Shown: positions 1 to 64,000 of the stretch, one piece after another
Layout of the letters: each line of letters begins with the position of its first letter
How positions within the stretch are numbered: the first letter of the stretch is position 1
Assembly (NCBI GenBank): GCA_950075865.1
Contig: CATMVA010000006.1
Coordinates: forward strand, 62,001-126,000
DNA length: 64,000 nucleotides
Direction of reading: 5' to 3'
Source of the DNA: an uncultured Oscillospiraceae bacterium
GTDB taxonomy: Bacteria > Bacillota > Clostridia > Oscillospirales > Oscillospiraceae
Made by a program: the position numbers and the translations under genes
Notes under the pieces: model-generated
The model's database searches: none
Told to the model about the DNA's origin: nothing
Seen by the model: the letters and a program-made list of their open reading frames with translations, nothing else

Positions 1-405
1 GCCGCGGTGGAGTGGATCTGCTTCGGCCCCAACTCCTTCAACGCGGCCCTGCCGGTCTATGCCAACGTGGAAAAGCTGCCCGACTACCTCACCAAGACCA
101 CCCCGGAGGTGGACACCGGCACCTTCTACTGGGCCTCCCGGCTCATCGCCGCCATGGCGGACAACAACTACGGCGCCTGCATCCAGCTGGTGGAGCGGTA
201 TCAGGGGGCCATCGCCAATGGGGGAAGCCGGCTCATCCACGAGTACGACCAAAAAATGCTGGAGGCCGGGAAATTCGATCTTCTGGACGAGGCCAACAGG
301 AAGCTCTGCGAGCTGGCAAAAAAAGAGTCCACGGACGCCATCGGCAAGGTCCTGCATCAGGCCAGCCTGGCCATGAAGTGCAACTACAACCGGGCGGACA
401 ACTGA
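1..405 (+). CDS. C69-family dipeptidase, 3' part only
   Basis: The gene enters from the left edge, so only the last 134 residues are visible and no start can be assigned. The text WICFGPNSFNAALPVYANV, followed by a helical C-terminus ending MKCNYNRADN, is typical of the C-terminal third of peptidase family C69 (PepD-like Ntn-hydrolase dipeptidases). The nucleophile Cys would lie upstream, outside the window. These enzymes cleave a broad range of dipeptides in the cytoplasm or at the surface. The assignment rests on remembered family resemblance of this C-terminal block. It is followed directly by a decayed peptidase gene. Confidence 0.7.
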   Translation, partial: AAVEWICFGPNSFNAALPVYANVEKLPDYLTKTTPEVDTGTFYWASRLIAAMADNNYGACIQLVERYQGAIANGGSRLIHEYDQKMLEAGKFDLLDEANRKLCELAKKESTDAIGKVLHQASLAMKCNYNRADN

Positions 406-451
406 GCCCCATAAAAAAGTCCTCCGGCCCCTGCCGGCCGAAAAACAAGAC

Positions 452-1015
452 GGTATCATCCCGGATTTTTACAAACGGGCGCTGGAGCTGCGGGAGGAGA
501 CCGTCGAACACCGCCGCTGGCTGCACAGCCACGCGGAGGTGGGCCTGGTGGATATGCCCAAGGCCCAGGCCCATGTCATGGAACAACTGAAGGCTGCCGG
601 TCTGGACCCCCGGCCCTGCGGGCACGGCGTGACCGCCGAGGAGACCTTTGAGGGGGCCAGGGATATGATCGCGAACGGGATCCTGGAGGGTGTGGACGGG
701 ACCATAGCCTATCATTTGGGCTCGGGCAGGATGCCGGTGGGGCTGTTTATGTACAACAGCGGCGGGACCATGATGTACTCGGTGGACGGCTTCCGTCTGA
801 CGGTCCGCGGCATCTCGGCCATCGCCTCCGAGGATTTTGCCACCGTCGCCGAAAAGGAGCCCAGCGTGTTCATGTATCTCTCAGCAGGGTATCTGGATGA
901 ACGGGGCGACGCCCCCGCCCACAATCCCAAGGTCCGGTTCAATGAGGAGGTCTGCCCCATTGGCTCGGCCTGCTTGGCCCACTGCGCGGTCCGGTGGCTG
1001 GAAGGGCGCTCATAG
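452..1015 (+). pseudogene. M20D-type amidohydrolase/aminoacylase remnant with internal deletions
   Basis: The frame is open from about 404 to the TAG at 1013-1015 but has no convincing start; similarity begins near 461 (DFYKRALELREETVEHRRWLH). The N-terminal helix of M20D amidohydrolases (HSHAEVGL...GHGVTA) runs straight into EGARDMIANGIL, so the metal-binding block with its HxCGHD motif is missing. Later VDGFRLTVRG joins ISAIASEDFATVAEK directly, so most of the dimerisation domain is also gone. About 190 residues remain of an expected 390. It cannot bind the catalytic metal pair and is best read as a relic. It sits just outside the left end of the mobile element. Confidence 0.75.
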
Positions 1016-1091
1016 GGCAAGGATTTGCCGGCGCCCTGGCACCAAATTGGCACCAGGGACGCGCCGCAAGGGAAAACCAAAGAAAAAGCAA

Positions 1092-1123
1092 AACCCCGTA
1101 ACCTTTGCGGTTACGGGGTTTTT
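1092..1123 (+). terminator. Rho-independent terminator beside attL
   Basis: A perfect 12-bp stem (AACCCCGTAACC / GGTTACGGGGTT) with a five-base loop is followed by a T run. It lies immediately outside the left 45-bp tRNA-Thr repeat. Before integration it would have been the terminator downstream of the tRNA-Thr gene. Confidence 0.8.
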
Positions 1124-1125
1124 GT

Positions 1126-1170
1126 TGGAGCTGCTACCCAGATTTGAACTGGGGACCTCATCCTTACCAA
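1126..1170. repeat. attL: 45-bp copy of the tRNA-Thr 3' half
   Basis: These 45 bases are identical, in the same orientation, to 18336-18380, the 3' half of the intact tRNA-Thr from the encoded CCA to the anticodon loop. After 1170 the tRNA sequence stops and unrelated sequence begins. This is the distal attachment site made when the element inserted into the tRNA gene. Confidence 0.92.
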
Positions 1171-1311
1171 CTCACGCACCTGGAATTTTTGTTGTTTTTC
1201 TTATCGTATCTCAATGCCACCAATCCTTGCTTGCCCAATGATCGATGTGTTTTCTCTTCGGCCCTTACCGTATCTTTTGGTGGGCTGTTGTGGGCCCACT
1301 TTGTGTGTCGA

Positions 1312-1329
1312 TGGCGGTTTTTTGGCGGG
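1312..1329. repeat. Subterminal repeat, left end of element
   Basis: TGGCGGTTTTTTGGCGG occurs here, about 140 bp inside attL, and again in the same orientation at 18237-18253, about 85 bp inside attR. Each copy itself contains two GGCGG units separated by a T tract. Subterminal repeats of this kind are candidate arm-type binding sites for the integrase or excisionase; that role is inferred from position. Confidence 0.55.
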
Positions 1330-1354
1330 TTAAATTTGCCCTGAAATCTTCAGC

Positions 1355-2365
1355 TCACGGCTTCAGACGCTTTACGTTTTCGGTCAGCTCATCCACATCG
1401 TCTGTGGCTTCCAACGCCCGGCGGTGGGCATCGTACAACTCGTACTGCTCCAGGGCCAGCTTTTCGGCTTCCTCACGCTTCACCGTACCCAGATTCTCCA
1501 GAACCTCTCTACCGTTAAAGCGCAGAAACTCACCCAGCTTGACTTCCCAATCAGACATATGCATGGGATTGTGGCCCTTTGCTTGCAGTTCTGCATAGTC
1601 CAGATACATATTCACGATCAGATTCAGCGTGCTGATCTCCTCGTGGGACATATAGTTCTTGGCTATCGTCACATCGCCCCGGCGCACCTTGGCACCCTTG
1701 TATGCGGTCAGTCCCATGTTGTCTTTTGTGGCATCGGCACGACCTGCGATCAACTCCGGCGCCGTGTGGCCGGTGGCCGCATACTCCAGCTTGTTCTGCA
1801 CAGATTTGAAAAAGGTTTGGGCAGCCTCGCTGTTGCTGTCATAGTCCACCGAGAGGGCAAAAATGTCCTTCACCTTCTGATAGATCCGCTTCTCACTGGC
1901 CCGAATATCCCGAATACGCTCCAGGAGTTCGTCAAAGTAATCCGCCCCGAATTCCTTGGGTTCCCGCAGGCGCTCATCATTGAGGACAAAACCCTTTTTC
2001 ATGTACTCCGTAAGGACATTGCTGGCCCACCGGCGGAAATGGGCGCCCACATGGCTGCGTACCCGGTAGCCAACGGCCAGAATCATGTCCAAATTATAGA
2101 ACTTGGTATCCCGCTTAACCTCACGACCACCTTCAGTTTGAACTTGTAAGTAATTTTTACAAGTTGCCCCCTCGTCCAGTTCTCCATCCTCATAGATGTT
2201 CTTGATATGCAGGGTAATGTTCTGCGGTGTCACCTGGTACAATTCGGCCATGGAGCGCTGGGTCATCCAAATCGTGTCCGCTTCGAAGTAGACATCGATC
2301 TTGGTGTCGCCCTTCTCATTCTGGTAGATCAGAATTTTTCCGGTGTTCTGCAATTCATTGTCCAT
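1355..2365 (-). CDS. RhuM family protein
   Basis: The 336-residue protein has the order typical of RhuM (virulence RhuM) proteins: ADTIWMTQRSMAELYQVTPQNI near the N-terminus, then YNLDMILAVGYRVRS and FRRWASNVLTEYMKKGFVLND, then a helical C-terminal half. The start at 2365 is chosen because GGAGGA lies about 9 bases upstream; an upstream in-frame ATG would sit on top of that site. RhuM proteins are common cargo of pathogenicity and defence islands, and their biochemical role is not established. Here it is the first gene inside attL and has a higher GC content than the four genes behind it, so it may be a separate acquisition. Confidence 0.85.
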   Translation of the reverse strand: MDNELQNTGKILIYQNEKGDTKIDVYFEADTIWMTQRSMAELYQVTPQNITLHIKNIYEDGELDEGATCKNYLQVQTEGGREVKRDTKFYNLDMILAVGYRVRSHVGAHFRRWASNVLTEYMKKGFVLNDERLREPKEFGADYFDELLERIRDIRASEKRIYQKVKDIFALSVDYDSNSEAAQTFFKSVQNKLEYAATGHTAPELIAGRADATKDNMGLTAYKGAKVRRGDVTIAKNYMSHEEISTLNLIVNMYLDYAELQAKGHNPMHMSDWEVKLGEFLRFNGREVLENLGTVKREEAEKLALEQYELYDAHRRALEATDDVDELTENVKRLKP

Positions 2366-2416
2366 AAGCAACATTCCTCCAGGGGGCATTTTGTATTTAT
2401 TGGGGGCCTCCAATAT

Positions 2417-3034
2417 TTATCCCTTGGTTAAGGTAATCCATTTCTTTTCTGTCTTTACTTCTCCAAGAGACCAACAGCGTTCTATATCCATAAGATGAAA
2501 TTTGTGAATTCCATTCTTTTCATCAAAATAAGTCATAATAAGCGCATCAAACTGCTTTTTATCTCCTGGAACATCTGCCTCTTTTAACATATACTCTAAG
2601 TCAAATCGGCAGGCGCCGTTTTCTGGAATTACAAAAGTATAGGCGCCTTCATTCCCCAGCAAAATTGCATCATCATCACCAATACGTTGGATTTGTGTGA
2701 AGGTGGCAACTTCCTCTTCTCCTAAGTACGCATGCATACTCAAGTCCCGAATAATGCGTGAAATCCCACACGTATTTATTATATCAATCCAAAGCGGAAC
2801 TCTCATAACCAGTCCATCAGACATTCCGCTTTTATAACAGCCACAAGCCGAGTTAATGCTCCCTTTGGAATGTACTATTCTCGCATACAAAGACACTTCT
2901 CCCGCTGCCTGCAACTTCTTAGCCAGATAAGTAGAGCCGATCGCTGCTAAAGCACCAATTAAGGCGCCCAAAAGCCCTATGGCCCCAGAAACAATAGTGC
3001 TTTGTAGCTCAGGCGATAAATTTTCAAAACACAT
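2417..3034 (-). CDS. Hypothetical membrane-anchored protein of Abi-like block
   Basis: This 205-residue protein has one predicted transmembrane helix near the N-terminus (GAIGLLGALIGALAAIGSTYLA, residues about 17-38). A soluble, beta-rich domain follows, probably cytoplasmic. The start at 3034 follows an AGAGGGA ribosome site and overlaps the end of the upstream 82-residue gene by about 11 bases, suggesting translational coupling. No family is recognised. It belongs to a low-GC run of four genes (2417-4788) headed by an Abi_C-like protein, so a membrane effector or sensor role in that module is possible but unproven. Confidence 0.6.
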   Translation of the reverse strand: MCFENLSPELQSTIVSGAIGLLGALIGALAAIGSTYLAKKLQAAGEVSLYARIVHSKGSINSACGCYKSGMSDGLVMRVPLWIDIINTCGISRIIRDLSMHAYLGEEEVATFTQIQRIGDDDAILLGNEGAYTFVIPENGACRFDLEYMLKEADVPGDKKQFDALIMTYFDEKNGIHKFHLMDIERCWSLGEVKTEKKWITLTKG

Positions 3035-3272
3035 TTTGCTGTCCCTCTTTGGCTTTTTCCATGTGTTTTTGAAAAAAGTCAAATAAAACGGCGCAAAACT
3101 CCATATTGGCAGCATCTTGATAGCCCGGGTCGATTTTATCAAGGCTATCAAGAAAATCCTTTAATTTATGGGTGCTATCCAGCACTTGCATAACTTGGCT
3201 CTTATGGTACTGCTGTTGAGCCTGTTGCTGAATATAGTTATAGTTCCACATATTGTAGTAAAGCGGATTCAT
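3024..3272 (-). CDS. Small hypothetical protein, Tyr/Gln-rich N-terminus
   Basis: The protein is 82 residues long and starts MNPLYYNMWNYNYIQQQ; the start at 3272 follows GGAGGT at good spacing. The N-terminal 25 residues are rich in Tyr, Asn and Gln. The rest is predicted helical and acidic, ending FFQKHMEKAKEGQQNVF. No family is recognised. Its 3' end overlaps the following membrane protein gene, so the two are probably co-translated. Confidence 0.6.
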   Translation of the reverse strand: MNPLYYNMWNYNYIQQQAQQQYHKSQVMQVLDSTHKLKDFLDSLDKIDPGYQDAANMEFCAVLFDFFQKHMEKAKEGQQNVF

Positions 3273-3343
3273 GGTTTGTACCTCCATTCATTATGGGATT
3301 ATATTGTAGTTTGTAGGCCAAGTTGCTGGCAACCAACCCAAAC

Positions 3344-3814
3344 TTACAAATCTAAAGCTTCCATAGCATAGGGTAAGTATTGTACGAGAGATTTTTCTGC
3401 TAAATATATAACTGCATCACTCTTTCCCTCCGGCGATGGGTAAGACTGTGCAAACCATTTACGAACATTAGTAAAATATTTCTTTGAATTTAGCAATTCA
3501 GTTCTGTCAGTATATTCATCGTCAATCAATCTGCGGAGATTACTAATGCCGTCATATTGCGAAAGCTCTCTTCCATAGTCCATCAGCGCTTCAATATCAA
3601 GAATCGCTTCATAATCAAGCTGATTTAGGTAATTTCTTAACTCATCCTCTGCTTGATCATACTCGCAGGATTCTGGCGTATCTTCATATTTGAATAAATC
3701 ACTCGCCCCAATTGCTCCTGACGGAAAGTATTTGTCCATAAAATTTGTGTGAGCAGCTTGCTTCTTTTGAGAGAGCTGAATAATATCAAGAAGTTGATTC
3801 TTTGTAACTATCAT
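3344..3814 (-). CDS. DUF3775-like hypothetical protein
   Basis: The protein has 156 residues and is helical and acidic. The segment NYLNQLDYEAILDIEALMDYGREL resembles the core of DUF3775 proteins (a helix ending in ALM-x-x-GR). The match is remembered, not computed. The gene starts 23 bp downstream of the Abi-like gene stop (3838) and shares its low GC content, so the two are probably in one operon. No enzymatic motif is visible. It could be a partner or inhibitor in a defence module; nothing in the sequence proves it. Confidence 0.55.
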   Translation of the reverse strand: MIVTKNQLLDIIQLSQKKQAAHTNFMDKYFPSGAIGASDLFKYEDTPESCEYDQAEDELRNYLNQLDYEAILDIEALMDYGRELSQYDGISNLRRLIDDEYTDRTELLNSKKYFTNVRKWFAQSYPSPEGKSDAVIYLAEKSLVQYLPYAMEALDL

Positions 3815-3837
3815 TTTAATTCCTCCATCATTTTGAA

Positions 3838-4788
3838 TTAAAAAGGCAATTGCTCTTCATCGCTTGGAGTGTTCGGATCATATTCTTCACTGTGGGATAC
3901 TAATTCAATTTTGTACTCCTCAATCAAGTAGGTATTCAGTGCTGCCGCAAGATTTATTGCCAATTTTGCAAGGGGTCTGCTAATTCTTGCGGGGGTTGCT
4001 CCTGCACCATGGTCAGACGAGGAGTTATTGCGAACAAATGGCAATGCCATCATAACTTTTTCCCGAAATCCCTCTGGGGCCATGGATGCCGGCAAAATCC
4101 CGCCTTTCATTTCCACATAGGCTCTTGTCAACCTATCTGCATTTCCTTTTTGACAATTGCAAATAACCTTCAGCACACTCTCATAACTTTTTCCTGCATT
4201 TGAAATAGCTACGGCAAAGTCATCTTTCTCAAAAGATTCACAGGCCTGCAATAGCTCTTCATAAGCTGCTTGGAATTTCAAATCACTGCCCTTCAGTTCG
4301 CCCATTATTTCTAACGTCTTTTGTCTCAAATCCAATTCAAATTGCGTTGCATCAATTTTAACCATACGTCCTTCGCACAACAGCCAAGGGGCATTATATT
4401 GGGTAAATGCAGTGTTAATTTCTGCTTGAAAATCGACTTTTTCTCCACTTGAAAGTTTTTGATATTGTAGCTCAATTACATCGAAAAGGAAAGGAGTAAA
4501 TGCATTAGCCAACGGGTCATACATAGGGCCATCAAACACATTATGCTTTAATGAAATATAGGGAACCCCCTTTATCTCATTGAAATTATCAACTGCCATT
4601 TCTAATGCGGTCGTAGTAATATCATAGCTACTATAACGGTCAGGGTATATCTTTTGAGGCTCTGCGAAGTCGTGCATAACGTCACTGAGTCGAACTTTCA
4701 AATTGTAATCTAACTCTCCACAAATATTGTCTACCATCTGTCCAGATTCTGTACCTATTAGATCGGCATATCTTTCAGAGAACAACAT
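3838..4788 (-). CDS. Abortive-infection C-terminal (Abi_C)-like protein
   Basis: The protein has 316 residues. The C-terminal third (about 205-295) reads SYESVLKVICN, then a spaced stretch ending in VRNNSSSDHGAGA and a final helix. This matches the Abi_C-type domain, whose hallmark is a helix followed by N-x-x-S/G-x-x-HG. The N-terminal 200 residues are helical and unassigned. Such domains occur in phage-defence proteins that act by growth arrest. It is the first gene of a four-gene block and has its own sigma-A-like promoter just upstream (4822-4850). Family call likely, function inferred. Confidence 0.65.
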   Translation of the reverse strand: MLFSERYADLIGTESGQMVDNICGELDYNLKVRLSDVMHDFAEPQKIYPDRYSSYDITTTALEMAVDNFNEIKGVPYISLKHNVFDGPMYDPLANAFTPFLFDVIELQYQKLSSGEKVDFQAEINTAFTQYNAPWLLCEGRMVKIDATQFELDLRQKTLEIMGELKGSDLKFQAAYEELLQACESFEKDDFAVAISNAGKSYESVLKVICNCQKGNADRLTRAYVEMKGGILPASMAPEGFREKVMMALPFVRNNSSSDHGAGATPARISRPLAKLAINLAAALNTYLIEEYKIELVSHSEEYDPNTPSDEEQLPF

Positions 4789-4821
4789 GTTACCACCTCA
4801 TGCATTGCTATGTATAAAGGT

Positions 4822-4850
4822 ATTTTATCACATAAATGGGACTTTTACAA
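4822..4850 (-). promoter_or_regulatory. Sigma-A promoter of the Abi-like operon
   Basis: Read on the minus strand, TTGTAA is followed after 17 bases by TAAAAT, ending about 35 bp upstream of the start codon at 4788. Spacing is ideal and both hexamers match at 4-5 of 6 positions. Confidence 0.55.
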
Positions 4851-4899
4851 TCTTCATCAAATTCCAATGCATCAGGGAAATGTGGCTGAAATATACAAA

Positions 4900-4937
4900 A
4901 AACGAGGCAGGAGAGGGGCTTCTCTCCTGCCTCGTTT
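4900..4937 (-). terminator. Strong terminator after the zinc-ribbon operon
   Basis: A perfect 16-bp stem (AAACGAGGCAGGAGAG and its complement) with a six-base loop is followed on the minus strand by a TTTTGTAT tract. It lies 17 bp downstream of the stop at 4954 and separates the zinc-ribbon membrane operon from the Abi-like operon. Confidence 0.85.
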
Positions 4938-4953
4938 AATTTTTGGAAAACGC

Positions 4954-6507
4954 TCAGTAGGCACGTTCAAAATAGTACTCAAAAAGGCCATCCTCATCAT
5001 CATATCTCGATAATTTGATAAATTGGTCATCATAAGAATCGATGAGGAAACTAAGATCTCCCAGTGTGAGAGTTATGTTACCGGTATCACTCATTTCCAG
5101 CAATCCTGTATGTTCCTCTCCTGTCGGGAACAAAAACCGAAAGTATGCATCGCCTTCCATATATTCAATATAAATCATGGTTGGATCTTCATCAATACAT
5201 TCACGCCAAGCCCCAATAAGGTCGATGAAAGTGCCATCCATACAATATGGTGTCTCCTCATCTCCATCCAAATAGATTGTGTTTACGCCGTAAATGGACT
5301 CTGATGCCGGAACGAATGTCAAGGTGCGCTCTTCTGTTCCATCATAAAACGTAAGCACATTGTCTTTTAGTGCCTCTGGCCCAACCACAGTTTCCGGAAT
5401 AATATAATTACCTCGCCATATAGCATAGATGAGAATACCAGAATCATATTGCTCAATGTTCAAAGAATAGTAGAAATCTTGGTATAGTCCCCCTGCTTCA
5501 AAAGATCCATCGTAAGAATAGCTGCCCACCATGTCATAAATATTTATCCCATTGCTTGTTGACTCATTTATATTACTCGGTCCCTCAGAGGGAGTGACTA
5601 ATGGTGATGGAGATGGGGATGGGGATGCAACGGACAGTGATGGAGTAGGAGTACCACTTTCTTTCACCGTTATATCTTCTCCAGCGGGTTGCTTGGGTTG
5701 AAGGAGAAAAATAGCTGCTACCGAAAGAGCAATTCCCAAAATGATAGATACCCCTATTTTTACGGTGTTACTCTTCTTTGATTGGGGTGCAATGCCAGTT
5801 GCTTGGGTAAGAACGGCTTGAACTTGCTCCAAAGTGTTGACTTTCTTATCTTTCAAGAAAGCATATCTCTTTTTTCCGTTTTCTTGCCATATTATGGTTA
5901 AGCAATAATGTGACAGATAGAACCGATCACTCCATATAAGGATGGCAGTAAAGACCACAATAATCAGCACTGTAACTAAAAGCTCATTAACGCTCCTTAT
6001 TGCTAAGATGTCCCTTCCTATAACCATAGTTATGGGAAGCAGCGAAATGATGAAAGCGAGCATGATCCATCGAAAAGCAGATGCCTTCGCTTCCAACACA
6101 ATACTTTGAATAGCGTGTAGCGGAATTTCCGTGGTTATTGCATTCCGTTCACTCTCTGCAATAAGCAGATAGTCGTTATCTACTTTTGCTGCAAAACTGT
6201 GCTTTCTCCGGTAAGACCTTCTATATGTCCATGAAAAGGTACTTCCATTATTCTCCTTTGGCCCAGCATCTTCCTCTGGCGTGGCCGCAGGAATTTCTTT
6301 GGATTGAATAGGCTCCATAACCGGTTCACTTTTCGGTATCGGTTCCTCTTTCAGCCGTGCCCCGCAGTAGATACAGTACTCTGTCTCAAAATCCACTTCT
6401 TTCCCACATGACGGGCAATGCGGAATCTCTACCTTTGCTCCGCATTTTGGGCAAAAGCCTGCCTCATCCGGCAGCGGTGTACCACAGTTCACGCAAAATT
6501 TGGCCAT
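4954..6507 (-). CDS. Zinc-ribbon membrane protein with extracytoplasmic C-terminal domain
   Basis: The protein has 517 residues. Residues 1-55 hold two short zinc ribbons (CVNCG...CPKCG and CPSCG...CIYCG). A linker follows, then a PH-like segment and two transmembrane helices (about 155-200). A further helix lies near 255-275 (SIILGIALSVAAIFLLQ), then a Ser/Pro/Thr-rich spacer (about 290-320) and a 200-residue beta-rich, acidic domain probably outside the cell. Zinc-ribbon proteins of this layout are common in Clostridia but not characterised. It is the last gene of a three-gene operon (15 bp after the DUF2085 gene) that ends at a strong terminator. Confidence 0.65.
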   Translation of the reverse strand: MAKFCVNCGTPLPDEAGFCPKCGAKVEIPHCPSCGKEVDFETEYCIYCGARLKEEPIPKSEPVMEPIQSKEIPAATPEEDAGPKENNGSTFSWTYRRSYRRKHSFAAKVDNDYLLIAESERNAITTEIPLHAIQSIVLEAKASAFRWIMLAFIISLLPITMVIGRDILAIRSVNELLVTVLIIVVFTAILIWSDRFYLSHYCLTIIWQENGKKRYAFLKDKKVNTLEQVQAVLTQATGIAPQSKKSNTVKIGVSIILGIALSVAAIFLLQPKQPAGEDITVKESGTPTPSLSVASPSPSPSPLVTPSEGPSNINESTSNGINIYDMVGSYSYDGSFEAGGLYQDFYYSLNIEQYDSGILIYAIWRGNYIIPETVVGPEALKDNVLTFYDGTEERTLTFVPASESIYGVNTIYLDGDEETPYCMDGTFIDLIGAWRECIDEDPTMIYIEYMEGDAYFRFLFPTGEEHTGLLEMSDTGNITLTLGDLSFLIDSYDDQFIKLSRYDDEDGLFEYYFERAY

Positions 6508-6522
6508 ACCCCTATCTCCTCT

Positions 6523-6867
6523 CTATGTATGATTCAGAATTCTTGCGAGGCCCACTAAAAGGCCATATAGTAAAGCATAACCGCACAAAAGCCCTGTAAT
6601 CAATCTTCTTGTGTTAGTTGATTCCTTCCACCGGAGGGCTTGGATTCCCCAATCTGCAAGCATAATAGCGCAAAACAGGGGAATGATCCATAAAGGCGGA
6701 TGGAACCATCTGATGCTCAGAAGTGCCAAAAACTCCCCCAAGAACACACCCGTACAACGGGCACAGACCGGAAACTGTTTTCCCTTGAAAAAGAAGCTCC
6801 GCTCCGGTAACTGGTGACAGCCTGTAGCTCGCCCCAGTACCATGCAAATGTGATATGCTGTACTCAT
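6523..6867 (-). CDS. DUF2085 membrane protein
   Basis: The protein has 114 residues and carries the DUF2085 signature: GCHQLPERSFFFKGKQFPVC followed by ARCTG, then three hydrophobic helices. The conserved His/Cys residues suggest metal binding near the membrane, but no activity is known for the family. The gene starts 2 bp after the preceding zinc-ribbon gene stop and ends 15 bp before the next, so the three are almost certainly co-transcribed. Confidence 0.8.
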   Translation of the reverse strand: MSTAYHICMVLGRATGCHQLPERSFFFKGKQFPVCARCTGVFLGEFLALLSIRWFHPPLWIIPLFCAIMLADWGIQALRWKESTNTRRLITGLLCGYALLYGLLVGLARILNHT

Positions 6868-6869
6868 TT

Positions 6870-7553
6870 TTATAATCCCGCCAGAAGGCCATCAATAAAG
6901 GGGCCGCCAAACAGAAGCACAATAACTGTGATGACCTCTGCAACGATCAGGTAAGCTCTTACCGATATATTGGGGGGTAATATCTCAGTTAGTGGATAGC
7001 CGAGCTGTTCGGATAGCTCGGTATCTATCATCCCCCAGGCTATCAGTGGGCTGAATGCCCATACAATCATAAGGATCCACGGCCAGCCCGATAAATTGAC
7101 TCCCGCCGAGATAAACACTCCGATCAGAAGGATTGACATTGCATAGCTGGCCGCCATCACTTGGGCCTTCTCCAAAGCATCCTTCTGGGCAATGTGTTCC
7201 CGTCCGCAGTTCTTACACACCCAGACAACCTCGTTTTTCACATCAATCTTCGTTCCGGTTCCACATAGTCCACACAGCAAACCAAACGGCCCCAACAGAC
7301 AGAGCCCGCAGCAGCCACTCGATGCGCTGTAGCCACCTCCTCGTACCTTTGTCAAATTGCGGGAAACAGGTTCGCATTTGTCGCTTCCACAATGCGGACA
7401 AACCGGATCTACATGACTTTGGTGCGTTCGCTGTTGCGATAGATCAGCTGAAGGTATTTTCTTTGGCGTGGGATCTTCAAACAGCGGCTGTCCACACTTT
7501 CGGCAAAACTTTGCACCTTCAGGATTTCCCGCCCCACAGTGTTTGCAAAGCAT
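6870..7553 (-). CDS. Zinc-ribbon membrane protein
   Basis: The protein has 227 residues. The N-terminus carries a zinc ribbon (CKHCGAGNPEGAKFCRKCG), a second CPHCGSDKC knuckle near residue 50, a Cys/Gly-rich stretch (CCGLCLLGPFGLLCGLCG) and a third CKNCG. Two or three hydrophobic helices follow (about 130-165 and 200-220). The start at 7553 (ATG) is preferred over the GTG at 7562 because AGGGGGTG then lies 6-7 bases upstream. It is the first gene of the operon and diverges from an XRE regulator across 101 bp containing repeated TATAAGATA boxes. Confidence 0.6.
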   Translation of the reverse strand: MLCKHCGAGNPEGAKFCRKCGQPLFEDPTPKKIPSADLSQQRTHQSHVDPVCPHCGSDKCEPVSRNLTKVRGGGYSASSGCCGLCLLGPFGLLCGLCGTGTKIDVKNEVVWVCKNCGREHIAQKDALEKAQVMAASYAMSILLIGVFISAGVNLSGWPWILMIVWAFSPLIAWGMIDTELSEQLGYPLTEILPPNISVRAYLIVAEVITVIVLLFGGPFIDGLLAGL

Positions 7554-7566
7554 AGTGTTCACCCCC

Positions 7567-7654
7567 TATAAGATACCGTTTTTCGTTATCTTGTGACATA
7601 TTTTACCACATTCCTTTTTCGATTACAATAACGAATTAGGGGTGTTATAAGATA
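7567..7654. promoter_or_regulatory. Divergent control region with repeated TATAAGATA boxes
   Basis: TATAAGATA occurs at 7567-7575 and again at 7646-7654, directly before the XRE start codon. A reverse-orientation relative (GTTATCTTG) lies at 7585-7593. The repeats flank both divergent starts and are good candidates for operators of the XRE protein encoded at 7655. Confidence 0.5.
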
Positions 7655-8008
7655 ATGGAGAAAAAGCAGTTAAAAAAAATCGGTAAGCGGTTACGAGATA
7701 GGCGCATCGAATTGGGGCTCACCAGGGAAAAAATGTCCGAGCTTGCGGACATTGGCTCTGGATATTATGGGCAGTTGGAAGTCGGCACCTCTCAAATGTC
7801 TATCGATACTTTAATCAAACTCTCTGAGTCCATGCACCTCCCAATGGAGTATATCTTATTTGGCACTGGCTGGGAGCCAGGAGATCCTTCTGATGTTTTT
7901 AGCCTTCTAAAAGACTGTACTGATCGAGAGCTGAAATTGGCGAAAGAGGTACTGAAACTATTTTTGATGAAAAATGATTCAGCAAGCACAGAAGAGGCCG
8001 GGCAATGA
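7655..8008 (+). CDS. XRE-family transcriptional regulator
   Basis: The protein has 117 residues. Residues 5-65 form a Cro/C1-type helix-turn-helix (KRLRDRRIELGLTREKMSEL and the recognition segment SGYYGQLEVGTSQMSIDTLI). A short acidic helical tail may mediate dimerisation. It diverges from the zinc-ribbon/DUF2085 operon and probably represses that operon and itself through the TATAAGATA boxes in the shared intergenic region. Its ribosome site is weak (AGGGGTG, about 12 bases away), consistent with low expression. Confidence 0.85.
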   Translation: MEKKQLKKIGKRLRDRRIELGLTREKMSELADIGSGYYGQLEVGTSQMSIDTLIKLSESMHLPMEYILFGTGWEPGDPSDVFSLLKDCTDRELKLAKEVLKLFLMKNDSASTEEAGQ

Positions 8009-8034
8009 TTGCCCATCCTCTTTCATCCGCTTTA

Positions 8035-8574
8035 TTATCTCGCCCCCAGATCAGTAAGATACCGCTCCAAAAGAGTGCAGTACCCATAGACCCGATCCAT
8101 CTCCAAATCAACCCAACCATCCGGGCCGACCTGATCTCCGGCAACGGGTATCAAGTGCATTTTTCCATCCTTCACAGTCTCTTGTACCCAGATAGTCGTG
8201 TCTCCGAAGAAATAGCAAACCGTACCATCCTCCTGCTCCGTTCGGGAGAAATCAGGAATTGCCATGACATCCCGCATCCGTTCCAGGATATAGCAATCCT
8301 CCACCTTCCAGCCCCAGATATTTCCTTCTGCCACCATGTACTGCTCCAGCCGAACACCGCAGTCAGTTCCGTCCAAGCTGTCCCCGAAAATGGAATAGCC
8401 ACCCATATTAGGCCGGAAAGCCTTGTTATTACTGCTCACAACATAGGTTCGCCTCAACAGAAGGTACTCCTTCATAAAGCTATCCACCGTAAAAACAATA
8501 TGGGCGGTCAGTTCCTCGCCGGGGTGATTACGGTTCCACTCTTGGAAAATCTCTTTTACTTCCGAGTAAATCAT
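8035..8574 (-). CDS. Hypothetical protein at end of recombination operon
   Basis: The protein has 179 residues, is soluble and acidic, and has many aromatic residues. It is not recognised. The start at 8574 has GGAGGA seven bases upstream and is preferred over the in-frame GTG at 8580. It reads EVKEIFQEWNRNHPGEELTAHIVF at the N-terminus and ends ERYLTDLGAR. It lies 65 bp downstream of the recombination-partner gene, behind a hairpin, so it may be expressed less than that operon. It converges with the XRE gene. Confidence 0.5.
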   Translation of the reverse strand: MIYSEVKEIFQEWNRNHPGEELTAHIVFTVDSFMKEYLLLRRTYVVSSNNKAFRPNMGGYSIFGDSLDGTDCGVRLEQYMVAEGNIWGWKVEDCYILERMRDVMAIPDFSRTEQEDGTVCYFFGDTTIWVQETVKDGKMHLIPVAGDQVGPDGWVDLEMDRVYGYCTLLERYLTDLGAR

Positions 8575-8598
8575 ATCCACTCCTCCAATATAAAGTTA

Positions 8599-8632
8599 CC
8601 CGGTATCTCTACCATAGAGCAGAGATACCGGG
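8599..8632 (-). terminator. Hairpin after the recombination genes
   Basis: A perfect 12-bp stem (CCCGGTATCTCT / AGAGATACCGGG) with a 10-base loop lies just downstream of the stop at 8640. The following T tract is short on the minus strand, so termination may be partial. Confidence 0.55.
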
Positions 8633-8639
8633 CGCTATT

Positions 8640-9404
8640 TTAACTGGCCTCTGCCAGATCAGGCATCAACTCGGCAGCGTTCACACTGTCCATGAACTGC
8701 CTGGCATAGGCCCTGGCGTGTTCGGCCTCCTGAGGGCTGAGCAGGCTCACAGCCTCGAAGTTGAACAGGGCGTAGGGCTTTCCGCTCTTGCTGGTAGCCT
8801 TCTCCAAGGAGATCTTCGTCACCACACTGTTCACCGGCACCAGATTTCCCGCCAGCCGAGCGGTGTACTTGAGGAACCGGGGCTTACTGGTGACAGGCAC
8901 CCGCACCAGCAGGGGCAGCACATTCCCCGGCCGGAGGAGGAACAGCAGCACCGATTCCTTACAGGCCTTGGCGTTGCTCTCGCCGTCCTTGCTGCCAAAG
9001 TCATTGTAAGGGCAGCTAAAGCAGGCCTTGCCATCGTGGGAAACGATGCTGTTCTGGCTCATACAGACCGGCGGCGTACCCTCCACCGGGTCAGGAGTGT
9101 CCCAGTAAGCCCTGGGCGTGGTGTAGTCCAGAATGATCCCGGTCAATTCCTTCTCTGCCTCCTCTCCGGTGAGGCCCGGCACGGAAAACACGGTGGCGCC
9201 GCCCGAAGGGGACTTGACCACATCGAAGAGCTGGAGGGACAGGGGCTGGTTCTTCAGGTTTTCCCGGATCACGTCCAGGGCATTGTTGGAAAGGGCGGCA
9301 TAGCCAGAGCTGACCGGCGCTATCGAAGCCGCAGGAGAAGAAATGGGCTCCTGCATAGCCTCCACTTTGTCGCCCAAACGGTCTTTCAGCTTTGTGGTAT
9401 CCAT
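8640..9404 (-). CDS. Putative single-stranded-DNA binding/annealing partner of YqaJ
   Basis: The protein has 254 residues and no signal or membrane segment. A central motif CMSQNSIVSH...CFSCPYNDFGS...CK (about 113-148) resembles Cys-containing proteins found beside YqaJ nucleases in phages and mobile elements. The rest is beta-rich (LPLLVRVPVTSKPRFLKYTA; KPYALFNFEAVSLLS). The four cysteines may bind zinc. Its position immediately after the nuclease gene (12 bp) suggests the annealing or ssDNA-binding half of a two-component recombinase. It is not a recognisable RecT or Erf protein, so that role is inferred from context only. Confidence 0.5.
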   Translation of the reverse strand: MDTTKLKDRLGDKVEAMQEPISSPAASIAPVSSGYAALSNNALDVIRENLKNQPLSLQLFDVVKSPSGGATVFSVPGLTGEEAEKELTGIILDYTTPRAYWDTPDPVEGTPPVCMSQNSIVSHDGKACFSCPYNDFGSKDGESNAKACKESVLLFLLRPGNVLPLLVRVPVTSKPRFLKYTARLAGNLVPVNSVVTKISLEKATSKSGKPYALFNFEAVSLLSPQEAEHARAYARQFMDSVNAAELMPDLAEAS

Positions 9405-9416
9405 AGTAGATCCTCC

Positions 9417-10358
9417 TTAACTCGCCGCCTTGATGGTAAAGCGGCGGTATGATGTTTTGTTGGCGTACTTTTGGTAGAGAGCTGGATGCTCGGCCTTCAG
9501 GGTCTTGCTGTCCAGCCGCTCCTGAGATACGCTTTTCCAGATAATGATCCTATCCCCGGCAGTACCCACCTCATTTTCTCCCAGCAGCTCCTTCAGCTTG
9601 TTCTCGGCCTCCTGCTTCTGCTCGGTGATGGTCTCCAACTGCTCACAGGCGGTATCATACTGCCGGATAAGGTCAGCGGCAGTATCCGGGAGAATGATTT
9701 GAGACTTGGGTACGCTGTCCGGGAATCTCTCGGAAAGAAATTTGGCACTGGCAGCAGAGCCGTCCATGGCCGGCGGGGTGTTCATCCGCACATGATCCCA
9801 GAAGTTGGCCTCCAGCTCAATGAGCATGGAGATCAGCTCCTCGTCCCGCTCCACCAGTTTCCAGCGAAAAGTATTGCCGCCGATGAGAACGGCAATGTAG
9901 GCAGCTTTATACCCTGTCACCGCCATATAGTGCTGGATCTGAAGCTGGTACTCGTCCGGGATGGCATCGTCCCACTCTCCGGCTTTATAAGCGGAGGCCG
10001 TCTTGGCCTCAAAGATACAGGTACCATAATCCGGGTGTTCACAGGTGCCGTCCAGATTGGCCAGCATAAAGGGGTACTCCTCACTCTGGAGAAGTACCCC
10101 TTTGTGTTCAACTTCTATCCCGGTACGCTTGGTGAACTCTGCCCGTACAAGGGTCTCCAACTGAGTGCCCCAGTAGGCGGCCTCCCCTGCCTCCTGATAA
10201 GGAAGCTGGCCCGTCTTATCCAGCCACAGCTCCACCGGGGATTTATAACGGCTGATTCCGCAGACTACCGAGGCATCCGAGCCACCGATCCCCTTCTTCC
10301 GCCATTCCAGCCAGTCCTCATAGGGCATATTCTCTGTAACGGCTAAGATGTTTGCCAT
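9417..10358 (-). CDS. YqaJ-family viral-type recombinase/exonuclease
   Basis: The protein has 313 residues. The N-terminus WLEWRKKGIGGSDASVVCGI is the YqaJ/lambda-exonuclease-like opening. Acidic catalytic residues follow in NLDGTCEHPDYGTCIFEAKT (D...E-x-K, about 115-135) and Gln in YQLQIQHYMAVTG. A coiled-coil tail lies near 230-260. These enzymes digest one DNA strand from ends to feed single-strand annealing. It sits between the DUF932 gene and the putative annealing partner, with 12-bp gaps. The set is typical of phages and unusual cargo for a small mobilisable element. Confidence 0.88.
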   Translation of the reverse strand: MANILAVTENMPYEDWLEWRKKGIGGSDASVVCGISRYKSPVELWLDKTGQLPYQEAGEAAYWGTQLETLVRAEFTKRTGIEVEHKGVLLQSEEYPFMLANLDGTCEHPDYGTCIFEAKTASAYKAGEWDDAIPDEYQLQIQHYMAVTGYKAAYIAVLIGGNTFRWKLVERDEELISMLIELEANFWDHVRMNTPPAMDGSAASAKFLSERFPDSVPKSQIILPDTAADLIRQYDTACEQLETITEQKQEAENKLKELLGENEVGTAGDRIIIWKSVSQERLDSKTLKAEHPALYQKYANKTSYRRFTIKAAS

Positions 10359-10370
10359 TGCAAGCCCCCC

Positions 10371-11306
10371 TTATGCCGCCGCCAGCACCAGCTTATAGGC
10401 CTTGTCGATGATGGGGTTGCCCTCCACGGTGCGGAGGAACAGGTTTTCCTCATAGTTTCTCGTTCTGCGGATGGGGTCGGCGTGGGTGGCGAAGTCGCTG
10501 ACGGCGTTGATGAAGCGGTAGCCGTTCTTGCCTACGTTGGCGAGGTCAGGAGCGTCCCAATATCTACGCTTCATATCCTCCAGCAGCCGCAGGTTGTTCT
10601 TCCGCTGGGCGTCGGTCAGATCCTCGGTCACCGGGAAGAACTCTTCCATGAACGCCATGACCTGCTTATCGGTCAGCTTGATCCTGGACAGGGCATCAAT
10701 ACCCCGGCCCAGCTCACCCATGTATGCCTCGGCCAGTTCCAGAGTCTCTCTGGCCTCATAGACCCGGCTCATCACGTTCTCCGTGTGTTTGGTCGTCCAA
10801 GTGCGCTTGGCACTGTTCAGGGCCAGATTCAGGGTGTTCTGGCACACCACCCGGATGGGGGTCATGGCGACCTTGATGCCGGAGCTGCCGTCGTGGGAGT
10901 TCATCACCACCAGATAGGGGGCGATCTCGTCCCCGGCGATGATATAGCGGTGAGGCATCCGGGCCAGCAGCCAGACCTTGCGGCCGCCCTGCAAGGCTCC
11001 AGCTGTCTCATAGGTCACACCCTCGCCCAGCAGGTCGTCGGTGAACTGAAAGGCATCCTCGTTCTGCACCACCTTGTAGCGGTCAGTTACGATACCCAAA
11101 GGGGCGCCGTCCCGATCCCGGATGTTGACCTTGTAGCCGGGAATCAATGTACCGTCACCGGCAAAGACGGGCTTCTGCTCCACCTGCCAGTCCAGGCCGG
11201 CCCAAATAAGGGCGTCCTCCGAGTTGGGAGCCTCCTTCACCTCGGTACCCAGCCCATGCCAGGGCTTTTCACGAACATAGAACATGGTTTCAACATTTGC
11301 GGGCAT
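10371..11306 (-). CDS. DUF932 phage/plasmid-type protein
   Basis: The protein has 311 residues and matches the DUF932/TIGR03299-type family: MFYVREKPWHGLGTEVKEAP at the N-terminus, GIVTDRYKVVQNEDAF, then IRVVCQNTLNLAL and a helical C-terminus. Members are widespread on plasmids and phages next to recombination or replication genes; their function is unknown. The start at 11306 follows AAGGAGGAGAA. It is upstream of the YqaJ nuclease in one operon and probably takes part in processing of element DNA. Confidence 0.85.
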   Translation of the reverse strand: MPANVETMFYVREKPWHGLGTEVKEAPNSEDALIWAGLDWQVEQKPVFAGDGTLIPGYKVNIRDRDGAPLGIVTDRYKVVQNEDAFQFTDDLLGEGVTYETAGALQGGRKVWLLARMPHRYIIAGDEIAPYLVVMNSHDGSSGIKVAMTPIRVVCQNTLNLALNSAKRTWTTKHTENVMSRVYEARETLELAEAYMGELGRGIDALSRIKLTDKQVMAFMEEFFPVTEDLTDAQRKNNLRLLEDMKRRYWDAPDLANVGKNGYRFINAVSDFATHADPIRRTRNYEENLFLRTVEGNPIIDKAYKLVLAAA

Positions 11307-11323
11307 TTTGTTCTCCTCCTTCT

Positions 11324-11572
11324 TTATTCACAGGCCTGTACTTCACACATGAGCTTGACCCCGGTGCAGACACCAACCGCAAAGGCGTCCTCCTGCACCA
11401 GCACATTGCGCTGCATCTCAATGTCCAGCAGCTCCTCCATGAGCTTTTTCCCGCTCTCATCAAGCTGTGCGGACAGTGTGGCGGAAATTGCCGAGGCCTC
11501 TTTCCCCAGCTTGCTGTACTCCGGATCACCATACCGGTATTCCTGATCCATAAGGCGTTCAATGATCTCCAT
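11324..11572 (-). CDS. DUF6809-like small protein
   Basis: The protein has 82 residues and is almost entirely helical, starting MEIIERLMDQEYRYGDPEYS and ending AFAVGVCTGVKLMCEVQACE. The layout (short amphipathic start, central helical hairpin, AFxxGxxxGxKLMxE end) resembles the DUF6809-type family of Clostridial mobile elements. No function is known. It begins 3 bp after the preceding 52-residue gene stop. Confidence 0.6.
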   Translation of the reverse strand: MEIIERLMDQEYRYGDPEYSKLGKEASAISATLSAQLDESGKKLMEELLDIEMQRNVLVQEDAFAVGVCTGVKLMCEVQACE

Positions 11573-11575
11573 ATC

Positions 11576-11734
11576 TCACTCATCCTCTTCAAAATTCAGC
11601 GAAGACTGGCCCTCCACCTGGGGATAGTCCTCATGGGCACTCTCCTTCAGCAGCTCGTCAATGGCACCGCAAATAATGGCGGCAGCAGCAGCCAGGAGCA
11701 CCCCAAGCACCGTTCTTTTCCTGTTGCTCATCAT
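11576..11734 (-). CDS. Small single-span membrane protein (52 aa)
   Basis: The gene is short. It starts MMSNRKRTVLGVLL with a GGGGGGA ribosome site. One hydrophobic helix (about residues 9-24) is followed by an acidic tail ending NFEEDE. It could be a membrane-anchored peptide. It lies between a 28-residue peptide gene and the DUF6809-like gene with gaps of 12 and 3 bp, supporting a real operon member. Confidence 0.55.
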   Translation of the reverse strand: MMSNRKRTVLGVLLAAAAAIICGAIDELLKESAHEDYPQVEGQSSLNFEEDE

Positions 11735-11746
11735 GTTTCCCCCCTC

Positions 11747-11833
11747 TCAAGGCAGCACTGTGCATCCGCAGACATACCCCACAAGGGTATAAAGAACCAT
11801 GCGGATAGCGTTTAGGATCGTTTTCAGCATCAT
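11747..11833 (-). CDS. Hydrophobic microprotein (28 aa)
   Basis: The frame encodes 28 residues starting MMLKTILNAIRMVLYTLVGY and ending in VCGCTVLP. It is a single predicted membrane helix with two cysteines. AAAGGAG lies 5-6 bases upstream of the ATG. It is the first open frame of the recombination operon, so it could be either a genuine microprotein or a leader peptide. The ribosome site argues that it is translated. Confidence 0.4.
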   Translation of the reverse strand: MMLKTILNAIRMVLYTLVGYVCGCTVLP

Positions 11834-11914
11834 GTTTTCTCCTTTCAAATGTGTATTTTTGATGGTTCTCGCTGCCTTCTCAGGATGAAATTGAAAATTT
11901 CCCGATAAAACAGC

Positions 11915-11963
11915 AAAACAGGCAAGCTCCGTAATCGCCTTGAATGACGGGGCTTACCTGTTT
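11915..11963. promoter_or_regulatory. Long imperfect inverted repeat between divergent operons
   Basis: AAAACAGGCAAGCTCCGT and its near-complement ACGGGGCTTACCTGTTT are separated by about 15 bases. The structure lies between the minus-strand recombination operon and the plus-strand HTH gene at 12051. It may act as a bidirectional terminator or as an operator for the HTH protein. Confidence 0.45.
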
Positions 11964-12050
11964 CGTTTTAATAATACACTTTTTCAGCGGGAAGAAATAA
12001 CGCCAAACAACCTTATAGGGGAAACCACTATTTTGACTGGAGGAGTTGCT

Positions 12051-12290
12051 ATGAATCCTTTTAATTACGGTTATGACCCCATCTATGAAGATGAGCAAGA
12101 GGAAAACCGCACCTATGATTTCCTTACACCAAAGGAGGTCATGGAGGAGCTGGCCATTGGGAAAAATACCTTGTATCGGCTTCTGAACTCCGGGGAACTC
12201 CCCGCTTTTCGGATCGGAAAGCTGTGGAGAGTCCGGAGGGTAGATTTGGAGAGTTGGAACCCAACTTGCAATCGCTTTGTCCTTAGTTGA
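12051..12290 (+). CDS. Excisionase-type helix-turn-helix protein
   Basis: The protein has 79 residues. Residues 25-68 (DFLTPKEVMEELAIGKNTLY...LPAFRIGKLWRVRRVDLESW) form a winged helix-turn-helix of the HTH_17/excisionase type. The start at 12051 follows GGAGGAG. The short acidic N-terminus is unusual for an excisionase. It may regulate the mobilisation genes or the divergent recombination operon across the inverted repeat at 11915-11963. A second excisionase-like gene lies beside the integrase, so this one is more likely a regulator. Confidence 0.75.
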   Translation: MNPFNYGYDPIYEDEQEENRTYDFLTPKEVMEELAIGKNTLYRLLNSGELPAFRIGKLWRVRRVDLESWNPTCNRFVLS

Positions 12291-12323
12291 AAGCAAAGCA
12301 TCAAGCTCAGTGCCTGATGCGTT

Positions 12324-12348
12324 GCTTTACCATGTGCAGTTATATGTT
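12324..12348 (+). repeat. 25-bp direct repeat, copy 1
   Basis: GCTTTA-C/T-CATGTGCAGTTATATGTT occurs here and at 15645-15669, with one mismatch over 25 bases. Both copies lie downstream of a stop codon (34 bases beyond it here; overlapping it at the other copy) and upstream of the next gene of the mobilisation block. It is a candidate protein-binding or RNA-level control element. Confidence 0.65.
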
Positions 12349-12442
12349 GAGTTTTCACACTAAGCTTACCGCCTTCCGTCCCTACATCCGCTGGACTTAA
12401 TCTGCATTTGGTGGTATGCTTAACAAGAACGGAGGGATTGGG

Positions 12443-12871
12443 ATGGAAGGGCCAAGCAAGAAAGATTCCGTGATATTTCAAAATGTTATTCGAGATGTCA
12501 TTAGTGGAGCGGTCTACACTTTATCGGCAAGTACTCCTTGTCAACCTCCAAGTAATGACGCTCCCACAAAAAATCAGAATCCAAATATGGCAAAACTCCA
12601 GAGGATATTTGAGGACGATATTAATTCTACCAATAATCTTATCGAACGGTTTTATGGTCAAGGTGATTATATTAGGCGCATTGCAAAAAAATGGCAGCTC
12701 TATGGGGTCATTTCGGGAGAAGATGAAAAACTACTAATATCCTTCAGCTACAACGGCGATATTAAGGGTAAAAGAATATTAGTACATACAGTTCTTGGCA
12801 AAGAGAAACTAAAACTCGCTACCCCTTTTGATCTTTCACAAATACAGGCGCTTGATAAACGAGCTATTTAA
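12443..12871 (+). CDS. Hypothetical protein of the element
   Basis: The 142-residue protein is not recognised. The start at 12443 follows GGAGGG at 6-7 bases. The N-terminal 50 residues are polar and low in complexity. The C-terminal part is beta-rich (LLISFSYNGDIKGKRILVHTVLG). Its stop at 12869-12871 lies inside the open region of the next gene, which lacks an ATG. The two may be one gene split by a frameshift (see findings). Confidence 0.45.
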   Translation: MEGPSKKDSVIFQNVIRDVISGAVYTLSASTPCQPPSNDAPTKNQNPNMAKLQRIFEDDINSTNNLIERFYGQGDYIRRIAKKWQLYGVISGEDEKLLISFSYNGDIKGKRILVHTVLGKEKLKLATPFDLSQIQALDKRAI

Positions 12872-12951
12872 AGAAAAGTTTTAATTCTTTTATTAAAGGA
12901 CGCATTGAAAGAATATATCCCGAAATAGGGCATACACTTGGCCCTGATCAG

Positions 12952-13518
12952 TTGCGTAACCAAGGAGACAAGCTTCGCAGACATCTTAACAACCTTCTGA
13001 GCCTGCTCTGCATCCCTTCCGATTTGTTTCTAAGCCATGACAGAAACCATAAGTTAAAAAAGTACCTTTTTACTGCTAACATCGCAGATTTTTTTGAATT
13101 TCTTTTGACCCGATTTAGGTCTGAAGTATTAAATTGCGAACCCGTTGATTATGACTTCTCTCTCATACCCTACTCGGACAAGTTGCGCCTACTTAATTTG
13201 TATATAAATGCATTGGCAAGTTTAGATGGGGTAATTGAAGAAGGTAAAATCCAGCAATCGCTGAAAGACCTCAGTTCTCGTTTGTCTGGGATTTTGCCCT
13301 CTCCGGATATAAGCCCATTTATTCGTGAGTGTTTGGAGGCTTCTGCCAAGGAAGCGAATATGACCCCCGATGAATTAAGCAGCTATACAAGTTATTTTGT
13401 GACCGTTATAGAGGCACAATACCAACGTTTTCTAAACGCCTTTCGCCAACAGGCAATTTCGACTCTAACTTTCATGGCTAAAAAGGCCAAAAATGATTAT
13501 AGCTTCGAGCAAGAATAG
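12952..13518 (+). CDS. Hypothetical helical protein, start uncertain
   Basis: The protein is 188 residues from the first TTG at 12952, but the frame is open from 12859. The extra stretch SFIKGRIERIYPEIGHTLGP looks like real protein, and no ATG, GTG or TTG precedes 12952. The sequence is alpha-helical throughout with no known domain. Either it uses a rare start (ATT at 12892 or 12904, close to AAAGGA) or it is the 3' part of a gene that began at 12443. A strong hairpin follows its stop. Confidence 0.4.
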   Translation: MRNQGDKLRRHLNNLLSLLCIPSDLFLSHDRNHKLKKYLFTANIADFFEFLLTRFRSEVLNCEPVDYDFSLIPYSDKLRLLNLYINALASLDGVIEEGKIQQSLKDLSSRLSGILPSPDISPFIRECLEASAKEANMTPDELSSYTSYFVTVIEAQYQRFLNAFRQQAISTLTFMAKKAKNDYSFEQE

Positions 13519-13533
13519 CACATGAATTTTTAT

Positions 13534-13579
13534 AGCCGCTTTAGATTTGTACTTGGCATAGTACAAATCTAAAGCGGCT
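13534..13579 (+). terminator. 19-bp perfect hairpin
   Basis: The 19-bp stem AGCCGCTTTAGATTTGTAC and its perfect complement surround an eight-base loop, 16 bp downstream of the stop at 13518. The T tract is poor, so it may also work as a processing or protein-binding site. The following 270 bp up to the coupling-protein gene contain no gene, but include TTGACA at 13682-13687. Confidence 0.6.
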
Positions 13580-13852
13580 TTCATATTTGCGATTCATTCT
13601 GGAATACGTAGTCGCAATTTCATACGCTCACTTTGGTATTCTATAACAAGAGGAATACCTTATATTTCCTCGGCCTGTACCTTGACAATTCAAAATTGGT
13701 GGATGGTAGCAAATTTTGCTTTGTCAGCAAGCTTTTGACTAAGCATTAGTTTGTTGCTATCCGCAGTCAATCCTTTCTGTCAATTCAGCATTTCTCCTTC
13801 CATCTTATACCACACCTTACACAAGGCGGGGTAAATAAAAGGAGGATGCCAA

Positions 13853-15364
13853 ATGAATACGAACAGAAAAACAAGGGTTGCCTGGGCGACCCTGTTAGGT
13901 GTGTCGGCTTTTGCAGGTGCTTGCTACTACTACCAGAAACATCATAAAGCCGCTCCCTCCGTGGAAGAAGACAACCTTCTTTCGGACAAGCTTCCGGAAG
14001 AACTCTGCCTTTCAGCAGAAACCCCAGGAGTCTTTTTTGGCACCGTACCGGGATATCCTGAGCAGTATGTAGGAAAACCTCTCCACACAGATGGCCATGT
14101 ACTCGTTGCCGGTTCATCTGGAAGCGGGAAGACTACCAGCATTGTGTATCCCACTATGGAGACCGCTGCCGGGTTCGGGATTTACCTTGATGTCAAAGGA
14201 GACTTAGCGGAGCATTGGCACCAGGTAAACGGCGAAAGCGGCAAAAAGTGTTTTGTCCTCAATCCGTATGATCCAGCGCAAAGCAACTGTTGGTATGACC
14301 CTTTTTCGCCAATGAAGGATGATCCGGAGCACTTGGCCGACCACGCCTATCAGTTGGCAAAAATGCTTATCCCATCACCATCTCTTGCCCATGACAAAAT
14401 ATGGTATGAGGCCGCTGCTGCTTATGCTGCTGGCGCCATTATCTACTACTATGACCAAGGGGTTCCATTTGTGGAGACCCTGCGGAAGATAAACGTAGAG
14501 TCTGTCGAAGAGATGATAAACCAGGTCATGGATAATAAGGCAGATGCTTTCGCTCGGATTTTTCTTTCCAAGTTCGCTGAAATGGATGAAAAGGCCATAG
14601 CTGGAATCGGTATGGAGCTAACCAGTAATCTTGCCCCTTTCTCTACATCTGTGGCTATCTGCAATGCATGTAGCCCAGGTAAAGGGAAGGAGCCTTTGAC
14701 CTGGAGTCAACTCAATACAGAGCAGGAGCCCTTTGATGTTATCTTGGTCTTCCCCGAAGACAAGTTAACGGCAGAAAGGCCACTGCTCTGTGCCATAATC
14801 AATCAATTGATTGAGACTTTGGAGCGACGACCCATGCGTTCTTATGATCACCGCTCTGAGCTTTCTGGGGTTTTGCTTATGCTGGATGAATTTCCACGAC
14901 TTGGGCGGATTCCAGCCTTAAAGGAGGGTCTAACGACCCTTCGGAGCCGGGGTGTGACTATGGTCTTACTCTTGCAGAGCCTCGCAAGTTTAGATGAAAT
15001 CTATGGAACCGCTACTGCTCGGGTCATTATCGAGAACTGCACTTATAAAGCGGTTCTCGGCACTACTGATGTGGAAAGCCAACGCTATTTATCAGAGCTT
15101 GTTGGCAGCACGGTAATCCACAATGAGAGCGCAAGCCTCCATGTGGATCTGCCTACCCATTCCATAGGAGTCGGGCACAGCTACTCCGATGAGAGGCGTC
15201 CAGTAATCTATCCGCACGCTTTCTATAATCTGGCCAACAACATGGTCTTGATTGCCCCTCAGGGGACTTATCGGGTGAAAAAGCACGCTGTTTATCCTGG
15301 GAATTGCCTGTTCTCATACAAGAGATACATTCCCATGCGCTTCAAAAAGGAAAGTTCGCTATGA
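13853..15364 (+). CDS. VirD4/TraG-type conjugative coupling ATPase
   Basis: The protein has 503 residues. One N-terminal membrane helix (about 8-27) is followed by a cytoplasmic ATPase: Walker A AGSSGSGKTTS at 86-96, Walker B GVLLMLDEFPRLG near 340-352, and the later LLLQSLASLDEIYG motif. Such proteins link the relaxase-DNA complex to a secretion channel and power DNA transfer. Here no channel genes accompany it, so it must dock on a helper element's channel. AAAGGAGG precedes the start. Its stop overlaps the next start (ATGA), indicating coupling to the accessory gene and relaxase. Confidence 0.92.
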   Translation: MNTNRKTRVAWATLLGVSAFAGACYYYQKHHKAAPSVEEDNLLSDKLPEELCLSAETPGVFFGTVPGYPEQYVGKPLHTDGHVLVAGSSGSGKTTSIVYPTMETAAGFGIYLDVKGDLAEHWHQVNGESGKKCFVLNPYDPAQSNCWYDPFSPMKDDPEHLADHAYQLAKMLIPSPSLAHDKIWYEAAAAYAAGAIIYYYDQGVPFVETLRKINVESVEEMINQVMDNKADAFARIFLSKFAEMDEKAIAGIGMELTSNLAPFSTSVAICNACSPGKGKEPLTWSQLNTEQEPFDVILVFPEDKLTAERPLLCAIINQLIETLERRPMRSYDHRSELSGVLLMLDEFPRLGRIPALKEGLTTLRSRGVTMVLLLQSLASLDEIYGTATARVIIENCTYKAVLGTTDVESQRYLSELVGSTVIHNESASLHVDLPTHSIGVGHSYSDERRPVIYPHAFYNLANNMVLIAPQGTYRVKKHAVYPGNCLFSYKRYIPMRFKKESSL

Positions 15365-15645
15365 CAGCTCAGCAACTTCAGGCTGAACTCAATCGTAGTC
15401 TCCTTCGAGCAGAGCAGCAGCGCCATTTGGCCGAAGAGAAGCGTAGAAAGGCCCAGGAAAGGGATAAAAAGGCAACTCATCGATGTTACCTTCTTGTCGG
15501 TGGAAAAGTATGTACCACCTTTCCGCATTTGCAGGCTCCCAAATTGCAGGAGGGCGGCATTGAGCTACGACAGCTTGATGCCGTCCTATCCTATCTCAAG
15601 TCACACGATGAACTGGTACAGACCATCTTGAAAGAGGTACAATAG
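15361..15645 (+). CDS. Mobilisation accessory protein, coiled coil
   Basis: The protein has 94 residues. Residues 3-35 form a charged coiled coil (AELNRSLLRAEQQRHLAEEK). It is followed by KKATHRCYLLVGGKV and a helical end, a layout like DUF3847-type small proteins found beside relaxases. The ATG at 15361 overlaps the coupling-protein stop. It probably helps assemble the relaxase at the transfer origin; this is inferred from position and shape. Confidence 0.6.
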   Translation: MTAQQLQAELNRSLLRAEQQRHLAEEKRRKAQERDKKATHRCYLLVGGKVCTTFPHLQAPKLQEGGIELRQLDAVLSYLKSHDELVQTILKEVQ

Positions 15646-15669
15646 CTTTATCATGTGCAGTTATATGTT
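15645..15669 (+). repeat. 25-bp direct repeat, copy 2
   Basis: The second copy of the repeat at 12324-12348 lies between the accessory gene stop (15643-15645) and the relaxase start (15687). Its position makes it a candidate part of the transfer origin or of relaxase autoregulation. Confidence 0.65.
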
Positions 15670-15686
15670 TATGGAGGAAAACGAAA

Positions 15687-16493
15687 GTGGCCAACTATCA
15701 CTTTGAGGCGAAGGTCATCCAACGGAGCAAGGGTATGTCTATCACTGATCGTGTGGCCTATATCACTGCTCAAAAGCTGGTTGATGCCTATACTGGTCGT
15801 ACTTACGACCGAAGATCTCATAATGGTTCAGTCCCACATTTTGAGATCGCATTGCCCCCTGACGCCCCAAGCGAGTACAGAGATGTGCAATGTTTACTGG
15901 ACGCTCTAAACGCCAGCGAAAAGCGCAAGGATGCTCAGATGGGTCGATCCTATATCCTCTCTTTGCCCCTGGAGCTTTCGGGTGATCAGCAGCTTGACTT
16001 GGCTCGTGAATTTGTGAAGGAGAACTTCACACGAATAGGCCAATGTACCATCTGGGCTCTCCATCGAAATGAGCCCAACAGGCAAGAACGTGGCGATAAT
16101 CTTTTACCGGTTAAGGAGATCAGGGAAAACCCTCACCTCCATCTTATCGTTCCATTTAGGGCGGTAGACCAGGGCGGTTTTCAGCCGACAAAAGTTGCCA
16201 GCCAAGCAACCAACAACCCTCAGTATCTTGTATCTTTGAGGAAAGATTGGGCTGATCGCCAAAACGCTGCCTTCTCTCGGCTTGGCATGAATGTCAGGGT
16301 CTCTCATGAGTCTTTGGCAATGCAAGGCATAAAGCGTCAAGCAACCATTCCTATTGGCGCTGCATCACTTGCATTGGAGAGAAAAGGCATTAGAACCCAG
16401 CGGGGAGGCCAATATCGTAGTATCCAAAGGCTGAATGAGCGATTACGCTTACCTGAACACGACCGGGCCCACCGCTACGGGCCGAGCCATTAA
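15687..16493 (+). CDS. MobA/MobL-family relaxase
   Basis: The protein has 268 residues. The opening ANYHFEAKVIQRSKGMSITDRVAYI and the metal-binding ENPHLHLIVPFR (His150, His152, with His126 before it) identify a MobA/MobL (MOB-Q type) relaxase, which nicks one strand at the transfer origin. Many relatives are longer and carry a helicase or primase extension; this one is a minimal nuclease domain. The start is a GTG with GGAGG nine bases upstream. It follows the coupling protein and accessory gene in one operon. Confidence 0.88.
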   Translation: MANYHFEAKVIQRSKGMSITDRVAYITAQKLVDAYTGRTYDRRSHNGSVPHFEIALPPDAPSEYRDVQCLLDALNASEKRKDAQMGRSYILSLPLELSGDQQLDLAREFVKENFTRIGQCTIWALHRNEPNRQERGDNLLPVKEIRENPHLHLIVPFRAVDQGGFQPTKVASQATNNPQYLVSLRKDWADRQNAAFSRLGMNVRVSHESLAMQGIKRQATIPIGAASLALERKGIRTQRGGQYRSIQRLNERLRLPEHDRAHRYGPSH

Positions 16494-16601
16494 CCCACAT
16501 GTACGGAGGAATCGTTGAATTGCAGAAGGGATTGACAGTCAAGGTGTACCTGGTAGTTCAACTCTGGTAAGTTGCCCTACCATAACCAGATATTATTAAA
16601 A

Positions 16602-16638
16602 AAGTAGGCCTCGACACCATGTTGTCCGGCCTTCTTTT
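16602..16638 (+). terminator. Terminator before xis-int
   Basis: AAGTAGGCC and GGCCTTCTT form a nine-base arm with one mismatch around a 17-base spacer, followed by TTTT. It lies between the relaxase operon and the xis-int pair. The 166-bp gap also holds TTGACA near 16537 as a possible -35 box. Confidence 0.5.
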
Positions 16639-16659
16639 GAATCTGAAGGAGGAATCATT

Positions 16660-16971
16660 ATGACTGTTATTACACCGCCGACCAAGAAGCACCCCAAGGT
16701 GCTTGACGAAGCACAACGAACCTCTGTCCAAAAATCTTCCCCTTCCGCTCCGTATCAGCGTATCAAAGAAGCCTGCCGCTCAACTGGATTATCGGCTTAC
16801 TTTCTCCGCAAGGGTTGCCGGGACAACTCTGTTCCGCATGTTCGTAGTGGGAACACCTACTATATCAACGTCCCGGCTCTTCTTGAGCTTTTGTATAACA
16901 AAAGCCAGTCCGAACAGGAACCTGATTGCGAGGGCATTCGCCTTTGGGCACTGGTGGAGGAACACGATTGA
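16660..16971 (+). CDS. Excisionase-like DNA-binding protein
   Basis: The protein has 103 residues. The core YQRIKEACRSTGLSAYFLRK, followed by VPHVRSGNTYYINVPALLELL, is an excisionase-type winged helix. AAGGAGG precedes the ATG. The stop overlaps the integrase start (TGATG), so the two are translationally coupled. Such proteins bend the attachment site and tilt the integrase towards excision. Confidence 0.8.
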   Translation: MTVITPPTKKHPKVLDEAQRTSVQKSSPSAPYQRIKEACRSTGLSAYFLRKGCRDNSVPHVRSGNTYYINVPALLELLYNKSQSEQEPDCEGIRLWALVEEHD

Positions 16972-18182
16972 TGGCCGGTTGTATCACACGCTATGATCGG
17001 AATGGCCGCCGTTTCTATGAGTTCCAAGTCAGACGGGGTGGGGAACTGCCCCGTCTGACAAAGCGTTGGTATCCCCCTGAAAATTGGAGCGAAAAGGCCA
17101 TTGAGCGGGAACGCTTAAAGCAATTAGCGGAATTTGAACGGCAAGTAATGGCTGGTGAAATTATCAGTCGAGCCGAGAAAAAGGAGCAACGGCAAAAACT
17201 GGCCCTCATCCCAACGCTCAAAGAATACGGTGAATCCGTCTTTATGCCGGCCAAGACAATCACGATGTCGGAAAATTCCCGATATTCTTATCAGGGAGCC
17301 CTGGACAACTGGATTTATCCGGCTCTGGGGAAAATGAAAATTTCCGATGTAACCCAGCGTGACATTTCAGCTCTTCTGCTGTCTATGCAAAAGAAGAGGA
17401 AAGCTCAAGCCACCTGTGTTAAGGTCTATACGGTGCTAAAGGGGATTTTTAAGATGGCCTATATAAGCGATGTCATTTCTCAAAATCCCATGGAAAAAGT
17501 AGAGCGCCCAAAGCCCAGGAAAGATGAGATCAAACAAACAGAACCCGAATCATTTACGGTCGATGAGATGCGTAAGATCCTGAGCTGTTTGGCTGGCGAG
17601 CCGCTAAAATGGCAAGTTTATCTCCGCCTTATCATCGACACAGGACTACGCCGGGGCGAACTCTGCGCCCTTCGTTGGAAAGATGTGGATTTCGACCAGA
17701 ATACAATTTCTGTGGCCGGGAATCTATGCTATAACGCCCAAGCCGGCACCTACTTAGATACTCCCAAAAGCAGGCAGCTTCGAACTGTTGACGTCGACCC
17801 CGAGATCATGGCAATGCTTAAGACCCTTAAAGCAGAGCAAAAGAATATTTGCCCCTCCATTTGGGTCTTTACCCAAGGAGGCCACGCCGGAGATCCCAAG
17901 AAGCCCATGCATCCACAAACCCCCGGACGATATATGAGTAAGTTTGCGGCCAAGTATGGGATCAACCATCTTCACCCGCACAAGCTCCGCCATTCGTTTG
18001 CCTCGATTGCGATAACAAATGGCGCCGACATCGCCAGTATCAGTGAAAAGCTGGGACATGCAGATAAAAGCACTACCTTACGACTTTATACCCATGCCAG
18101 CCAAGAGAGTATGCGGCGGGCAAGCCAGGTGTTCCGAGATGTGCTGAAAGATGATGGGACAGAAGTATGTGCGCCAAAATAA
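16971..18182 (+). CDS. int: Tyrosine recombinase (integrase)
   Basis: The protein has 403 residues. An N-terminal arm-binding region is followed by a SAM-like core-binding domain (about 85-180) and a catalytic domain. All catalytic residues are visible: Arg227 (DTGLRRGELCALRW), His337 and Arg340 (HPHKLRHSFAS), His363 (KLGHADKSTT) and Tyr373 (LRLYTHAS). The ATG at 16971 is chosen over the earlier in-frame start because it overlaps the excisionase stop. It lies 150 bp from attR inside tRNA-Thr, which is therefore its likely target. Confidence 0.95.
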   Translation: MAGCITRYDRNGRRFYEFQVRRGGELPRLTKRWYPPENWSEKAIERERLKQLAEFERQVMAGEIISRAEKKEQRQKLALIPTLKEYGESVFMPAKTITMSENSRYSYQGALDNWIYPALGKMKISDVTQRDISALLLSMQKKRKAQATCVKVYTVLKGIFKMAYISDVISQNPMEKVERPKPRKDEIKQTEPESFTVDEMRKILSCLAGEPLKWQVYLRLIIDTGLRRGELCALRWKDVDFDQNTISVAGNLCYNAQAGTYLDTPKSRQLRTVDVDPEIMAMLKTLKAEQKNICPSIWVFTQGGHAGDPKKPMHPQTPGRYMSKFAAKYGINHLHPHKLRHSFASIAITNGADIASISEKLGHADKSTTLRLYTHASQESMRRASQVFRDVLKDDGTEVCAPK

Positions 18183-18185
18183 TAG

Positions 18186-18230
18186 AATGAGGCCGGAAAG
18201 GAAAAGCAACCCTTTTCGGCCTCATTTTAT
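18186..18230 (+). terminator. Integrase terminator
   Basis: A 16-bp stem beginning AATGAGGCCGGAAAGG with one G-T pair and a nine-base loop is followed by TTTTAT. It starts 4 bp after the integrase stop. A weaker hairpin ending in five T lies at 18304-18335. Confidence 0.85.
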
Positions 18231-18236
18231 TCCCCG

Positions 18237-18253
18237 TGGCGGTTTTTTGGCGG
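18237..18253. repeat. Subterminal repeat, right end of element
   Basis: TGGCGGTTTTTTGGCGG repeats the sequence at 1312-1328 in the same orientation, about 85 bp inside attR. It is a candidate integrase arm site. Confidence 0.55.
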
Positions 18254-18335
18254 TTTTTTCGATATCGCAACCAGCTTACTCACTTCGTCAAAGCAGAAAA
18301 AGGCCCCTCAAGCCTTGCGGCTCAAGGGGTTTTTC

Positions 18336-18411
<76 letters not shown>

Positions 18412-18437
18412 ATGTCGGACGCGATTGCGCCCAACGA

Positions 18438-18514
<77 letters not shown>

Positions 18515-18563
18515 ATCTACTCTGTCAGCTTTCAAATACCTTGTCCGCCGACAGAACAGATAG

Positions 18564-18592
18564 ATTATACTCTGTCATCCTCCTTTTGTCAA
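18564..18592 (-). promoter_or_regulatory. Consensus sigma-A promoter of the tRNA operon
   Basis: On the minus strand TTGACA and TATAAT are separated by exactly 17 bases, about 50 bp upstream of tRNA-Asp. Both hexamers match consensus completely. Confidence 0.9.
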
Positions 18593-18611
18593 TCCCCTTT
18601 TTATGGATTTT

Positions 18612-19469
18612 TCAAACAGGAATATCTTGTCGTTTTCCGAACAGCAGTTCTTCGATGATCACGGAAACACCGTCCTCATCGCAGGAAGGTGCAATTATGC
18701 TGGCCGCCCGCTTCACTTCGTCGCAGGCGTTTTCCATGGCCACGCCCACGCCGCAGGCAGAAATCATGCTCAGGTCATTGATGCCATCCCCGAAAGACAT
18801 GGTCTGCTCCATGGTGATCCCGGTGTGTCCGGCCAGAGCCCGGATAGCGTCCCCCTTGTTGGCTCCGGCGGCGTTGATCTCCACATTATTGACCACCGAG
18901 GAAGACACCTTGGTGCCCGGGAAGCGCGCTTCATAGGTCCGCAGTACCTCGTCCCGGATTGAGAGGTCTTTGGCAAAGAACTGAATCTTCTGGACGTCCT
19001 TCCCCTTTCGGCGGAGGAAATCCTTCAGCTCATCCACCGGCTCACGCAGAGTCCGTAGCATCCCGAGATAGTGGGCGTCGGGGGCGTACTCGGCCGCCCG
19101 CTCCTGCATGGACCGAGTCATCCAGCCCCAGTTGTCCTGGTAGCAGTCGTATATCACCGGCAGCGTGTCCAGGCTCTCCATAATGGAAATGGCCTGAACC
19201 AGGGGCAACTCGGCCCGGTAGATGACCTCCCCGGTCCGGATGTCCTGGACCTGGGCGCCATTGATGGTGATGGCGTAGTGGAGAAAAGGCAGGTCACGGA
19301 CGGCCTGGGGCATTCCGTCAAAAAAACGGCCCGTTGTAGGGACGATCTCGATACCGGCCTGGGCCGCCCGCTCCAGGGAGCGGAGATTCCGTTCCGTCAG
19401 CTCCTTATTGGAATTCAGCAGTGTTCCGTCCAGATCCAGGGCGATCAGTTTGATGTTCCGCATATCCAT
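18612..19469 (-). CDS. Cof-type HAD-superfamily phosphatase
   Basis: The protein has 285 residues. Motif I LDLDGTLLNSNKELT, motif II PTTGRF and motif III/IV AGANKGDAIRALAG...SFGDGINDLSM define the Cof/YbhA class with a C2-type cap. These hydrolyse sugar phosphates and other small phosphates in the cytoplasm. It closes the sugar-acid cluster, 37 bp after the hydroxyacid dehydrogenase, and may prevent build-up of phosphorylated intermediates. ATG at 19469 and GTG at 19475 are both possible starts. A small hairpin lies between AGGAGG and the start. Confidence 0.85.
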   Translation of the reverse strand: MDMRNIKLIALDLDGTLLNSNKELTERNLRSLERAAQAGIEIVPTTGRFFDGMPQAVRDLPFLHYAITINGAQVQDIRTGEVIYRAELPLVQAISIMESLDTLPVIYDCYQDNWGWMTRSMQERAAEYAPDAHYLGMLRTLREPVDELKDFLRRKGKDVQKIQFFAKDLSIRDEVLRTYEARFPGTKVSSSVVNNVEINAAGANKGDAIRALAGHTGITMEQTMSFGDGINDLSMISACGVGVAMENACDEVKRAASIIAPSCDEDGVSVIIEELLFGKRQDIPV

Positions 19470-19512
19470 TGCCACAGCCTTTGGCTGTGCCCTCCTATCC
19501 TGTCAGAATGTG

Positions 19513-20484
19513 TTACCGCTTGTCCGGTGATTTTTTCACCGCACCCACCGCAAAGCGGCACTCATTCCCGCCCAGCAGGTCCAGCAGGTTCTCCACCGCC
19601 ATGCGGGCCATATTGTCCGACGCTTCCTTGGTGTGAGCACCGGTATGGGGGGTGGCGATTACGTTGGGAAGCCGGAACAGGGGGCTGTCTCCCGGAGGCT
19701 CGGTCTCGAAAGCATCCACGCCCAGGCCAGCGATCTTTCCGCTCTCCATGGCCCGGCAAACTGCCTCCTCGTCCAGGAGCCCCCCCCGAGAGCAGTTCAG
19801 GAGAATGACTCCGTTTTTCATCCATTGTATCGTCTGTTCGTTCACGATATGTCGCGTGGAATCCAGTAGGGGCAGGTGGAGGCTGATGAAATCGGCCCTG
19901 GAGACCGCCTCCTGATAGCTGACGCTTTCGATGCCGTTCTGCTCACAATAGCTCAGGTCGATGTAGGGATCGTAGGCGATCACCTTCATACAAAGGCCCC
20001 CGGCGCACCTGGCCACCACCTTCCCGATGGCACCCAGGCCGATGATGGCCAGGGTCTTGCCATAGAGTTCAATGCCGGTGGAGTGCTTCCACCCGCCGTT
20101 TTTCGTGCTGGCGTCCAGCTCGGGGATATGCCGGGCCAGGGACATCATCATGGCAAAGCTCAGCTCGCCCACAGCCTCAGCGTTGGCACCGGGGGTCACC
20201 GCCACGGGAACGCCCAGGGCATCGGCCGCTTTCACGTCCACCCGGTCATAGCCCACACCGTACCGGGAGATGGCCTTCAGCCCGGGGCAGCTTTTCAGTA
20301 CCTTTTCCGTCACATAGTCCAGTCCCGCCAGATACCCGTCGCAGCCGGCCAGAAGGTCGATCAGCGTATCCTCCTGCAGGGGCTTTCCCGTCGGGTTGAA
20401 CACCAGCTCGTCCGCGGCTTTTGCCAGCTCGTTCAGCCTAGGATCCCCCGGCTTCATGGATGTGGGTGTGATCAAAATTTTCAT
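19513..20484 (-). CDS. D-isomer-specific 2-hydroxyacid dehydrogenase
   Basis: The protein has 323 residues. The NAD-binding fold is marked by AIIGLGAIGKVVA. The catalytic set is visible: Arg in LLNCSRGGLLDEEAV, Glu in DAFETEPP and His in NVIATPHTGAHTKEA. The family reduces 2-keto acids or oxidises D-2-hydroxyacids with NAD(P). In this cluster it could act on glyoxylate, hydroxypyruvate or a 2-keto sugar acid. Its start overlaps the FGGY kinase stop by 4 bp, so it is translated with that gene. Confidence 0.88.
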   Translation of the reverse strand: MKILITPTSMKPGDPRLNELAKAADELVFNPTGKPLQEDTLIDLLAGCDGYLAGLDYVTEKVLKSCPGLKAISRYGVGYDRVDVKAADALGVPVAVTPGANAEAVGELSFAMMMSLARHIPELDASTKNGGWKHSTGIELYGKTLAIIGLGAIGKVVARCAGGLCMKVIAYDPYIDLSYCEQNGIESVSYQEAVSRADFISLHLPLLDSTRHIVNEQTIQWMKNGVILLNCSRGGLLDEEAVCRAMESGKIAGLGVDAFETEPPGDSPLFRLPNVIATPHTGAHTKEASDNMARMAVENLLDLLGGNECRFAVGAVKKSPDKR

Positions 20485-21911
20485 ACTTCCCTCTCCCCGC
20501 TTTTTTGATAGGCGTCAAGATATCTCTCATATTGCCGTTCGTAATAGGCATACCTCTGACTGTCCGGACGGATCCTGACCGCTTTGTCATAATCGGCCCT
20601 GAAATCGCCCATCTTTTCCAGGGCGCCGGCCGTATAGAGGGCAAGGGCCACCGCCCCCATGGCCGAGGCGTCCGGGCAATCCATCACCAGCATCTCCCGC
20701 TGGAAAATATCAGCGGCCATCTGGGTCCACACCGCCGAATTGGAGATACCACCCGACAGCAGGATCTCCTCCGGTTCCCGGTTTTCCGCGCTGAGGATCC
20801 GGTAACATTGGAGCATATTCATCAGGATACCCACCTGGACAGCCTTGTAGAGGTCGGCCGGCGTATGGCCTCCGTCCACCTCCAGAAACCCGCCCCGGCG
20901 TTCGCTGTGCCAACCTGGGCAGCGTTCACTGAACAGGAAGGGTAGAAAGACCGGGAGCTCCCGCTCCTCCTCCGTGCCCTGCTCCAGCTCAGCAAAGGAG
21001 ACCCGGTCGCCCAGCAGGACCTTTCGGAACCAGTCAATGCAGTTGCAGGCTCCCGAGATGGCCGCGCCGGAGATATAGCCCTCCACCCCCAGGTAGCACC
21101 ACAGACCCCGGTTTTCCGGCAGGATGGGTCTGTCGGCCACCAGGCGCATGGCGCCGCTGGTCCCCACCGACATGGTCATGACCCCTGGCCGGTGGGCAAA
21201 GTTGCCCAGCTGGTTCAGAGCCCCGTCAGCGTGGGCGGGCACCACGGGGATCCCTTCACGGAGACCCAGCAGGGCGGCCCCCTCCCTACTCAATGGGGCC
21301 ACGTCTCGATAGCCGCACAGTTGGCCCAGCTGGTCCTTCCGGATGCCGAAATAGTTGAGGATGAACTCGTCGTACTCCAGGCTGTCCAGGTTGATGAGGC
21401 CGCTGCCACTCTGGGTACACCGGCTCTCCCGAAACTGACCGGTCAGACGATAGAAATGATAGGCCCCCTGAGTCATAAAGCGGTGTTTTTCCATATCCAT
21501 TCCCCGGTCCCGCAGATAGCTGAGAATATGGCGGGGATAGGTGTTATGGGGCATACAGCCGGTCCGGCGATAGAAGATGTCGGTTAGGGCCCCATCTCTC
21601 TGGATCTGGGCCGCATAAGACGCCGTGCCCAGGAAATCCCAGGAGTAGGTGGGGGAGGCCGGCTTCCACTCCCGGTCCACAGCGCACAGGCCGTGCCAAG
21701 TCCCGCAGAGGGCAATGGCTGCGATGTCCCGGCCCTGGGCCAGCTTCCGGGCGAGCTCCATGGTCAGACGGAACACCCCTTCCGTGTCGGTCGTCCCGCT
21801 CCGGTGGAGCGTTCCGTAGGACTTCCGGGCCGAGGTCACCGCCCTGGTCTCAGCATCATAAAGAAAGGCCTTGGCCGAGCTTGTACTGGATTCGATGGCC
21901 AGAACCTGCAT
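20481..21911 (-). CDS. FGGY-family carbohydrate kinase (gluconokinase/xylulokinase-like)
   Basis: The protein has 476 residues with the two-domain actin-like FGGY fold: AIESSTSSAKAFLYD near the N-terminus, GTSGAMRL in the phosphate loop, and EEILLSGGISNSAVWTQMAA plus ASAMGAVALAL towards the C-terminus. These kinases phosphorylate pentuloses, glycerol or aldonates. With a 6-phosphogluconate dehydrogenase and KDPG aldolase next door, gluconate or a related aldonate is the most likely substrate (inference). It starts 2 bp after the aldolase stop. Confidence 0.85.
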   Translation of the reverse strand: MQVLAIESSTSSAKAFLYDAETRAVTSARKSYGTLHRSGTTDTEGVFRLTMELARKLAQGRDIAAIALCGTWHGLCAVDREWKPASPTYSWDFLGTASYAAQIQRDGALTDIFYRRTGCMPHNTYPRHILSYLRDRGMDMEKHRFMTQGAYHFYRLTGQFRESRCTQSGSGLINLDSLEYDEFILNYFGIRKDQLGQLCGYRDVAPLSREGAALLGLREGIPVVPAHADGALNQLGNFAHRPGVMTMSVGTSGAMRLVADRPILPENRGLWCYLGVEGYISGAAISGACNCIDWFRKVLLGDRVSFAELEQGTEEERELPVFLPFLFSERCPGWHSERRGGFLEVDGGHTPADLYKAVQVGILMNMLQCYRILSAENREPEEILLSGGISNSAVWTQMAADIFQREMLVMDCPDASAMGAVALALYTAGALEKMGDFRADYDKAVRIRPDSQRYAYYERQYERYLDAYQKSGEREV

Positions 21912-21913
21912 GA

Positions 21914-22552
21914 TTATACTCCTTTGACCAGATCCACCGCCTCGGCGGTCAGGCGGGTGATCTCCTTGAAGTTCCCCTCCCGGATCAGGGTGTCCTTGAC
22001 CATCCAGCTGCCGCCGCAGGCGATCACGCGGGGATCCTTCAGATACTCGCAGATGTTGGCGGCGCTTACACCACCGGTGGGCATGAAGCGGACTTGGGGA
22101 AATGGCCCGGCCAGGGCTTTGATGGTCGGAAGCCCGCCGTACTGGGCTGCCGGGAAAAACTTAAGGATCGTCATGCCGTAGGAGATCGCCTTCATGATCT
22201 CACCGGGAGTGCAGACCCCCGGCAGAAGCGGGACCTTATGCTCCGCCGCCCATTGGGCCAGCTCGTCGCTGATACCGGGGGACACCAGGAAGCCGGCGCC
22301 CGCACGGACTGCCTGTTCCGCTTGATTTGTGCTGATCACGGTTCCTGCTCCCACCAGCATATTGGGAAATTCCCGGGACATTTGGCGGATAGACTCCTCA
22401 GCCGCCTCAGTGCGGAAGGTGACCTCAGCCACGGGAAGTCCGCCCTCAATCAGAGCCCGTCCCAAGGGAAGGGCATCCTCCACCCGGTCCAGCTTCACCA
22501 CCGGAACCAGCCTGGCCGCCTCCAGATGAGCCATCAGTTCATTGTAATCCAT
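21914..22552 (-). CDS. eda: KDPG/KHG aldolase
   Basis: The protein has 212 residues, the family's usual length. The catalytic Glu is in VAEVTFRTEAAEES, GAGTV lies near 68, the Schiff-base Lys is in MTILKFFPAAQ, and the phosphate-binding FMPTGGVS follows. It cleaves 2-keto-3-deoxy-6-phosphogluconate to pyruvate and glyceraldehyde-3-phosphate, or the related 4-hydroxy-2-ketoglutarate. With the PfkB kinase it forms the lower half of an Entner-Doudoroff-type route. It is separated by 67 bp from the upstream gnd gene. Confidence 0.92.
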   Translation of the reverse strand: MDYNELMAHLEAARLVPVVKLDRVEDALPLGRALIEGGLPVAEVTFRTEAAEESIRQMSREFPNMLVGAGTVISTNQAEQAVRAGAGFLVSPGISDELAQWAAEHKVPLLPGVCTPGEIMKAISYGMTILKFFPAAQYGGLPTIKALAGPFPQVRFMPTGGVSAANICEYLKDPRVIACGGSWMVKDTLIREGNFKEITRLTAEAVDLVKGV

Positions 22553-22619
22553 ATTTTTCTCCCTCCTGTTGATGGACGCTCAGAAATGCGATTCCAAACG
22601 GGACCGCATTTCTGAATTT

Positions 22620-24071
22620 TTATGCGTTATAGGTAGACGCTGCCGTATCGCCGCCGTGGCCGGTCCAGTTGGTGTGGAAGAACTGGCCCCGGGGCATATC
22701 CAGACGCTCGTAGGTATGGGCGCCGAAATAGTCCCGCTGGGCCTGGAGCAGATTGGCGGGCAGACGTTCGGTGGTATAGCCGTCAAAGTAAGACAAGGCG
22801 GCGGTCATAGCCGGGGCAGGCACGCCGTACTCCAGAGCAGTGGCAGCTACCTTCCGCCAAGCGGGAAGCAGCCGCTCGATGGTCCCCTTGAAGTAGTCGT
22901 CCATCAGCAGGTTACTCAGCTGGGGATCTTTGTCATATGCCTCCTTGATCTTACCCAGGAACACGCTGCGGATAATGCACCCACCCCGCCACATCAGGGC
23001 AATCCCGCCGTAGTTCAGATTCCAGCCGTAGTGCTGGGCAGCGGTACGCATCAAAGTGTAGCCCTGGGCATAGGAAATGATTTTAGCGGCATACAGCGCC
23101 TGACGGATAGCCTCAATAAAAGTCTCTTTGTCTCCGGTATAGATCGGGATCTGGCGGGCGTAGGCCCTGCTGGCCTCCACCCGGTCCTCCTTCATGGCCG
23201 AAAGGCAGCGGGCAAACACCGCCTCGCCGATCAAAGTCAGGGGGACACCCTCTTCCAGAGCGGCGATCCCGGTCCATTTACCGGTACCCTTCTGGCCGGC
23301 CGTATCCAGGATCTTCTCCACGATGGGTTCCCCGTCGGTGTCCTTATAGGCCAGAATATCCCGGGTGATCTCGATCAGGTAGGAGTCCAGTTCGGTCTCA
23401 TTCCACTGTTTGAATACCTCGTGCATTTCATCGTCCGACATCTTGAGCAGGGTCTTCATCAACTGATACGCCTCGCAGATCAGCTGCATGTCGCCGTACT
23501 CGATGCCGTTGTGGACCATTTTGACGAAATGACCCGCGCCGTTCTCGCCCACCCAGTCGCAGCAGGGGGAGCCGTCCTCCACCTTGGCGCAGACAGCCTG
23601 CAGGATGGGCTTCACGTGCTCCCAGGCAGCGGGACTGCCACCCGGCATCAGGCTGGGGCCCTTCAGGGCGCCCTCCTCGCCGCCGGACACGCCGGTGCCG
23701 ATATACAGAAGCCCCTTGGACTCCACATATTCGGTACGGCGGATGGTATCCGGGAAGTGGGAGTTACCGCCATCGATGATGATGTCACCGGGCTCCAGAA
23801 TCCCCAACAACTGCTCGATCATGGCATCCACCGACGTGCCGGCCTTGATCATCATAAAGACTTTACGGGGTTTTTCCAGGTTCTCGGCCAGCTCAGTCAG
23901 AGAATGACAGCCGATTATGTTCTTGCCGGCAGCCCGGCCCTGTACGAAGGCGTCCACCTTCTCCGTGGTCCGGTTATAAACAGCCACGGTAAAGCCTTTC
24001 GACTCCATATTCATGACCAGGTTTTCACCCATGACTGCCAAACCGATCAGGCCAATATCCGCTTTTTTCAT
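22620..24071 (-). CDS. gnd: 6-phosphogluconate dehydrogenase, decarboxylating
   Basis: The protein has 483 residues. Start at 24071 (MKKADIGLIGLAVMGENL) is set by GGAGAGGAA; the longer open frame upstream is not supported. NADP-binding GLAVMG, IIDGGNSHFPDT, the substrate site GVSGGEEGALKGPSLMPGG with catalytic Lys in HFVKMVHNGIEY, and the C-terminal dimer arm are all present. It oxidises 6-phosphogluconate to ribulose-5-phosphate and CO2. Its presence beside KDPG aldolase means the cluster can route the sugar acid by either the pentose-phosphate or the Entner-Doudoroff branch. Confidence 0.95.
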   Translation of the reverse strand: MKKADIGLIGLAVMGENLVMNMESKGFTVAVYNRTTEKVDAFVQGRAAGKNIIGCHSLTELAENLEKPRKVFMMIKAGTSVDAMIEQLLGILEPGDIIIDGGNSHFPDTIRRTEYVESKGLLYIGTGVSGGEEGALKGPSLMPGGSPAAWEHVKPILQAVCAKVEDGSPCCDWVGENGAGHFVKMVHNGIEYGDMQLICEAYQLMKTLLKMSDDEMHEVFKQWNETELDSYLIEITRDILAYKDTDGEPIVEKILDTAGQKGTGKWTGIAALEEGVPLTLIGEAVFARCLSAMKEDRVEASRAYARQIPIYTGDKETFIEAIRQALYAAKIISYAQGYTLMRTAAQHYGWNLNYGGIALMWRGGCIIRSVFLGKIKEAYDKDPQLSNLLMDDYFKGTIERLLPAWRKVAATALEYGVPAPAMTAALSYFDGYTTERLPANLLQAQRDYFGAHTYERLDMPRGQFFHTNWTGHGGDTAASTYNA

Positions 24072-24087
24072 GTTCCTCTCTCCTTTC

Positions 24088-25161
24088 TTATCGCTGCACC
24101 CGGGCATTGCCGGCGTGGATGGCCCAGACCTGCTTTTCATCGGCAGGCTCAGCGTAATCGTTCAGGCTGGCCGCGGCCATGGCCCCGGTGGCCCAGCCGA
24201 ACTGGAGCCACTTCTCCGGATCCCAGCCCTTGATGATACCACACAGAAGACCGCCGGTAAACCCATCGCCGCCGCCTACCCGGTCCAGAATGTCGATGGC
24301 ACGGGGCTCCTCCACGAACCACTGGTCCCCGGCGAGCATGATGGCGCCCCACATGTTCAGGTTGGCCGACACCACCTCCCGGAGGGTGGTGGCGAAGACC
24401 TGGGCGTTGGGGTATTTCTCTTTGACCTGGAGGATCATTCCCTTAAAGCGGTCGATTTTGGCCGAGAGGTCCTTTCCGCCGGCCTCAGGGCCGCTGAAGC
24501 CCAGGCACAGCTGGAAGTCCTCCTCGTTGCCTACCAGGATGTCCGCCCCTGAAGCGATCTCGTGGAAGGCGGCACGTAGCTCCTGCTCCCGGCCCTCCCA
24601 GAAGGTGGCCCGGTAGTTCAGGTCAAAGGAGACCTTGGTGCCGTACTGGTGGGCCGCACGGGCCAGCGCCAGGCAGCACTGGGTGGTCTCCTGGCTCATG
24701 GCCGCGATCAGGCCGGAGATGTGGAGGATCTGGATCCCTTCCTCCCCAAAGATACGCTCTATATCAAAATCTTTCGCCGACAGGGTCCGGCCGATCTCTC
24801 CCGCCCGGTCGTTCCACACCCGGGCCGCCCGGAGGCCAAAGCCGGAATCCGCCACGTTGAACTGATGCCGGTAGCCCCAGGGGCCGCCTTGAGGGACCTC
24901 TTTCCCCTCAAAGGCAATGTTTCTGGCTCGGAGCTGCGATTTGATAAAGGCGGCGATAGGACTGTCCTTCACAAACTTGGTCAGGGCAAGGCACTCCATC
25001 CCCAGGCTGCCGGGGACACTGATCACGTTGCTCTCGGCGCTGGTGGCCTGCATGTAAAACATGTTGCTGTTCTGGACCATCATCCGGTTCACCGGGGTGA
25101 TCCGCACCCCCATGCTGGTTGGACATGCCACGGCGTACCTGCAATTTTTCCTGAGTTCCAT
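24088..25161 (-). CDS. PfkB-family kinase, 2-keto-3-deoxygluconate kinase-like
   Basis: The protein has 357 residues. Start at 25161 is set by AGGAGG six bases upstream. PfkB marks are NVISVPGSLGMECLALTKF early, DLNYRATFWEGREQELRAAF, GNEEDFQLCLG and the ATP/anion-hole motif DRVGGGDGFTGGLLCGI with catalytic Asp. The FDLNYR block and neighbours point to 2-keto-3-deoxygluconate kinase (KdgK), which makes the substrate of the KDPG aldolase. It could also act on another 2-keto sugar acid. Confidence 0.85.
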   Translation of the reverse strand: MELRKNCRYAVACPTSMGVRITPVNRMMVQNSNMFYMQATSAESNVISVPGSLGMECLALTKFVKDSPIAAFIKSQLRARNIAFEGKEVPQGGPWGYRHQFNVADSGFGLRAARVWNDRAGEIGRTLSAKDFDIERIFGEEGIQILHISGLIAAMSQETTQCCLALARAAHQYGTKVSFDLNYRATFWEGREQELRAAFHEIASGADILVGNEEDFQLCLGFSGPEAGGKDLSAKIDRFKGMILQVKEKYPNAQVFATTLREVVSANLNMWGAIMLAGDQWFVEEPRAIDILDRVGGGDGFTGGLLCGIIKGWDPEKWLQFGWATGAMAAASLNDYAEPADEKQVWAIHAGNARVQR

Positions 25162-25221
25162 AAACATCCTCCTTCTCCAAAAGTTTTGGGCTTCCGATAT
25201 GATCAACTGATTATCAGGAGG

Positions 25222-26334
25222 TCACTTTCTCCAGTCCAGGTCATTCTCCTCCGGCTTCAGCGGGAATTGGATCAGCTTCTTATCCCGCTGAGAACGGTAA
25301 ATAGCCGTAAAGAGCTCCACCGTCCGGCGGCCGTCCTCCAAGGTGACCAAGGGCTGGCGATGATTTTGGACCGCGTCCAAAAAGTCCGCCAGCTGTTCCT
25401 TGTGAAAATAGATGGCGGAGTCCACCGAGCGGAAGAAGTCGCTGTCCTCTTTCACAAACTGATCCAGCAGGCTCTCCTCGCCGGGGACCGTCCAGAGGTC
25501 GTTGACCGGCGGCTCGGTGATCCCTGTCATGCCGGCGATAAACATGGCCCCGCCGTCGGTTTGAACGCCTACCGAGGCGCCGTTGGCGCCGTGGACCCGG
25601 ACATTTCCGAAGAGGGCCGGATCCTGGGAGTTGCTCACCGAGATCACACCCAGGGCTCCGCTCTTGAACCGGATCACCGCCACGGCCGTGTCGTCTACCT
25701 CCAGCTCCGGGTGGTTCAGAGTGTCCCACATGCCGTACAGGGAGTCGATCTCCCCCATGTACCACAGGAGGAGGTCCATCTGGTGGACCGATTGGTTCAC
25801 CAGTACACCGCCGCCCTCCCCCTTCCAGGTGCCCCGCCAGGGGTCGCTGTGATAGTAGGCCATATCCCGCCAACCCAGCATGTTCAGGCTGCCCAGGATG
25901 GGCTTCCCGATCTTTCCGTCCACAATGGCCTGATGGACCCGCTGGGCCGGACGGTAAAACCGCCGCTGGCAGACCATGGAGGCGGTAACCTTGTTTTTCC
26001 TCACCGCCTCGATGATGGCGTCACAATCAGCCAGAGTGGATGCCAGGGGCTTCTCAATGGCCACGTGGAGGCCCAGGTTCGCCGCCTCCACCGCCATGGC
26101 CATATGGGCCGGGTGAGGGGTGCAGATGCTCACCGCCTCCACCCCGGTCTCCTCCACCATCCGCTTGACCGAATCGTACGCTTTGACACCGTATTTCCCG
26201 GCACATTTTTCCGCCCTGGCAATGTTGTGGTTGCAAACCGCTACAAACTCGCTGGTCTCCAGCTCCTGATAACACCGGGCGTGGTAATCGCCCACCTTTC
26301 CGCACCCGATCACACCGGTCTTAATCTTTTTCAT
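25222..26334 (-). CDS. Gfo/Idh/MocA-family oxidoreductase
   Basis: The protein has 370 residues. Start at 26334 gives MKKIKTGVIGCGKVGDYHAR with the Rossmann GxGxxG at the N-terminus; the long upstream frame lies inside the nitrilase gene. EKPLASTLADCD (the EKP motif) and the C-terminal beta-sheet domain follow. Members oxidise or epimerise sugars, inositols and glycosides using NAD(P). It overlaps the nitrilase-family gene by 14 bp, so the two are coupled. The exact sugar cannot be named. Confidence 0.88.
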   Translation of the reverse strand: MKKIKTGVIGCGKVGDYHARCYQELETSEFVAVCNHNIARAEKCAGKYGVKAYDSVKRMVEETGVEAVSICTPHPAHMAMAVEAANLGLHVAIEKPLASTLADCDAIIEAVRKNKVTASMVCQRRFYRPAQRVHQAIVDGKIGKPILGSLNMLGWRDMAYYHSDPWRGTWKGEGGGVLVNQSVHQMDLLLWYMGEIDSLYGMWDTLNHPELEVDDTAVAVIRFKSGALGVISVSNSQDPALFGNVRVHGANGASVGVQTDGGAMFIAGMTGITEPPVNDLWTVPGEESLLDQFVKEDSDFFRSVDSAIYFHKEQLADFLDAVQNHRQPLVTLEDGRRTVELFTAIYRSQRDKKLIQFPLKPEENDLDWRK

Positions 26335-27223
26335 ATTCCCTGTCCTCTTTTCTGGAGCGATATAGTCCCTGATACGCCTCCGGGCGGCGCTCCCGAATGG
26401 GAGTGTTTCCATTGTGGGCCAGATACCGCGCCCGGATCGTCCCGCCGGCAACATCCAGCTCTGCATAACAGATCCCCTCAGCGAACCCGGTGCAGGCCAG
26501 CTTGGCGCCAAAAGGCGAATAGATGGCGCTCTGACCGCAGTACCATGCCTCCTTGGTCTGAAACACCTGATTCGACGAAATGTAAAAGACCATGTTCTCC
26601 GTGGCCCGGACCTGATCGTACAGGTCGTTGAGCAGGCGGGCCTCGTCGGTTTCCAGATCCATCCGCTCCGGGTGTCGGATCCCCCAGGCTGTCGGGCATA
26701 CCAGAATCTGGGCTCCGTCCAGAACCATACTGCGGGCAGCCTCCGGGAAGGATTTGTCGTAGCAGATCATCAGCCCGATTCGTCCCAGTCCGGTTTCAAA
26801 TACCGGGAAAGCCTTCCCCGCCGTGTAGATATGAAGCTCATCCATGGGCAGGTGTACTTTACGGTACTTACCTATGTATCCATCCGGCCCCGCCAGGACC
26901 GCAGTATTATACAGAAGGTCCGGCTCCCGTTCGTCCTGCTCGGTCATACCAAACACCACATAGACGCCCAGCTTTCCTGCCCGGTCTATGATCTTCCGAA
27001 CCCCGTCCCCTCCAGGAACGGCCTCGGCGTTGGCGTACTGGTATTCAAACTGTGCATTATCCAGGCTGCGGGTATGAAACAGGTATCCGGACAGGATCTG
27101 CTCCGGAAATACCACTAATTTGGCGCCATTCTGCGCCGCCTCGTCCAGATATTGAAGTATCCTGCGCAAATTGGCCGCCTTGTCCATCTCCGCGTGCATG
27201 CAAACACTGGCCGCTCGAAACAT
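26321..27223 (-). CDS. Nitrilase-superfamily carbon-nitrogen hydrolase
   Basis: The protein has 300 residues. The catalytic triad is visible: Glu in KLVVFPEQILSG, Lys in KYRKVHLPMDE and Cys in IGLMICYDKSFPEAAR. This fold hydrolyses amides, N-carbamoyl groups or nitriles. The length and the CYDKSFPE motif suit an amidase or N-carbamoyl amidase. It lies in the middle of a sugar-acid cluster that also has an amidohydrolase and a LIV-type transporter. Release of an amino or carbamoyl group from the imported substrate is a reasonable inference. Confidence 0.9.
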   Translation of the reverse strand: MFRAASVCMHAEMDKAANLRRILQYLDEAAQNGAKLVVFPEQILSGYLFHTRSLDNAQFEYQYANAEAVPGGDGVRKIIDRAGKLGVYVVFGMTEQDEREPDLLYNTAVLAGPDGYIGKYRKVHLPMDELHIYTAGKAFPVFETGLGRIGLMICYDKSFPEAARSMVLDGAQILVCPTAWGIRHPERMDLETDEARLLNDLYDQVRATENMVFYISSNQVFQTKEAWYCGQSAIYSPFGAKLACTGFAEGICYAELDVAGGTIRARYLAHNGNTPIRERRPEAYQGLYRSRKEDREYEKD

Positions 27224-27239
27224 TTCTCCACCCGCTTTC

Positions 27240-28271
27240 TCAGGGGATCAGAACGATCTTGTCCAATCCGTCCTCCCGGTTATAGACCTTGTGCATCCAT
27301 TTGTCCCCTTCCTCCAGGGGGAAGCTGCCGCTGATCATGGCGTCTACGTCCACCTTTCCCGCCGCGATCAATTCCAGGCACTTGTCGTACTCACCGGCTG
27401 ATGCGCAGCTTCCAAAGAAGCTCAGCTGGTGGGTGACCACATACTGAAGGGGGAATTTCATCTCCTTGGCGATGTTGCCGATCAGGACCACGCTGCCGTT
27501 CAGCTTGGCCAGCCGGGTACACATCAGCACCGTGCTTTCCAGGCCGGTGGCGTCATAGGCCGCATCCACACCTTTTCCCCCAGTCAACGCCAGGACCTGC
27601 TCGTCCGCGTCGGGAGCGGTGGAATCCACTGTGGCGTCCGCACCGTTCTTCCGGGCCATGTCCAGCCGCTTTGGGGCAATGTCCACGGCGATCACCTGCT
27701 TGACGCCCAGACTCTTCAGGATCTGCACCACAAACAGTCCGATGGTGCCCACACCGACCACCATTGCGCTTCCCCCCACCGGAACCTCACACCGGGTGAC
27801 CCCATGGTAGGCAACGCTCATAGGCTCCACCATGGAGGCCTGCTGATATGTCACATTGCCGGGCAGCCGGTACAGCACATACTCGGGCACCACCACGAAT
27901 TCGGCCATGGCGCCATGGTGCCGGTAATCGTCACAGGATACCCCGATCACCTCCCGGTGGTCGCAAAGGTTGATCACGCCAGCCCTGCACATGTCACATG
28001 TATTACAATAAATTGTGGAATCAAAGGTGACCCGATCGCCCGCTTTGTAGCCCTTCACTCCTTCGCCCACACTCTCGATGACACCGGCAGCCTCATGGCC
28101 CATAATAATGGGGGGCTGCCGGCGACCGGTGCTGCCGTCCATCCCCTTCACGTCACTGCCACAAACCGAGCAGGCCATGACCCGGACCCGGACCTCGCCG
28201 GGACCAGGGAGCGGGGTCTCCACGTCCTTATATACGAAATGGTTGTACTCTTCCAGAACCAACGCTTTCAT
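27240..28271 (-). CDS. Zinc-dependent medium-chain alcohol/polyol dehydrogenase
   Basis: The protein has 343 residues. Catalytic zinc ligands are in MACSVCGSDVKG (Cys) and IIMGHEAAGVIESVGEGV (His-Glu). The structural zinc lobe is CNTCDMCRAGVINLC, and the cofactor loop is VVGVGTIGLFVVQ. It resembles galactitol-1-phosphate, sorbitol or threonine dehydrogenases. It probably oxidises a hydroxyl of the imported polyol or sugar acid. Its start codon overlaps the regulator's stop (ATGA), so the enzyme is translated together with its regulator. Confidence 0.9.
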   Translation of the reverse strand: MKALVLEEYNHFVYKDVETPLPGPGEVRVRVMACSVCGSDVKGMDGSTGRRQPPIIMGHEAAGVIESVGEGVKGYKAGDRVTFDSTIYCNTCDMCRAGVINLCDHREVIGVSCDDYRHHGAMAEFVVVPEYVLYRLPGNVTYQQASMVEPMSVAYHGVTRCEVPVGGSAMVVGVGTIGLFVVQILKSLGVKQVIAVDIAPKRLDMARKNGADATVDSTAPDADEQVLALTGGKGVDAAYDATGLESTVLMCTRLAKLNGSVVLIGNIAKEMKFPLQYVVTHQLSFFGSCASAGEYDKCLELIAAGKVDVDAMISGSFPLEEGDKWMHKVYNREDGLDKIVLIP

Positions 28272-28969
28272 ACCGTTTCCCCCTTCAGTTTCTGATATTC
28301 CGCCACACGGGCATAGTTGTACTCGTCATGAGCCTTCATCAGACGGATGGCATCCTCCGGCGTCCGGTCCCGAATGCACTCATAGAGCCGGGTGTGGAAA
28401 TTGCCCGAGATCCCCTGGGTTCCCTTATGCCGGTTCAGGTAGCTCAGCACCCGGAACACCTCGACCCGTACAGCGGTATATGCCTTGATGATCATTGGGT
28501 TGTGGGTCGCCAGATAGACGGAATAATGGAAGGCTTCATCCTCCTGAGAATACACATCCGTGGGGGGATCCCGGAGCATGGCGCTCAAGTGGGATCGAAT
28601 GAGCACCAGATCCTCCTCGGTGCGCCGCTCTGCCGCCTGCACCACCGCGCTGTATTCCAGCGCGGCCCGGAACTGCTGAAACTCCTGAAACTCCCGCTCC
28701 GTGATGTCCTCCCCACCCTCCCCGGCTTCATTCTCATAGTTCAGCGGGTTGGCACAAAAGGAACCCATACCCTGATGGGTGATGATTTTATGCTCTGCCC
28801 GCAGGCGCTGCAAGGCCTCCCGCACCACCGGCCGGCTTACGTTCATTTCCCGGGCAAGGGTCATTTCTGACGGAAGCTTGTTCCCCTCGGAAATAACCTT
28901 GTCCAGGATCATTTGATTCAGCTGATCGTAGACCTGATTGACATAGTTGACCTTGATGATCTTCTCCAT
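28268..28969 (-). CDS. GntR/FadR-subfamily transcriptional regulator
   Basis: The protein has 233 residues. An N-terminal winged helix (NKLPSEMTLAREMNVSRPVV then REALQRL) is followed by an FCD ligand domain with metal-binding histidines (DEAFHYSVYLATHN; NFHTRLYECI; KAHDEYN). FCD regulators usually sense organic or sugar acids and repress their catabolic operon. It is embedded in the operon, upstream of the dehydrogenase and downstream of the esterase. The GACCGGTC palindrome inside the liv promoter (36500-36507) is a possible target. Confidence 0.9.
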   Translation of the reverse strand: MEKIIKVNYVNQVYDQLNQMILDKVISEGNKLPSEMTLAREMNVSRPVVREALQRLRAEHKIITHQGMGSFCANPLNYENEAGEGGEDITEREFQEFQQFRAALEYSAVVQAAERRTEEDLVLIRSHLSAMLRDPPTDVYSQEDEAFHYSVYLATHNPMIIKAYTAVRVEVFRVLSYLNRHKGTQGISGNFHTRLYECIRDRTPEDAIRLMKAHDEYNYARVAEYQKLKGETV

Positions 28970-28994
28970 ACGCCAACGGTCCTTTCTCTATGAA

Positions 28995-29801
28995 TTACAG
29001 ATACCGTGTGTCCGTCTTTCCCTTCGCCGGGAGCCACTGGAAGATGCGCTTGATCTCATCGTCCCAAAAATTCCAGTCATGGATACCAGGCTGTTCATGG
29101 TAAGTAAACTTCATGCCGATCTCCTTCAGGTAATCCCGAAGCTCACAATTCCCCTCATACAGGAAATCCTCGGTGCCGCAACACATGTACAGCTCGGGCA
29201 CCTGCTTAGCCGTCTCCAGCACGTGTTTGGCCAGCCACTTGGGGTCGTCGATGGTCCCCTCGATGGCTTCGTCAGGGTCGAAGGCCCAGGCCCAGGGACT
29301 GCCCTTTTCCCGCTGCCGAATCCCGCTGTTTCCAAAGCCGCCGGACAGACAGGCCACATACCCGTACAGGTCCGGCCGGCTCATGCCCAGCATAAAGGCG
29401 CCGCTGCCGCCCATGGACAAGCCTGCGATGTAGGTGTCCTCCCGCTTGGTGGAGGCCGGGAGCATCCAGGAGATCAGCTGGGGAAGCTCCTCGGTCACAT
29501 AGGTATAGTAATTCTTGGCCGCCGGCGTATTCCGGTAGCAGCTGTTCTCACAGTTGGGCATCACAACGATGACATTGTACTTTCTGGCGTAATCCTCGAT
29601 CCGGGAAAACCGGGTCCAGTCACTCTCATCGCCGAAGGTCCCGTGGAGCAGATACAGCACCGGGAAGGGCCCTGTTCTGGCGCACTCCTCAAAGGTCTCC
29701 TGATGCCCGGACAGGGTGGACTCCGGCGTAGGGATCAGAATGTTGATATTGGTTTTTGTCTGAAGGGCTGGGGAAAAGAACTTGAGGGTCATAGTTGCCA
29801 T
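28995..29801 (-). CDS. Alpha/beta-hydrolase esterase (tributyrin-esterase/FGH-like)
   Basis: The protein has 268 residues. Start at 29801 follows GGGAGG. The fold marks are VLYLLHGTFGDESDWTRFS, nucleophile elbow AGLSMGGSGAF, acid in CCGTEDFLYEGN and catalytic His in PGIHDWNFWDDE. It belongs to the esterase D/FrmB-like group that removes acyl groups from sugars or small esters. There is no signal peptide, so it acts in the cytoplasm, presumably on an ester brought in by the upstream transporter. Confidence 0.85.
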   Translation of the reverse strand: MATMTLKFFSPALQTKTNINILIPTPESTLSGHQETFEECARTGPFPVLYLLHGTFGDESDWTRFSRIEDYARKYNVIVVMPNCENSCYRNTPAAKNYYTYVTEELPQLISWMLPASTKREDTYIAGLSMGGSGAFMLGMSRPDLYGYVACLSGGFGNSGIRQREKGSPWAWAFDPDEAIEGTIDDPKWLAKHVLETAKQVPELYMCCGTEDFLYEGNCELRDYLKEIGMKFTYHEQPGIHDWNFWDDEIKRIFQWLPAKGKTDTRYL

Positions 29802-29817
29802 GGTCGTGTAACCTCCC

Positions 29818-31428
29818 TTATGCTTTGTATTCCGTTTTTCCGTCGATGACTGTCTCCAAAACCTGAATGGCAGGGATCTCATCCTCTGGGACCGTCATGG
29901 GATCCCGGTCCAGAATCACCAGGTCGGCGTATTTTCCGCTCTCCAGAGAGCCCCTCACGTCCTCCGCAAACTGGGCGTAGGCCGCCCAGATGGTGTAGGA
30001 CCGTACCGCCTCCTCCCGGGTAATGGCGTTCTCGGGGAAAAAGCCTCCCTCGGGTTCCATCAGGTCATTCTTTCGGGTCACCGCCGCATGGATCCCCGAC
30101 ATCACGTTGGGGGTGGCCACCGGGCCGTCCGAACCTCCCGCCACAATACCTACCCGTCGGAGAATCTCCCCCATGGCATAGGCGTGCCGGGCCCGCTCCG
30201 GTCCCAAACGGCGCAGGGCCATCCGGGAGCTGTTGGGAGCGTGCATAGCCTGCATGCTGGGGACCAGCCCCAGGGCCTTGGCCCGCTCCGGACTGTTTCC
30301 CCGAATCAGTTGAAAATGTTCGATCCGATTTCTCTTGCCTTTGATGGGGGATATCTTGTTCAGCCGCTCCAGCGCCTCCAGATATTGATCAATGTCCCTA
30401 TCTCCAATGGCGTGGCACATGATCTGCATACCCTGCCTGTCGGCCTCCAGAAATGCCTCATCCAGTTCCTCATCCGTATAGTTGGGGTGACCAAAATTCC
30501 CCGGATTATCCAGAAACTCCTCATAGTGGGTGGCACTCATGGCGCCCACCGTGCCGCCGATCAGCATTTTGATGGTCCGCACGGTAAAATGGTCGTTATA
30601 CTCTCCGATCCGGGGACAGGTCAGGAAATATTCATGGGTGGCCGGGTCAACTGTCCGGCCCACCGCGTCCCGCAGGGCGCCGTAATAGCGCAGCTTGAAT
30701 TTCCCTTCCCTGATTAGGGCCTCCATGTTCTCCACGTCATCCCGGTACTGGATAGCTTCCGTAAATCCAACGACCCCGTAAGAGAGCAGGAGCTCCTGGG
30801 CGGTCAGCACATCCTTCAGATACTCTTCTCTGCTGTCCGGGATGCAGTCCTCCACCCTTTGGGCGAGATGATAACTGAAACAGCCGGAGGGGGTTCCGTC
30901 CGCATTGACCAGGACCGCCTGCCGGTCCGATTCCTCCGTCTTGGAGATCCCGGCCACCTTCAGCGCCAGGCTGTTGGCCCAAAATACGCCGCCGGCCGCC
31001 CGGCGCAAATACACCGGGTTGTCAGGGGCAGCCTCGTCCAGCTCCTCGGTGGAGGGATAGCGGGGGTCGGACCACCAGTCATTGTCCCAGCCGGTCCCAC
31101 TGACCAGCCACTGACCGGGCTCCATGGTTTTGACCGCTTTCTTTACGTCGGCCAGGATCTGCTCCTTGCTCTTGTCCTTGGTGGACAGACGGGAGGCGTT
31201 CCTACCAAACATACGAAGGTGGATATGGCTGTCAATAAAGCCGGGCATCACGGTTTTTCCGCCTAGGTCCACGACCTGGGCGTCCTTCCCGATCCATTCC
31301 TTCAGTCCATCTTCGCCGCCGACGTACAGGATCTTACCGCCGCCGACCGCCATGCAGGAGACAACATGGAACTCGGGATCCACCGTATAGATCCTTCCGT
31401 TCCGGTAAACCTTGTCCGCCTTTTCCAT
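29818..31428 (-). CDS. YtcJ-like amidohydrolase (amidohydrolase family 3)
   Basis: The protein has 536 residues. Metal-binding motif GFIDSHIHLRMFG at about 65, the carboxylate/His ligands further on (MCHAIGDRDIDQYLEA; IEHFQLI) and GGSDGPVATPN near the C-terminus place it in the YtcJ-type metallo-dependent amidohydrolases. Members cleave N-formyl, N-acyl or cyclic amide groups; substrates are mostly unknown. It lies between the LIV transporter and the esterase and is likely the first catabolic step after import. Confidence 0.85.
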   Translation of the reverse strand: MEKADKVYRNGRIYTVDPEFHVVSCMAVGGGKILYVGGEDGLKEWIGKDAQVVDLGGKTVMPGFIDSHIHLRMFGRNASRLSTKDKSKEQILADVKKAVKTMEPGQWLVSGTGWDNDWWSDPRYPSTEELDEAAPDNPVYLRRAAGGVFWANSLALKVAGISKTEESDRQAVLVNADGTPSGCFSYHLAQRVEDCIPDSREEYLKDVLTAQELLLSYGVVGFTEAIQYRDDVENMEALIREGKFKLRYYGALRDAVGRTVDPATHEYFLTCPRIGEYNDHFTVRTIKMLIGGTVGAMSATHYEEFLDNPGNFGHPNYTDEELDEAFLEADRQGMQIMCHAIGDRDIDQYLEALERLNKISPIKGKRNRIEHFQLIRGNSPERAKALGLVPSMQAMHAPNSSRMALRRLGPERARHAYAMGEILRRVGIVAGGSDGPVATPNVMSGIHAAVTRKNDLMEPEGGFFPENAITREEAVRSYTIWAAYAQFAEDVRGSLESGKYADLVILDRDPMTVPEDEIPAIQVLETVIDGKTEYKA

Positions 31429-31517
31429 AAAACGTTCCTCCCGTGATCTGCGCTTTTTGCGGCCTTCGCCGCTTCAATCCTTTTTGAGCGGCCTGCCAGC
31501 CCTCGCAAAGAGGTCTG

Positions 31518-32243
31518 TCAGTCCTTCTTTGTGAAGTTGCCCAGATAGGCTTTGGCGATCCGCTCGTCGTTCTCCAGCTCTTTGGCGTTGCCCTCGAAGC
31601 GGATCTCACCCTGCTCGATGATATAGGCATAATCGGAGCTTTCCAGCGCCCGCTTGGCGTTTTGCTCGATGAGCAGGATGGAAATTCCCTGCTCATTGAT
31701 CTCCCGGATCTTCTTGAACACCTCTTCGATGACCAGAGGCGCAAGGCCCATGGAGGGTTCATCCAACATCAGCAGCTTGGGTCTCGCCATCAGGCCGCGG
31801 CCAATAGCCAGCATCTGCTGCTCGCCGCCCGAAAGGCTCCAAGCCTGCTGGTCCTTTCTCTCCTCCAGGCGGGGGAAGAGGGCAAAGACCTTCTCGATCT
31901 CCTCCTCAAAACTGGCGTGACCGAAAAATCCGTGCCAGCTGATGGTGCCCACCTCCAGGTTTTCCCGCACGGTCAGGCCGGGGAAAACCAGACGGCCCTC
32001 GGGCACATGGATCACACCGGTCTTATTGACCTGCTTGGAGCTGGCCTTGGAAAGGTCTTCGCCGTTGAACTTGATGGTTCCGGTATGCTTGACCATGCCG
32101 CTGATGGATTTTAGGGTCGTGGTCTTGCCGGCACCGTTGGCTCCTATCAGGCAGACGATCTTCCCGTCTGGGACGGTCAGATTGATCCCTTTCAGGGCCT
32201 CGATGGCGCCATAGTATGCATGTAGATTTTCTATCTGAAGCAT
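31518..32243 (-). CDS. livF: LIV-type ABC transporter ATPase LivF
   Basis: The protein has 241 residues. Walker A GANGAGKTTTLKSISG, signature LSGGEQQMLAIGRGL, Walker B LLMLDEPSMGLAPLVIEEVF and the H-loop replacement SILLIEQNAKRAL are typical of LivF. It couples ATP hydrolysis to uptake with LivG, LivH and LivM. An 89-bp gap separates it from the amidohydrolase gene. The remainder of the transporter lies directly upstream. Confidence 0.93.
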   Translation of the reverse strand: MLQIENLHAYYGAIEALKGINLTVPDGKIVCLIGANGAGKTTTLKSISGMVKHTGTIKFNGEDLSKASSKQVNKTGVIHVPEGRLVFPGLTVRENLEVGTISWHGFFGHASFEEEIEKVFALFPRLEERKDQQAWSLSGGEQQMLAIGRGLMARPKLLMLDEPSMGLAPLVIEEVFKKIREINEQGISILLIEQNAKRALESSDYAYIIEQGEIRFEGNAKELENDERIAKAYLGNFTKKD

Positions 32244-32248
32244 TTTCG

Positions 32249-32992
32249 TTACCTCCCCAGATAGGCCTCGATCACCGCGTCGTCAGACTGGACCTCCTCA
32301 CAGGTCCCGTGCGCGATCATCTTGCCAAAGTTCAGCACCACGATATGGTCGCAGACATTCATGATCATGTCCATTTTATGCTCGATCAAAACGATGCCCA
32401 CACCGTTCTTGGCTGCATAGCGCATCAACGCCACGCTCTTTTCCAGCTCCTTGGCGTTCAGGCCGGCCGCCGGTTCATCCACCAGCAGCACCTTGGGATG
32501 GGAAAGAAGGGCACGGACGATCTCCAGCCGTTTCAGCTGGCCATAGGACAGAGAGGAGATGTCTGCCTTCCAATCCACTGTCAGATCCGCGATCTCCAGG
32601 TACTGGTCCACCTCATCCAGGAAGTCGTTCTTCTTAACGCCAAGGAAGGACTTCATAAATCCGATCTGGTCGGCCAGGTCGGTGCCCAGCTTCATATTCT
32701 CGGCCACGGTGGACCGGGAAAGGAAGCGGGGAGTCTGGAAGGTCCGGCCCAGCCCCATACGGGCTCGCTCGTAGGACTTTTTGTCGGTCACATCCACGCC
32801 GTCCAGAATGACTTTTCCGGTATCGCAGGTGTACAAGCCGCTGATCAGATTCAGCGTCGTTGTCTTACCCGCACCGTTGGGGCCGATCAGGCCCATAATC
32901 TCTCCGGGCCCCAGCGAGAAAGAAACATCCTGCACCGCTTTCAGGCCGCCAAAAGAGATACCAATATCTTCAACCTGTAAACATGCTGCCAT
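32249..32992 (-). CDS. livG: LIV-type ABC transporter ATPase LivG
   Basis: The protein has 247 residues. Walker A GPNGAGKTTTLNLISGLY, the LivG-type insertion RMGLGRTFQTPRFLSRSTVAEN, signature SLSYGQLKRLEIVRAL and Walker B VLLVDEPAAGLNAKE are all visible. It starts 1 bp after the livM stop and ends 5 bp before livF, so expression is coupled. Confidence 0.93.
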   Translation of the reverse strand: MAACLQVEDIGISFGGLKAVQDVSFSLGPGEIMGLIGPNGAGKTTTLNLISGLYTCDTGKVILDGVDVTDKKSYERARMGLGRTFQTPRFLSRSTVAENMKLGTDLADQIGFMKSFLGVKKNDFLDEVDQYLEIADLTVDWKADISSLSYGQLKRLEIVRALLSHPKVLLVDEPAAGLNAKELEKSVALMRYAAKNGVGIVLIEHKMDMIMNVCDHIVVLNFGKMIAHGTCEEVQSDDAVIEAYLGR

Positions 32993-32993
32993 C

Positions 32994-34007
32994 TCAGCTT
33001 CCCTCCTTTGCCGCGGGGGTCATTTTCTTTTTGTTCATCGCCTTCAGCCGGGCAAAGCCGTCCTTGATCAGTCCGGCCAGACCCATGGGCATAAAGATCA
33101 TCAGCAGGATGATCAAAATACCGTAGATCATGTTCAGATAGCTGCCGGCGGAGCGGGCGATCTCGGGCAGGTAGTTCACCAGGATCGAGCCGAAAAGGGC
33201 GCCTACCGGGCTCATCACGCCGCCCAGCATCAGCATGATAACAAAGTTCTGCTGGGTGCTGAAGGCAAAGAGGGAAGCGCTGATAGCGCCGTTATGTACT
33301 GCGTACAGGGCACCGCCGACACCGGACAAGGCACCCGAGATCACAAAGGCGATGAGCTTGGTGCGATACACATTGACCCCCAGGCTGTAGGCCGCCGTCT
33401 CGTCATCCCGGGCCGCCATCAGGCTTCTGCCGAAGGCGGTATTCTTGATCCGGTGGAGCAGAAGGATCAGGAGATAACAGAGAATGGCCAGCAGCACGAA
33501 CCAACTCTTGAAGGAGCTGAAAGTCTTGCCGAACAGGGTCAGTTTGCTGATGCCGGAAGTGCCGTTGGGGCCGCCCGTAAATTCCGAGAAGTTCTGGAAA
33601 ACCGAGGTGCCGATGTAGACCAGGGCCATGGTGCCAAACATGAAGGCCCGGCCGTCCAGCTTCAGCAGCAGGGAGCCCACCAGCAGGCAGAGGAGCATGG
33701 CGCTCACCACACCGGCCAGCATGGCAGGAAGAATGGGCCAGCCCAGCTTGGTGTTGGTATAGCCGCATACAAAGGCGCTCAGGCCCATGACCGCGATGGA
33801 GCACATAGACATGCTTCCGCCCAGACCCAGCATCAGATACATACCAGCCACGCTGAAGTAGTAGATCATGGCCACATTGATCAGATTCACGCTGGAGTTT
33901 TTCAGATTCTGAATGAACAATCCGTCCAACAGCAGGATCGCCGCAAGGACCACCGCGCTGATGATCAGCATACGGAGGATCTGGGCCCGTTTCGTATCAT
34001 TTTTCAT
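32994..34007 (-). CDS. livM: LIV-type ABC transporter permease LivM
   Basis: The protein has 337 residues with about nine hydrophobic helices. The coupling region ARDDETAAYSLGVNVYRTKLIAF is typical of LivM. It forms the membrane channel with LivH. The family imports branched-chain amino acids, urea, short amides and aromatic compounds; sugar acids are not a usual substrate. The start follows GAGGGGCAAGC. Confidence 0.9.
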   Translation of the reverse strand: MKNDTKRAQILRMLIISAVVLAAILLLDGLFIQNLKNSSVNLINVAMIYYFSVAGMYLMLGLGGSMSMCSIAVMGLSAFVCGYTNTKLGWPILPAMLAGVVSAMLLCLLVGSLLLKLDGRAFMFGTMALVYIGTSVFQNFSEFTGGPNGTSGISKLTLFGKTFSSFKSWFVLLAILCYLLILLLHRIKNTAFGRSLMAARDDETAAYSLGVNVYRTKLIAFVISGALSGVGGALYAVHNGAISASLFAFSTQQNFVIMLMLGGVMSPVGALFGSILVNYLPEIARSAGSYLNMIYGILIILLMIFMPMGLAGLIKDGFARLKAMNKKKMTPAAKEGS

Positions 34008-34019
34008 GCTTGCCCCTCC

Positions 34020-34892
34020 TCACGCTTTATCTTTCTTGCCCTTGCTGCCGAACAGTCCCTGGGGACGGACGGCGAGGACCAGAAGCAGTGCGCCGAACAC
34101 AATTACGTCCTTATAGGTCGTGGTAACGTAGGTGCTGTATGACTCAATCAGTCCCACGATCACGCCGCCGGCGATGGCCCCGGGCAAAGAGCCGAAGCCG
34201 CCGATGACCAGCGCCGCAAAAGCCCGGGCTTGAAAGATGCTCAGGGAGTTGCTGACCCGGTACACCGGTGCCAGCAGCCAGCCTGCCGCGCCCACCATCA
34301 GCACCACGATACAGAAGGTCAGCATGGTGGTCAGGTTTGTGGGGATGCCCAACAGATCGGCCGCGTACTTGTTCTGGGCGGCCGCCGTCATAATCCGGCC
34401 GCAATATGCCTTGTCGAACAGGAGCCACAGCCCGATCATCATCAGGGCGGTGATGCCAAAGATAAAGAAATACTGGTAGGGGATAATGAAGGACCCCAAC
34501 TGGAGGGATCCGGGGATGATGGGATCCACGCTCTTGGTCTCGGTGGTGATAAAGTGGAGACAGCACTCTGAGATCACCGTACCTGCGCCGATGGTGCAGA
34601 TCAGCATGGCCTGGGGCCACTTGGTCCGCTTAAAGGGGAAGAAGCATACCGAGCAGAAAATAATTCCCACCACGATCAGCACCAGGACGGCCAGAATAAT
34701 GGACAGCCCCATATTCAGCTGGAGTTTGCCCATAAACAGATAGGCCAGGAAAGCGCCCAGCGCCATCAGGTTGCCCTGGGCGAAGTTCATAACGCCGGCG
34801 GCGCGCAGAAGCAGGATCAAGCCCATGGCCACCATGGCGTAGGCCAATCCCACACAGATGCCGGTCATTGTTTGCTGCAAAAAGAGGATCAT
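34020..34892 (-). CDS. livH: LIV-type ABC transporter permease LivH
   Basis: The protein has 290 residues, starting MILFLQQTMTGICVGLAYAM, with about eight membrane helices. VMNFAQGNLMALGAFLAYLF and the coupling segment AAQNKYAADLLGIPTN are typical of LivH. It is preceded by a terminator hairpin after the binding-protein gene, so the permease and ATPases are probably made in smaller amounts. Confidence 0.9.
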   Translation of the reverse strand: MILFLQQTMTGICVGLAYAMVAMGLILLLRAAGVMNFAQGNLMALGAFLAYLFMGKLQLNMGLSIILAVLVLIVVGIIFCSVCFFPFKRTKWPQAMLICTIGAGTVISECCLHFITTETKSVDPIIPGSLQLGSFIIPYQYFFIFGITALMMIGLWLLFDKAYCGRIMTAAAQNKYAADLLGIPTNLTTMLTFCIVVLMVGAAGWLLAPVYRVSNSLSIFQARAFAALVIGGFGSLPGAIAGGVIVGLIESYSTYVTTTYKDVIVFGALLLVLAVRPQGLFGSKGKKDKA

Positions 34893-34911
34893 AGGGTTTC
34901 CTCCCTCTCAT

Positions 34912-34943
34912 AAAAATAGGGCGGCGCTGTTTTCCGCCGCCCC
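34912..34943 (-). terminator. Intra-operon terminator after the binding-protein gene
   Basis: On the minus strand GGGCGGCG and CGCCGCCC form a perfect stem around an eight-base loop, followed by TATTTTT. A second GC-rich hairpin (11-bp stem, 34957-34988) lies just upstream, directly after the stop at 34996. Together they should terminate most transcripts after the binding-protein gene. Confidence 0.8.
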
Positions 34944-34995
34944 GAATTTACATGTTGGCCGCACCCGCCCCACAGGACGGGTGCGGCCGGTTTTA

Positions 34996-36183
34996 TCAAT
35001 GTTGGACCTTCAGGGGCTCGGTGACCTTGATGGAAGCGCCAACAGGATTGGTGGTGTCTTCCACGATGGTGGCCAGGTAAATGTAGTCGGCGTAGGAGCC
35101 GTCCTCGTGATAGGTGTAAGAGGTCATGATGCCCTCGTACCCGCTGATCTGGGACAGGCCCTTGTAGACCGAGTCCTTATCGTTGGCGCCGGCCTTCTTG
35201 GCGGCCTCCAAGATCAGGTTGCAGTCATCATAGAAGGAAGCGTCAGTCCAGGAAACAGTCTCAAAGGTAAACAGATCGCTGCTGAACACCTTGTTCTCAA
35301 ATTCGGTGATCTGGGAGCGGACCTCGGGAGTGGGATACTCAGAGAAGCCCAGCAGGCCAATGCAGTTCTCAGCGCCGGCGTTCTCAACAAAAGAGGTGGA
35401 AAACAGGTTGGAGTTGGATACGATGGGATACTGATAGTTGTACTGCTTCAGCAGGGCAACGATGGACTGACCATCGGTGTTGGCGGTGGCGTGGAGCAGG
35501 ATACCGTCAGAACCGGCGGTGTTCATGGCCTTCTGGACAATGGGGGTATAGTCGGTGGTGGAAGTGTTGTCAAACTCCACGGTGTCAGCCATGGACAGGC
35601 CCTTGCTCTCCAGGTACTCCTTCATGAACTTGCTGTCGTTCTTGCCGTTGGAGGTGTTGTAGACCACAGCCACAGGATTCTTGCACCCGTTGTCGATGGC
35701 CACCTGCGCCATAACGTTGGAGAAAGCGGTATCCACGCAGCGGTTGGTGAAATAGTAGTCGCTCTTCTCGCGCATCTCGAAGTTGGTGGCAATGTTGAAG
35801 ACGGGGATCTTAGCCTCGTTGACGTAGTCCACACAGGCCAGAGCATACTGGCTGAAGAAGGTACCGATAATGGCCGAGACATCCTCAACCTCCAGGGCCT
35901 TCAACATGGCGTTGATGTAGCTCTGCTGGTCGTTGCCGCCATCGATGACGACCATCTCCACCTGCTTGCCGTTGATGCCGCCGGCGTCGTTGACTTCCTT
36001 CTCGAACACCTTGGCCAGCTGCTCCATACGGGCGCCGCTATCGGTAGAAAGGCTGGTGCCGCAATAGACGATCTTCAGGTTCTGACCGTCTCCGCCGGTC
36101 TCACCCTGAGGATCCTTGGGGCCACAGGCACTCAGGCTGATCGCCATAACCAGCGCCAGGGTCATTGCAAGTACTTTTTTCAT
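34996..36183 (-). CDS. LIV-type ABC substrate-binding lipoprotein
   Basis: The protein has 395 residues. A lipoprotein signal (MKKVLAMTLALVMAISLSAC, Cys20) anchors it outside the membrane. The periplasmic-binding-protein fold of the LivK/leucine-binding type I class follows (KIVYCGTSLSTDSGARMEQL; VEMVVIDGGNDQQSYINAML; IIGTFFSQYALACVDYV). The start of that fold lacks the usual G-x-x-x-P-L-T-G-x-x-A motif and has ST-DSGARMEQL instead, which may reflect an unusual ligand. It is the first gene after the promoter at 36492-36520. Confidence 0.9.
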   Translation of the reverse strand: MKKVLAMTLALVMAISLSACGPKDPQGETGGDGQNLKIVYCGTSLSTDSGARMEQLAKVFEKEVNDAGGINGKQVEMVVIDGGNDQQSYINAMLKALEVEDVSAIIGTFFSQYALACVDYVNEAKIPVFNIATNFEMREKSDYYFTNRCVDTAFSNVMAQVAIDNGCKNPVAVVYNTSNGKNDSKFMKEYLESKGLSMADTVEFDNTSTTDYTPIVQKAMNTAGSDGILLHATANTDGQSIVALLKQYNYQYPIVSNSNLFSTSFVENAGAENCIGLLGFSEYPTPEVRSQITEFENKVFSSDLFTFETVSWTDASFYDDCNLILEAAKKAGANDKDSVYKGLSQISGYEGIMTSYTYHEDGSYADYIYLATIVEDTTNPVGASIKVTEPLKVQH

Positions 36184-36369
36184 TTTTTGCTCTTCCCTTC
36201 TTGTTATTTTATTTGCTCACGGTGTGATCCACCGAAAAAGCCCACCCAAAAGGTTGTCGGTTGTCTGACATGTTATAGGGAAATTTTGAATCCGGAAGGC
36301 AGATCCCCGCACACACCTGCGGACCAGCCTCATCCGGATCAGGCTCTTCTGTATATAACATCCAGCAAA

Positions 36370-36410
36370 TTTTTGTTTTGCCTTTGGCAAAACAAAAAGA
36401 GCCATGGCTC
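36370..36410 (-). promoter_or_regulatory. Tandem hairpins in the leader of the liv operon
   Basis: A perfect 13-bp stem (GGCAAAACAAAAA and complement, loop AAA) abuts a GAGCCATGGCTC palindrome. Both lie about 190-230 bp upstream of the binding-protein start and inside the transcript expected from the promoter at 36492-36520. The GAGCCATGGCTC unit followed by T's on either strand could act as an attenuator. Confidence 0.45.
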
Positions 36411-36465
36411 TTTTCAGCCGCTTGGTCACCTAAAAACTGCCGAACACATCGGCAACATTGGATTC

Positions 36466-36571
36466 TTTTTTGTTCAACATTTACAAAATTTATTATATGG
36501 ACCGGTCTCTCATTTGTCAAGTATTGTTTTTTTGTTCACAATTCGGCTGTTTCACTTCCGTTTTTTGTTCA
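36466..36571. repeat. Three TTTTTTGTTCA boxes around the liv promoter
   Basis: TTTTTTGTTCA occurs at 36466-36476, 36528-36538 and 36561-36571, always in the same orientation. One lies downstream and two upstream of the minus-strand promoter. They are candidate binding sites for a regulator shared by the liv operon and the divergent LarA-family gene. Confidence 0.5.
36492..36520 (-). promoter_or_regulatory. Consensus sigma-A promoter of the liv/sugar-acid cluster
   Basis: On the minus strand TTGACA and TATAAT are separated by exactly 17 bases. The spacer contains the palindrome GACCGGTC at 36500-36507, suited to a GntR-type repressor. The expected leader before the first gene is about 300 bases. 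Confidence 0.85.
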
Positions 36572-36668
36572 TTTTTCCTATACCGCCGCCGTTTTACTTT
36601 AGAAATCTTCCGGTTTCTCTCCTTTCTTTGTCAAACCAAACAATTTTCACCTCACTTTTTCTTATTTC

Positions 36669-36697
36669 TTGTTTTCTTCTTCCATAAATGATATAAT
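36669..36697 (+). promoter_or_regulatory. Sigma-A promoter of the LarA-family gene
   Basis: TTGTTT and TATAAT are separated by 17 bases, about 70 bp before the ATG at 36766. The 580-bp region between the two divergent genes holds no coding sequence. Confidence 0.75.
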
Positions 36698-36765
36698 AAC
36701 CGTAGCGTAATTCCCTATCAACAAAAACAGGGCCGCTTTCAAAGCAGCCCGGATGGGATGTTCAC

Positions 36766-38043
36766 ATGGATATTTTTCGGGAAGCTGTTTGCGAAACCGG
36801 ATTGAGTGAAGAGGAGATCCTTCTCGCTGCCCGGGAAAGTCTGCGTGGCCGGACCCTGTCCCGGGTCCTTCTTCTGCCGCCGGATTTTACCCGTTATCAT
36901 TCCAACGCAGGGCTCATCACCCGGCTCTATTACCGCGAGCTTACCTCCGCCGGCGTCCGGGTGGATGTCATGCCGGCTTTGGGGACCCATGTCCCCGTCA
37001 GCCGGGAGCAGTACAAGCTCATGTACGCCGGCATCCCCTACGAGGAGATGCTGGTCCACAACTGGCGCACCGATGTGGTCCGCTTGGGCGGGATCCCGGG
37101 CAGCTATATCTCCGAGCTGACTGATGGACTCTGGCAGGAGAGCGTAGAGGTGGAGGTCAACCGCCGTCTGACGGATCCTTCCTACGACCTGATCATCTCC
37201 ATCGGCCAGGTGGTCCCCCACGAGGTGATCGGCATGTCCAACCATGCGAAGAACATTTTTGTGGGCGTGGGCGGCGCCGACATGATCAACAAAAGCCATA
37301 TGATCGGCGCGGTTTACGGCATGGAGCGGATGATGGGCCGCGACCACACCCCGGTCCGTAAAATGTTTGACTACGCCCTGGAGACCTATCTCTCCCACCG
37401 GCCGATCCTGTTCGCCCTGACCGTCACCACCGCGCCGGGCGGGAGCATCCGCACCCACGGCCTGTATATCGGAGAAGGGCGGAACTGTCTGACCGCCGCG
37501 GTGAAGCTGGCCCAGGAGAAAAACATTGACTTTGTGCCCCACGGTCTCAAAAAGTGCGTGGTCTACCTGGATCCGTCGGAATTTCAGAGCACCTGGCTGG
37601 GCAACAAGGCCATTTACCGCACCCGGATGGCTATGGCCGACGGCGGCGAACTGATCATCCTGGCTCCCGGCGTGGACCGCTTCGGTGAGGATCCCGAGGC
37701 CGACCGTTTGATCCGCAAATACGGCTACCGGGGACGTTTGGCCGTACTGGAGGCCTTCCGCAAATCCGAAAACCAGGACCTTCGGGACAATATGGGCGCC
37801 GCCGCTCATCTGATCCACGGCTCTCCTGACGACCGCTTTTCGGTCACCTACGCCGTAAAGAATATCAGCCAGGATGAGATCTCCTCGGTCTGCTTCATCC
37901 CTGCCTCCTACGAGGACTGTGCCCGGAAATACGATCCCGCCAAATTGACTTACGGCTGCAATTTGGTGGACGGCGAGGAAATCTTCTTCATTCCCAACCC
38001 CGCGCTGGGCCTGTGGATCGACCGGGAACGCTTTCATCAATAA
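36766..38043 (+). CDS. LarA-family (DUF2088) racemase/epimerase
   Basis: The protein has 425 residues. It shows the LarA marks: the LPPDFTRYHSN nucleotide-pincer region, ALGTHVPVSREQY with a catalytic-type His, and GQVVPHEVIGMSNHAKNIFVGVGG with a second His and the Lys that can bind the nickel-pincer cofactor. LarA racemises lactate; relatives act on other 2-hydroxyacids, including D-gluconate epimerases. Beside a sugar-acid cluster, an aldonate epimerase role is plausible but inferred. The cofactor genes larB, larC and larE are not in the window. It has its own promoter and terminator. Confidence 0.85.
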   Translation: MDIFREAVCETGLSEEEILLAARESLRGRTLSRVLLLPPDFTRYHSNAGLITRLYYRELTSAGVRVDVMPALGTHVPVSREQYKLMYAGIPYEEMLVHNWRTDVVRLGGIPGSYISELTDGLWQESVEVEVNRRLTDPSYDLIISIGQVVPHEVIGMSNHAKNIFVGVGGADMINKSHMIGAVYGMERMMGRDHTPVRKMFDYALETYLSHRPILFALTVTTAPGGSIRTHGLYIGEGRNCLTAAVKLAQEKNIDFVPHGLKKCVVYLDPSEFQSTWLGNKAIYRTRMAMADGGELIILAPGVDRFGEDPEADRLIRKYGYRGRLAVLEAFRKSENQDLRDNMGAAAHLIHGSPDDRFSVTYAVKNISQDEISSVCFIPASYEDCARKYDPAKLTYGCNLVDGEEIFFIPNPALGLWIDRERFHQ

Positions 38044-38065
38044 TGAGATTTCCTCGTCACAAACG

Positions 38066-38126
38066 GCAGACGAATACAGGCATCTTCCCTGACCGAAGCA
38101 CAGGGAGGATGCCTGTATTCGTCTGC
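38066..38126 (+). terminator. Long terminator hairpin after the LarA-family gene
   Basis: A perfect 19-bp stem starting GCAGACGAATACAGGCATC is extended by an inner TCCCTG/CAGGGA pair. It lies 23 bp after the stop. No clear T tract follows on either strand. Confidence 0.7.
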
Positions 38127-38199
38127 CCCCTTCAAAAGCCTGTTCCTTCCTTTCTCATCGCTGCATTCACCCAAATTGGCAAAACTTACAAAAAGGGGG

Positions 38200-38251
38200 T
38201 TGATACATCGGCCATTTGTGTACTATAATGACTATACTTAAGCGGTTAAGT
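38200..38251 (+). promoter_or_regulatory. Promoter plus palindromic operator of the alpha-glucan lipoprotein gene
   Basis: TTGATA (38200-38205) and TATAAT (38224-38229) are 18 bases apart. Seven bases later the perfect palindrome ACTTAA-GCGG-TTAAGT (38236-38251) covers the expected transcription start. Its CG-centred form fits a LacI-family operator. A LacI-type gene lies at 39648-40451. Confidence 0.75.
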
Positions 38252-38311
38252 TGCGTGGCCGCTGAAGGACAAGGATACAGGAACCATCTATTTCTCTGAG
38301 GAGGGAACACA

Positions 38312-39601
38312 ATGAAAAAGAACCTGAAACGAACGCTGCTGGCCTGCCTGCTGGTATTGACCACTCTGCTGGTCGCCGGCTGCAACACGAAGCCTGAGGA
38401 GACCCCCGCTTCCAACTGGAAGGTCACCTTCTACGAGAGTGACGGTGTCACGGTACTGGCCGAAGTCCAAGTGGAGGACGGCAAGACCGTTGAAATGCCC
38501 GAGCTGTCCAAGGAGGGTTACATCATCGAAGGCTACTACGCCACCCCCGCGCTGATGGTGGAGTTTGATCCCACCCAGGCCATCGGGAAGGACACCGCCG
38601 TCTTTGTGGCCTGGCAATCCAGTGTGGAAGACAACCGTCCCTGGATGTTAGCCGGCTCGTTGGCGGGGTATCCCGACAACGCCTGGGGCAAGGCCTGGCC
38701 CCAGGACGAATATCTTTTGAAAAAATCGGACAATGAGTTCAACACCTTCTCCATCGAGGTAAACCTCTACGCCGGCGATGCTTTCAAGATCGCCGTCATC
38801 GGCGAGGGCTATGTCTGGGACAACGACAGCAGCATTGACGCGTCCCACCTGGCGAACAAAACAGAAAACGCCGTCATGCGCAGCGGCGAGAACGCCTTCG
38901 ACTCGGGCGCCAACATCGAGGTGAAAGAGGACGGTAAATACCGCCTCATCCTCAAGACCGACGCTGAGACCCTGTCCCTGTGCTCCCTGTCCTATGAGCG
39001 TCTGGGCGACGCCGATCCCAAGCCCCAGGCCGCCTATGACATAAAGCTGTGGGCTTCCTTCAACAACTGGGAGGGCCAGGACATGCAGCGCAATGGGGAC
39101 GACCTCATCTGGTGGTGTGAGGCCGATGTACCCGAGGGCGGCGGCGAGTTCGGTGTGAAGAACGCCGCCAACGGCGACTGGTACTCCAGCGAAGGCAACA
39201 CCAAGAATATCACCCTGGATGAGGGACACTATATGTTCTTTATCCAGCTGGAGGAGATCGACGGCCGGCCCTCCCTGAAGGGGGACATCATTGCCGAGAC
39301 GCCGGCCTACTATGTGGTGGGCACCTGCGGCAATGCTTCTTGGGCCGCCGATGCCAACGCCGGCAATTCCGCCTACCAGATGACCGAGCAGGACGGGAAA
39401 TACGTTCTGAAAGTCACCTTCACCGACAGTGAGACCGCCGACTGGGCCGACGGCAAGGTGGCCTTCAAGGTGGCCTATGGCTGCGGCGGCAAGGTAGCCA
39501 ACGAAAACTGGTTCGGCGACGGCGCCAACAATATCACTGTCGCTCCCGGCGAATACACCATCACACTGGATCCCGCCTCCGGCACCGTTACCGTGGAGTA
39601 A
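38312..39601 (+). CDS. Alpha-glucan-binding-like surface lipoprotein
   Basis: The protein has 429 residues. A lipoprotein signal ends in LLVAGCNTKPEE (Cys24). An InlB/bacterial repeat-type segment (about 36-85, ending FVAWQ) follows. Then come three beta-sandwich modules of similar style: PWMLAGSLAGYPDNAWGKAW, YDIKLWASFNNWEGQDM and YYVVGTCGNASWAADANAG. The modules recall SusE/SusF- or CBM-type starch-binding units. No catalytic motif is present. It probably captures alpha-glucan at the surface for the secreted amylase and ABC importer encoded downstream. Confidence 0.7.
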   Translation: MKKNLKRTLLACLLVLTTLLVAGCNTKPEETPASNWKVTFYESDGVTVLAEVQVEDGKTVEMPELSKEGYIIEGYYATPALMVEFDPTQAIGKDTAVFVAWQSSVEDNRPWMLAGSLAGYPDNAWGKAWPQDEYLLKKSDNEFNTFSIEVNLYAGDAFKIAVIGEGYVWDNDSSIDASHLANKTENAVMRSGENAFDSGANIEVKEDGKYRLILKTDAETLSLCSLSYERLGDADPKPQAAYDIKLWASFNNWEGQDMQRNGDDLIWWCEADVPEGGGEFGVKNAANGDWYSSEGNTKNITLDEGHYMFFIQLEEIDGRPSLKGDIIAETPAYYVVGTCGNASWAADANAGNSAYQMTEQDGKYVLKVTFTDSETADWADGKVAFKVAYGCGGKVANENWFGDGANNITVAPGEYTITLDPASGTVTVE

Positions 39602-39608
39602 TAACAGA

Positions 39609-39645
39609 GAGCGTGCCGGTGATCCCTCACCGGCACGCTCTTTTT
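39609..39645. terminator. Bidirectional terminator between lipoprotein and LacI genes
   Basis: A perfect 14-bp stem (GAGCGTGCCGGTGA and complement, loop TCCC) is followed by TTTTT. It separates two convergent genes. Confidence 0.9.
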
Positions 39646-39647
39646 GC

Positions 39648-40451
39648 CTATGATATTCTGATGTGGTGCCCACCGGGAACATCCTCTCTGGCGATGGCCC
39701 TGATGGCTGTATCCACCGCCGTGGCGGCATAAGTCTTGTAGGGAAGCTCCAGAGAGCAACTCCCGGGCAAAGGGTCTCCTCCGGGGGACAGGGCCTGGGG
39801 CATCCCCACAAGTGCCGTGTCGCCGGGAAGCAGCGCTGCGGCACCGGGAGTGACCAGGCCGTCAAAACAGTCCTCCAGATAGTGCCTGAATTCCAAGCTT
39901 CTTATGTCCTCGCACACCAGCACCGCCCGGGTACGGCCCGTCAGAGACAGGGCCTTCCGGTACATGGAGGCAGCGTCAAACGTGATGCAGTAAAAGAGGT
40001 CGTTCTGGGTCTGACCGTCCAGATACAGCAGGGGGGCAAAGCAGTTATCCCCCAGGAGAGCAAATTCCTCCTGGGGGATGTCGATGGCAAAAACGGCGTC
40101 CATGTTTGTCACCTGTTGGGTCAGACATTTCCCGGTAAGCAGGACCAGGTGGTAACCCGCCTTTTCAGAGGCTTCGGCCAAGGTCCAAAGAAGCCTGTGC
40201 TTATGAACGCTGTTTTCCGGATAGGGCAGGAAAACCCCGAAATTGTTGGTCCGCCCGGTGGCCAGCGCCTTGGCGCTGGCGCTGGACACATAGCCCACCA
40301 TGTTGGCGAATTGTAGGATGCGTTTCCTGGTCTCGGCGCTGATGGACTGCCTCGGCACGTCGTTCAGAACATAGGAAACCGTTGCGGTGGAAACCCCGCA
40401 CTCCTTTGCAATATCTTTCATTGTATATTTCTTGTTATTCATGGAAGCCAT
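39648..40451 (-). CDS. LacI-family transcriptional regulator (short)
   Basis: The protein has 267 residues. The N-terminal helix-turn-helix TMKDIAKECGVSTATVSYVL, with hinge SASAKALATGRTNNFGVFLP, is a clear LacI head. The sensor domain is shorter than the usual 270-280 residues and lacks part of the second lobe, but the frame is intact. It likely controls the alpha-glucan genes through the palindrome at 38236-38251. TTGACA and TAAGAT, 17 bases apart, overlap the ATG at 40451, so translation may really begin at the ATG at 40442. Confidence 0.85.
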   Translation of the reverse strand: MASMNNKKYTMKDIAKECGVSTATVSYVLNDVPRQSISAETRKRILQFANMVGYVSSASAKALATGRTNNFGVFLPYPENSVHKHRLLWTLAEASEKAGYHLVLLTGKCLTQQVTNMDAVFAIDIPQEEFALLGDNCFAPLLYLDGQTQNDLFYCITFDAASMYRKALSLTGRTRAVLVCEDIRSLEFRHYLEDCFDGLVTPGAAALLPGDTALVGMPQALSPGGDPLPGSCSLELPYKTYAATAVDTAIRAIAREDVPGGHHIRIS

Positions 40452-40490
40452 CTTATCATACCCCCCAAAAATTGTCAAGCGAGGTAAACT

Positions 40491-42122
40491 ATGCTGAATC
40501 TATCGGTTTCTCACATTCCCGGAACGGTGGATATCTATCCCCTGGACGGCAGGATGCATGTGCGCTTTCGGGTGCAGCGGGGCCTTCTCAAGGGCGCCAG
40601 TCTGATCTACAACTCCAACAAGAATTTGTGGCACGAGTTTCGGGACGAGGCCCCCATGGCACTGACCCACACTGACTCCGAGCTGGAGTATTACAGTGTG
40701 TCCGTCCCCCTCACCGACACCCGGTTCGCTTATATTTTCGCCCTGTCCTGCAAGGACGGAACTGCCTGGTACCTCTCTGAGGAGGGGCTGAGCCAGCGTT
40801 ATGACCACGACCTGGGCTATTTTAGCTTTTTCCAGTATGCGTCCCAGTTCCCTTGTGATATGATGAAGGTACCCAAATGGGTAGACACCGCGGTATGTTA
40901 TCAGATTTTCCCTGAGCGGTTCGCCATGGGCCAGACCGGCAAAGATACCGGCTATCTCACCGGGAAATGGGGAGATCTTCCCACCCCCAAAAGCTTTTTT
41001 GGCGGAGACCTGGTAGGCATCCGGGAGAAGCTCTCCTACCTCTCCGACCTGGGGATCACCATGCTCTACATGACCCCAGTATTCTGCTCCCCCAGCAATC
41101 ACAAGTATGACATCACCGACTACGAAACGGTGGACCCGGACTTTGGGGGGAACGAGGCCCTGAAGGCCCTGATCGAAGAGGCTCACAGCCGGGGCATCCG
41201 GGTCATGCTGGACGGTGTGTTCAACCACTGCTCCTGGGAGCACCCCTTCTTCAGGGATGCCAGGACCAACAGGCAAAAGTCCCCCTACTACCACTGGTTT
41301 TTGTGGAATGAGGATGGCACCTACCGCACCTTTGGAAGCTCCCAGAACATGCCCAAGCTGAACACCGAGAATCCGGAGGTCATCCGGTACTTCTCCGGTG
41401 TAGCCGTCAAATGGATGCGGGACTATGGCGTAGACGACTGGCGGCTGGACGTGTCCGATGAGATCTCTCACCGGTTCCTCCGCGCTTTCCGGACGGCAGT
41501 CCTGGCCCAAAACCCCGAGGCCCTTATCATCGGGGAGGATTGGCACAGGGCTGTACGTTACCTGAATGGCGACGAGTATGATGGCATTATGAACTACAGC
41601 GTCACCAAGGCCTGTCTGGACCTTCTGGCCTTCCGGACCATCGCCCCGGCTGAATTCCGGGACCGGCTGGTGCGGCTCTACCATACCTACAGCGTACCCG
41701 CCGACCGGAAGATGCTGAACCTGCTGGGCAGCCACGACACCGACCGCTTCCTCACACGGGTGGACGGGGACCCCCGTCGCTTCCGGGCCGCAGCGGCTAT
41801 CCAGTTCTTTTACCCCGGCATCCCCTGCGTCTACTACGGCGATGAGATCGGTATGGAGGGGGGCTACGACCCAGGCTGCCGCCGGTGCTTCGATTGGGAC
41901 GAGAACCACTGGGACAAGGAGACCCGGACCCTGATCCAGACCCTGGCCAGACTAAAAAAAGAACCCGCCCTGTCTGTGGGAGACTTTGCCGTGGAGGAAT
42001 CGGAGGGTATCGTCACCCTGACCCGCACCGCCCCGGAACAGACCCTGCAGCTTCGCTTAAATGGGACCGACCACACCATCGATGGCCTTCCGGCCTACGG
42101 TTTTGAACTTGTCCAAGAATAG
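40491..42122 (+). CDS. GH13 neopullulanase/maltogenic-amylase-like enzyme
   Basis: The protein has 543 residues and no signal peptide, so it is cytoplasmic. An N-terminal beta-domain of CBM34 type precedes the GH13 barrel. Conserved regions are visible: DGVFNHCSWEHP, DDWRLDVSDEI (nucleophile Asp), ALIIGEDWHRA (acid/base Glu) and LLGSHDTDRF. It breaks down maltodextrins after import. It starts 40 bp from the divergent regulator and opens the plus-strand operon 40491-48585. Confidence 0.92.
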   Translation: MLNLSVSHIPGTVDIYPLDGRMHVRFRVQRGLLKGASLIYNSNKNLWHEFRDEAPMALTHTDSELEYYSVSVPLTDTRFAYIFALSCKDGTAWYLSEEGLSQRYDHDLGYFSFFQYASQFPCDMMKVPKWVDTAVCYQIFPERFAMGQTGKDTGYLTGKWGDLPTPKSFFGGDLVGIREKLSYLSDLGITMLYMTPVFCSPSNHKYDITDYETVDPDFGGNEALKALIEEAHSRGIRVMLDGVFNHCSWEHPFFRDARTNRQKSPYYHWFLWNEDGTYRTFGSSQNMPKLNTENPEVIRYFSGVAVKWMRDYGVDDWRLDVSDEISHRFLRAFRTAVLAQNPEALIIGEDWHRAVRYLNGDEYDGIMNYSVTKACLDLLAFRTIAPAEFRDRLVRLYHTYSVPADRKMLNLLGSHDTDRFLTRVDGDPRRFRAAAAIQFFYPGIPCVYYGDEIGMEGGYDPGCRRCFDWDENHWDKETRTLIQTLARLKKEPALSVGDFAVEESEGIVTLTRTAPEQTLQLRLNGTDHTIDGLPAYGFELVQE

Positions 42123-42134
42123 GAGGATACAAGA

Positions 42135-43637
42135 ATGAAAACGAAAAGAACCCTCTCAATGTTGCTGGCGTCTGTTCTCGCTCTCTCCGCGCTCTCGGGC
42201 TGCGGCAGGGAGGAGGAAAAGGGCGGCGGAGAGATCGAGACCTCCGATCTCTACCAGCAGGTCATGGCCCGCTTTGACGGCAAGCTGGAGCAGGGCGCTG
42301 TGGTCAAGGTGCTGGAGAACGACACCGCCGTGGAGCTGGGCTATGTGGACCAGCTCATCGAGGCTTTCAACGCGGCCTACAAAGACAAGGGCATCTCGGC
42401 CGAGCGGATGAACATTGACCAGTACTCTGACCTTGCCACCGACGGCCCTTACGGCTACGGCCCCGACGTGTGGTATCAGGCCAACGACATCCTGATGAAA
42501 TATGCCGACAATCAGCACCTTCTCCCCCTGCCCATATATGACATGGAGTGCTACGAGCAGATCCCCCAGAGCGCGTGGAACGCCTACGCCAAGGAGATGA
42601 ACGGGGAGACCTTCTTCTGCGGTATTCCCCTGAATGTCCAGTCCGGCATGCTTTTTTATATCGAATCCAAACTGCCCGACAACTGGGAAAGCCAGTGGGA
42701 CGTAAACTCCAACGGCACCCCCGACTTCTTTGAGACCTACACCGCCCTGTACGCCTACTCGGAGGAGTGCAGAAAGGGCGGACAGAAAACCACCTACGGC
42801 TATCTGGACGAGACGGTGGATACTTACTTTATGAGCGGCTACCTGATGACCTACGTCGCCTATATCTTCGGGGAAAACGGCACCGATCCCACCGACATCG
42901 GCCTGGCCGCCGGTGAGGCCTATAAGGGAGCCAGGATGGTCCAGCAGTGGGCCGGAGAGATGAACAACACCGAGGTGTTGGACAAAACCTTCTCCTCGGC
43001 GGCCTATCAGTATATGGCCGACGGGGTGATGCTCTGCACTGTCACCACTCCCGACGTGAAGCGCATGTTCATCCGTTCCATGGTCAACACCGGAAAATGG
43101 ACTCAGGAGGAGGCCGAGGCCGATTTGAAGATGATCCCGGTCCCCCGGCTACCCATCAGCGCCGACCTCACCGCCGACCAGTGGCAGGACACTGTCACCC
43201 GCATGGAGGAGCTGACGGTGGAGACCACCATGATGGGCGGCATCAACGGATACGGCATCTCGGCCTACACCGAGTGCCCCAACGCCTCTCTGGCCTTTGT
43301 GGAGTTCGCCACCTCCTATGAGCAGGCGGTGGCCCGGAACCAGTATCTGGGAGTGGCCCCCGCCCGGGAGGATGCCGCCAACGCCATCGCGGCCCAAGAC
43401 GCCACCGTAGGCATCCTTTTTGACCGGCTGGACCGGGGCAAGATCAGCATTATGCCCGCCATCACGGAGATCGGCCAGCTATGGACTCCCGCCGAGTCCT
43501 TCCTCATTGACCTGTCCACCGACCCCTTCCGGGCTGACCGGGGCGAGCCTCTGCTCTACGATACCGACGAAAAGATCCAAGAGGGCCTGGAGCGGCTGGT
43601 AGGCCAGATCCGAGACGCCATCGAAACCCTGGCGTAA
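42135..43637 (+). CDS. Maltodextrin-type ABC substrate-binding lipoprotein
   Basis: The protein has 500 residues. The lipoprotein signal ends LSALSGCGREEE (Cys22). The rest is an extracellular solute-binding protein of family 1 type: FNAAYKDKGISAERMNIDQY, GYGPDVWYQANDIL and a late GVAPAREDAANAIAAQD segment. It begins 12 bp after the GH13 gene and is followed by two permeases. It delivers maltodextrins to the importer. Confidence 0.88.
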   Translation: MKTKRTLSMLLASVLALSALSGCGREEEKGGGEIETSDLYQQVMARFDGKLEQGAVVKVLENDTAVELGYVDQLIEAFNAAYKDKGISAERMNIDQYSDLATDGPYGYGPDVWYQANDILMKYADNQHLLPLPIYDMECYEQIPQSAWNAYAKEMNGETFFCGIPLNVQSGMLFYIESKLPDNWESQWDVNSNGTPDFFETYTALYAYSEECRKGGQKTTYGYLDETVDTYFMSGYLMTYVAYIFGENGTDPTDIGLAAGEAYKGARMVQQWAGEMNNTEVLDKTFSSAAYQYMADGVMLCTVTTPDVKRMFIRSMVNTGKWTQEEAEADLKMIPVPRLPISADLTADQWQDTVTRMEELTVETTMMGGINGYGISAYTECPNASLAFVEFATSYEQAVARNQYLGVAPAREDAANAIAAQDATVGILFDRLDRGKISIMPAITEIGQLWTPAESFLIDLSTDPFRADRGEPLLYDTDEKIQEGLERLVGQIRDAIETLA

Positions 43638-43655
43638 CAGAAAGGAGGTGGGCCT

Positions 43656-44984
43656 ATGCGGCAAAAGCTCACAGATGCCGGGCACTTTCTGCGCTGGACC
43701 CCGTGGCAGGTCAGGCTGTCCATGGTAGTTATGGGGCTGGGGCAGCTCTGCTATGGGCAGATTGTAAAGGGACTTTTTTACCTCTCCTGCCTGGGCGTGT
43801 TTCTCTTCTATTTTGTCACCACCGGATTCCGGGACCTTGTGGGGTTCTTCACCCTGGGGACCCGGGAGGAAAACCTGTGGCTGAGGATCCCGGGTGACAA
43901 CTCCCTGACCATGCTGATCCTTGGACTCTTTTCCATCTTCATCCTGATATTCGTGGCGGTCCTGTACGTGACCAATGTAAAGGACGCAGTCTACACCGCC
44001 CGGCAGAAGGAAAAGGGCAGGGCGGTCCACAAGTTCCGGGACACCCTGCGGACTGCCGCCGACTCAAAATTCCACATCACGGCCCTGACCCCGCCAGTGG
44101 TGGGGGTGACCATCTTCTCCATCCTGCCCATCGTGTTTATGATCTGCATCGCCTTCACCGACCTGGGTGGCGATGTGGTTTACCCCAAGCTGGCCAACTG
44201 GTCCCTCTCCCCCTGGCAGAAGATCCTGAGCCTGGGTAAAATCGGCAGTACTTTTGTAAAGATCCTGGGCTGGAATGTGGCCTGGGCGGTGGCTTCCACG
44301 GCCCTGAATTTTGTGGTTGGCCTTGGTATGGCCCTGCTGCTGAACAAGAAGAATGTAAAGGGCTCCAAATTCTGGCGGGCCTTCCCCATTCTGGCCTACG
44401 CCATCCCCGGCTTTATCTCCATGCTGGGCTTCAAGTTCATGTTCTCCCAGAGCGGTCCCATCAACTGGTATCTGGACCAGGCGGGGCTGATGCGAATTTT
44501 CTTCCTCACCAACGACGCCTCAGCCAAGTGGTGGGCCCGGGGAATCGGACTGTTTGTCAACGCCTGGATCTCCACTCCCTCCATCATGCTCATGACCACG
44601 GGACTTTTGAGCAATATCAATACCGACCTCTATGAGGCTGCCTCTCTGGACGGGGCCTCCCCCTTCCAGCAGTTCAAGACCATCACCCTGCCCTTTGTGG
44701 TTTTCTCCACCACCCCGGTGCTCATCAGCCAGTTTGTGGGAAACTTCAACAACTTCGGCATTTTCTTCTTCCTGCGCAGCGGAGTCATCTCCAACTACGC
44801 GGACTACTTCCTGGCCAGTGATACCGACCTTCTCATCAACTGGCTCTACAAGCTGTCGGTGGACAACAATTACTACTCCATCGGCGCGGCCATCAGCCTC
44901 ATCATCTTCCTCATTACGGCGGCCCTGTCCCTGTCGGTCTATGTCCGCTCCGCAGCCTACAAGCAGGAGGACACCTATCAATGA
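43656..44984 (+). CDS. Maltodextrin ABC permease, MalF-type
   Basis: The protein has 442 residues. The transport domain (about 205-440) has the EAA coupling loop NTDLYEAASLDGASPFQQFKTI. The N-terminal 180 residues are an extension with hydrophobic helices beginning TPWQVRLSMVVMGLGQLCYG, of a kind seen in Clostridial MalF proteins. Its stop overlaps the next start by 4 bp. Confidence 0.88.
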   Translation: MRQKLTDAGHFLRWTPWQVRLSMVVMGLGQLCYGQIVKGLFYLSCLGVFLFYFVTTGFRDLVGFFTLGTREENLWLRIPGDNSLTMLILGLFSIFILIFVAVLYVTNVKDAVYTARQKEKGRAVHKFRDTLRTAADSKFHITALTPPVVGVTIFSILPIVFMICIAFTDLGGDVVYPKLANWSLSPWQKILSLGKIGSTFVKILGWNVAWAVASTALNFVVGLGMALLLNKKNVKGSKFWRAFPILAYAIPGFISMLGFKFMFSQSGPINWYLDQAGLMRIFFLTNDASAKWWARGIGLFVNAWISTPSIMLMTTGLLSNINTDLYEAASLDGASPFQQFKTITLPFVVFSTTPVLISQFVGNFNNFGIFFFLRSGVISNYADYFLASDTDLLINWLYKLSVDNNYYSIGAAISLIIFLITAALSLSVYVRSAAYKQEDTYQ

Positions 44985-45829
44985 AAAAGATGAAACTGAC
45001 GCCCCGCCGGGCAGCCGACCATATTCTGACCTACACTCTGTTGCTGGTGATGTCCCTGGTGTTCCTCTTCCCCTGCCTGTGGCTCATTCTGGCCTCTTTG
45101 TCCAAAACGGGCAGCCTCTACGACTTTAAGGGCTTTTTCCCCAGTGCCTTCAGCCTGCAGACCTTTATCGACCTGTTCACCGATGATGTAAACGGCCTGT
45201 ACCCCTACAAAACCTGGTTTTTCAACACCCTGTATGTGGCCGTATGCAGTGCCCTTCTGGGAACGGTACTGGTGCTGCTCACCGCCTATGTCATGTCCCG
45301 GTTCCGGTTCAACGGACGGGACACCATCAAAAAGACCACCCTGGTGCTGGGAATGTTCCCCGGCTTCATGGGGATGACCGCCGTGTATATCATTATGACT
45401 CAGCTGGGGCTGATCAACCATCTGGAATCCCTGATCTTTTTCTACGCGGCCACCACCCCGGTAAGCTACATGGTGCAAAAGGGCTACTTCGACTCCATCC
45501 CCGCCGCCCTCTTTGAAGCGGCCCGGCTGGACGGAGCCACCAATCTGGAGGTCTTTCTCAAGATCACTCTGCCCCTGAGCAAGCCCATGGTGGTATATAC
45601 CATGCTCACCCAGTTTGCCTGGCCCTGGAGCGATGTGCTGCTTCCAAAGCTCCTGTTGAAGGACCGGAACATGTGGACGGTGGCGGTGGGTCTTTTCAAC
45701 CTCCCCGAGACCCACTTTGCCCGGTTCGCCGCGGGGTCGGTGTTTATCGCCATCCCCATCGTCATCCTGTATTTCTGCCTGGTCAAGAACATCGTCAACG
45801 GCTTGACCGCCGGCTCAGTCAAGGGGTAA
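44981..45829 (+). CDS. Maltodextrin ABC permease, MalG-type
   Basis: The protein has 282 residues with six membrane helices. The EAA loop SIPAALFEAARLDGATNLEV is intact. It starts on the ATGA overlap with the MalF-type gene and forms the other half of the channel. Confidence 0.9.
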   Translation: MKKMKLTPRRAADHILTYTLLLVMSLVFLFPCLWLILASLSKTGSLYDFKGFFPSAFSLQTFIDLFTDDVNGLYPYKTWFFNTLYVAVCSALLGTVLVLLTAYVMSRFRFNGRDTIKKTTLVLGMFPGFMGMTAVYIIMTQLGLINHLESLIFFYAATTPVSYMVQKGYFDSIPAALFEAARLDGATNLEVFLKITLPLSKPMVVYTMLTQFAWPWSDVLLPKLLLKDRNMWTVAVGLFNLPETHFARFAAGSVFIAIPIVILYFCLVKNIVNGLTAGSVKG

Positions 45830-45835
45830 AACGCC

Positions 45836-47365
45836 ATGAAACGACACCTGTCACTTCTTCTCTCGGCCATTCTGCTTCTGTCCCTGTGCGCCTGCCAAAC
45901 ACCGGAGGGCGGCAAGGGTGTGCTGCTGGAGGAGCACATTCCGGACGACAATGTGCGCAACTGGTATGAGATTTTTGTCTACTCCTACGCAGACTCGGAC
46001 GGAGACCGCATCGGCGATTTCCGTGGGGCGGCCGAAAAACTGGAATACATCCGGGATCTGGGCTTTACCGGCATCTGGCTCATGCCTGTCATGCCCTCCC
46101 CCTCCTACCACAAATACGATGTCACCAACTACAAGGCCATCGACCCCGCCTACGGGACCCTGGAGGACTTCCAGGCATTCCTGGAGAAGGCCCACAGCCT
46201 GGGTATCCAGGTGATTCTGGACCTGGTGGTGAATCACACCTCCAACCAGCACCCTTGGTTCCAGGACGCCAAGACCGGGGAGGGTGCCCAATACCGGGAC
46301 TACTACAACTGGCAGGGTTACCCCGGTGAGGGATACCGGCAGCTGGGCTCGGCTTACTACGAGTGCCGCTTTGTCAGCGAGATGCCCGACCTGAACCTGG
46401 ATAACGAAGCCGTCCGGGCCGAGATCGTGGACATTATGAAGTTTTGGCTGGACATGGGGGTGGACGGCTTCCGCCTGGACGCCGTCACCAGCTACTATAC
46501 CGGCCAAAGCGAGAAGAATATTGCCTTCCTCTTCTGGCTGAATGAGGAAGCCAAAAAGCTGGACCCCGACTGCTACCTGGTGGGAGAGTGCTGGGCGGAC
46601 GAGTCCACCATCGCCGGCTACTACACCAGCGGCCTGGACAGCTTTTTCTACTTCCCCATGTCCACCGGTTCCGGCAAGGGGGAGATCGCCGGCATTCTAA
46701 GTGAGGAGACCGAAGAGCGAGGGAAGCGCTACGGCGAGCTCACCGCCCACTTGGAAGAGCGGTTCGGCCCGGAGGCCCTGATGGCCCCCTTCTTAGACAA
46801 CCATGACACCGACCGCATCGCCCAGGTGATCGGGGTCTACGCCCCGGAGCGACTAAAGGCCGCCTATGGGATGCTGGCCATGATGCGGGGCGGGACCTAC
46901 GTCTATTACGGCGGAGAGATCGGCATGGTTGGTTCCGGCCCCGACCCCAACAAGCGGCTGGGTATGTTCTGGACCACCCTGCCCGAGGTGACGCTCTGCC
47001 CGCCGGGGACCACTCAGGCCCAATACCCCATGGGAAGCGTGGCCCAGCAGCAGGAGGAGGAAAATTCCCTGCTCCGCTATGTCCAAAAGGCCATGAACCT
47101 GCGTAACGCCTTCCCGGAGATCGCCCGGGGAACCACCCAGCTTCTGGACAGCGGCGACGGCGACCTGTGCGTTCTGCTCAGGACCACGGAAGACAACAGT
47201 TCGGTCACCATCGTGCTCAACCTATCGGACGTCCGGAAGGAACTGCCTCTGTCGGCGGAAGCCCTGCTGGCCGGTCTGGATGCAGACCTGTCCCACGGGG
47301 AGGGCATCACCTATCAAAACGGGACGCTAACTCTTGATCCCTGGGGGATCGCGGTACTGAGATAA
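45836..47365 (+). CDS. Secreted GH13 alpha-amylase lipoprotein
   Basis: The protein has 509 residues. A lipoprotein signal ends LLSLCACQTPEG (Cys21), placing the enzyme on the outer face. GH13 regions are DLVVNHTSNQHP, GVDGFRLDAVTSYY (nucleophile), CYLVGECWADES (acid/base) and PFLDNHDTDRIAQ. It cuts alpha-glucans or longer dextrins to oligosaccharides for the importer. It begins 6 bp after the MalG-type gene. Confidence 0.92.
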   Translation: MKRHLSLLLSAILLLSLCACQTPEGGKGVLLEEHIPDDNVRNWYEIFVYSYADSDGDRIGDFRGAAEKLEYIRDLGFTGIWLMPVMPSPSYHKYDVTNYKAIDPAYGTLEDFQAFLEKAHSLGIQVILDLVVNHTSNQHPWFQDAKTGEGAQYRDYYNWQGYPGEGYRQLGSAYYECRFVSEMPDLNLDNEAVRAEIVDIMKFWLDMGVDGFRLDAVTSYYTGQSEKNIAFLFWLNEEAKKLDPDCYLVGECWADESTIAGYYTSGLDSFFYFPMSTGSGKGEIAGILSEETEERGKRYGELTAHLEERFGPEALMAPFLDNHDTDRIAQVIGVYAPERLKAAYGMLAMMRGGTYVYYGGEIGMVGSGPDPNKRLGMFWTTLPEVTLCPPGTTQAQYPMGSVAQQQEEENSLLRYVQKAMNLRNAFPEIARGTTQLLDSGDGDLCVLLRTTEDNSSVTIVLNLSDVRKELPLSAEALLAGLDADLSHGEGITYQNGTLTLDPWGIAVLR

Positions 47366-47406
47366 GATTCCGCGTCCTTTGACTTTGACCAAGGAGGAGA
47401 ACAAAT

Positions 47407-48585
47407 ATGGCAACCTTGCGCTTTCGGAACATCAAAAAGGTCTACCCCCACAGTGAGGGGAAGAAAAAGTCGGGTAAAGGGGAGAAACAGAGCGGCCTCC
47501 AAGTCACCGACCAGGGTGTGGTGGCGGTGCAGTCCTTTGACCTGGACATCGCCGACAAGGAGTTCATCGTCCTGGTAGGCCCCTCGGGCTGCGGCAAGTC
47601 CACCACATTGCGGATGGTAGCCGGTCTGGAGGAGATCACCGAGGGAGAACTCTATATTGACGACAAACTGGTCAACGAGGTGGCCCCCAAGGACCGGGAC
47701 ATCGCCATGGTCTTTCAGTCCTACGCCCTCTACCCCCACATGACGGTCTATGAAAATATGGCCTTTCCCCTGAAGCTTCAGAAGATGAGCAAAGAGGAGA
47801 TCGACAAAAAGGTGCGGGAGGCCGCCGCCATTCTGGACATTACGGAGTACCTGGACCGCAAGCCCAAGGCCCTCTCGGGCGGCCAGCGGCAGCGGGTGGC
47901 CATTGGCCGGGCCATCGTCCGCTCCCCCAAGGCTCTGCTTATGGATGAGCCCCTTTCCAACCTGGACGCCAAGCTCCGCAACCAGATGCGCTCCGAGATC
48001 ATCAAGCTGCGGCAGAAGATCGACAGCACCTTTATCTATGTGACCCATGACCAGACCGAAGCCATGACCCTGGGGGACCGCATCGTTATCATGAAGGACG
48101 GCTTCATTCAGCAGATCGGCACCCCTCAGGAGGTCTTTGACCACCCGTCCAACCTCTTTGTGGCCGGCTTTATCGGGATGCCCCAGATGAACTTCTTCCA
48201 GGCCAGGCTCACCGAGGAGAGCGGCAAATACTTCGTTTCGGTGGAGGACTGCAAAGTAGAACTTTCCCCGGAAAAGGAAAAGAACCTGGCCGCCCGCGGG
48301 GTGACCTCTCAGGACATCACTCTGGGGGTCCGCCCCAGCCACATGGTCCTCTCCGACCAAGGCAGCAACTCCCTCTCTGCCACGGTGGACGTGTCCGAGA
48401 TGATGGGCAGCGAGGTCCACTTCCATGTAACCGTCCGGGATGCCGATGTAGTGGTCATCGCCCCCACCATGGACCCCAATGGCAACCATATCAAGACCTT
48501 TGGTATCGGCGACAAACTGCATTTGACCTTTAACGGGAATGTCTGCCATGTCTTTGATCGGGACGGAAAAAATCTGGAATTTTAA
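47407..48585 (+). CDS. Sugar ABC transporter ATPase (MsmX/UgpC type)
   Basis: The protein has 392 residues. Walker A GPSGCGKSTTLRMVAGLEEI, signature ALSGGQRQRVAIGRAI, Walker B LLMDEPLSNLDAKLRN and a C-terminal OB-fold regulatory domain are all present. Residues 19-33 form a Lys/Ser-rich insertion (EGKKKSGKGEKQSG) not usual in MsmX. Firmicutes often share one ATPase between several importers; here it is encoded with its permeases. AAGGAGG precedes the start. Confidence 0.93.
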   Translation: MATLRFRNIKKVYPHSEGKKKSGKGEKQSGLQVTDQGVVAVQSFDLDIADKEFIVLVGPSGCGKSTTLRMVAGLEEITEGELYIDDKLVNEVAPKDRDIAMVFQSYALYPHMTVYENMAFPLKLQKMSKEEIDKKVREAAAILDITEYLDRKPKALSGGQRQRVAIGRAIVRSPKALLMDEPLSNLDAKLRNQMRSEIIKLRQKIDSTFIYVTHDQTEAMTLGDRIVIMKDGFIQQIGTPQEVFDHPSNLFVAGFIGMPQMNFFQARLTEESGKYFVSVEDCKVELSPEKEKNLAARGVTSQDITLGVRPSHMVLSDQGSNSLSATVDVSEMMGSEVHFHVTVRDADVVVIAPTMDPNGNHIKTFGIGDKLHLTFNGNVCHVFDRDGKNLEF

Positions 48586-48595
48586 CCACAAAAAC

Positions 48596-48637
48596 GACAA
48601 AATCCATGTATAACCTAAGTTATACATGGATTTTGTC
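48596..48637 (+). terminator. Terminator of the alpha-glucan operon
   Basis: A perfect 19-bp stem starting GACAAAATCCATGTATAAC has a four-base loop CTAA. It lies 10 bp after the ATPase stop. Confidence 0.85.
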
Positions 48638-48696
48638 TAATATGGCAAGAGACTACGAAAAAGATATTTTTAGGATTTTGTATTAGGGATTTGAAC

Positions 48697-49125
48697 TCAA
48701 ACAGACCAAATAAAATCTATCAAACCCTCCTCTTCAGAGATTTTTGTAAAATCCATTTTCTTAAACAATCGCAATGAGGAGGAGTTAAACTTATCTATTG
48801 AAACCTTTATATGTGTATATGTCAATGGAAGAACTCCGTTTTGAATATCATAAAGGATTGCCGTTCCGATACCTCGTTTTTGAAAGATGGGTATTACCAA
48901 AATGCTCATGCATAGCATTTTATCAAACAATTCGCAATGTACTGCCCCAACCAAATCGTCATTCTTATACACCTTAAAATAAAACACATTTTTTGTTGTC
49001 GTTACATAATGAAAATAATTTTCTTCACTTATGCTTATAAAATGCGATATTTCCGGAATCTTGTGAATTGAAATAAGGTATGGAATATCATTGTCTTTCT
49101 CAGAAGTAATTTGTATATATTTCAT
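48697..49125 (-). CDS. GNAT-family N-acetyltransferase
   Basis: The protein has 142 residues. The central MSILVIPIFQKRGIGTAILY is the acetyl-CoA loop (Q-x-x-G-I-G) of GNAT enzymes. Substrate unknown. Codon use is markedly AT-rich compared with the neighbouring operon, as is the 200 bp upstream, so it is probably recently acquired. It lies next to the left tRNA-Trp scar. Confidence 0.85.
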   Translation of the reverse strand: MKYIQITSEKDNDIPYLISIHKIPEISHFISISEENYFHYVTTTKNVFYFKVYKNDDLVGAVHCELFDKMLCMSILVIPIFQKRGIGTAILYDIQNGVLPLTYTHIKVSIDKFNSSSLRLFKKMDFTKISEEEGLIDFIWSV

Positions 49126-49307
49126 TTATAACTCTCCTTACTTAGTATGGATTATTATAATATATAATATATTACATCATTTTTAAAATCAATACTTAGA
49201 AAACAAAACTACCAAATCTCTTTGCTTTTCATTTTTCTCTACTCCTTGTGAACAACAATTTTAATAAGATGGAGAAAAATGTCAAAGGAGATTTAGGAGA
49301 ACTAAAA

Positions 49308-49346
49308 AAATCAACAAGTTTCATTATCGTTGAAACTTGTCGATTT
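49308..49346 (+). terminator. Terminator before the left tRNA-Trp scar
   Basis: ATCAACAAGTTTCA and TGAAACTTGTCGAT form a hairpin followed by TTTTT. It abuts the tRNA-Trp fragment, as the hairpin at 56245-56276 does for the right copy. The AT-rich 49126-49300 stretch holds no gene. Confidence 0.7.
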
Positions 49347-49347
49347 T

Positions 49348-49392
49348 TGGCAGGGGCAGAAGGACTCGAACCCTCGGCACGCGGTTTTGGAG
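49348..49392. repeat. 45-bp tRNA-Trp 3' fragment, left copy
   Basis: Read on the minus strand it runs from the anticodon loop (CTCCAAA, anticodon CCA) through the T arm to the encoded CCA end of a tRNA-Trp. The 5' half is absent. It is identical to 56280-56324 and resembles an attachment-site scar. Diverged but related sequence follows both copies (for example TTGATGCTATG at 49488 and 56423). Confidence 0.85.
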
Positions 49393-49502
49393 TGGATGCG
49401 AAAAAGACATTGCGCCGCAAGACTTTCCGCTCGTTTCAACGGCTTACCAGGTTTTGCGGATTTGCTTTCTCGGAAGGTGATACTTTTTTGATGCTATGTG
49501 CT

Positions 49503-49688
49503 TTATTGAGCCGTCCTCCGCACAGGATTCACCCGTCTGAACTTCAGCGCTTGCTCCGGAGTAGTCTCCGGGCAGTCTTCATCAAAAGCAATGGGCAAAG
49601 TTTTGGCCCTGTTCAGTTCATCCCGCTCCTTTTCCGTAAAAGCCAACTCCTCAGGTAATTTGGAAAAGCGATCAGTTGTACTTGCCAT
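49503..49688 (-). CDS. BrnA-like antitoxin remnant
   Basis: The protein has 61 residues. FDEDCPETTPEQALKFRRVN matches the linker region of BrnA antitoxins, but the usual ribbon-helix-helix DNA-binding domain after it is missing. The start at 49688 follows AAAGGGGG. It lies 37 bp downstream of the BrnT-like toxin gene, in the usual toxin-first order. It may be a short natural variant or a truncated antitoxin. Confidence 0.55.
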   Translation of the reverse strand: MASTTDRFSKLPEELAFTEKERDELNRAKTLPIAFDEDCPETTPEQALKFRRVNPVRRTAQ

Positions 49689-49725
49689 AATAAAGCCCCC
49701 TTTCAAAGCTTGTTGCCAACCGGGC

Positions 49726-50079
49726 CTAAATCAATCTCGTGACCTTCACTGATTTTCCCTCTTGGGAAACCATCTCACGTTCCGTATAGACCACAGACAA
49801 AATATCATTCAAGGCATCCCCTGCGCCGTTTAAATTCCCAATAATCGTCAGATTCCCCGCAGAGGTGTCCCCGATAGTGTTATAGCGATCTTCCTCCTTA
49901 CTATGCTCCTCATCAAACATCTCGATTCGGTCATAGTCAAAGAATATCCGGGCGGCGGTCACAAAAGAAATTCCATGTTTCTCAACATTCTTCCGATTTT
50001 TCTCCTCGTCATACTCAAAAAGCATGTCGCCCAAAGAGAATCGAATCAATCTTTCCTCTGAAGTCACTGCCCTCACCAC
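49726..50079 (-). CDS. BrnT-like toxin, C-terminally shortened
   Basis: The 117-residue frame contains the BrnT pattern FEYDEEKNRKNVEKHGISFV, DEEHSKEEDRYNTIG and LSVVYTERE. BrnT toxins are RelE-fold ribonucleases that stop translation. The usual end (R-I-I-S-A-R plus about 10 residues) is cut to VTRLI, so a catalytic Arg and the last strand may be lost. The true start may be the ATG of MLFEYDEEK at residue 19. The pair is probably inactive or weakened. Confidence 0.65.
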   Translation of the reverse strand: MVRAVTSEERLIRFSLGDMLFEYDEEKNRKNVEKHGISFVTAARIFFDYDRIEMFDEEHSKEEDRYNTIGDTSAGNLTIIGNLNGAGDALNDILSVVYTEREMVSQEGKSVKVTRLI

Positions 50080-50101
50080 CTTTTCCTATCTCCTAATATG
50101 A

Positions 50102-50458
50102 TTATAGCATACCCGGCCGCTCATAAAAAGAAAAAATTTCTTCTCGCACATACGCCGTCAACAAAGCCAGAAATCTCGCGTTGGTAGGCCTCTCCCTCAG
50201 CGGCACCGGGAACATCCGGGGCAGCACTTCCGGAGCAGCTCTCCATATTCGGGAGACTCCCAAACGTATCCCCCGCTCTACTGCTGCCGTAGTCGTCCTG
50301 TGCTTCTTTGCCACATCAGGATAGATCAGCTTGGTAACAAAACACAGCCTTTCCGGCTCCTCCACCGCCAAACACACGGCATCCATAATATAGAAAAATC
50401 CGGTGTAGTTTTCGGTCAGCCCCAGCCGGTAGAGCAGTGTACAAACCTTGTCCCTCAT
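50102..50458 (-). CDS. Orphan Spo0A C-terminal-type DNA-binding protein
   Basis: The protein has 118 residues and no receiver domain. LYRLGLTENYTGFFYIMDAV, VTKLIYPDVAKKHRTTTAAV then ERGIRLGVSRIW, and RPTNARFLALLTAYV follow the Spo0A C-terminal helix order, including the recognition helix before ERGIR. Spo0A needs phosphorylation of its receiver to bind DNA; a free effector domain could bind or interfere constitutively. Its start overlaps the XRE gene stop (ATGA). Confidence 0.85.
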   Translation of the reverse strand: MRDKVCTLLYRLGLTENYTGFFYIMDAVCLAVEEPERLCFVTKLIYPDVAKKHRTTTAAVERGIRLGVSRIWRAAPEVLPRMFPVPLRERPTNARFLALLTAYVREEIFSFYERPGML

Positions 50459-50790
50459 TTCCAGAACTTCTTCAAAATAGCCTTTACATGAACCACGTCG
50501 TCTCTGTCTTCCGCAGACAGGCGGGCAAAGCTGTCAAAACAGGTCATAATACTGAGAAGCAGCTTGGGCTGTGCCTCCGAATACTCTTCGCCGGTCAAAG
50601 AGCTCAGAGGAAGTCCAAGCTGATTCGCAATATGGAGCGCAGTGCGAAGGGTGGTATCGCCATCTTTGCTCAGAATGTCCTGTATGGTAGATTTTGGGAT
50701 GTCCAGTTCTTGAGAAAACTCCGACAGGGTCAGGTTCTTCATCTCCCAGATCGTTGACAGATTTGATGCAAATTTATGACAGGCATACAT
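50455..50790 (-). CDS. XRE-family regulator paired with the Spo0A-C protein
   Basis: The protein has 111 residues. An N-terminal helix-turn-helix (MKNLTLSEFSQELDIPKSTI with QDILSKDGDTTLRTAL) is followed by a helical tail. It is translationally coupled to the Spo0A-C gene. Upstream lie two 15-bp direct repeats at 20-bp spacing (50846-50880), suggesting autoregulation. Confidence 0.85.
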   Translation of the reverse strand: MYACHKFASNLSTIWEMKNLTLSEFSQELDIPKSTIQDILSKDGDTTLRTALHIANQLGLPLSSLTGEEYSEAQPKLLLSIMTCFDSFARLSAEDRDDVVHVKAILKKFWK

Positions 50791-50845
50791 GGTTTTCCTC
50801 TCCTTTCGACATATCTTAAGGATAAAGGAAAACCGCAGAAATGGG

Positions 50846-50880
50846 TGACCGGCTTTCCGGATTTTTGACCGGTATTCCGG
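50846..50880. promoter_or_regulatory. Tandem operator-like repeats
   Basis: TGACCGGCTTTCCGG and TGACCGGTATTCCGG lie 20 bp apart, two helical turns, on one face of the DNA. They are 56-90 bp upstream of the XRE start. Confidence 0.6.
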
Positions 50881-50933
50881 TCAGCATATCAAATTTTATG
50901 GATCCTCCCTTATCTCATTTTTGAATCTCTGGC

Positions 50934-52574
50934 TTAGATGGGCAGGGCCTCCGGGGCAGCGGTCTTTTCGGCCGGGGCCCGGTCCCCGATGCGGAGGACC
51001 GAGTCGAACCGGGAGAGGTAGTCCTCCGACCAGTTGTGGGTGATGACGATGCGGGTCACATCGTGGCGGTCAAAGATGAACTGGTCGATGAGGTCCACAT
51101 TCTCCGGGTCCAGGCCGGTGGTGGGCTCGTCGAAAATCAAAATAGCCGGATGGGACCGCAGTGCCCGGGCGATGTTGATCCGTTGGCGCTCCCCACCCGA
51201 GATGTTGTCCCCGAAATCTCCCAGGGGAGAATCCCCCACCCGGGCCGCCAGGGCGGTGAGGTTCAGATCGGCCAAAAGTTTTTCATACTCCGGGGCGTCC
51301 TTGGGCGGGTTATTAGTAAACATGGTGATGTTCTCGTAAAGGGAGGCGTTGAACAGGAAGGGGGACTGGCTCACCAGGCCTACCACCCGGTAGATCTCGT
51401 CCTCGCTGAGCTCCCGGATGTCCTGGCCCGCCAGGGTGATCTTCCCTTCGTAATCGTCGTAGTATTTTAGCAGCAGCTTGGTCAAAGTGGACTTGCCGCT
51501 GCCGCTCTCGCCCAGGATGGCATAGCAGCCGCCGGGGGCGAAGGAGCAGGAGAGATCCTTGTAGAGCTGCCGCTCCCCGAAGCCGAAGGAGACATTCTCA
51601 TAGACGAGGCTCTGGTCCCCTGCGGGCATCAGCCCGCCGTCCACCGGGCAGGGTACCTCGGTCTCGGCCTTCAGCTTCTCTACCAAGGGCTTGGAGGCCC
51701 GGAAGTCGACGACGTATTCCATTAGGTTGGAAAGCTCATTGGAAAGGGTTGTGACATAGCGGAGGGCTGCAATCAACGAGGAGAGCGCAATCACACCGCT
51801 CACGGCCAGATACCCGCCGATGAGTTCACAGGCTATATTGGAAACATCAGCCGAAGCCCATAGGGCTGTCACGCTGAGACAATTCACAGTAAGGGAGCGC
51901 ACATGTGACTTATCCTTCTTGGCTCCAAAAAACCGAAACCGTTTCAGGGTGGGATTGGCTCCGTCAGAGCTGCGAATGGCTTCAATCCCCTCGACCGTTT
52001 CCTTTAGCACATGGGAGTATTCCTCGGCCGTTTGAGAAACCTGCTTCCGGCATTCCTGGGTCTTTTTTGTAAAAAGATTGGAGGTCAGAAGAGGGACGAA
52101 CGCACAGATGATCCCCACTCCGCAAAGCCAGGGGTGGACCCGGTACAGCATAAAGGCTGCAAACAGGATACTTCCGACCCCGGAAACAATATACGGAATG
52201 TTGGCCAGCCAGTTGTTGCGGTAGATGTCCATATCCGCCCCCAGAAGGTTCAGATAGTAGGCATCATCATGATTACGAAGGAGCTGAAGCGGGCGGGACA
52301 GGATATTTTTCATGATTTTGTTTCGTAGGTTGGCAGTCCCGTTGGCCAAAAAAGTGAAATGGACCACATAGGTCAAGATGCGTAAAGGGTAATAGAGGCA
52401 GGAAACAACTACACTGACCAACAGGGCATGGAGAAACAGCTCCATACTACCCTGCTCAATCCCAGCCAAGACCCGAGAATATATATAGGTGAGAAAGGTG
52501 AGAAAAACGCTGAGAAGCAGAGAGAGAAGACAGGTCAAGAGTAAAAGTCCAAAAAATTTTTTGGTCCGCATCAT
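50934..52574 (-). CDS. ABC exporter, fused permease-ATPase, of the peptide cluster
   Basis: The protein has 546 residues. Six membrane helices fill about 1-290. The ATPase has Walker A ILGESGSGKSTLTKLLLKYY, signature NISGGERQRINIARAL and Walker B ILIFDEPTTGLDPENV. There is no N-terminal C39 peptidase, so it would export but not trim a leader. It lies downstream of the precursor and maturase genes, behind a hairpin, and is the likely exporter of the mature peptide. Confidence 0.88.
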   Translation of the reverse strand: MMRTKKFFGLLLLTCLLSLLLSVFLTFLTYIYSRVLAGIEQGSMELFLHALLVSVVVSCLYYPLRILTYVVHFTFLANGTANLRNKIMKNILSRPLQLLRNHDDAYYLNLLGADMDIYRNNWLANIPYIVSGVGSILFAAFMLYRVHPWLCGVGIICAFVPLLTSNLFTKKTQECRKQVSQTAEEYSHVLKETVEGIEAIRSSDGANPTLKRFRFFGAKKDKSHVRSLTVNCLSVTALWASADVSNIACELIGGYLAVSGVIALSSLIAALRYVTTLSNELSNLMEYVVDFRASKPLVEKLKAETEVPCPVDGGLMPAGDQSLVYENVSFGFGERQLYKDLSCSFAPGGCYAILGESGSGKSTLTKLLLKYYDDYEGKITLAGQDIRELSEDEIYRVVGLVSQSPFLFNASLYENITMFTNNPPKDAPEYEKLLADLNLTALAARVGDSPLGDFGDNISGGERQRINIARALRSHPAILIFDEPTTGLDPENVDLIDQFIFDRHDVTRIVITHNWSEDYLSRFDSVLRIGDRAPAEKTAAPEALPI

Positions 52575-52660
52575 ATTAATCCTCCGTCAAAATTGGCTTA
52601 TAAAAAAGCAGAAAGCAATATTACAGCAAGAACTAAATTCTTCTTGATAACTATGATGGG

Positions 52661-52700
52661 TTGAAGGTGCCACACTATGATTGCCGTGTGGCACCTTCAA
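52661..52700 (-). terminator. Attenuator between precursor and exporter genes
   Basis: A perfect 15-bp stem (TTGAAGGTGCCACAC and complement, loop of 10) lies 11 bp after the precursor stop. It should raise precursor mRNA over exporter mRNA, as often seen in peptide biosynthesis operons. Confidence 0.75.
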
Positions 52701-52711
52701 TAGTAAAAACA

Positions 52712-52873
52712 TTACTCTTTCGGAGTGGTGCCGCAGCTACCAGGACCTATGGCACCCACGCAACCATTCGGGCTACCACACCCAGCCGCCATCTCTTCGG
52801 CAAGCTGGTCCTCTACATCAGTAATTTCTACTGGCAACCGTGTCAGCTCACTCTTCAACAGCTCTTTCAACAT
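52712..52873 (-). CDS. Three-cysteine RiPP precursor peptide
   Basis: The peptide has 53 residues; AAAGGAGGG lies seven bases upstream of the ATG. The leader (1-30) is helical and acidic: MLKELLKSELTRLPVEITDV then EDQLAEEMAA. The core is Gly-rich with Cys32, Cys38 and Cys47 (GCGSPNGC, VGAIGPGSCG, then TTPKE). It sits 53 bp after the radical SAM/SPASM gene and is short enough to be missed by gene finders. Thioether formation from the cysteines (ranthipeptide or sactipeptide type) is the likely modification. Class inferred from the maturase and Cys spacing (C-x5-C-x8-C). Confidence 0.8.
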   Translation of the reverse strand: MLKELLKSELTRLPVEITDVEDQLAEEMAAGCGSPNGCVGAIGPGSCGTTPKE

Positions 52874-52926
52874 AGGGGTCCCTCCTTTCTGCCACCATTA
52901 GATGGCGAATATATCGACAACAGACA

Positions 52927-54267
52927 TTAAGTCTGTATGTCTTCTTCGCTTTGCTGTTTTTCCTTGGCCAGAGCAAGAAATTGCGTCTTGTAATATAAAC
53001 GCATATCCTCGCAAGTCCCTTTGCCCAAATTATTAGAATTGTTTGAGAGAAGTATAGATGCAGCGCATACACGGCAAATAGCTTTTAGCCAACAATCATT
53101 ACACGCAGAATTCAGAAGTTTATGGGATGGGGCAAGTTTTTTCCTTGCAATTAGGTAATTGTTAAAATCAAACGACTTCCCATCAAAGCGTGCAATCAAA
53201 AATTCTGAACATCCAACGAAGTGATGACACGGGTATATTTCTCCATTTGGAAAAAGAACTATCAGATAGTTCCCAGCACCACAGGATAAATCACAGAAAC
53301 TATGCCTTGACAACGCTCTGCGTAACTGTATACTTTGTAATTTGCACTGACCCTCATCCCTTCTTTGATTGTTACTATACTTACAAACTAAGGAATCATC
53401 ATAGCCGTTATATGAACACTCTTCAATCAAAACATCTTTACCATTTACGCCGAAATATTTCTGAAGATATTGGCGAATATCTTTAGAGGAATATTCCAGC
53501 TCCTGATGAAGAGAAGTGTATGTAACTTCTAATGCTTTAGGTGGATTTTTCACTTTCTGAAGAAGCCGAATTCCTCGTTCAATTTTGGCAAAAGTTCCAT
53601 TCCCGGCTTTGTCTACCCGGAGCTTATCATTGATTTCCGGAGGGCCGTCCACACTGACCGTGACCCGAATATTGTACTTTTGGATGGTCTGGGCCAACTC
53701 CTCATCGATTAAAGTTCCGTTGGTCACCATAGTGAAAATAGGCATTTTCTCTATAAGTCCCAAGGAACTGTATTGCTCAAAAAATTCGCAGATAGTCCGG
53801 ATGGTATCGGGGGCAATGGTGGGCTCCCCGCCAAAGAGCATGACAACATCGACCGAAATATACCGTTCAGAAAACAAGGCCCGGAGATACTTTTTTGCTG
53901 ACTCTGGGGTGAGCACCTGAGATTCGCAGTCATAGTCCCCGCCGTGGGCATAGCAGTACCGACAGTTCAGATTGCATTTATTGGCCACCATAATTTCCAA
54001 CCGTCCCAGAGTGCGGGTCTCCAGCAGATTAGTATATTTCATCATGGGCAGGTCAGGTTTGTCGGCAAAGGATCGCTCCACATACCCCTCAAAGGCTGCC
54101 CGATCCTCCTGGGACAGTCTATCCTCCAGATAGTCCTGCCACACCTGTTCCATGACCTGAGCGTGGCGGGGCGTTGTGGTGGATACCGCTCCCTTGGCCG
54201 GATAATAGACCACCCCGATCTCCTCATCGTGGGTGATCATCAGGGAATCCTTTTGCAGCTTAGACAT
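52927..54267 (-). CDS. Radical SAM/SPASM peptide maturase
   Basis: The protein has 446 residues. The N-terminal 90 residues are a peptide-recognition-like region (GVVYYPAKGAVSTTTPRHAQ). The SAM cluster motif is CNLNCRYC (Cys98, 102, 105), followed by FGGEPT. The SPASM domain holds Cys325, 329, 347, 353, 389, 392, 398, 401 and 419, enough for two auxiliary iron-sulfur clusters. Such enzymes make Cys thioether or carbon-carbon links in RiPPs. Its start overlaps the end of the JAMM-like gene by 8 bp and its gene precedes the precursor. Confidence 0.92.
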   Translation of the reverse strand: MSKLQKDSLMITHDEEIGVVYYPAKGAVSTTTPRHAQVMEQVWQDYLEDRLSQEDRAAFEGYVERSFADKPDLPMMKYTNLLETRTLGRLEIMVANKCNLNCRYCYAHGGDYDCESQVLTPESAKKYLRALFSERYISVDVVMLFGGEPTIAPDTIRTICEFFEQYSSLGLIEKMPIFTMVTNGTLIDEELAQTIQKYNIRVTVSVDGPPEINDKLRVDKAGNGTFAKIERGIRLLQKVKNPPKALEVTYTSLHQELEYSSKDIRQYLQKYFGVNGKDVLIEECSYNGYDDSLVCKYSNNQRRDEGQCKLQSIQLRRALSRHSFCDLSCGAGNYLIVLFPNGEIYPCHHFVGCSEFLIARFDGKSFDFNNYLIARKKLAPSHKLLNSACNDCWLKAICRVCAASILLSNNSNNLGKGTCEDMRLYYKTQFLALAKEKQQSEEDIQT

Positions 54268-54758
54268 GACATGGCTCCTCCTTTCCGGCGTATTGCCGGA
54301 TCATATTGCTTGTGTCACAGAGCAGAATACTCTGTCCGTTTGTCACCAAAAACAGGCAAGGACTTTTTAACCCCCGATCGATGGCCACTTGGGAAAACCG
54401 GTCCATAAAAATCTGATCTTTTGGGGAAAAAATCACCGGCTCCTCTGGGCAAAGGTTAGGTGCGTGGGTGTGCAGAATAACCGGGATCAATTCCCGCTTG
54501 ACACACAGTTGGATCAGGGCCAGGCTGACCTTTCGGGGGACGGTGGACCGATTTTGCCCTGTGCTTCCCCCCCATCTCCTCCACCGCACAGGAATCAAAG
54601 AGCTCATAAACGGCTTCCCCTGTTTTCCTGGCCATTGCCAGCACACAGTGCTCCTGCTCCCCCTCCCTCTCCGCTTGCTCACAAAGGGCAGCGACCACGC
54701 CAAGCTTATCCAGAAGGACTGTCCGGGTTTCTTTTTGCCGGAATATATATTGTTCCAT
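54260..54758 (-). CDS. JAMM/MPN-like protein, interrupted by a frameshift at a G7 tract
   Basis: From the ATG at 54758 (GGAGGAGG six bases upstream) the frame reads MEQYIFRQKETRTVLLDKLG to VEEMGG. There a run of seven G (54567-54573) shifts it to an early stop at 54456. In the neighbouring frame the protein continues STGQNRSTVPRKVSLALIQL to HTHAPNL...FSPKDQIFMDRF and stops at 54260, overlapping the maturase start by 8 bp. The HxH...S-x-x-D pattern resembles JAMM metallopeptidases, although the spacing is longer than usual. Removing one G restores about 165 residues. A leader-peptidase role is speculative. Confidence 0.6.
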
Positions 54759-54783
54759 TTTGGGCCTCCTCCCGGACTCTCTT

Positions 54784-54812
54784 TTGACAAATACTGAACT
54801 TTTTGGTATAAT
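54784..54812 (+). promoter_or_regulatory. Consensus sigma-A promoter of the RRNPP-type regulator
   Basis: TTGACA and TATAAT are separated by exactly 17 bases, 38 bp before the ATG at 54850. The palindrome ATTGATCAAT follows at 54824-54833 and lies between the divergent genes. Confidence 0.9.
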
Positions 54813-54849
54813 TGCGGTGCGAATTGATCAATGAATAAGGGGCGGTATT

Positions 54850-55791
54850 ATGAAGGAACTGCGTATCGGCGAGGTCATTCAGAACCGGCGGAAGGAGCTG
54901 GGGCTGACCCAGGCGGAGGTATGCGAAAATATCTGTGAGCCTATGACCCTCTCCCGTATTGAAAACGGGAAGCAGGCTCCCTCCTACAACCGGGTGAAGG
55001 CCATTCTTCATCGGCTGGATCTGCCCGATGACCGGTATACCGCCCTGTTGGGCGAGGACGAGCTCAAGCTGGAGAACCTGAAACGGGAGGCCAGCGCCAA
55101 GGAAAATCTTTTCTGGGATGCTTCAGCCGAGGATCGGCCCAAACGGCGGGAGGAAGCTCTGGCGGCCATCCAGGCCTTGGAGGAATTCGCCGGAGAGGAC
55201 CATCTGACCCAACAGTTTATTATAGGACTGAAAGAGACGCTGGGAAAACCAGAAGGTCCTTATTCTCTGGAGGAAAAGCTGGAGCTTCTCATGGGTGCCA
55301 TCCGTATCACCCGGCCCAAATTTGACCTGGATGAGATCAACGACCTCCGGTACAGCAAAGAGGAAATGGCCCTTATCATCCGGATTGCCAACGCCTATTC
55401 TCTAGCCGGCGAAAAGCGAAAAGTCCTTGACATTTATGCTCAGATGGTCAAGTATGCCCGGAAGCACGGCTGGGACCAGCCCCGGTATGCCGGCAATCTG
55501 GTGGTGATTTTGAACAACTACGCCCGGGAGCTGAACATTGACAAGCGGTACGAGGAGGCCCTGGAGATCGCGCAAATGGGCTGGAGTATTGCCATTAAAT
55601 ACCATGATTATTGGTGTCTGGGAAGTCTCCTGTCCAGTCAGGCCAATTCGTATGCGCATTTGGGTGAAACCGAGAAAAGCAAGGATCTCTATTATCAGAC
55701 GCTCTATCTTTACAAAGCCTTGGGGGATCAGGATGGAATCACCCACCTAAAAAACGATGCCAGGGACACACTTGGGATCGAATTGGTTTAG
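54850..55791 (+). CDS. RRNPP-type (Rgg/PlcR-like) HTH-TPR regulator
   Basis: The protein has 313 residues. Residues 6-65 are an XRE helix-turn-helix (GEVIQNRRKELGLTQAEVCE and LSRIENGKQAPSYNRVKAIL). The rest is helical with TPR-like repeats (NNYARELNIDKRYEEALEIA; SSQANSYAHLGETEKSKDLY). This build is that of PlcR, Rgg and ComR, which bind imported signal peptides. It diverges from the RiPP operon and probably controls it. A small exported peptide gene converges on its 3' end. Confidence 0.85.
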   Translation: MKELRIGEVIQNRRKELGLTQAEVCENICEPMTLSRIENGKQAPSYNRVKAILHRLDLPDDRYTALLGEDELKLENLKREASAKENLFWDASAEDRPKRREEALAAIQALEEFAGEDHLTQQFIIGLKETLGKPEGPYSLEEKLELLMGAIRITRPKFDLDEINDLRYSKEEMALIIRIANAYSLAGEKRKVLDIYAQMVKYARKHGWDQPRYAGNLVVILNNYARELNIDKRYEEALEIAQMGWSIAIKYHDYWCLGSLLSSQANSYAHLGETEKSKDLYYQTLYLYKALGDQDGITHLKNDARDTLGIELV

Positions 55792-56006
55792 CCGAGATCC
55801 GTTTCCCCTCTGGGACCTTTTGGATCATCCTGAGGCTCCAGGGGCGGCTCGGGGTCCTTGGGGCCGTCGGGGTCAAGGGGCTCCAGCGTAATCACAGGGG
55901 GCGGAGTGGGGATGGGCTCCTTGGCCTGACAGACCACCTTGGGTCCGGCGGTCAGCAGAGAAAGGCAAAGGATCAGGGACAGGAACATAGCCGAGAACTT
56001 TTTCAT
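55788..56006 (-). CDS. Small exported proline-rich peptide, candidate signal
   Basis: The protein has 72 residues. A Sec signal (MKKFSAMFLSLILCLSLLTA) is followed by an acidic, Pro-rich tail (PTPPPVITLEPLDPDGP) ending GPRGETDLG. AAAGGAGGG precedes the ATG. The gene overlaps the regulator's stop by 4 bp tail-to-tail. Its export signal and position make it a candidate pheromone precursor for the RRNPP-type regulator; it could also be an unrelated secreted peptide. Confidence 0.6.
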   Translation of the reverse strand: MKKFSAMFLSLILCLSLLTAGPKVVCQAKEPIPTPPPVITLEPLDPDGPKDPEPPLEPQDDPKGPRGETDLG

Positions 56007-56244
56007 GGGGGAACCCTCCTTTGAGTTGATTGTGGTTATACAATAAAACCAAAGCGCGAATCACGGAATATCGCGTCAGGATAATTGAAAATAACATGAT
56101 ACGACTAATTTTGCCGGTGTCTTCACAGCAAAATTTGCTTCGCTATAAACAAAAGCAACACCAAAAAGCGGATAGGGCGATTTGAGCATCATCCAGGCAT
56201 CATCCGCGGTCCGCTCAAAATCACTCCGCCGAAAAAGTAAAGAA

Positions 56245-56276
56245 AAAGTCCCGGAACCTCACGATTCCGGGACTTT
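56245..56276 (+). terminator. Terminator before the right tRNA-Trp scar
   Basis: A 12-bp perfect stem (AAAGTCCCGGAA and complement, eight-base loop) ends 3 bp before the tRNA-Trp fragment. The 56007-56244 stretch holds no gene but contains a tandem GCATCATCC repeat near 56188-56207. Confidence 0.75.
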
Positions 56277-56279
56277 CAC

Positions 56280-56324
56280 TGGCAGGGGCAGAAGGACTCG
56301 AACCCTCGGCACGCGGTTTTGGAG
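56280..56324. repeat. 45-bp tRNA-Trp 3' fragment, right copy
   Basis: Identical to 49348-49392. Here too the tRNA 5' half is missing. About 100 bp of diverged but recognisable similarity to the left copy's flank follows, including CCGCTC-TTTCA and TTGATGCTATG. The 155 bp up to 56479 hold no gene. Confidence 0.85.
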
Positions 56325-56478
56325 CGGATGTGGGGAAACTATTGGCGCGCAGTGCTTCCCGCTCATTTCAGCCGCTTGCGGGCTTTGGGGCTTTTCTTTG
56401 TGCTTGCTTTGATGCTTTATTGATGCTATGCGCCTAACTCAGTCGCAACGCCTTGCTCTTAAAGTACCTCTACTTTCC

Positions 56479-57648
56479 TTACGCCTCCGTAAAAGTGAAA
56501 AGGTCTCCGGCACCCATGTGGTCCAGGATCATGATCTCGGTAGAGTCAATGGTGCCCACCAGATTGCGCTGACCGTCGTTTTCCATATCCTTGAGGACGA
56601 TCTGCACCTCGCCGGCATAGTGGAGACAGTTCTGATTGACGACGAGAACATCCCCCCGGCGGAAGACCTTCCGGTCGCAGGGACGGGGGGCCACGCCCTT
56701 GCTCTTGGGGAGCATCCGGGTAAAGCGGCTTCTCAGCATATAGTTGAGGCAATCGCCCATATCGGCATGGGTCTGGTAGTCAAAAACCAACTCCCGTTCC
56801 AAATCGGTGACGCCCCTTTCCAAATGGAGCTTAAAGGGGATTCGGACCAAGTCTCCGTGGGGAAGAAGGCCGGCCACGAACGCGGGGACCCCCTCGGGAA
56901 GATCCACATGGATGTAAGCCAAATCCATGACCTGCTTCATAGCCTTGAACTCTTCCTCTGACGCATAGGCGTTGCCCAAACGGACTTCAGAGACATTTTT
57001 CAGGGCGATCATGTGCTTGAGCTGGGCTTCCACGGGGATATTGCGGTGCTCCTCAACGGTGGGAAGGCCGTCGGACACAGGCCAGGGCCCGTGCGTCCCC
57101 TTCTCTTGACTGGAGATAAAGATGGCTACCGGGATGCCCTTTGCTTTCCAATACTCATTGAGTTCGTTGATGGCTTCCAGCGAGGGGGCGGTGTACCGCT
57201 CGGGATAGAAATTGTGGCAGGTCAGCATCCGCTTAGGGTCGGCGCCATTCTTCAGCGCCAACTCTATGGGAGCTTGAAAGGCGGTAGACATCTCTACCTT
57301 AATGCCTTCTTTGTTATTGATGAGCCGCGCGTCCCGTTCGTCATTGTAGGGCCCGTCCATGCGAATGATGTCGATCCCCATCTCCTTGAAAACTGACAGA
57401 TCTTCAGGTGAGGCACCCATTTTGGTCAGAAACTCACCATTGCAGTCGCCTGAGACTTCAAAACCGTATTTGTGGGCGATGGCTCCAAACCGGATGAAAT
57501 GGGCCATGACCTCCTCTTTGGTGCCGGGGACCGAGAAGAGGGAGACAAATACAGTGCTGAAACCATACTGGGAGGCTGTTTTCAAGTACTGTTCGATATC
57601 CTCAAGTGTCTCCTGCTCGGGGTACAGGCTCAACCCTAATTTGATCAA
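56479..57648 (-). CDS. MupG/DUF871-family phospho-glycosidase
   Basis: The protein has 389 residues from the TTG at 57648, which has GAGGTGA six bases upstream and gives the family opening LGLSLYPEQETLEDIEQYL. DGPYNDERDARLINNK and CHNFYPERYTAPSLE are typical of the DUF871 TIM barrel. A cyclophilin-like C-terminal domain follows. The characterised member MupG cleaves MurNAc-6-phosphate-GlcNAc. Here it is the last gene of a beta-glucoside PTS operon, so it may act on an imported phosphorylated disaccharide. Confidence 0.85.
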   Translation of the reverse strand: MIKLGLSLYPEQETLEDIEQYLKTASQYGFSTVFVSLFSVPGTKEEVMAHFIRFGAIAHKYGFEVSGDCNGEFLTKMGASPEDLSVFKEMGIDIIRMDGPYNDERDARLINNKEGIKVEMSTAFQAPIELALKNGADPKRMLTCHNFYPERYTAPSLEAINELNEYWKAKGIPVAIFISSQEKGTHGPWPVSDGLPTVEEHRNIPVEAQLKHMIALKNVSEVRLGNAYASEEEFKAMKQVMDLAYIHVDLPEGVPAFVAGLLPHGDLVRIPFKLHLERGVTDLERELVFDYQTHADMGDCLNYMLRSRFTRMLPKSKGVAPRPCDRKVFRRGDVLVVNQNCLHYAGEVQIVLKDMENDGQRNLVGTIDSTEIMILDHMGAGDLFTFTEA

Positions 57649-57686
57649 TTCAGTCACCTCATATCGCTATTTTGGGATGTGTACAG

Positions 57687-60604
<2,918 letters not shown>

Positions 60605-60678
60605 TTTTTACACCTCTCACTTTCTCTGATTTTGATATGTGTTTACCCGGAGACCGGGGCGGAGCACAGAGTGGACAA

Positions 60679-60975
60679 TTATTTGCCGGTAATGTCGTGC
60701 GCCAGTTTCATCACATTGGCGCTGTTGCCCAGAGCATAGTCCATGGAGGGGATCTGGGCCACAGGGATCTCCACCTCCGCCTTGATGTCGTTCAGCTTGT
60801 AGGCGATCTGGGGACCGGTGAGGATGCAGTCATAGTCCCTCCAGAGTTCCTTGTAGGAGTTGGCACCCACAGCTTTGATGGTCAGCTCCTCGCCCTTTTC
60901 GGCGCAATATTTTTCCATTTTCTTCATCAGCACGCTGGTGGACATACCGCCGGCGCATACCAAGAGGATCTTCAT
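60679..60975 (-). CDS. PTS cellobiose/beta-glucoside EIIB
   Basis: The protein has 98 residues. The start at 60975 gives MKILLVCAGGMSTSVLMKKM, where Cys7 is the phosphorylation site in the C-x-G-G-M-S-T loop of the Lac/Cel family. Upstream in-frame codons are not supported by a ribosome site. Confidence 0.93.
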   Translation of the reverse strand: MKILLVCAGGMSTSVLMKKMEKYCAEKGEELTIKAVGANSYKELWRDYDCILTGPQIAYKLNDIKAEVEIPVAQIPSMDYALGNSANVMKLAHDITGK

Positions 60976-61043
60976 AGCGATTACTTCCTTTCCGGTTTGT
61001 AGATTGAAATGGTTTGGGCCTTTGCCCAAGGTAACAAAGGAGA

Positions 61044-61355
61044 TCATTTGTCCGCCTTGGTCTTGTGGAGGTAGATCAGCTCCTCGATCAGCTCCTGGGC
61101 CAGCATACTGGTCATCAGGTGATCCTGAGAATGGATCAGCAGTACGTTGATCTCCGGCTTGTCACCTTGGGCCTCGGCAGACAGAAGGTCGGTCTGAGCG
61201 TGATGGGCCTCTGTAAACTGTGCCTTGGACAGCTTCATCAGCTCATCCGCCTTGTCGAAGTTTCCCTTCTTGGCTTCGGCCAGCGCTTGAAAAGCGGAGC
61301 TTCTGGCGTCCCCCGAGCGAACGATCAGGTTCATGGCCACCTCTTCCATATCCAT
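61044..61355 (-). CDS. PTS lactose/cellobiose EIIA
   Basis: The protein has 103 residues of three helices. The phospho-accepting His is in LLIHSQDHLMTSML, and AEAKKGNFDKADELMKLS is typical of the Lac/Cel EIIA family. Start at 61355 follows a GGGAAGGGGG tract. It is the first gene of the PTS operon. Confidence 0.92.
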   Translation of the reverse strand: MDMEEVAMNLIVRSGDARSSAFQALAEAKKGNFDKADELMKLSKAQFTEAHHAQTDLLSAEAQGDKPEINVLLIHSQDHLMTSMLAQELIEELIYLHKTKADK

Positions 61356-61388
61356 TGTGTTTCCCCCTTCCCCTGTTGAGATGACTTC

Positions 61389-61417
61389 ATTATAAATGGC
61401 CAAAAAGTGTCCGTCAA
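61389..61417 (-). promoter_or_regulatory. Sigma-A-like promoter of the PTS operon
   Basis: On the minus strand TTGACG and TATAAT are 17 bases apart, 34 bp before the EIIA start. No -24/-12 (GG-N10-GC) sigma-54 site was found by eye in the 250-bp region. Confidence 0.75.
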
Positions 61418-61451
61418 ACGGCCGCCTTTTTGATATTTTTGTGAAAATATA

Positions 61452-61490
61452 CATTGCCGGAGCAAAACTATACAGTTTGCTCCGGCAATG
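61452..61490 (-). terminator. Terminator after the LevR-like gene
   Basis: A perfect 17-bp stem (CATTGCCGGAGCAAA...) surrounds a short loop between the regulator and the PTS operon. The rest of 61356-61611 holds no gene. Confidence 0.65.
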
Positions 61491-61611
61491 GGGGGATTTT
61501 AAGGGGCGTGGACCCCATATTTTCTTGTTTTACTGAGAAACACTGGGCATTTTTCTTATACAGATAGAAAAAATCTATACACTTCTTTTTGCGGATATTT
61601 TAAGAATCCAC

Positions 61612-64000
61612 TCAGATCTGCTTTACGATACCGATCACATTTGCCAGCTCGTCATCCCCGAAGGTGACCTGAAATTTGTCCTCCAGCGGTTTCAAAATGT
61701 CCTTGAGATCATTGTAGAGCCGTTTCTGACGGCTGATGATCTTTTCCCGGTTGATATTGACCGGCATTTCCCCGCCCTGCTGCATCCGGTAGATGGCGCA
61801 GGCGATATGCATATACAGACCCAGCTCCTGGTCCTGAGAGAGACCGTTCACGATCTTTTTGATCCGGGCAATGGCGGTGGGCAACTGCTTTTCCAAGGAC
61901 TTTACATCCATCCCCTCCATCTGCTCGGCCAGATACTTCGAGATAGCGGTGAATTCGATGGTGCTGGGAGCGGCGGGGGTATCCAGAGTCAGCAGAAGCT
62001 CCAACTTGTCAGCGGGGGTCTCGAAAAGCCGGGCCACAGGGATGAAGGGGATCCCGTGCAGCTTGGGGTCGTAAGCGCCGATCACATACAGGATCTCATG
62101 GTCCTTTTTGATCCGATTGATCTCCTTTAGGAGATATTTCCGGTTGCTGATGGCCAGAGGGACCACCTCCACCCCATCCAGAGGCATATGCTTTTCGAGG
62201 AAAGATTTCATCTGCAAGGCTCCGCCCTTGCCGCTCTGGCACAGGGTGACGATGACCCGGCGGCCCTGTTGGCGCACCGACTCTTGGGAGAGCTGGAGGT
62301 AGGAGGTCATATAGAGCTCGGACGCGCTTTTATAAAGCTCGTCCAAAGTCTCGCAGCTCCCCGCCTTCCGGGAGCAGTCCAGAGCGATCAGGGTGGAGGG
62401 GATCATCATGGTGCGGATGGCGATGCCGGTCTCCCGGGAGGCGGTCTCGGCCATGGTGCTGAGGGATCCCATGTCATACAGCATCAGAATGCCCTTGCCC
62501 TCGTCGATCTCTTGGACCAGACTGCGCAGCTCCTCGTAGGCCTGCCCCATATCCTTGTCCAACGGAAGGTCGAAGGCGTAGGTGTTGTCGCAGCGCATGA
62601 TGGAGTTGACCACCCCGGCGATGGAGGTGGCTGTGGAGTCCCCGTGCATGGCCACCAGAATGACGAGCTGGTTGGGCAGACGGGTATACATGCTCTTATC
62701 GCAGAGGAACAGGGTGATAAAAACCACCTCGTCGATAGGGAGCTTCACGTCAAACTCGTGCTCGATCTGGTTGGCGAATTTCTTGCAGAAGGTATACTCG
62801 TCCCGGTAGTTCTCCACCACCTCCATGATCCGGGAGTTGGAGATCCGTTGGGGCTGGTCCAGCCGCTCCAGCATGGCGGAGAGGTGAAGGCACAGCCCGT
62901 AGAAGGTGGATTCGGGATAGATCCGCTCCAGCCGGGTGGAGGCCTCCTGCATGAACCGCTCGGTCAGGTTCACGATGCGCCGGTCCACCACCTTCAGGAT
63001 GGATTCCTTGTTCAGGTTGCCCTCTCCCAGCCGGCTGGTCATCTGCTTCAGGTCGTACTCCAGATCGGCGTTAACGATGGTGCTGATGTCCTCCTCCTGA
63101 ATGCCCCGGGCCCGCAGCTCGGAGATCTTCCGGTCGATCACGTCGTAGATGGTCTCCCGCTCTCCCCCCAAGTTTCCCAACTCATAGACCTTCTCCATGT
63201 TCTTGCTGGAAAAGGTGTAGGAATAGTTGGGCGGGATCAGACTCTCCACCCTGTCCCGGGCATCCCGGTAATACAGGAAACCCTTGCGGACCTGGGCGGG
63301 AAAATCATTCATGTAGACGGACAGCTCTTCCGTATCTTGGTTAAAGGCACGCACATAGGCGTTGGCGCAGCCGATGCAGATATCCCCGCCAAGCTGTCTG
63401 ACATTGCGCTCGCAGCGGTAGAGAAGGAGGCAGCGCAGCAGCTCGGCATTGACCCGAAGGGTCTTGTTCATCCGCAGAGCCTCGGCGATAAAAAAGGTCT
63501 TGACCAGGGAGAAGCGCTCCTCCAGCGGGCGGGACTGAAGGGGCGGCATATCGATGCGGACGGGAAATTTGGAGATAAAGGAATTCAATATGGACTTGTG
63601 CTCGCTGTCGTCAGCGGCGCAGATCACAACAGTCTCAGCCAGTTCCGCCCTTTCGTTTTCCAGCAGATCCAGAAGAATATTCCGGATCCGGGGTGCCAGA
63701 AGGTCGATATGGTCCAGAAAAAGGACCCCACCCCGAGCCATGTGGAACACGCTCTCTTCCACGTTTCCGGCGCCGAACAAAAGCTGCTCCTGTTCGGTTT
63801 CCCTGCCCTCATAGTGACGGCAGTTGAATTTCACAAACGGGGCGTCCGGAGGAACGACCCCATTTTCCCGGGCAAACTCGGCCATCAGGGAGGCAAAATA
63901 GCTTTTGCCGGAACCAGCCGGGCCAAGGATCAATGTGCGAAGGCTGTTTTCCGGATACAAAATGGCCGCCTTGGCCAGTTGCACTGTGTATCTCAGACTC
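61612..64000 (-). CDS. LevR/PRD-type PTS regulator, 5' part outside window
   Basis: At least 795 residues are visible; the gene continues past the right edge. In order: an AAA+ module (Walker A GPAGSGKSYFA; Walker B GGVLFLDHIDLL), a PRD, an EIIA-mannose-type domain with phospho-His in VILVAMHGDSTA, a degenerate EIIB-like stretch and a C-terminal PRD (LGLYMHIACAIYRMQ). Such proteins activate PTS operons with sigma-54. Here the GAFTGA loop that contacts sigma-54 is missing (LLFGAGNVEESVFHMA instead) and Walker B has DH for DE. It may therefore work differently. Confidence 0.85.
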   Translation of the reverse strand, partial: SLRYTVQLAKAAILYPENSLRTLILGPAGSGKSYFASLMAEFARENGVVPPDAPFVKFNCRHYEGRETEQEQLLFGAGNVEESVFHMARGGVLFLDHIDLLAPRIRNILLDLLENERAELAETVVICAADDSEHKSILNSFISKFPVRIDMPPLQSRPLEERFSLVKTFFIAEALRMNKTLRVNAELLRCLLLYRCERNVRQLGGDICIGCANAYVRAFNQDTEELSVYMNDFPAQVRKGFLYYRDARDRVESLIPPNYSYTFSSKNMEKVYELGNLGGERETIYDVIDRKISELRARGIQEEDISTIVNADLEYDLKQMTSRLGEGNLNKESILKVVDRRIVNLTERFMQEASTRLERIYPESTFYGLCLHLSAMLERLDQPQRISNSRIMEVVENYRDEYTFCKKFANQIEHEFDVKLPIDEVVFITLFLCDKSMYTRLPNQLVILVAMHGDSTATSIAGVVNSIMRCDNTYAFDLPLDKDMGQAYEELRSLVQEIDEGKGILMLYDMGSLSTMAETASRETGIAIRTMMIPSTLIALDCSRKAGSCETLDELYKSASELYMTSYLQLSQESVRQQGRRVIVTLCQSGKGGALQMKSFLEKHMPLDGVEVVPLAISNRKYLLKEINRIKKDHEILYVIGAYDPKLHGIPFIPVARLFETPADKLELLLTLDTPAAPSTIEFTAISKYLAEQMEGMDVKSLEKQLPTAIARIKKIVNGLSQDQELGLYMHIACAIYRMQQGGEMPVNINREKIISRQKRLYNDLKDILKPLEDKFQVTFGDDELANVIGIVKQI

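Follow-up and report, generated by a model that had tools for sequence, protein, structure and literature searches.

The window, a 64,000-nucleotide stretch of genomic DNA from an uncultured Oscillospiraceae bacterium, contains what we read, with a probability of roughly 0.6, as a mobile, tRNA-Trp-borne radical-SAM RiPP cluster under secreted-peptide control, with a replaceable specificity block. The observations are the gene content, the flanking attachment repeats, an integrase-bearing relative, a conserved leader and a divergent core block (Table 1). The relative, L005, is the one close relative found and belongs to the same genus. The gene set supports a RiPP cluster of the radical SAM/SPASM kind whose precursor is cryptic and contains cysteines; its product is probably a peptide with chemical cross-links, made under the control of a secreted signal peptide. 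The kind of system would be a known one, the quorum-linked RaS-RiPP; its mobile setting and mosaic structure appear unusual.

Table 1. Features of the cluster and its element in the window.
Feature	Position	Strand	Description
Attachment-like repeat, second	49348..49513	+	same orientation as the first, 6932 bp from it
Other window-element genes	49503..50790	-	BrnA-like ORF, BrnT toxin, stand-alone Spo0A_C protein, XRE regulator
ABC exporter	50934..52574	-	546 aa; membrane and ATPase domains; Pfam and family matches
Divergent block	51722..53466	-	maturase codons 268-446, precursor, exporter codons 1-284; window vs L005
Stem-loop, 15 bp	52661..52700	-	directly past the precursor gene; z -5.86
Candidate precursor peptide	52712..52873	-	53 aa; leader ~1-30, Gly/Cys core ~31-53
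Radical SAM/SPASM maturase	52927..54267	-	446 aa; CxxxCxxC at C98/C102/C105
JAMM-like gene	54260..54758	-	two overlapping frames, separating at a poly-G run
Consensus promoter	54784..54812	+	TTGACA-17-TATAAT; upstream of the regulator
RRNPP-type regulator	54850..55791	+	HTH_3 and RNPP_C (Pfam); PlcR relative
Candidate pheromone precursor	55788..56006	-	72 aa; hydrophobic, signal-peptide-like N-terminus
Attachment-like repeat, first	56280..56445	+	tRNA-Trp 3' end (~46 bp) and flanking arm; from repeat comparison

The earlier note had proposed a 53-residue gene with a strong ribosome site and a three-cysteine core, and this gene is present in the sequence as described. Its product (MLKELLKSELTRLPVEITDVEDQLAEEMAAGCGSPNGCVGAIGPGSCGTTPKE) carries the cysteines C32-x5-C38-x8-C47, and the ribosome site upstream reads GAAAGGAGGGACCCCT. 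L005 encodes a short peptide at the equivalent position, with a leader identical to that of the window at 15/32 residues (E 3e-9, a value for that one comparison); this syntenic leader match makes the ORF of 53 residues credible as a precursor. The L005 core has two cysteines, C35-x3-C39, and the C-x5-C-x8-C pattern of the window peptide is therefore not a class signature. Co-conservation of a precursor beside a close maturase homologue thus holds, in this one relative, for the leader and fails for the core cysteine spacing, while the earlier statement that the core is unlike the six-cysteine SCIFF pattern applies to both copies, with three cysteines (window) or two (L005). It is very unlikely that the maturase acts on some other peptide and leaves this one unmodified. 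Such a reading could draw on the unconserved core and on chance: Shine-Dalgarno-led ORFs of at least 40 residues with at least two cysteines within the last 30 arose in 47/2000 dinucleotide shuffles of the 352-nt spacer, making the ORF, on chance alone, only moderately surprising. However, the leader is kept at the equivalent position in L005, the ribosome site is strong, and a hairpin directly follows the gene in both copies (in L005 a stem-loop with a T tract, z -8.14).

The enzyme directly upstream of the precursor gene is, as previously proposed, a SPASM-type maturase. The radical SAM cysteines are invariant between the window and L005, and seven later cysteines (C329, C347, C389, C392, C398, C401 and C419) are all cysteine in L005 too; the assignment of particular ones to SPASM is our assumption. 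Pfam returns Radical_SAM (E 1.7e-21) and, among the matches of the window maturase, no SPASM domain. The nearest NCBIfam model for both copies is the PapB ranthipeptide maturase (NF047865; 165.8 bits in the window and 170.8 in L005, cut-off 340; E 1.4e-48 and 4.4e-50), followed by SCIFF (TIGR03974; 123.9 and 134.6 bits, cut-off 425). Comparison with radical-SAM family models thus bears out the SPASM type, nearest to PapB, and places the enzyme inside no family, neither maturase reaching a cut-off among the 25 best NCBIfam models listed. Since both copies fall under all of these cut-offs, a new maturase subfamily is a fair reading. By sequence, the best PDB match is 5wgg (E 1.2e-29), which, like 5why, we take to be CteB, a SCIFF maturase. 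A structure model of the maturase is poor (mean pLDDT 43); Foldseek with this model places 5why and 5wgg on top at TM ~0.33, which is no more than consistent with a SPASM enzyme. In the same low-confidence model, the N-terminal region appears as three strands followed by two helices, resembling a RiPP recognition element.

The suggestion that the class may be new is not established: linkage chemistry cannot be read from sequence, both top-scoring models (PapB and SCIFF) describe maturases that form thioethers, and the three-cysteine pattern is not conserved in L005. A separate question is which thioether would form. Sactipeptide-type alpha-carbon thioethers, like those of GggB/streptosactin, or other links in place of ranthipeptide ones would leave the rest of the cluster as it is, and we regard this as rather doubtful. 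The maturases do match the GggB (117.2 bits in the window and 116.6 in L005, cut-off 650), CcpM and RumMC models, the core is Gly-rich, and the exporter has a 128.4-bit match to GggC, the exporter of the streptosactin system, though its best model is NHLM_micro_ABC1 (166.8 bits). Yet PapB is top-scoring in both maturase copies, and the two cores yield no acceptor rule. The repeated Cys-x3-Asp/Glu that serves as the PapB-type substrate criterion is absent from both cores.

Downstream of the precursor, the ABC exporter lies where it had been reported, and its Pfam matches include no peptidase domain. The JAMM-like gene is also present but frameshifted, being split in the window between ORFs at 54456-54758 and 54260-54790, whereas the L005 homologue is uninterrupted in a single frame (L005:4890-5375). 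The L005 copy matches Prok-JAB weakly (13.5 bits, cut-off 25; E 0.066), and HTHPSG and SxxD residues, which we take to be the JAMM motif, are visible in the protein; its structure model is unusable (mean pLDDT 39). The description of a complete RiPP system is doubtful for the window copy because of the frameshifted JAMM-like gene. As the two frames separate within a poly-G run, the split could stem from an assembly error or from slippage. Among the scanned genes, none was recognisable as an immunity gene. In the accessible part of PMC10885120, which reviews the proteases acting on RiPP leaders, a word search finds neither JAMM nor JAB.

The divergent gene described earlier as an HTH-TPR regulator is confirmed and can be refined to an RRNPP-type regulator with a convergent secreted-peptide gene. 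The window and L005 regulators are 85% identical and both contain HTH_3; RNPP_C scores 19.1 in the window (under the cut-off of 26.5) and 28.9 in L005 (over it), and the best PDB match of the HTH part is PlcR. The regulator promoter is kept in L005 except for the spacer base adjoining the -10. The 72-residue gene overlaps the regulator by 4 nt. A convergent secreted small ORF accompanies 7/10 regulators of this RRNPP family when any start codon is allowed, compared with 3/102 control ORFs (Fisher 3.7e-7), and 5/10 against 3/102 under a stricter start rule; it is absent beside 3/10 and 5/10 regulators, respectively. The controls were mechanical, non-overlapping ORFs of at least 200 aa from the regulator-bearing stretches, excluding those <500 bases from a stretch end. 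An HTH and RNPP-type receptor with an adjacent putative secreted propeptide is what characterizes an RRNPP-type pair, and the predicted proteins comprise both. Seven stretches with sibling regulators contain no maturase by tblastn.

Integrative and mobilizable or cis-mobilizable elements at tRNA genes feature tRNA 3'-end repeats, a tyrosine integrase, an excisionase-like gene and a tandem arrangement. The present cluster is carried by a mobile element integrated at tRNA-Trp that shares the tRNA 3'-end repeats, the tandem arrangement and, in L005, the integrase and the excisionase-like gene. Unlike such elements, the RiPP-bearing elements of the window and L005 have no relaxase, as judged from their ORF lists, and the window copy also lacks an integrase. 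tRNA-Trp attachment repeats flank the cluster on both sides; those at 49348 and 56280 are missing from the earlier note. An Rfam scan of the window returns two tRNAs only, at 18.3-18.5 kb. In L005, the cluster lies within an element of ~8.7 kb, between repeats at ~1-138 (the contig starts inside the repeat) and ~8728-8878 (where the tRNA end is reduced to a core of 22 bp), which enclose an integrase (383-1780), an excisionase-like gene (HTH_17 score 26.9, barely under the cut-off of 27) and an HTH_36 gene. The BrnA-like gene, so named on its position, and the BrnT, Spo0A_C and XRE genes of the window element were not seen between the L005 exporter and repeat. Related integrases adjoin tRNA-Trp in G000, G203 and L037, and a sister element in G203 has a relaxase-like gene; sister copies of this element family presumably carry sugar-use operons.

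The missing integrase and the frameshifted JAMM-like gene suggest that the window copy is decaying or trans-dependent. A stronger version, in which it is a dead remnant with no product in this strain, seems to us somewhat improbable. By blastn, the window has no counterpart of L005 bases 251-3535, which hold the integrase, excisionase-like and HTH_36 genes, and the JAMM-like gene occupies two frames; however, the maturase, precursor, exporter, regulator and secreted-peptide frames are all open, the frame change falls at the poly-G site, and an open integrase persists in the neighbouring element.

In genome samples and pattern scans, which cover part of the species, the cluster appears to be a rare variant of the quorum-linked RaS-RiPP. 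The maturase was found in 1/200 sampled family genomes (its own), 2/16 genus genomes (its own and G200) and, at E 1e-45, 2/394 order genomes (its own and the distant G465); its N-terminal 88 residues occur in 1/391 class genomes and the JAMM-like protein in 1/300 family genomes, each time its own. The G465 cluster was set aside as a relative, having a remote maturase, two ABC genes and no precursor evident by eye. A scan of genome contigs gives two loci, L005 and a remote one at 26%; a scan of viral contigs gives no match, and all matches in phage and plasmid records are <60% identical. When the whole element is compared with phages by megablast, the one match spans 59 bases, inside the repeat at 56280.

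The mosaic structure emerges from the comparison of the two copies. A 1.74-kb block comprising the maturase C-half, the precursor and the membrane half of the exporter has diverged far more than its flanks. Its edges are sharp, and the change points fall at codon 267 of the maturase and codon 284 of the exporter (0/500 shuffles each). In this single comparison, amino-acid identity is 196/461 inside the block vs 461/521 outside, differing fourfold sites number 58/76 vs 85/217, and GC3 of the two copies is 0.49/0.41 inside and 0.71/0.69 outside. The leader is conserved and the core divergent. Fast diversifying selection in place is an unlikely source of this pattern. The block does end at functionally sensible points, fast evolution is common in such genes, and a 98-nt stretch within it (maturase end to leader start) is still 78% identical; but fourfold-degenerate sites too are more divergent inside, GC3 differs and the edges are sharp. 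These sharp edges, the raised synonymous divergence and the different GC3 fit replacement of the specificity block as a unit. More tentatively, the locus may serve to switch specificity: the leader-recognition half of the maturase, the exporter ATPase and the regulator would stay fixed and flank a 1.7-kb core/SPASM-half/membrane-half cassette that is swapped as one unit by recombination in a mobile, quorum-controlled setting.

Several streptococcal Rgg/SHP RaS-RiPP clusters have an ABC exporter. This group includes streptide, tryglysin, streptosactin and NxxC, and shares with the present cluster an RRNPP-class regulator, a small secreted peptide, a radical SAM maturase and a short precursor, according to the part of a review available (PMC13361665). 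In contrast, the present cluster has an Oscillospiraceae host, a maturase under the cut-off of all 25 best models, a JAMM-like gene, a tRNA-Trp mobile element and block-wise divergence. Searching the same part of that review for 'horizontal', 'mobile', 'integrative', 'recombination' and 'Clostrid' gives no hits. PapB (PMC9413430, accessible portion; NF047865) provides the nearest maturase model, and its Cys-based thioether chemistry would fit, although the score here is about half of the cut-off. SCIFF maturases (TIGR03974) provide the best solved-structure relative by sequence, but the cluster has no six-cysteine precursor and scores far under their cut-off. The RRNPP systems of the RRNPP_detector survey likewise place an HTH-TPR receptor beside a secreted propeptide, adjoining a RiPP cluster; the family list for its 196 clusters, in the portion available, does not name Oscillospiraceae (PMC10075063). 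Among the matches listed, titles and abstract openings, with few subscription journals covered, yield no comparable system for RRNPP-linked clusters, RiPPs on integrative mobilizable elements, JAMM in RiPP clusters, maturase-module exchange, Oscillospiraceae ranthipeptides or Rgg-linked bacteriocins on such elements.

Under the preferred reading, the 72-residue peptide would be exported, processed and re-imported and, when sufficient, would lead the RRNPP regulator to activate the divergent operon. The maturase N-terminal region may bind the leader in the manner of a RiPP recognition element, while the radical SAM/SPASM part would link core cysteines to nearby residues, most likely by ranthipeptide-type thioethers; our specific guess is a Cys-Asn link, because a C-G-x(1-2)-N-x(0-1)-C unit occurs in each of the two cores. 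The JAMM-like protein may cut off the leader, and the ABC protein would export the finished product, probably an antagonistic or signalling peptide. The element would move the cluster from strain to strain, with the specificity block (core, core-facing maturase half and exporter membrane half) swappable and leader recognition, ATPase and regulation constant. If block exchange holds in more copies, it would mark natural cut points in the maturase and exporter for substrate change that keep leader recognition and energy coupling, a guide for work on peptide cross-linking enzymes. If true, the reading would extend quorum-linked RaS-RiPPs beyond streptococci to Oscillospiraceae of the gut and would show that they move with a family of tRNA-Trp elements.

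By analogy, the RiPP cluster of the window appears to work like a variant of the streptococcal quorum-controlled RaS-RiPP cluster, although its maturase stays below cut-off for every curated model among those listed. The earlier note's suggestion of a new RiPP class is not supported.

Features of the RiPP cluster and adjoining genes (window coordinates)
Feature	Position	Strand	Remarks
JAMM-like gene	54260-54758	minus	frameshifted; first in transcription order
Radical SAM/SPASM maturase	52927-54267	minus	second in transcription order
Precursor, 53 aa (candidate)	52712-52873	minus	third in transcription order
ABC exporter	50934-52574	minus	fourth in transcription order
Regulator	54850-55791		opposite direction to the RiPP genes
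72-aa protein, signal-peptide-like start	55788-56006		convergent on the regulator 3' end, 4-nt overlap

The sole close relative found is L005, a 10.5-kb contig from an Oscillospiraceae MAG of water deer source, taken as belonging to the window's genus. All these cluster genes are present there in the same order, the JAMM-like gene in one frame. In the window, this gene changes frame at a poly-G run (54567-54573, minus strand), which may reflect assembly error, a slippage switch or decay. No further close copies occur in the sampled genomes: the maturase matches 1/200 family, 2/16 genus and 2/394 order genomes, and its N-terminal region 1/391 class genomes, counts that always include the window's own genome; the second match among the 394 is a remote maturase (231.7 bits).

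PapB is the best NCBIfam model for both maturase copies, far under its cut-off, and for the two copies the cut-off is reached by none of the best 25 of 81 matched models (E up to 1) or the best 25 of 73 (E up to 0.01). The closest solved structure by sequence is 5wgg. Both copies share the radical SAM motif and seven cysteines beyond it. Residues 10-67 form three strands and two helices in a low-confidence structure model, an arrangement compatible with the RiPP recognition element fold; this is in keeping with, but not proof of, a candidate recognition element.

A candidate precursor beside the close maturase homologue is found in L005, in the same gene order and with a leader identical at 15/32 positions. 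The cores differ (window GCGSPNGCVGAIGPGSCGTTPKE, L005 GAGVFCGGNCTDPIG), and because they do not match, the proposed three-cysteine pattern C-x5-C-x8-C is not a family signature. A C-G-x(1-2)-N-x(0-1)-C unit is common to both, only a hint from two sequences. Directly 3' of the precursor gene lies a 15-bp hairpin (z -5.86), matched in position by a hairpin and T tract in L005 (z -8.14). In many RiPP operons the precursor is abundant and the exporter scarcer; the hairpin would fit such an expectation of much precursor and less exporter.

Codon alignment of the two copies, with identity taken in 50-column windows, delimits a divergent block comprising the C-terminal half of the maturase, the precursor and the membrane half of the exporter. 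Maturase protein identity is 80-92% through column 250 and 30-60% beyond, and exporter identity is 32-68% through column 300 and 79-98% beyond. Change points fall at maturase codon 267 and exporter codon 284 (0/500 shuffles equally strong); the regulator has none (154/500 shuffles as strong). Fourfold sites, counted in codons with the first two bases in common, differ at 58/76 positions inside the block versus 85/217 outside (Fisher 2.5e-8); GC3 within the block is 0.49 and 0.41, compared with 0.71 and 0.69 outside it. Because synonymous divergence is raised and the edges are sharp, this single two-copy comparison favours block replacement over selection alone. Against this stands a 98-nt stretch within the block (maturase end, ribosome site and leader start) that remains 78% identical; the leader may therefore be held by selection, or exchange may have occurred in more than one piece.

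The tRNA-Trp 3' end is present in both window repeats, at 49348 and 56280, which agree over a 116-nt and a 36-nt stretch, each 78% identical; the complete tRNA-Trp is found 2.4 kb past the window, adjoining an open integrase. In L005, repeats of this tRNA-Trp type flank the cluster along with genes for an integrase, an excisionase-like protein and an HTH_36 protein; another integrase lies outside them. The invariant core over seven attachment sites is CCCTCGGCACGCGGTTTTGGAG; at the L005 right end this core alone matches the tRNA end, and the remainder does not. Since L005 bases 251-3535 have no match in the window copy, the latter looks like a deletion derivative that would be mobile only in trans. 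At the element end, adjoining the attachment repeat, window 49503-50079 carries a BrnT toxin gene (Pfam E 4e-16) and a BrnA-like ORF, a pair that may serve as the element's addiction module. Also inside the element, the protein encoded at 50102-50458 has a Spo0A C-terminal DNA-binding domain (Pfam E 3.8e-25) standing alone, with no receiver domain. A second tRNA-Trp element extends from window 56280 to G000:C6:128359 in the same genome, with its own open integrase (L008:865-2115) and cargo that we take to be a beta-glucoside PTS operon.

The integrase query has matches at E 1e-80 in 3/16 genus genomes. A sister integrase in genome G203, 91% identical, lies at tRNA-Trp with a relaxase-like gene; this sister element (L016:1-11590) also carries an HTH_36-like gene resembling that of L005. 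It shares its integrase family with the RiPP element, and its cargo is different, presumably arabinose-use genes. A related integrase lies near tRNA-Trp in L037 (IMG/VR), and another is present in L036, where ARAGORN found no tRNA in the available stretch.

The regulator has an HTH_3 match and an RNPP_C match, the second passing its cut-off only in the L005 copy, and its promoter is of the consensus type and kept in L005. Eight sibling regulators come from the 5/300 family genomes with a match, the window's own included. At L030:8026-11311 and L031:8305-11229, sibling regulators adjoin ABC exporter genes, with no maturase found by tblastn in these 17-kb stretches; the regulator family may place other peptide systems under the same control. 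At L034:3697-5642 lies a tandem pair of RRNPP-type regulators, the second adjoined by one convergent secreted-peptide-like gene. Of the regulators, 7/10 are met by a convergent, signal-peptide-like ORF whose end lies no more than 10 nt from their stop, versus 3/102 of the remaining long ORFs on the regulator-bearing stretches (5/10 versus 3/102 in a stricter version). These counts lend good support to a putative RRNPP receptor-propeptide pair, with the 72-aa protein as candidate propeptide.
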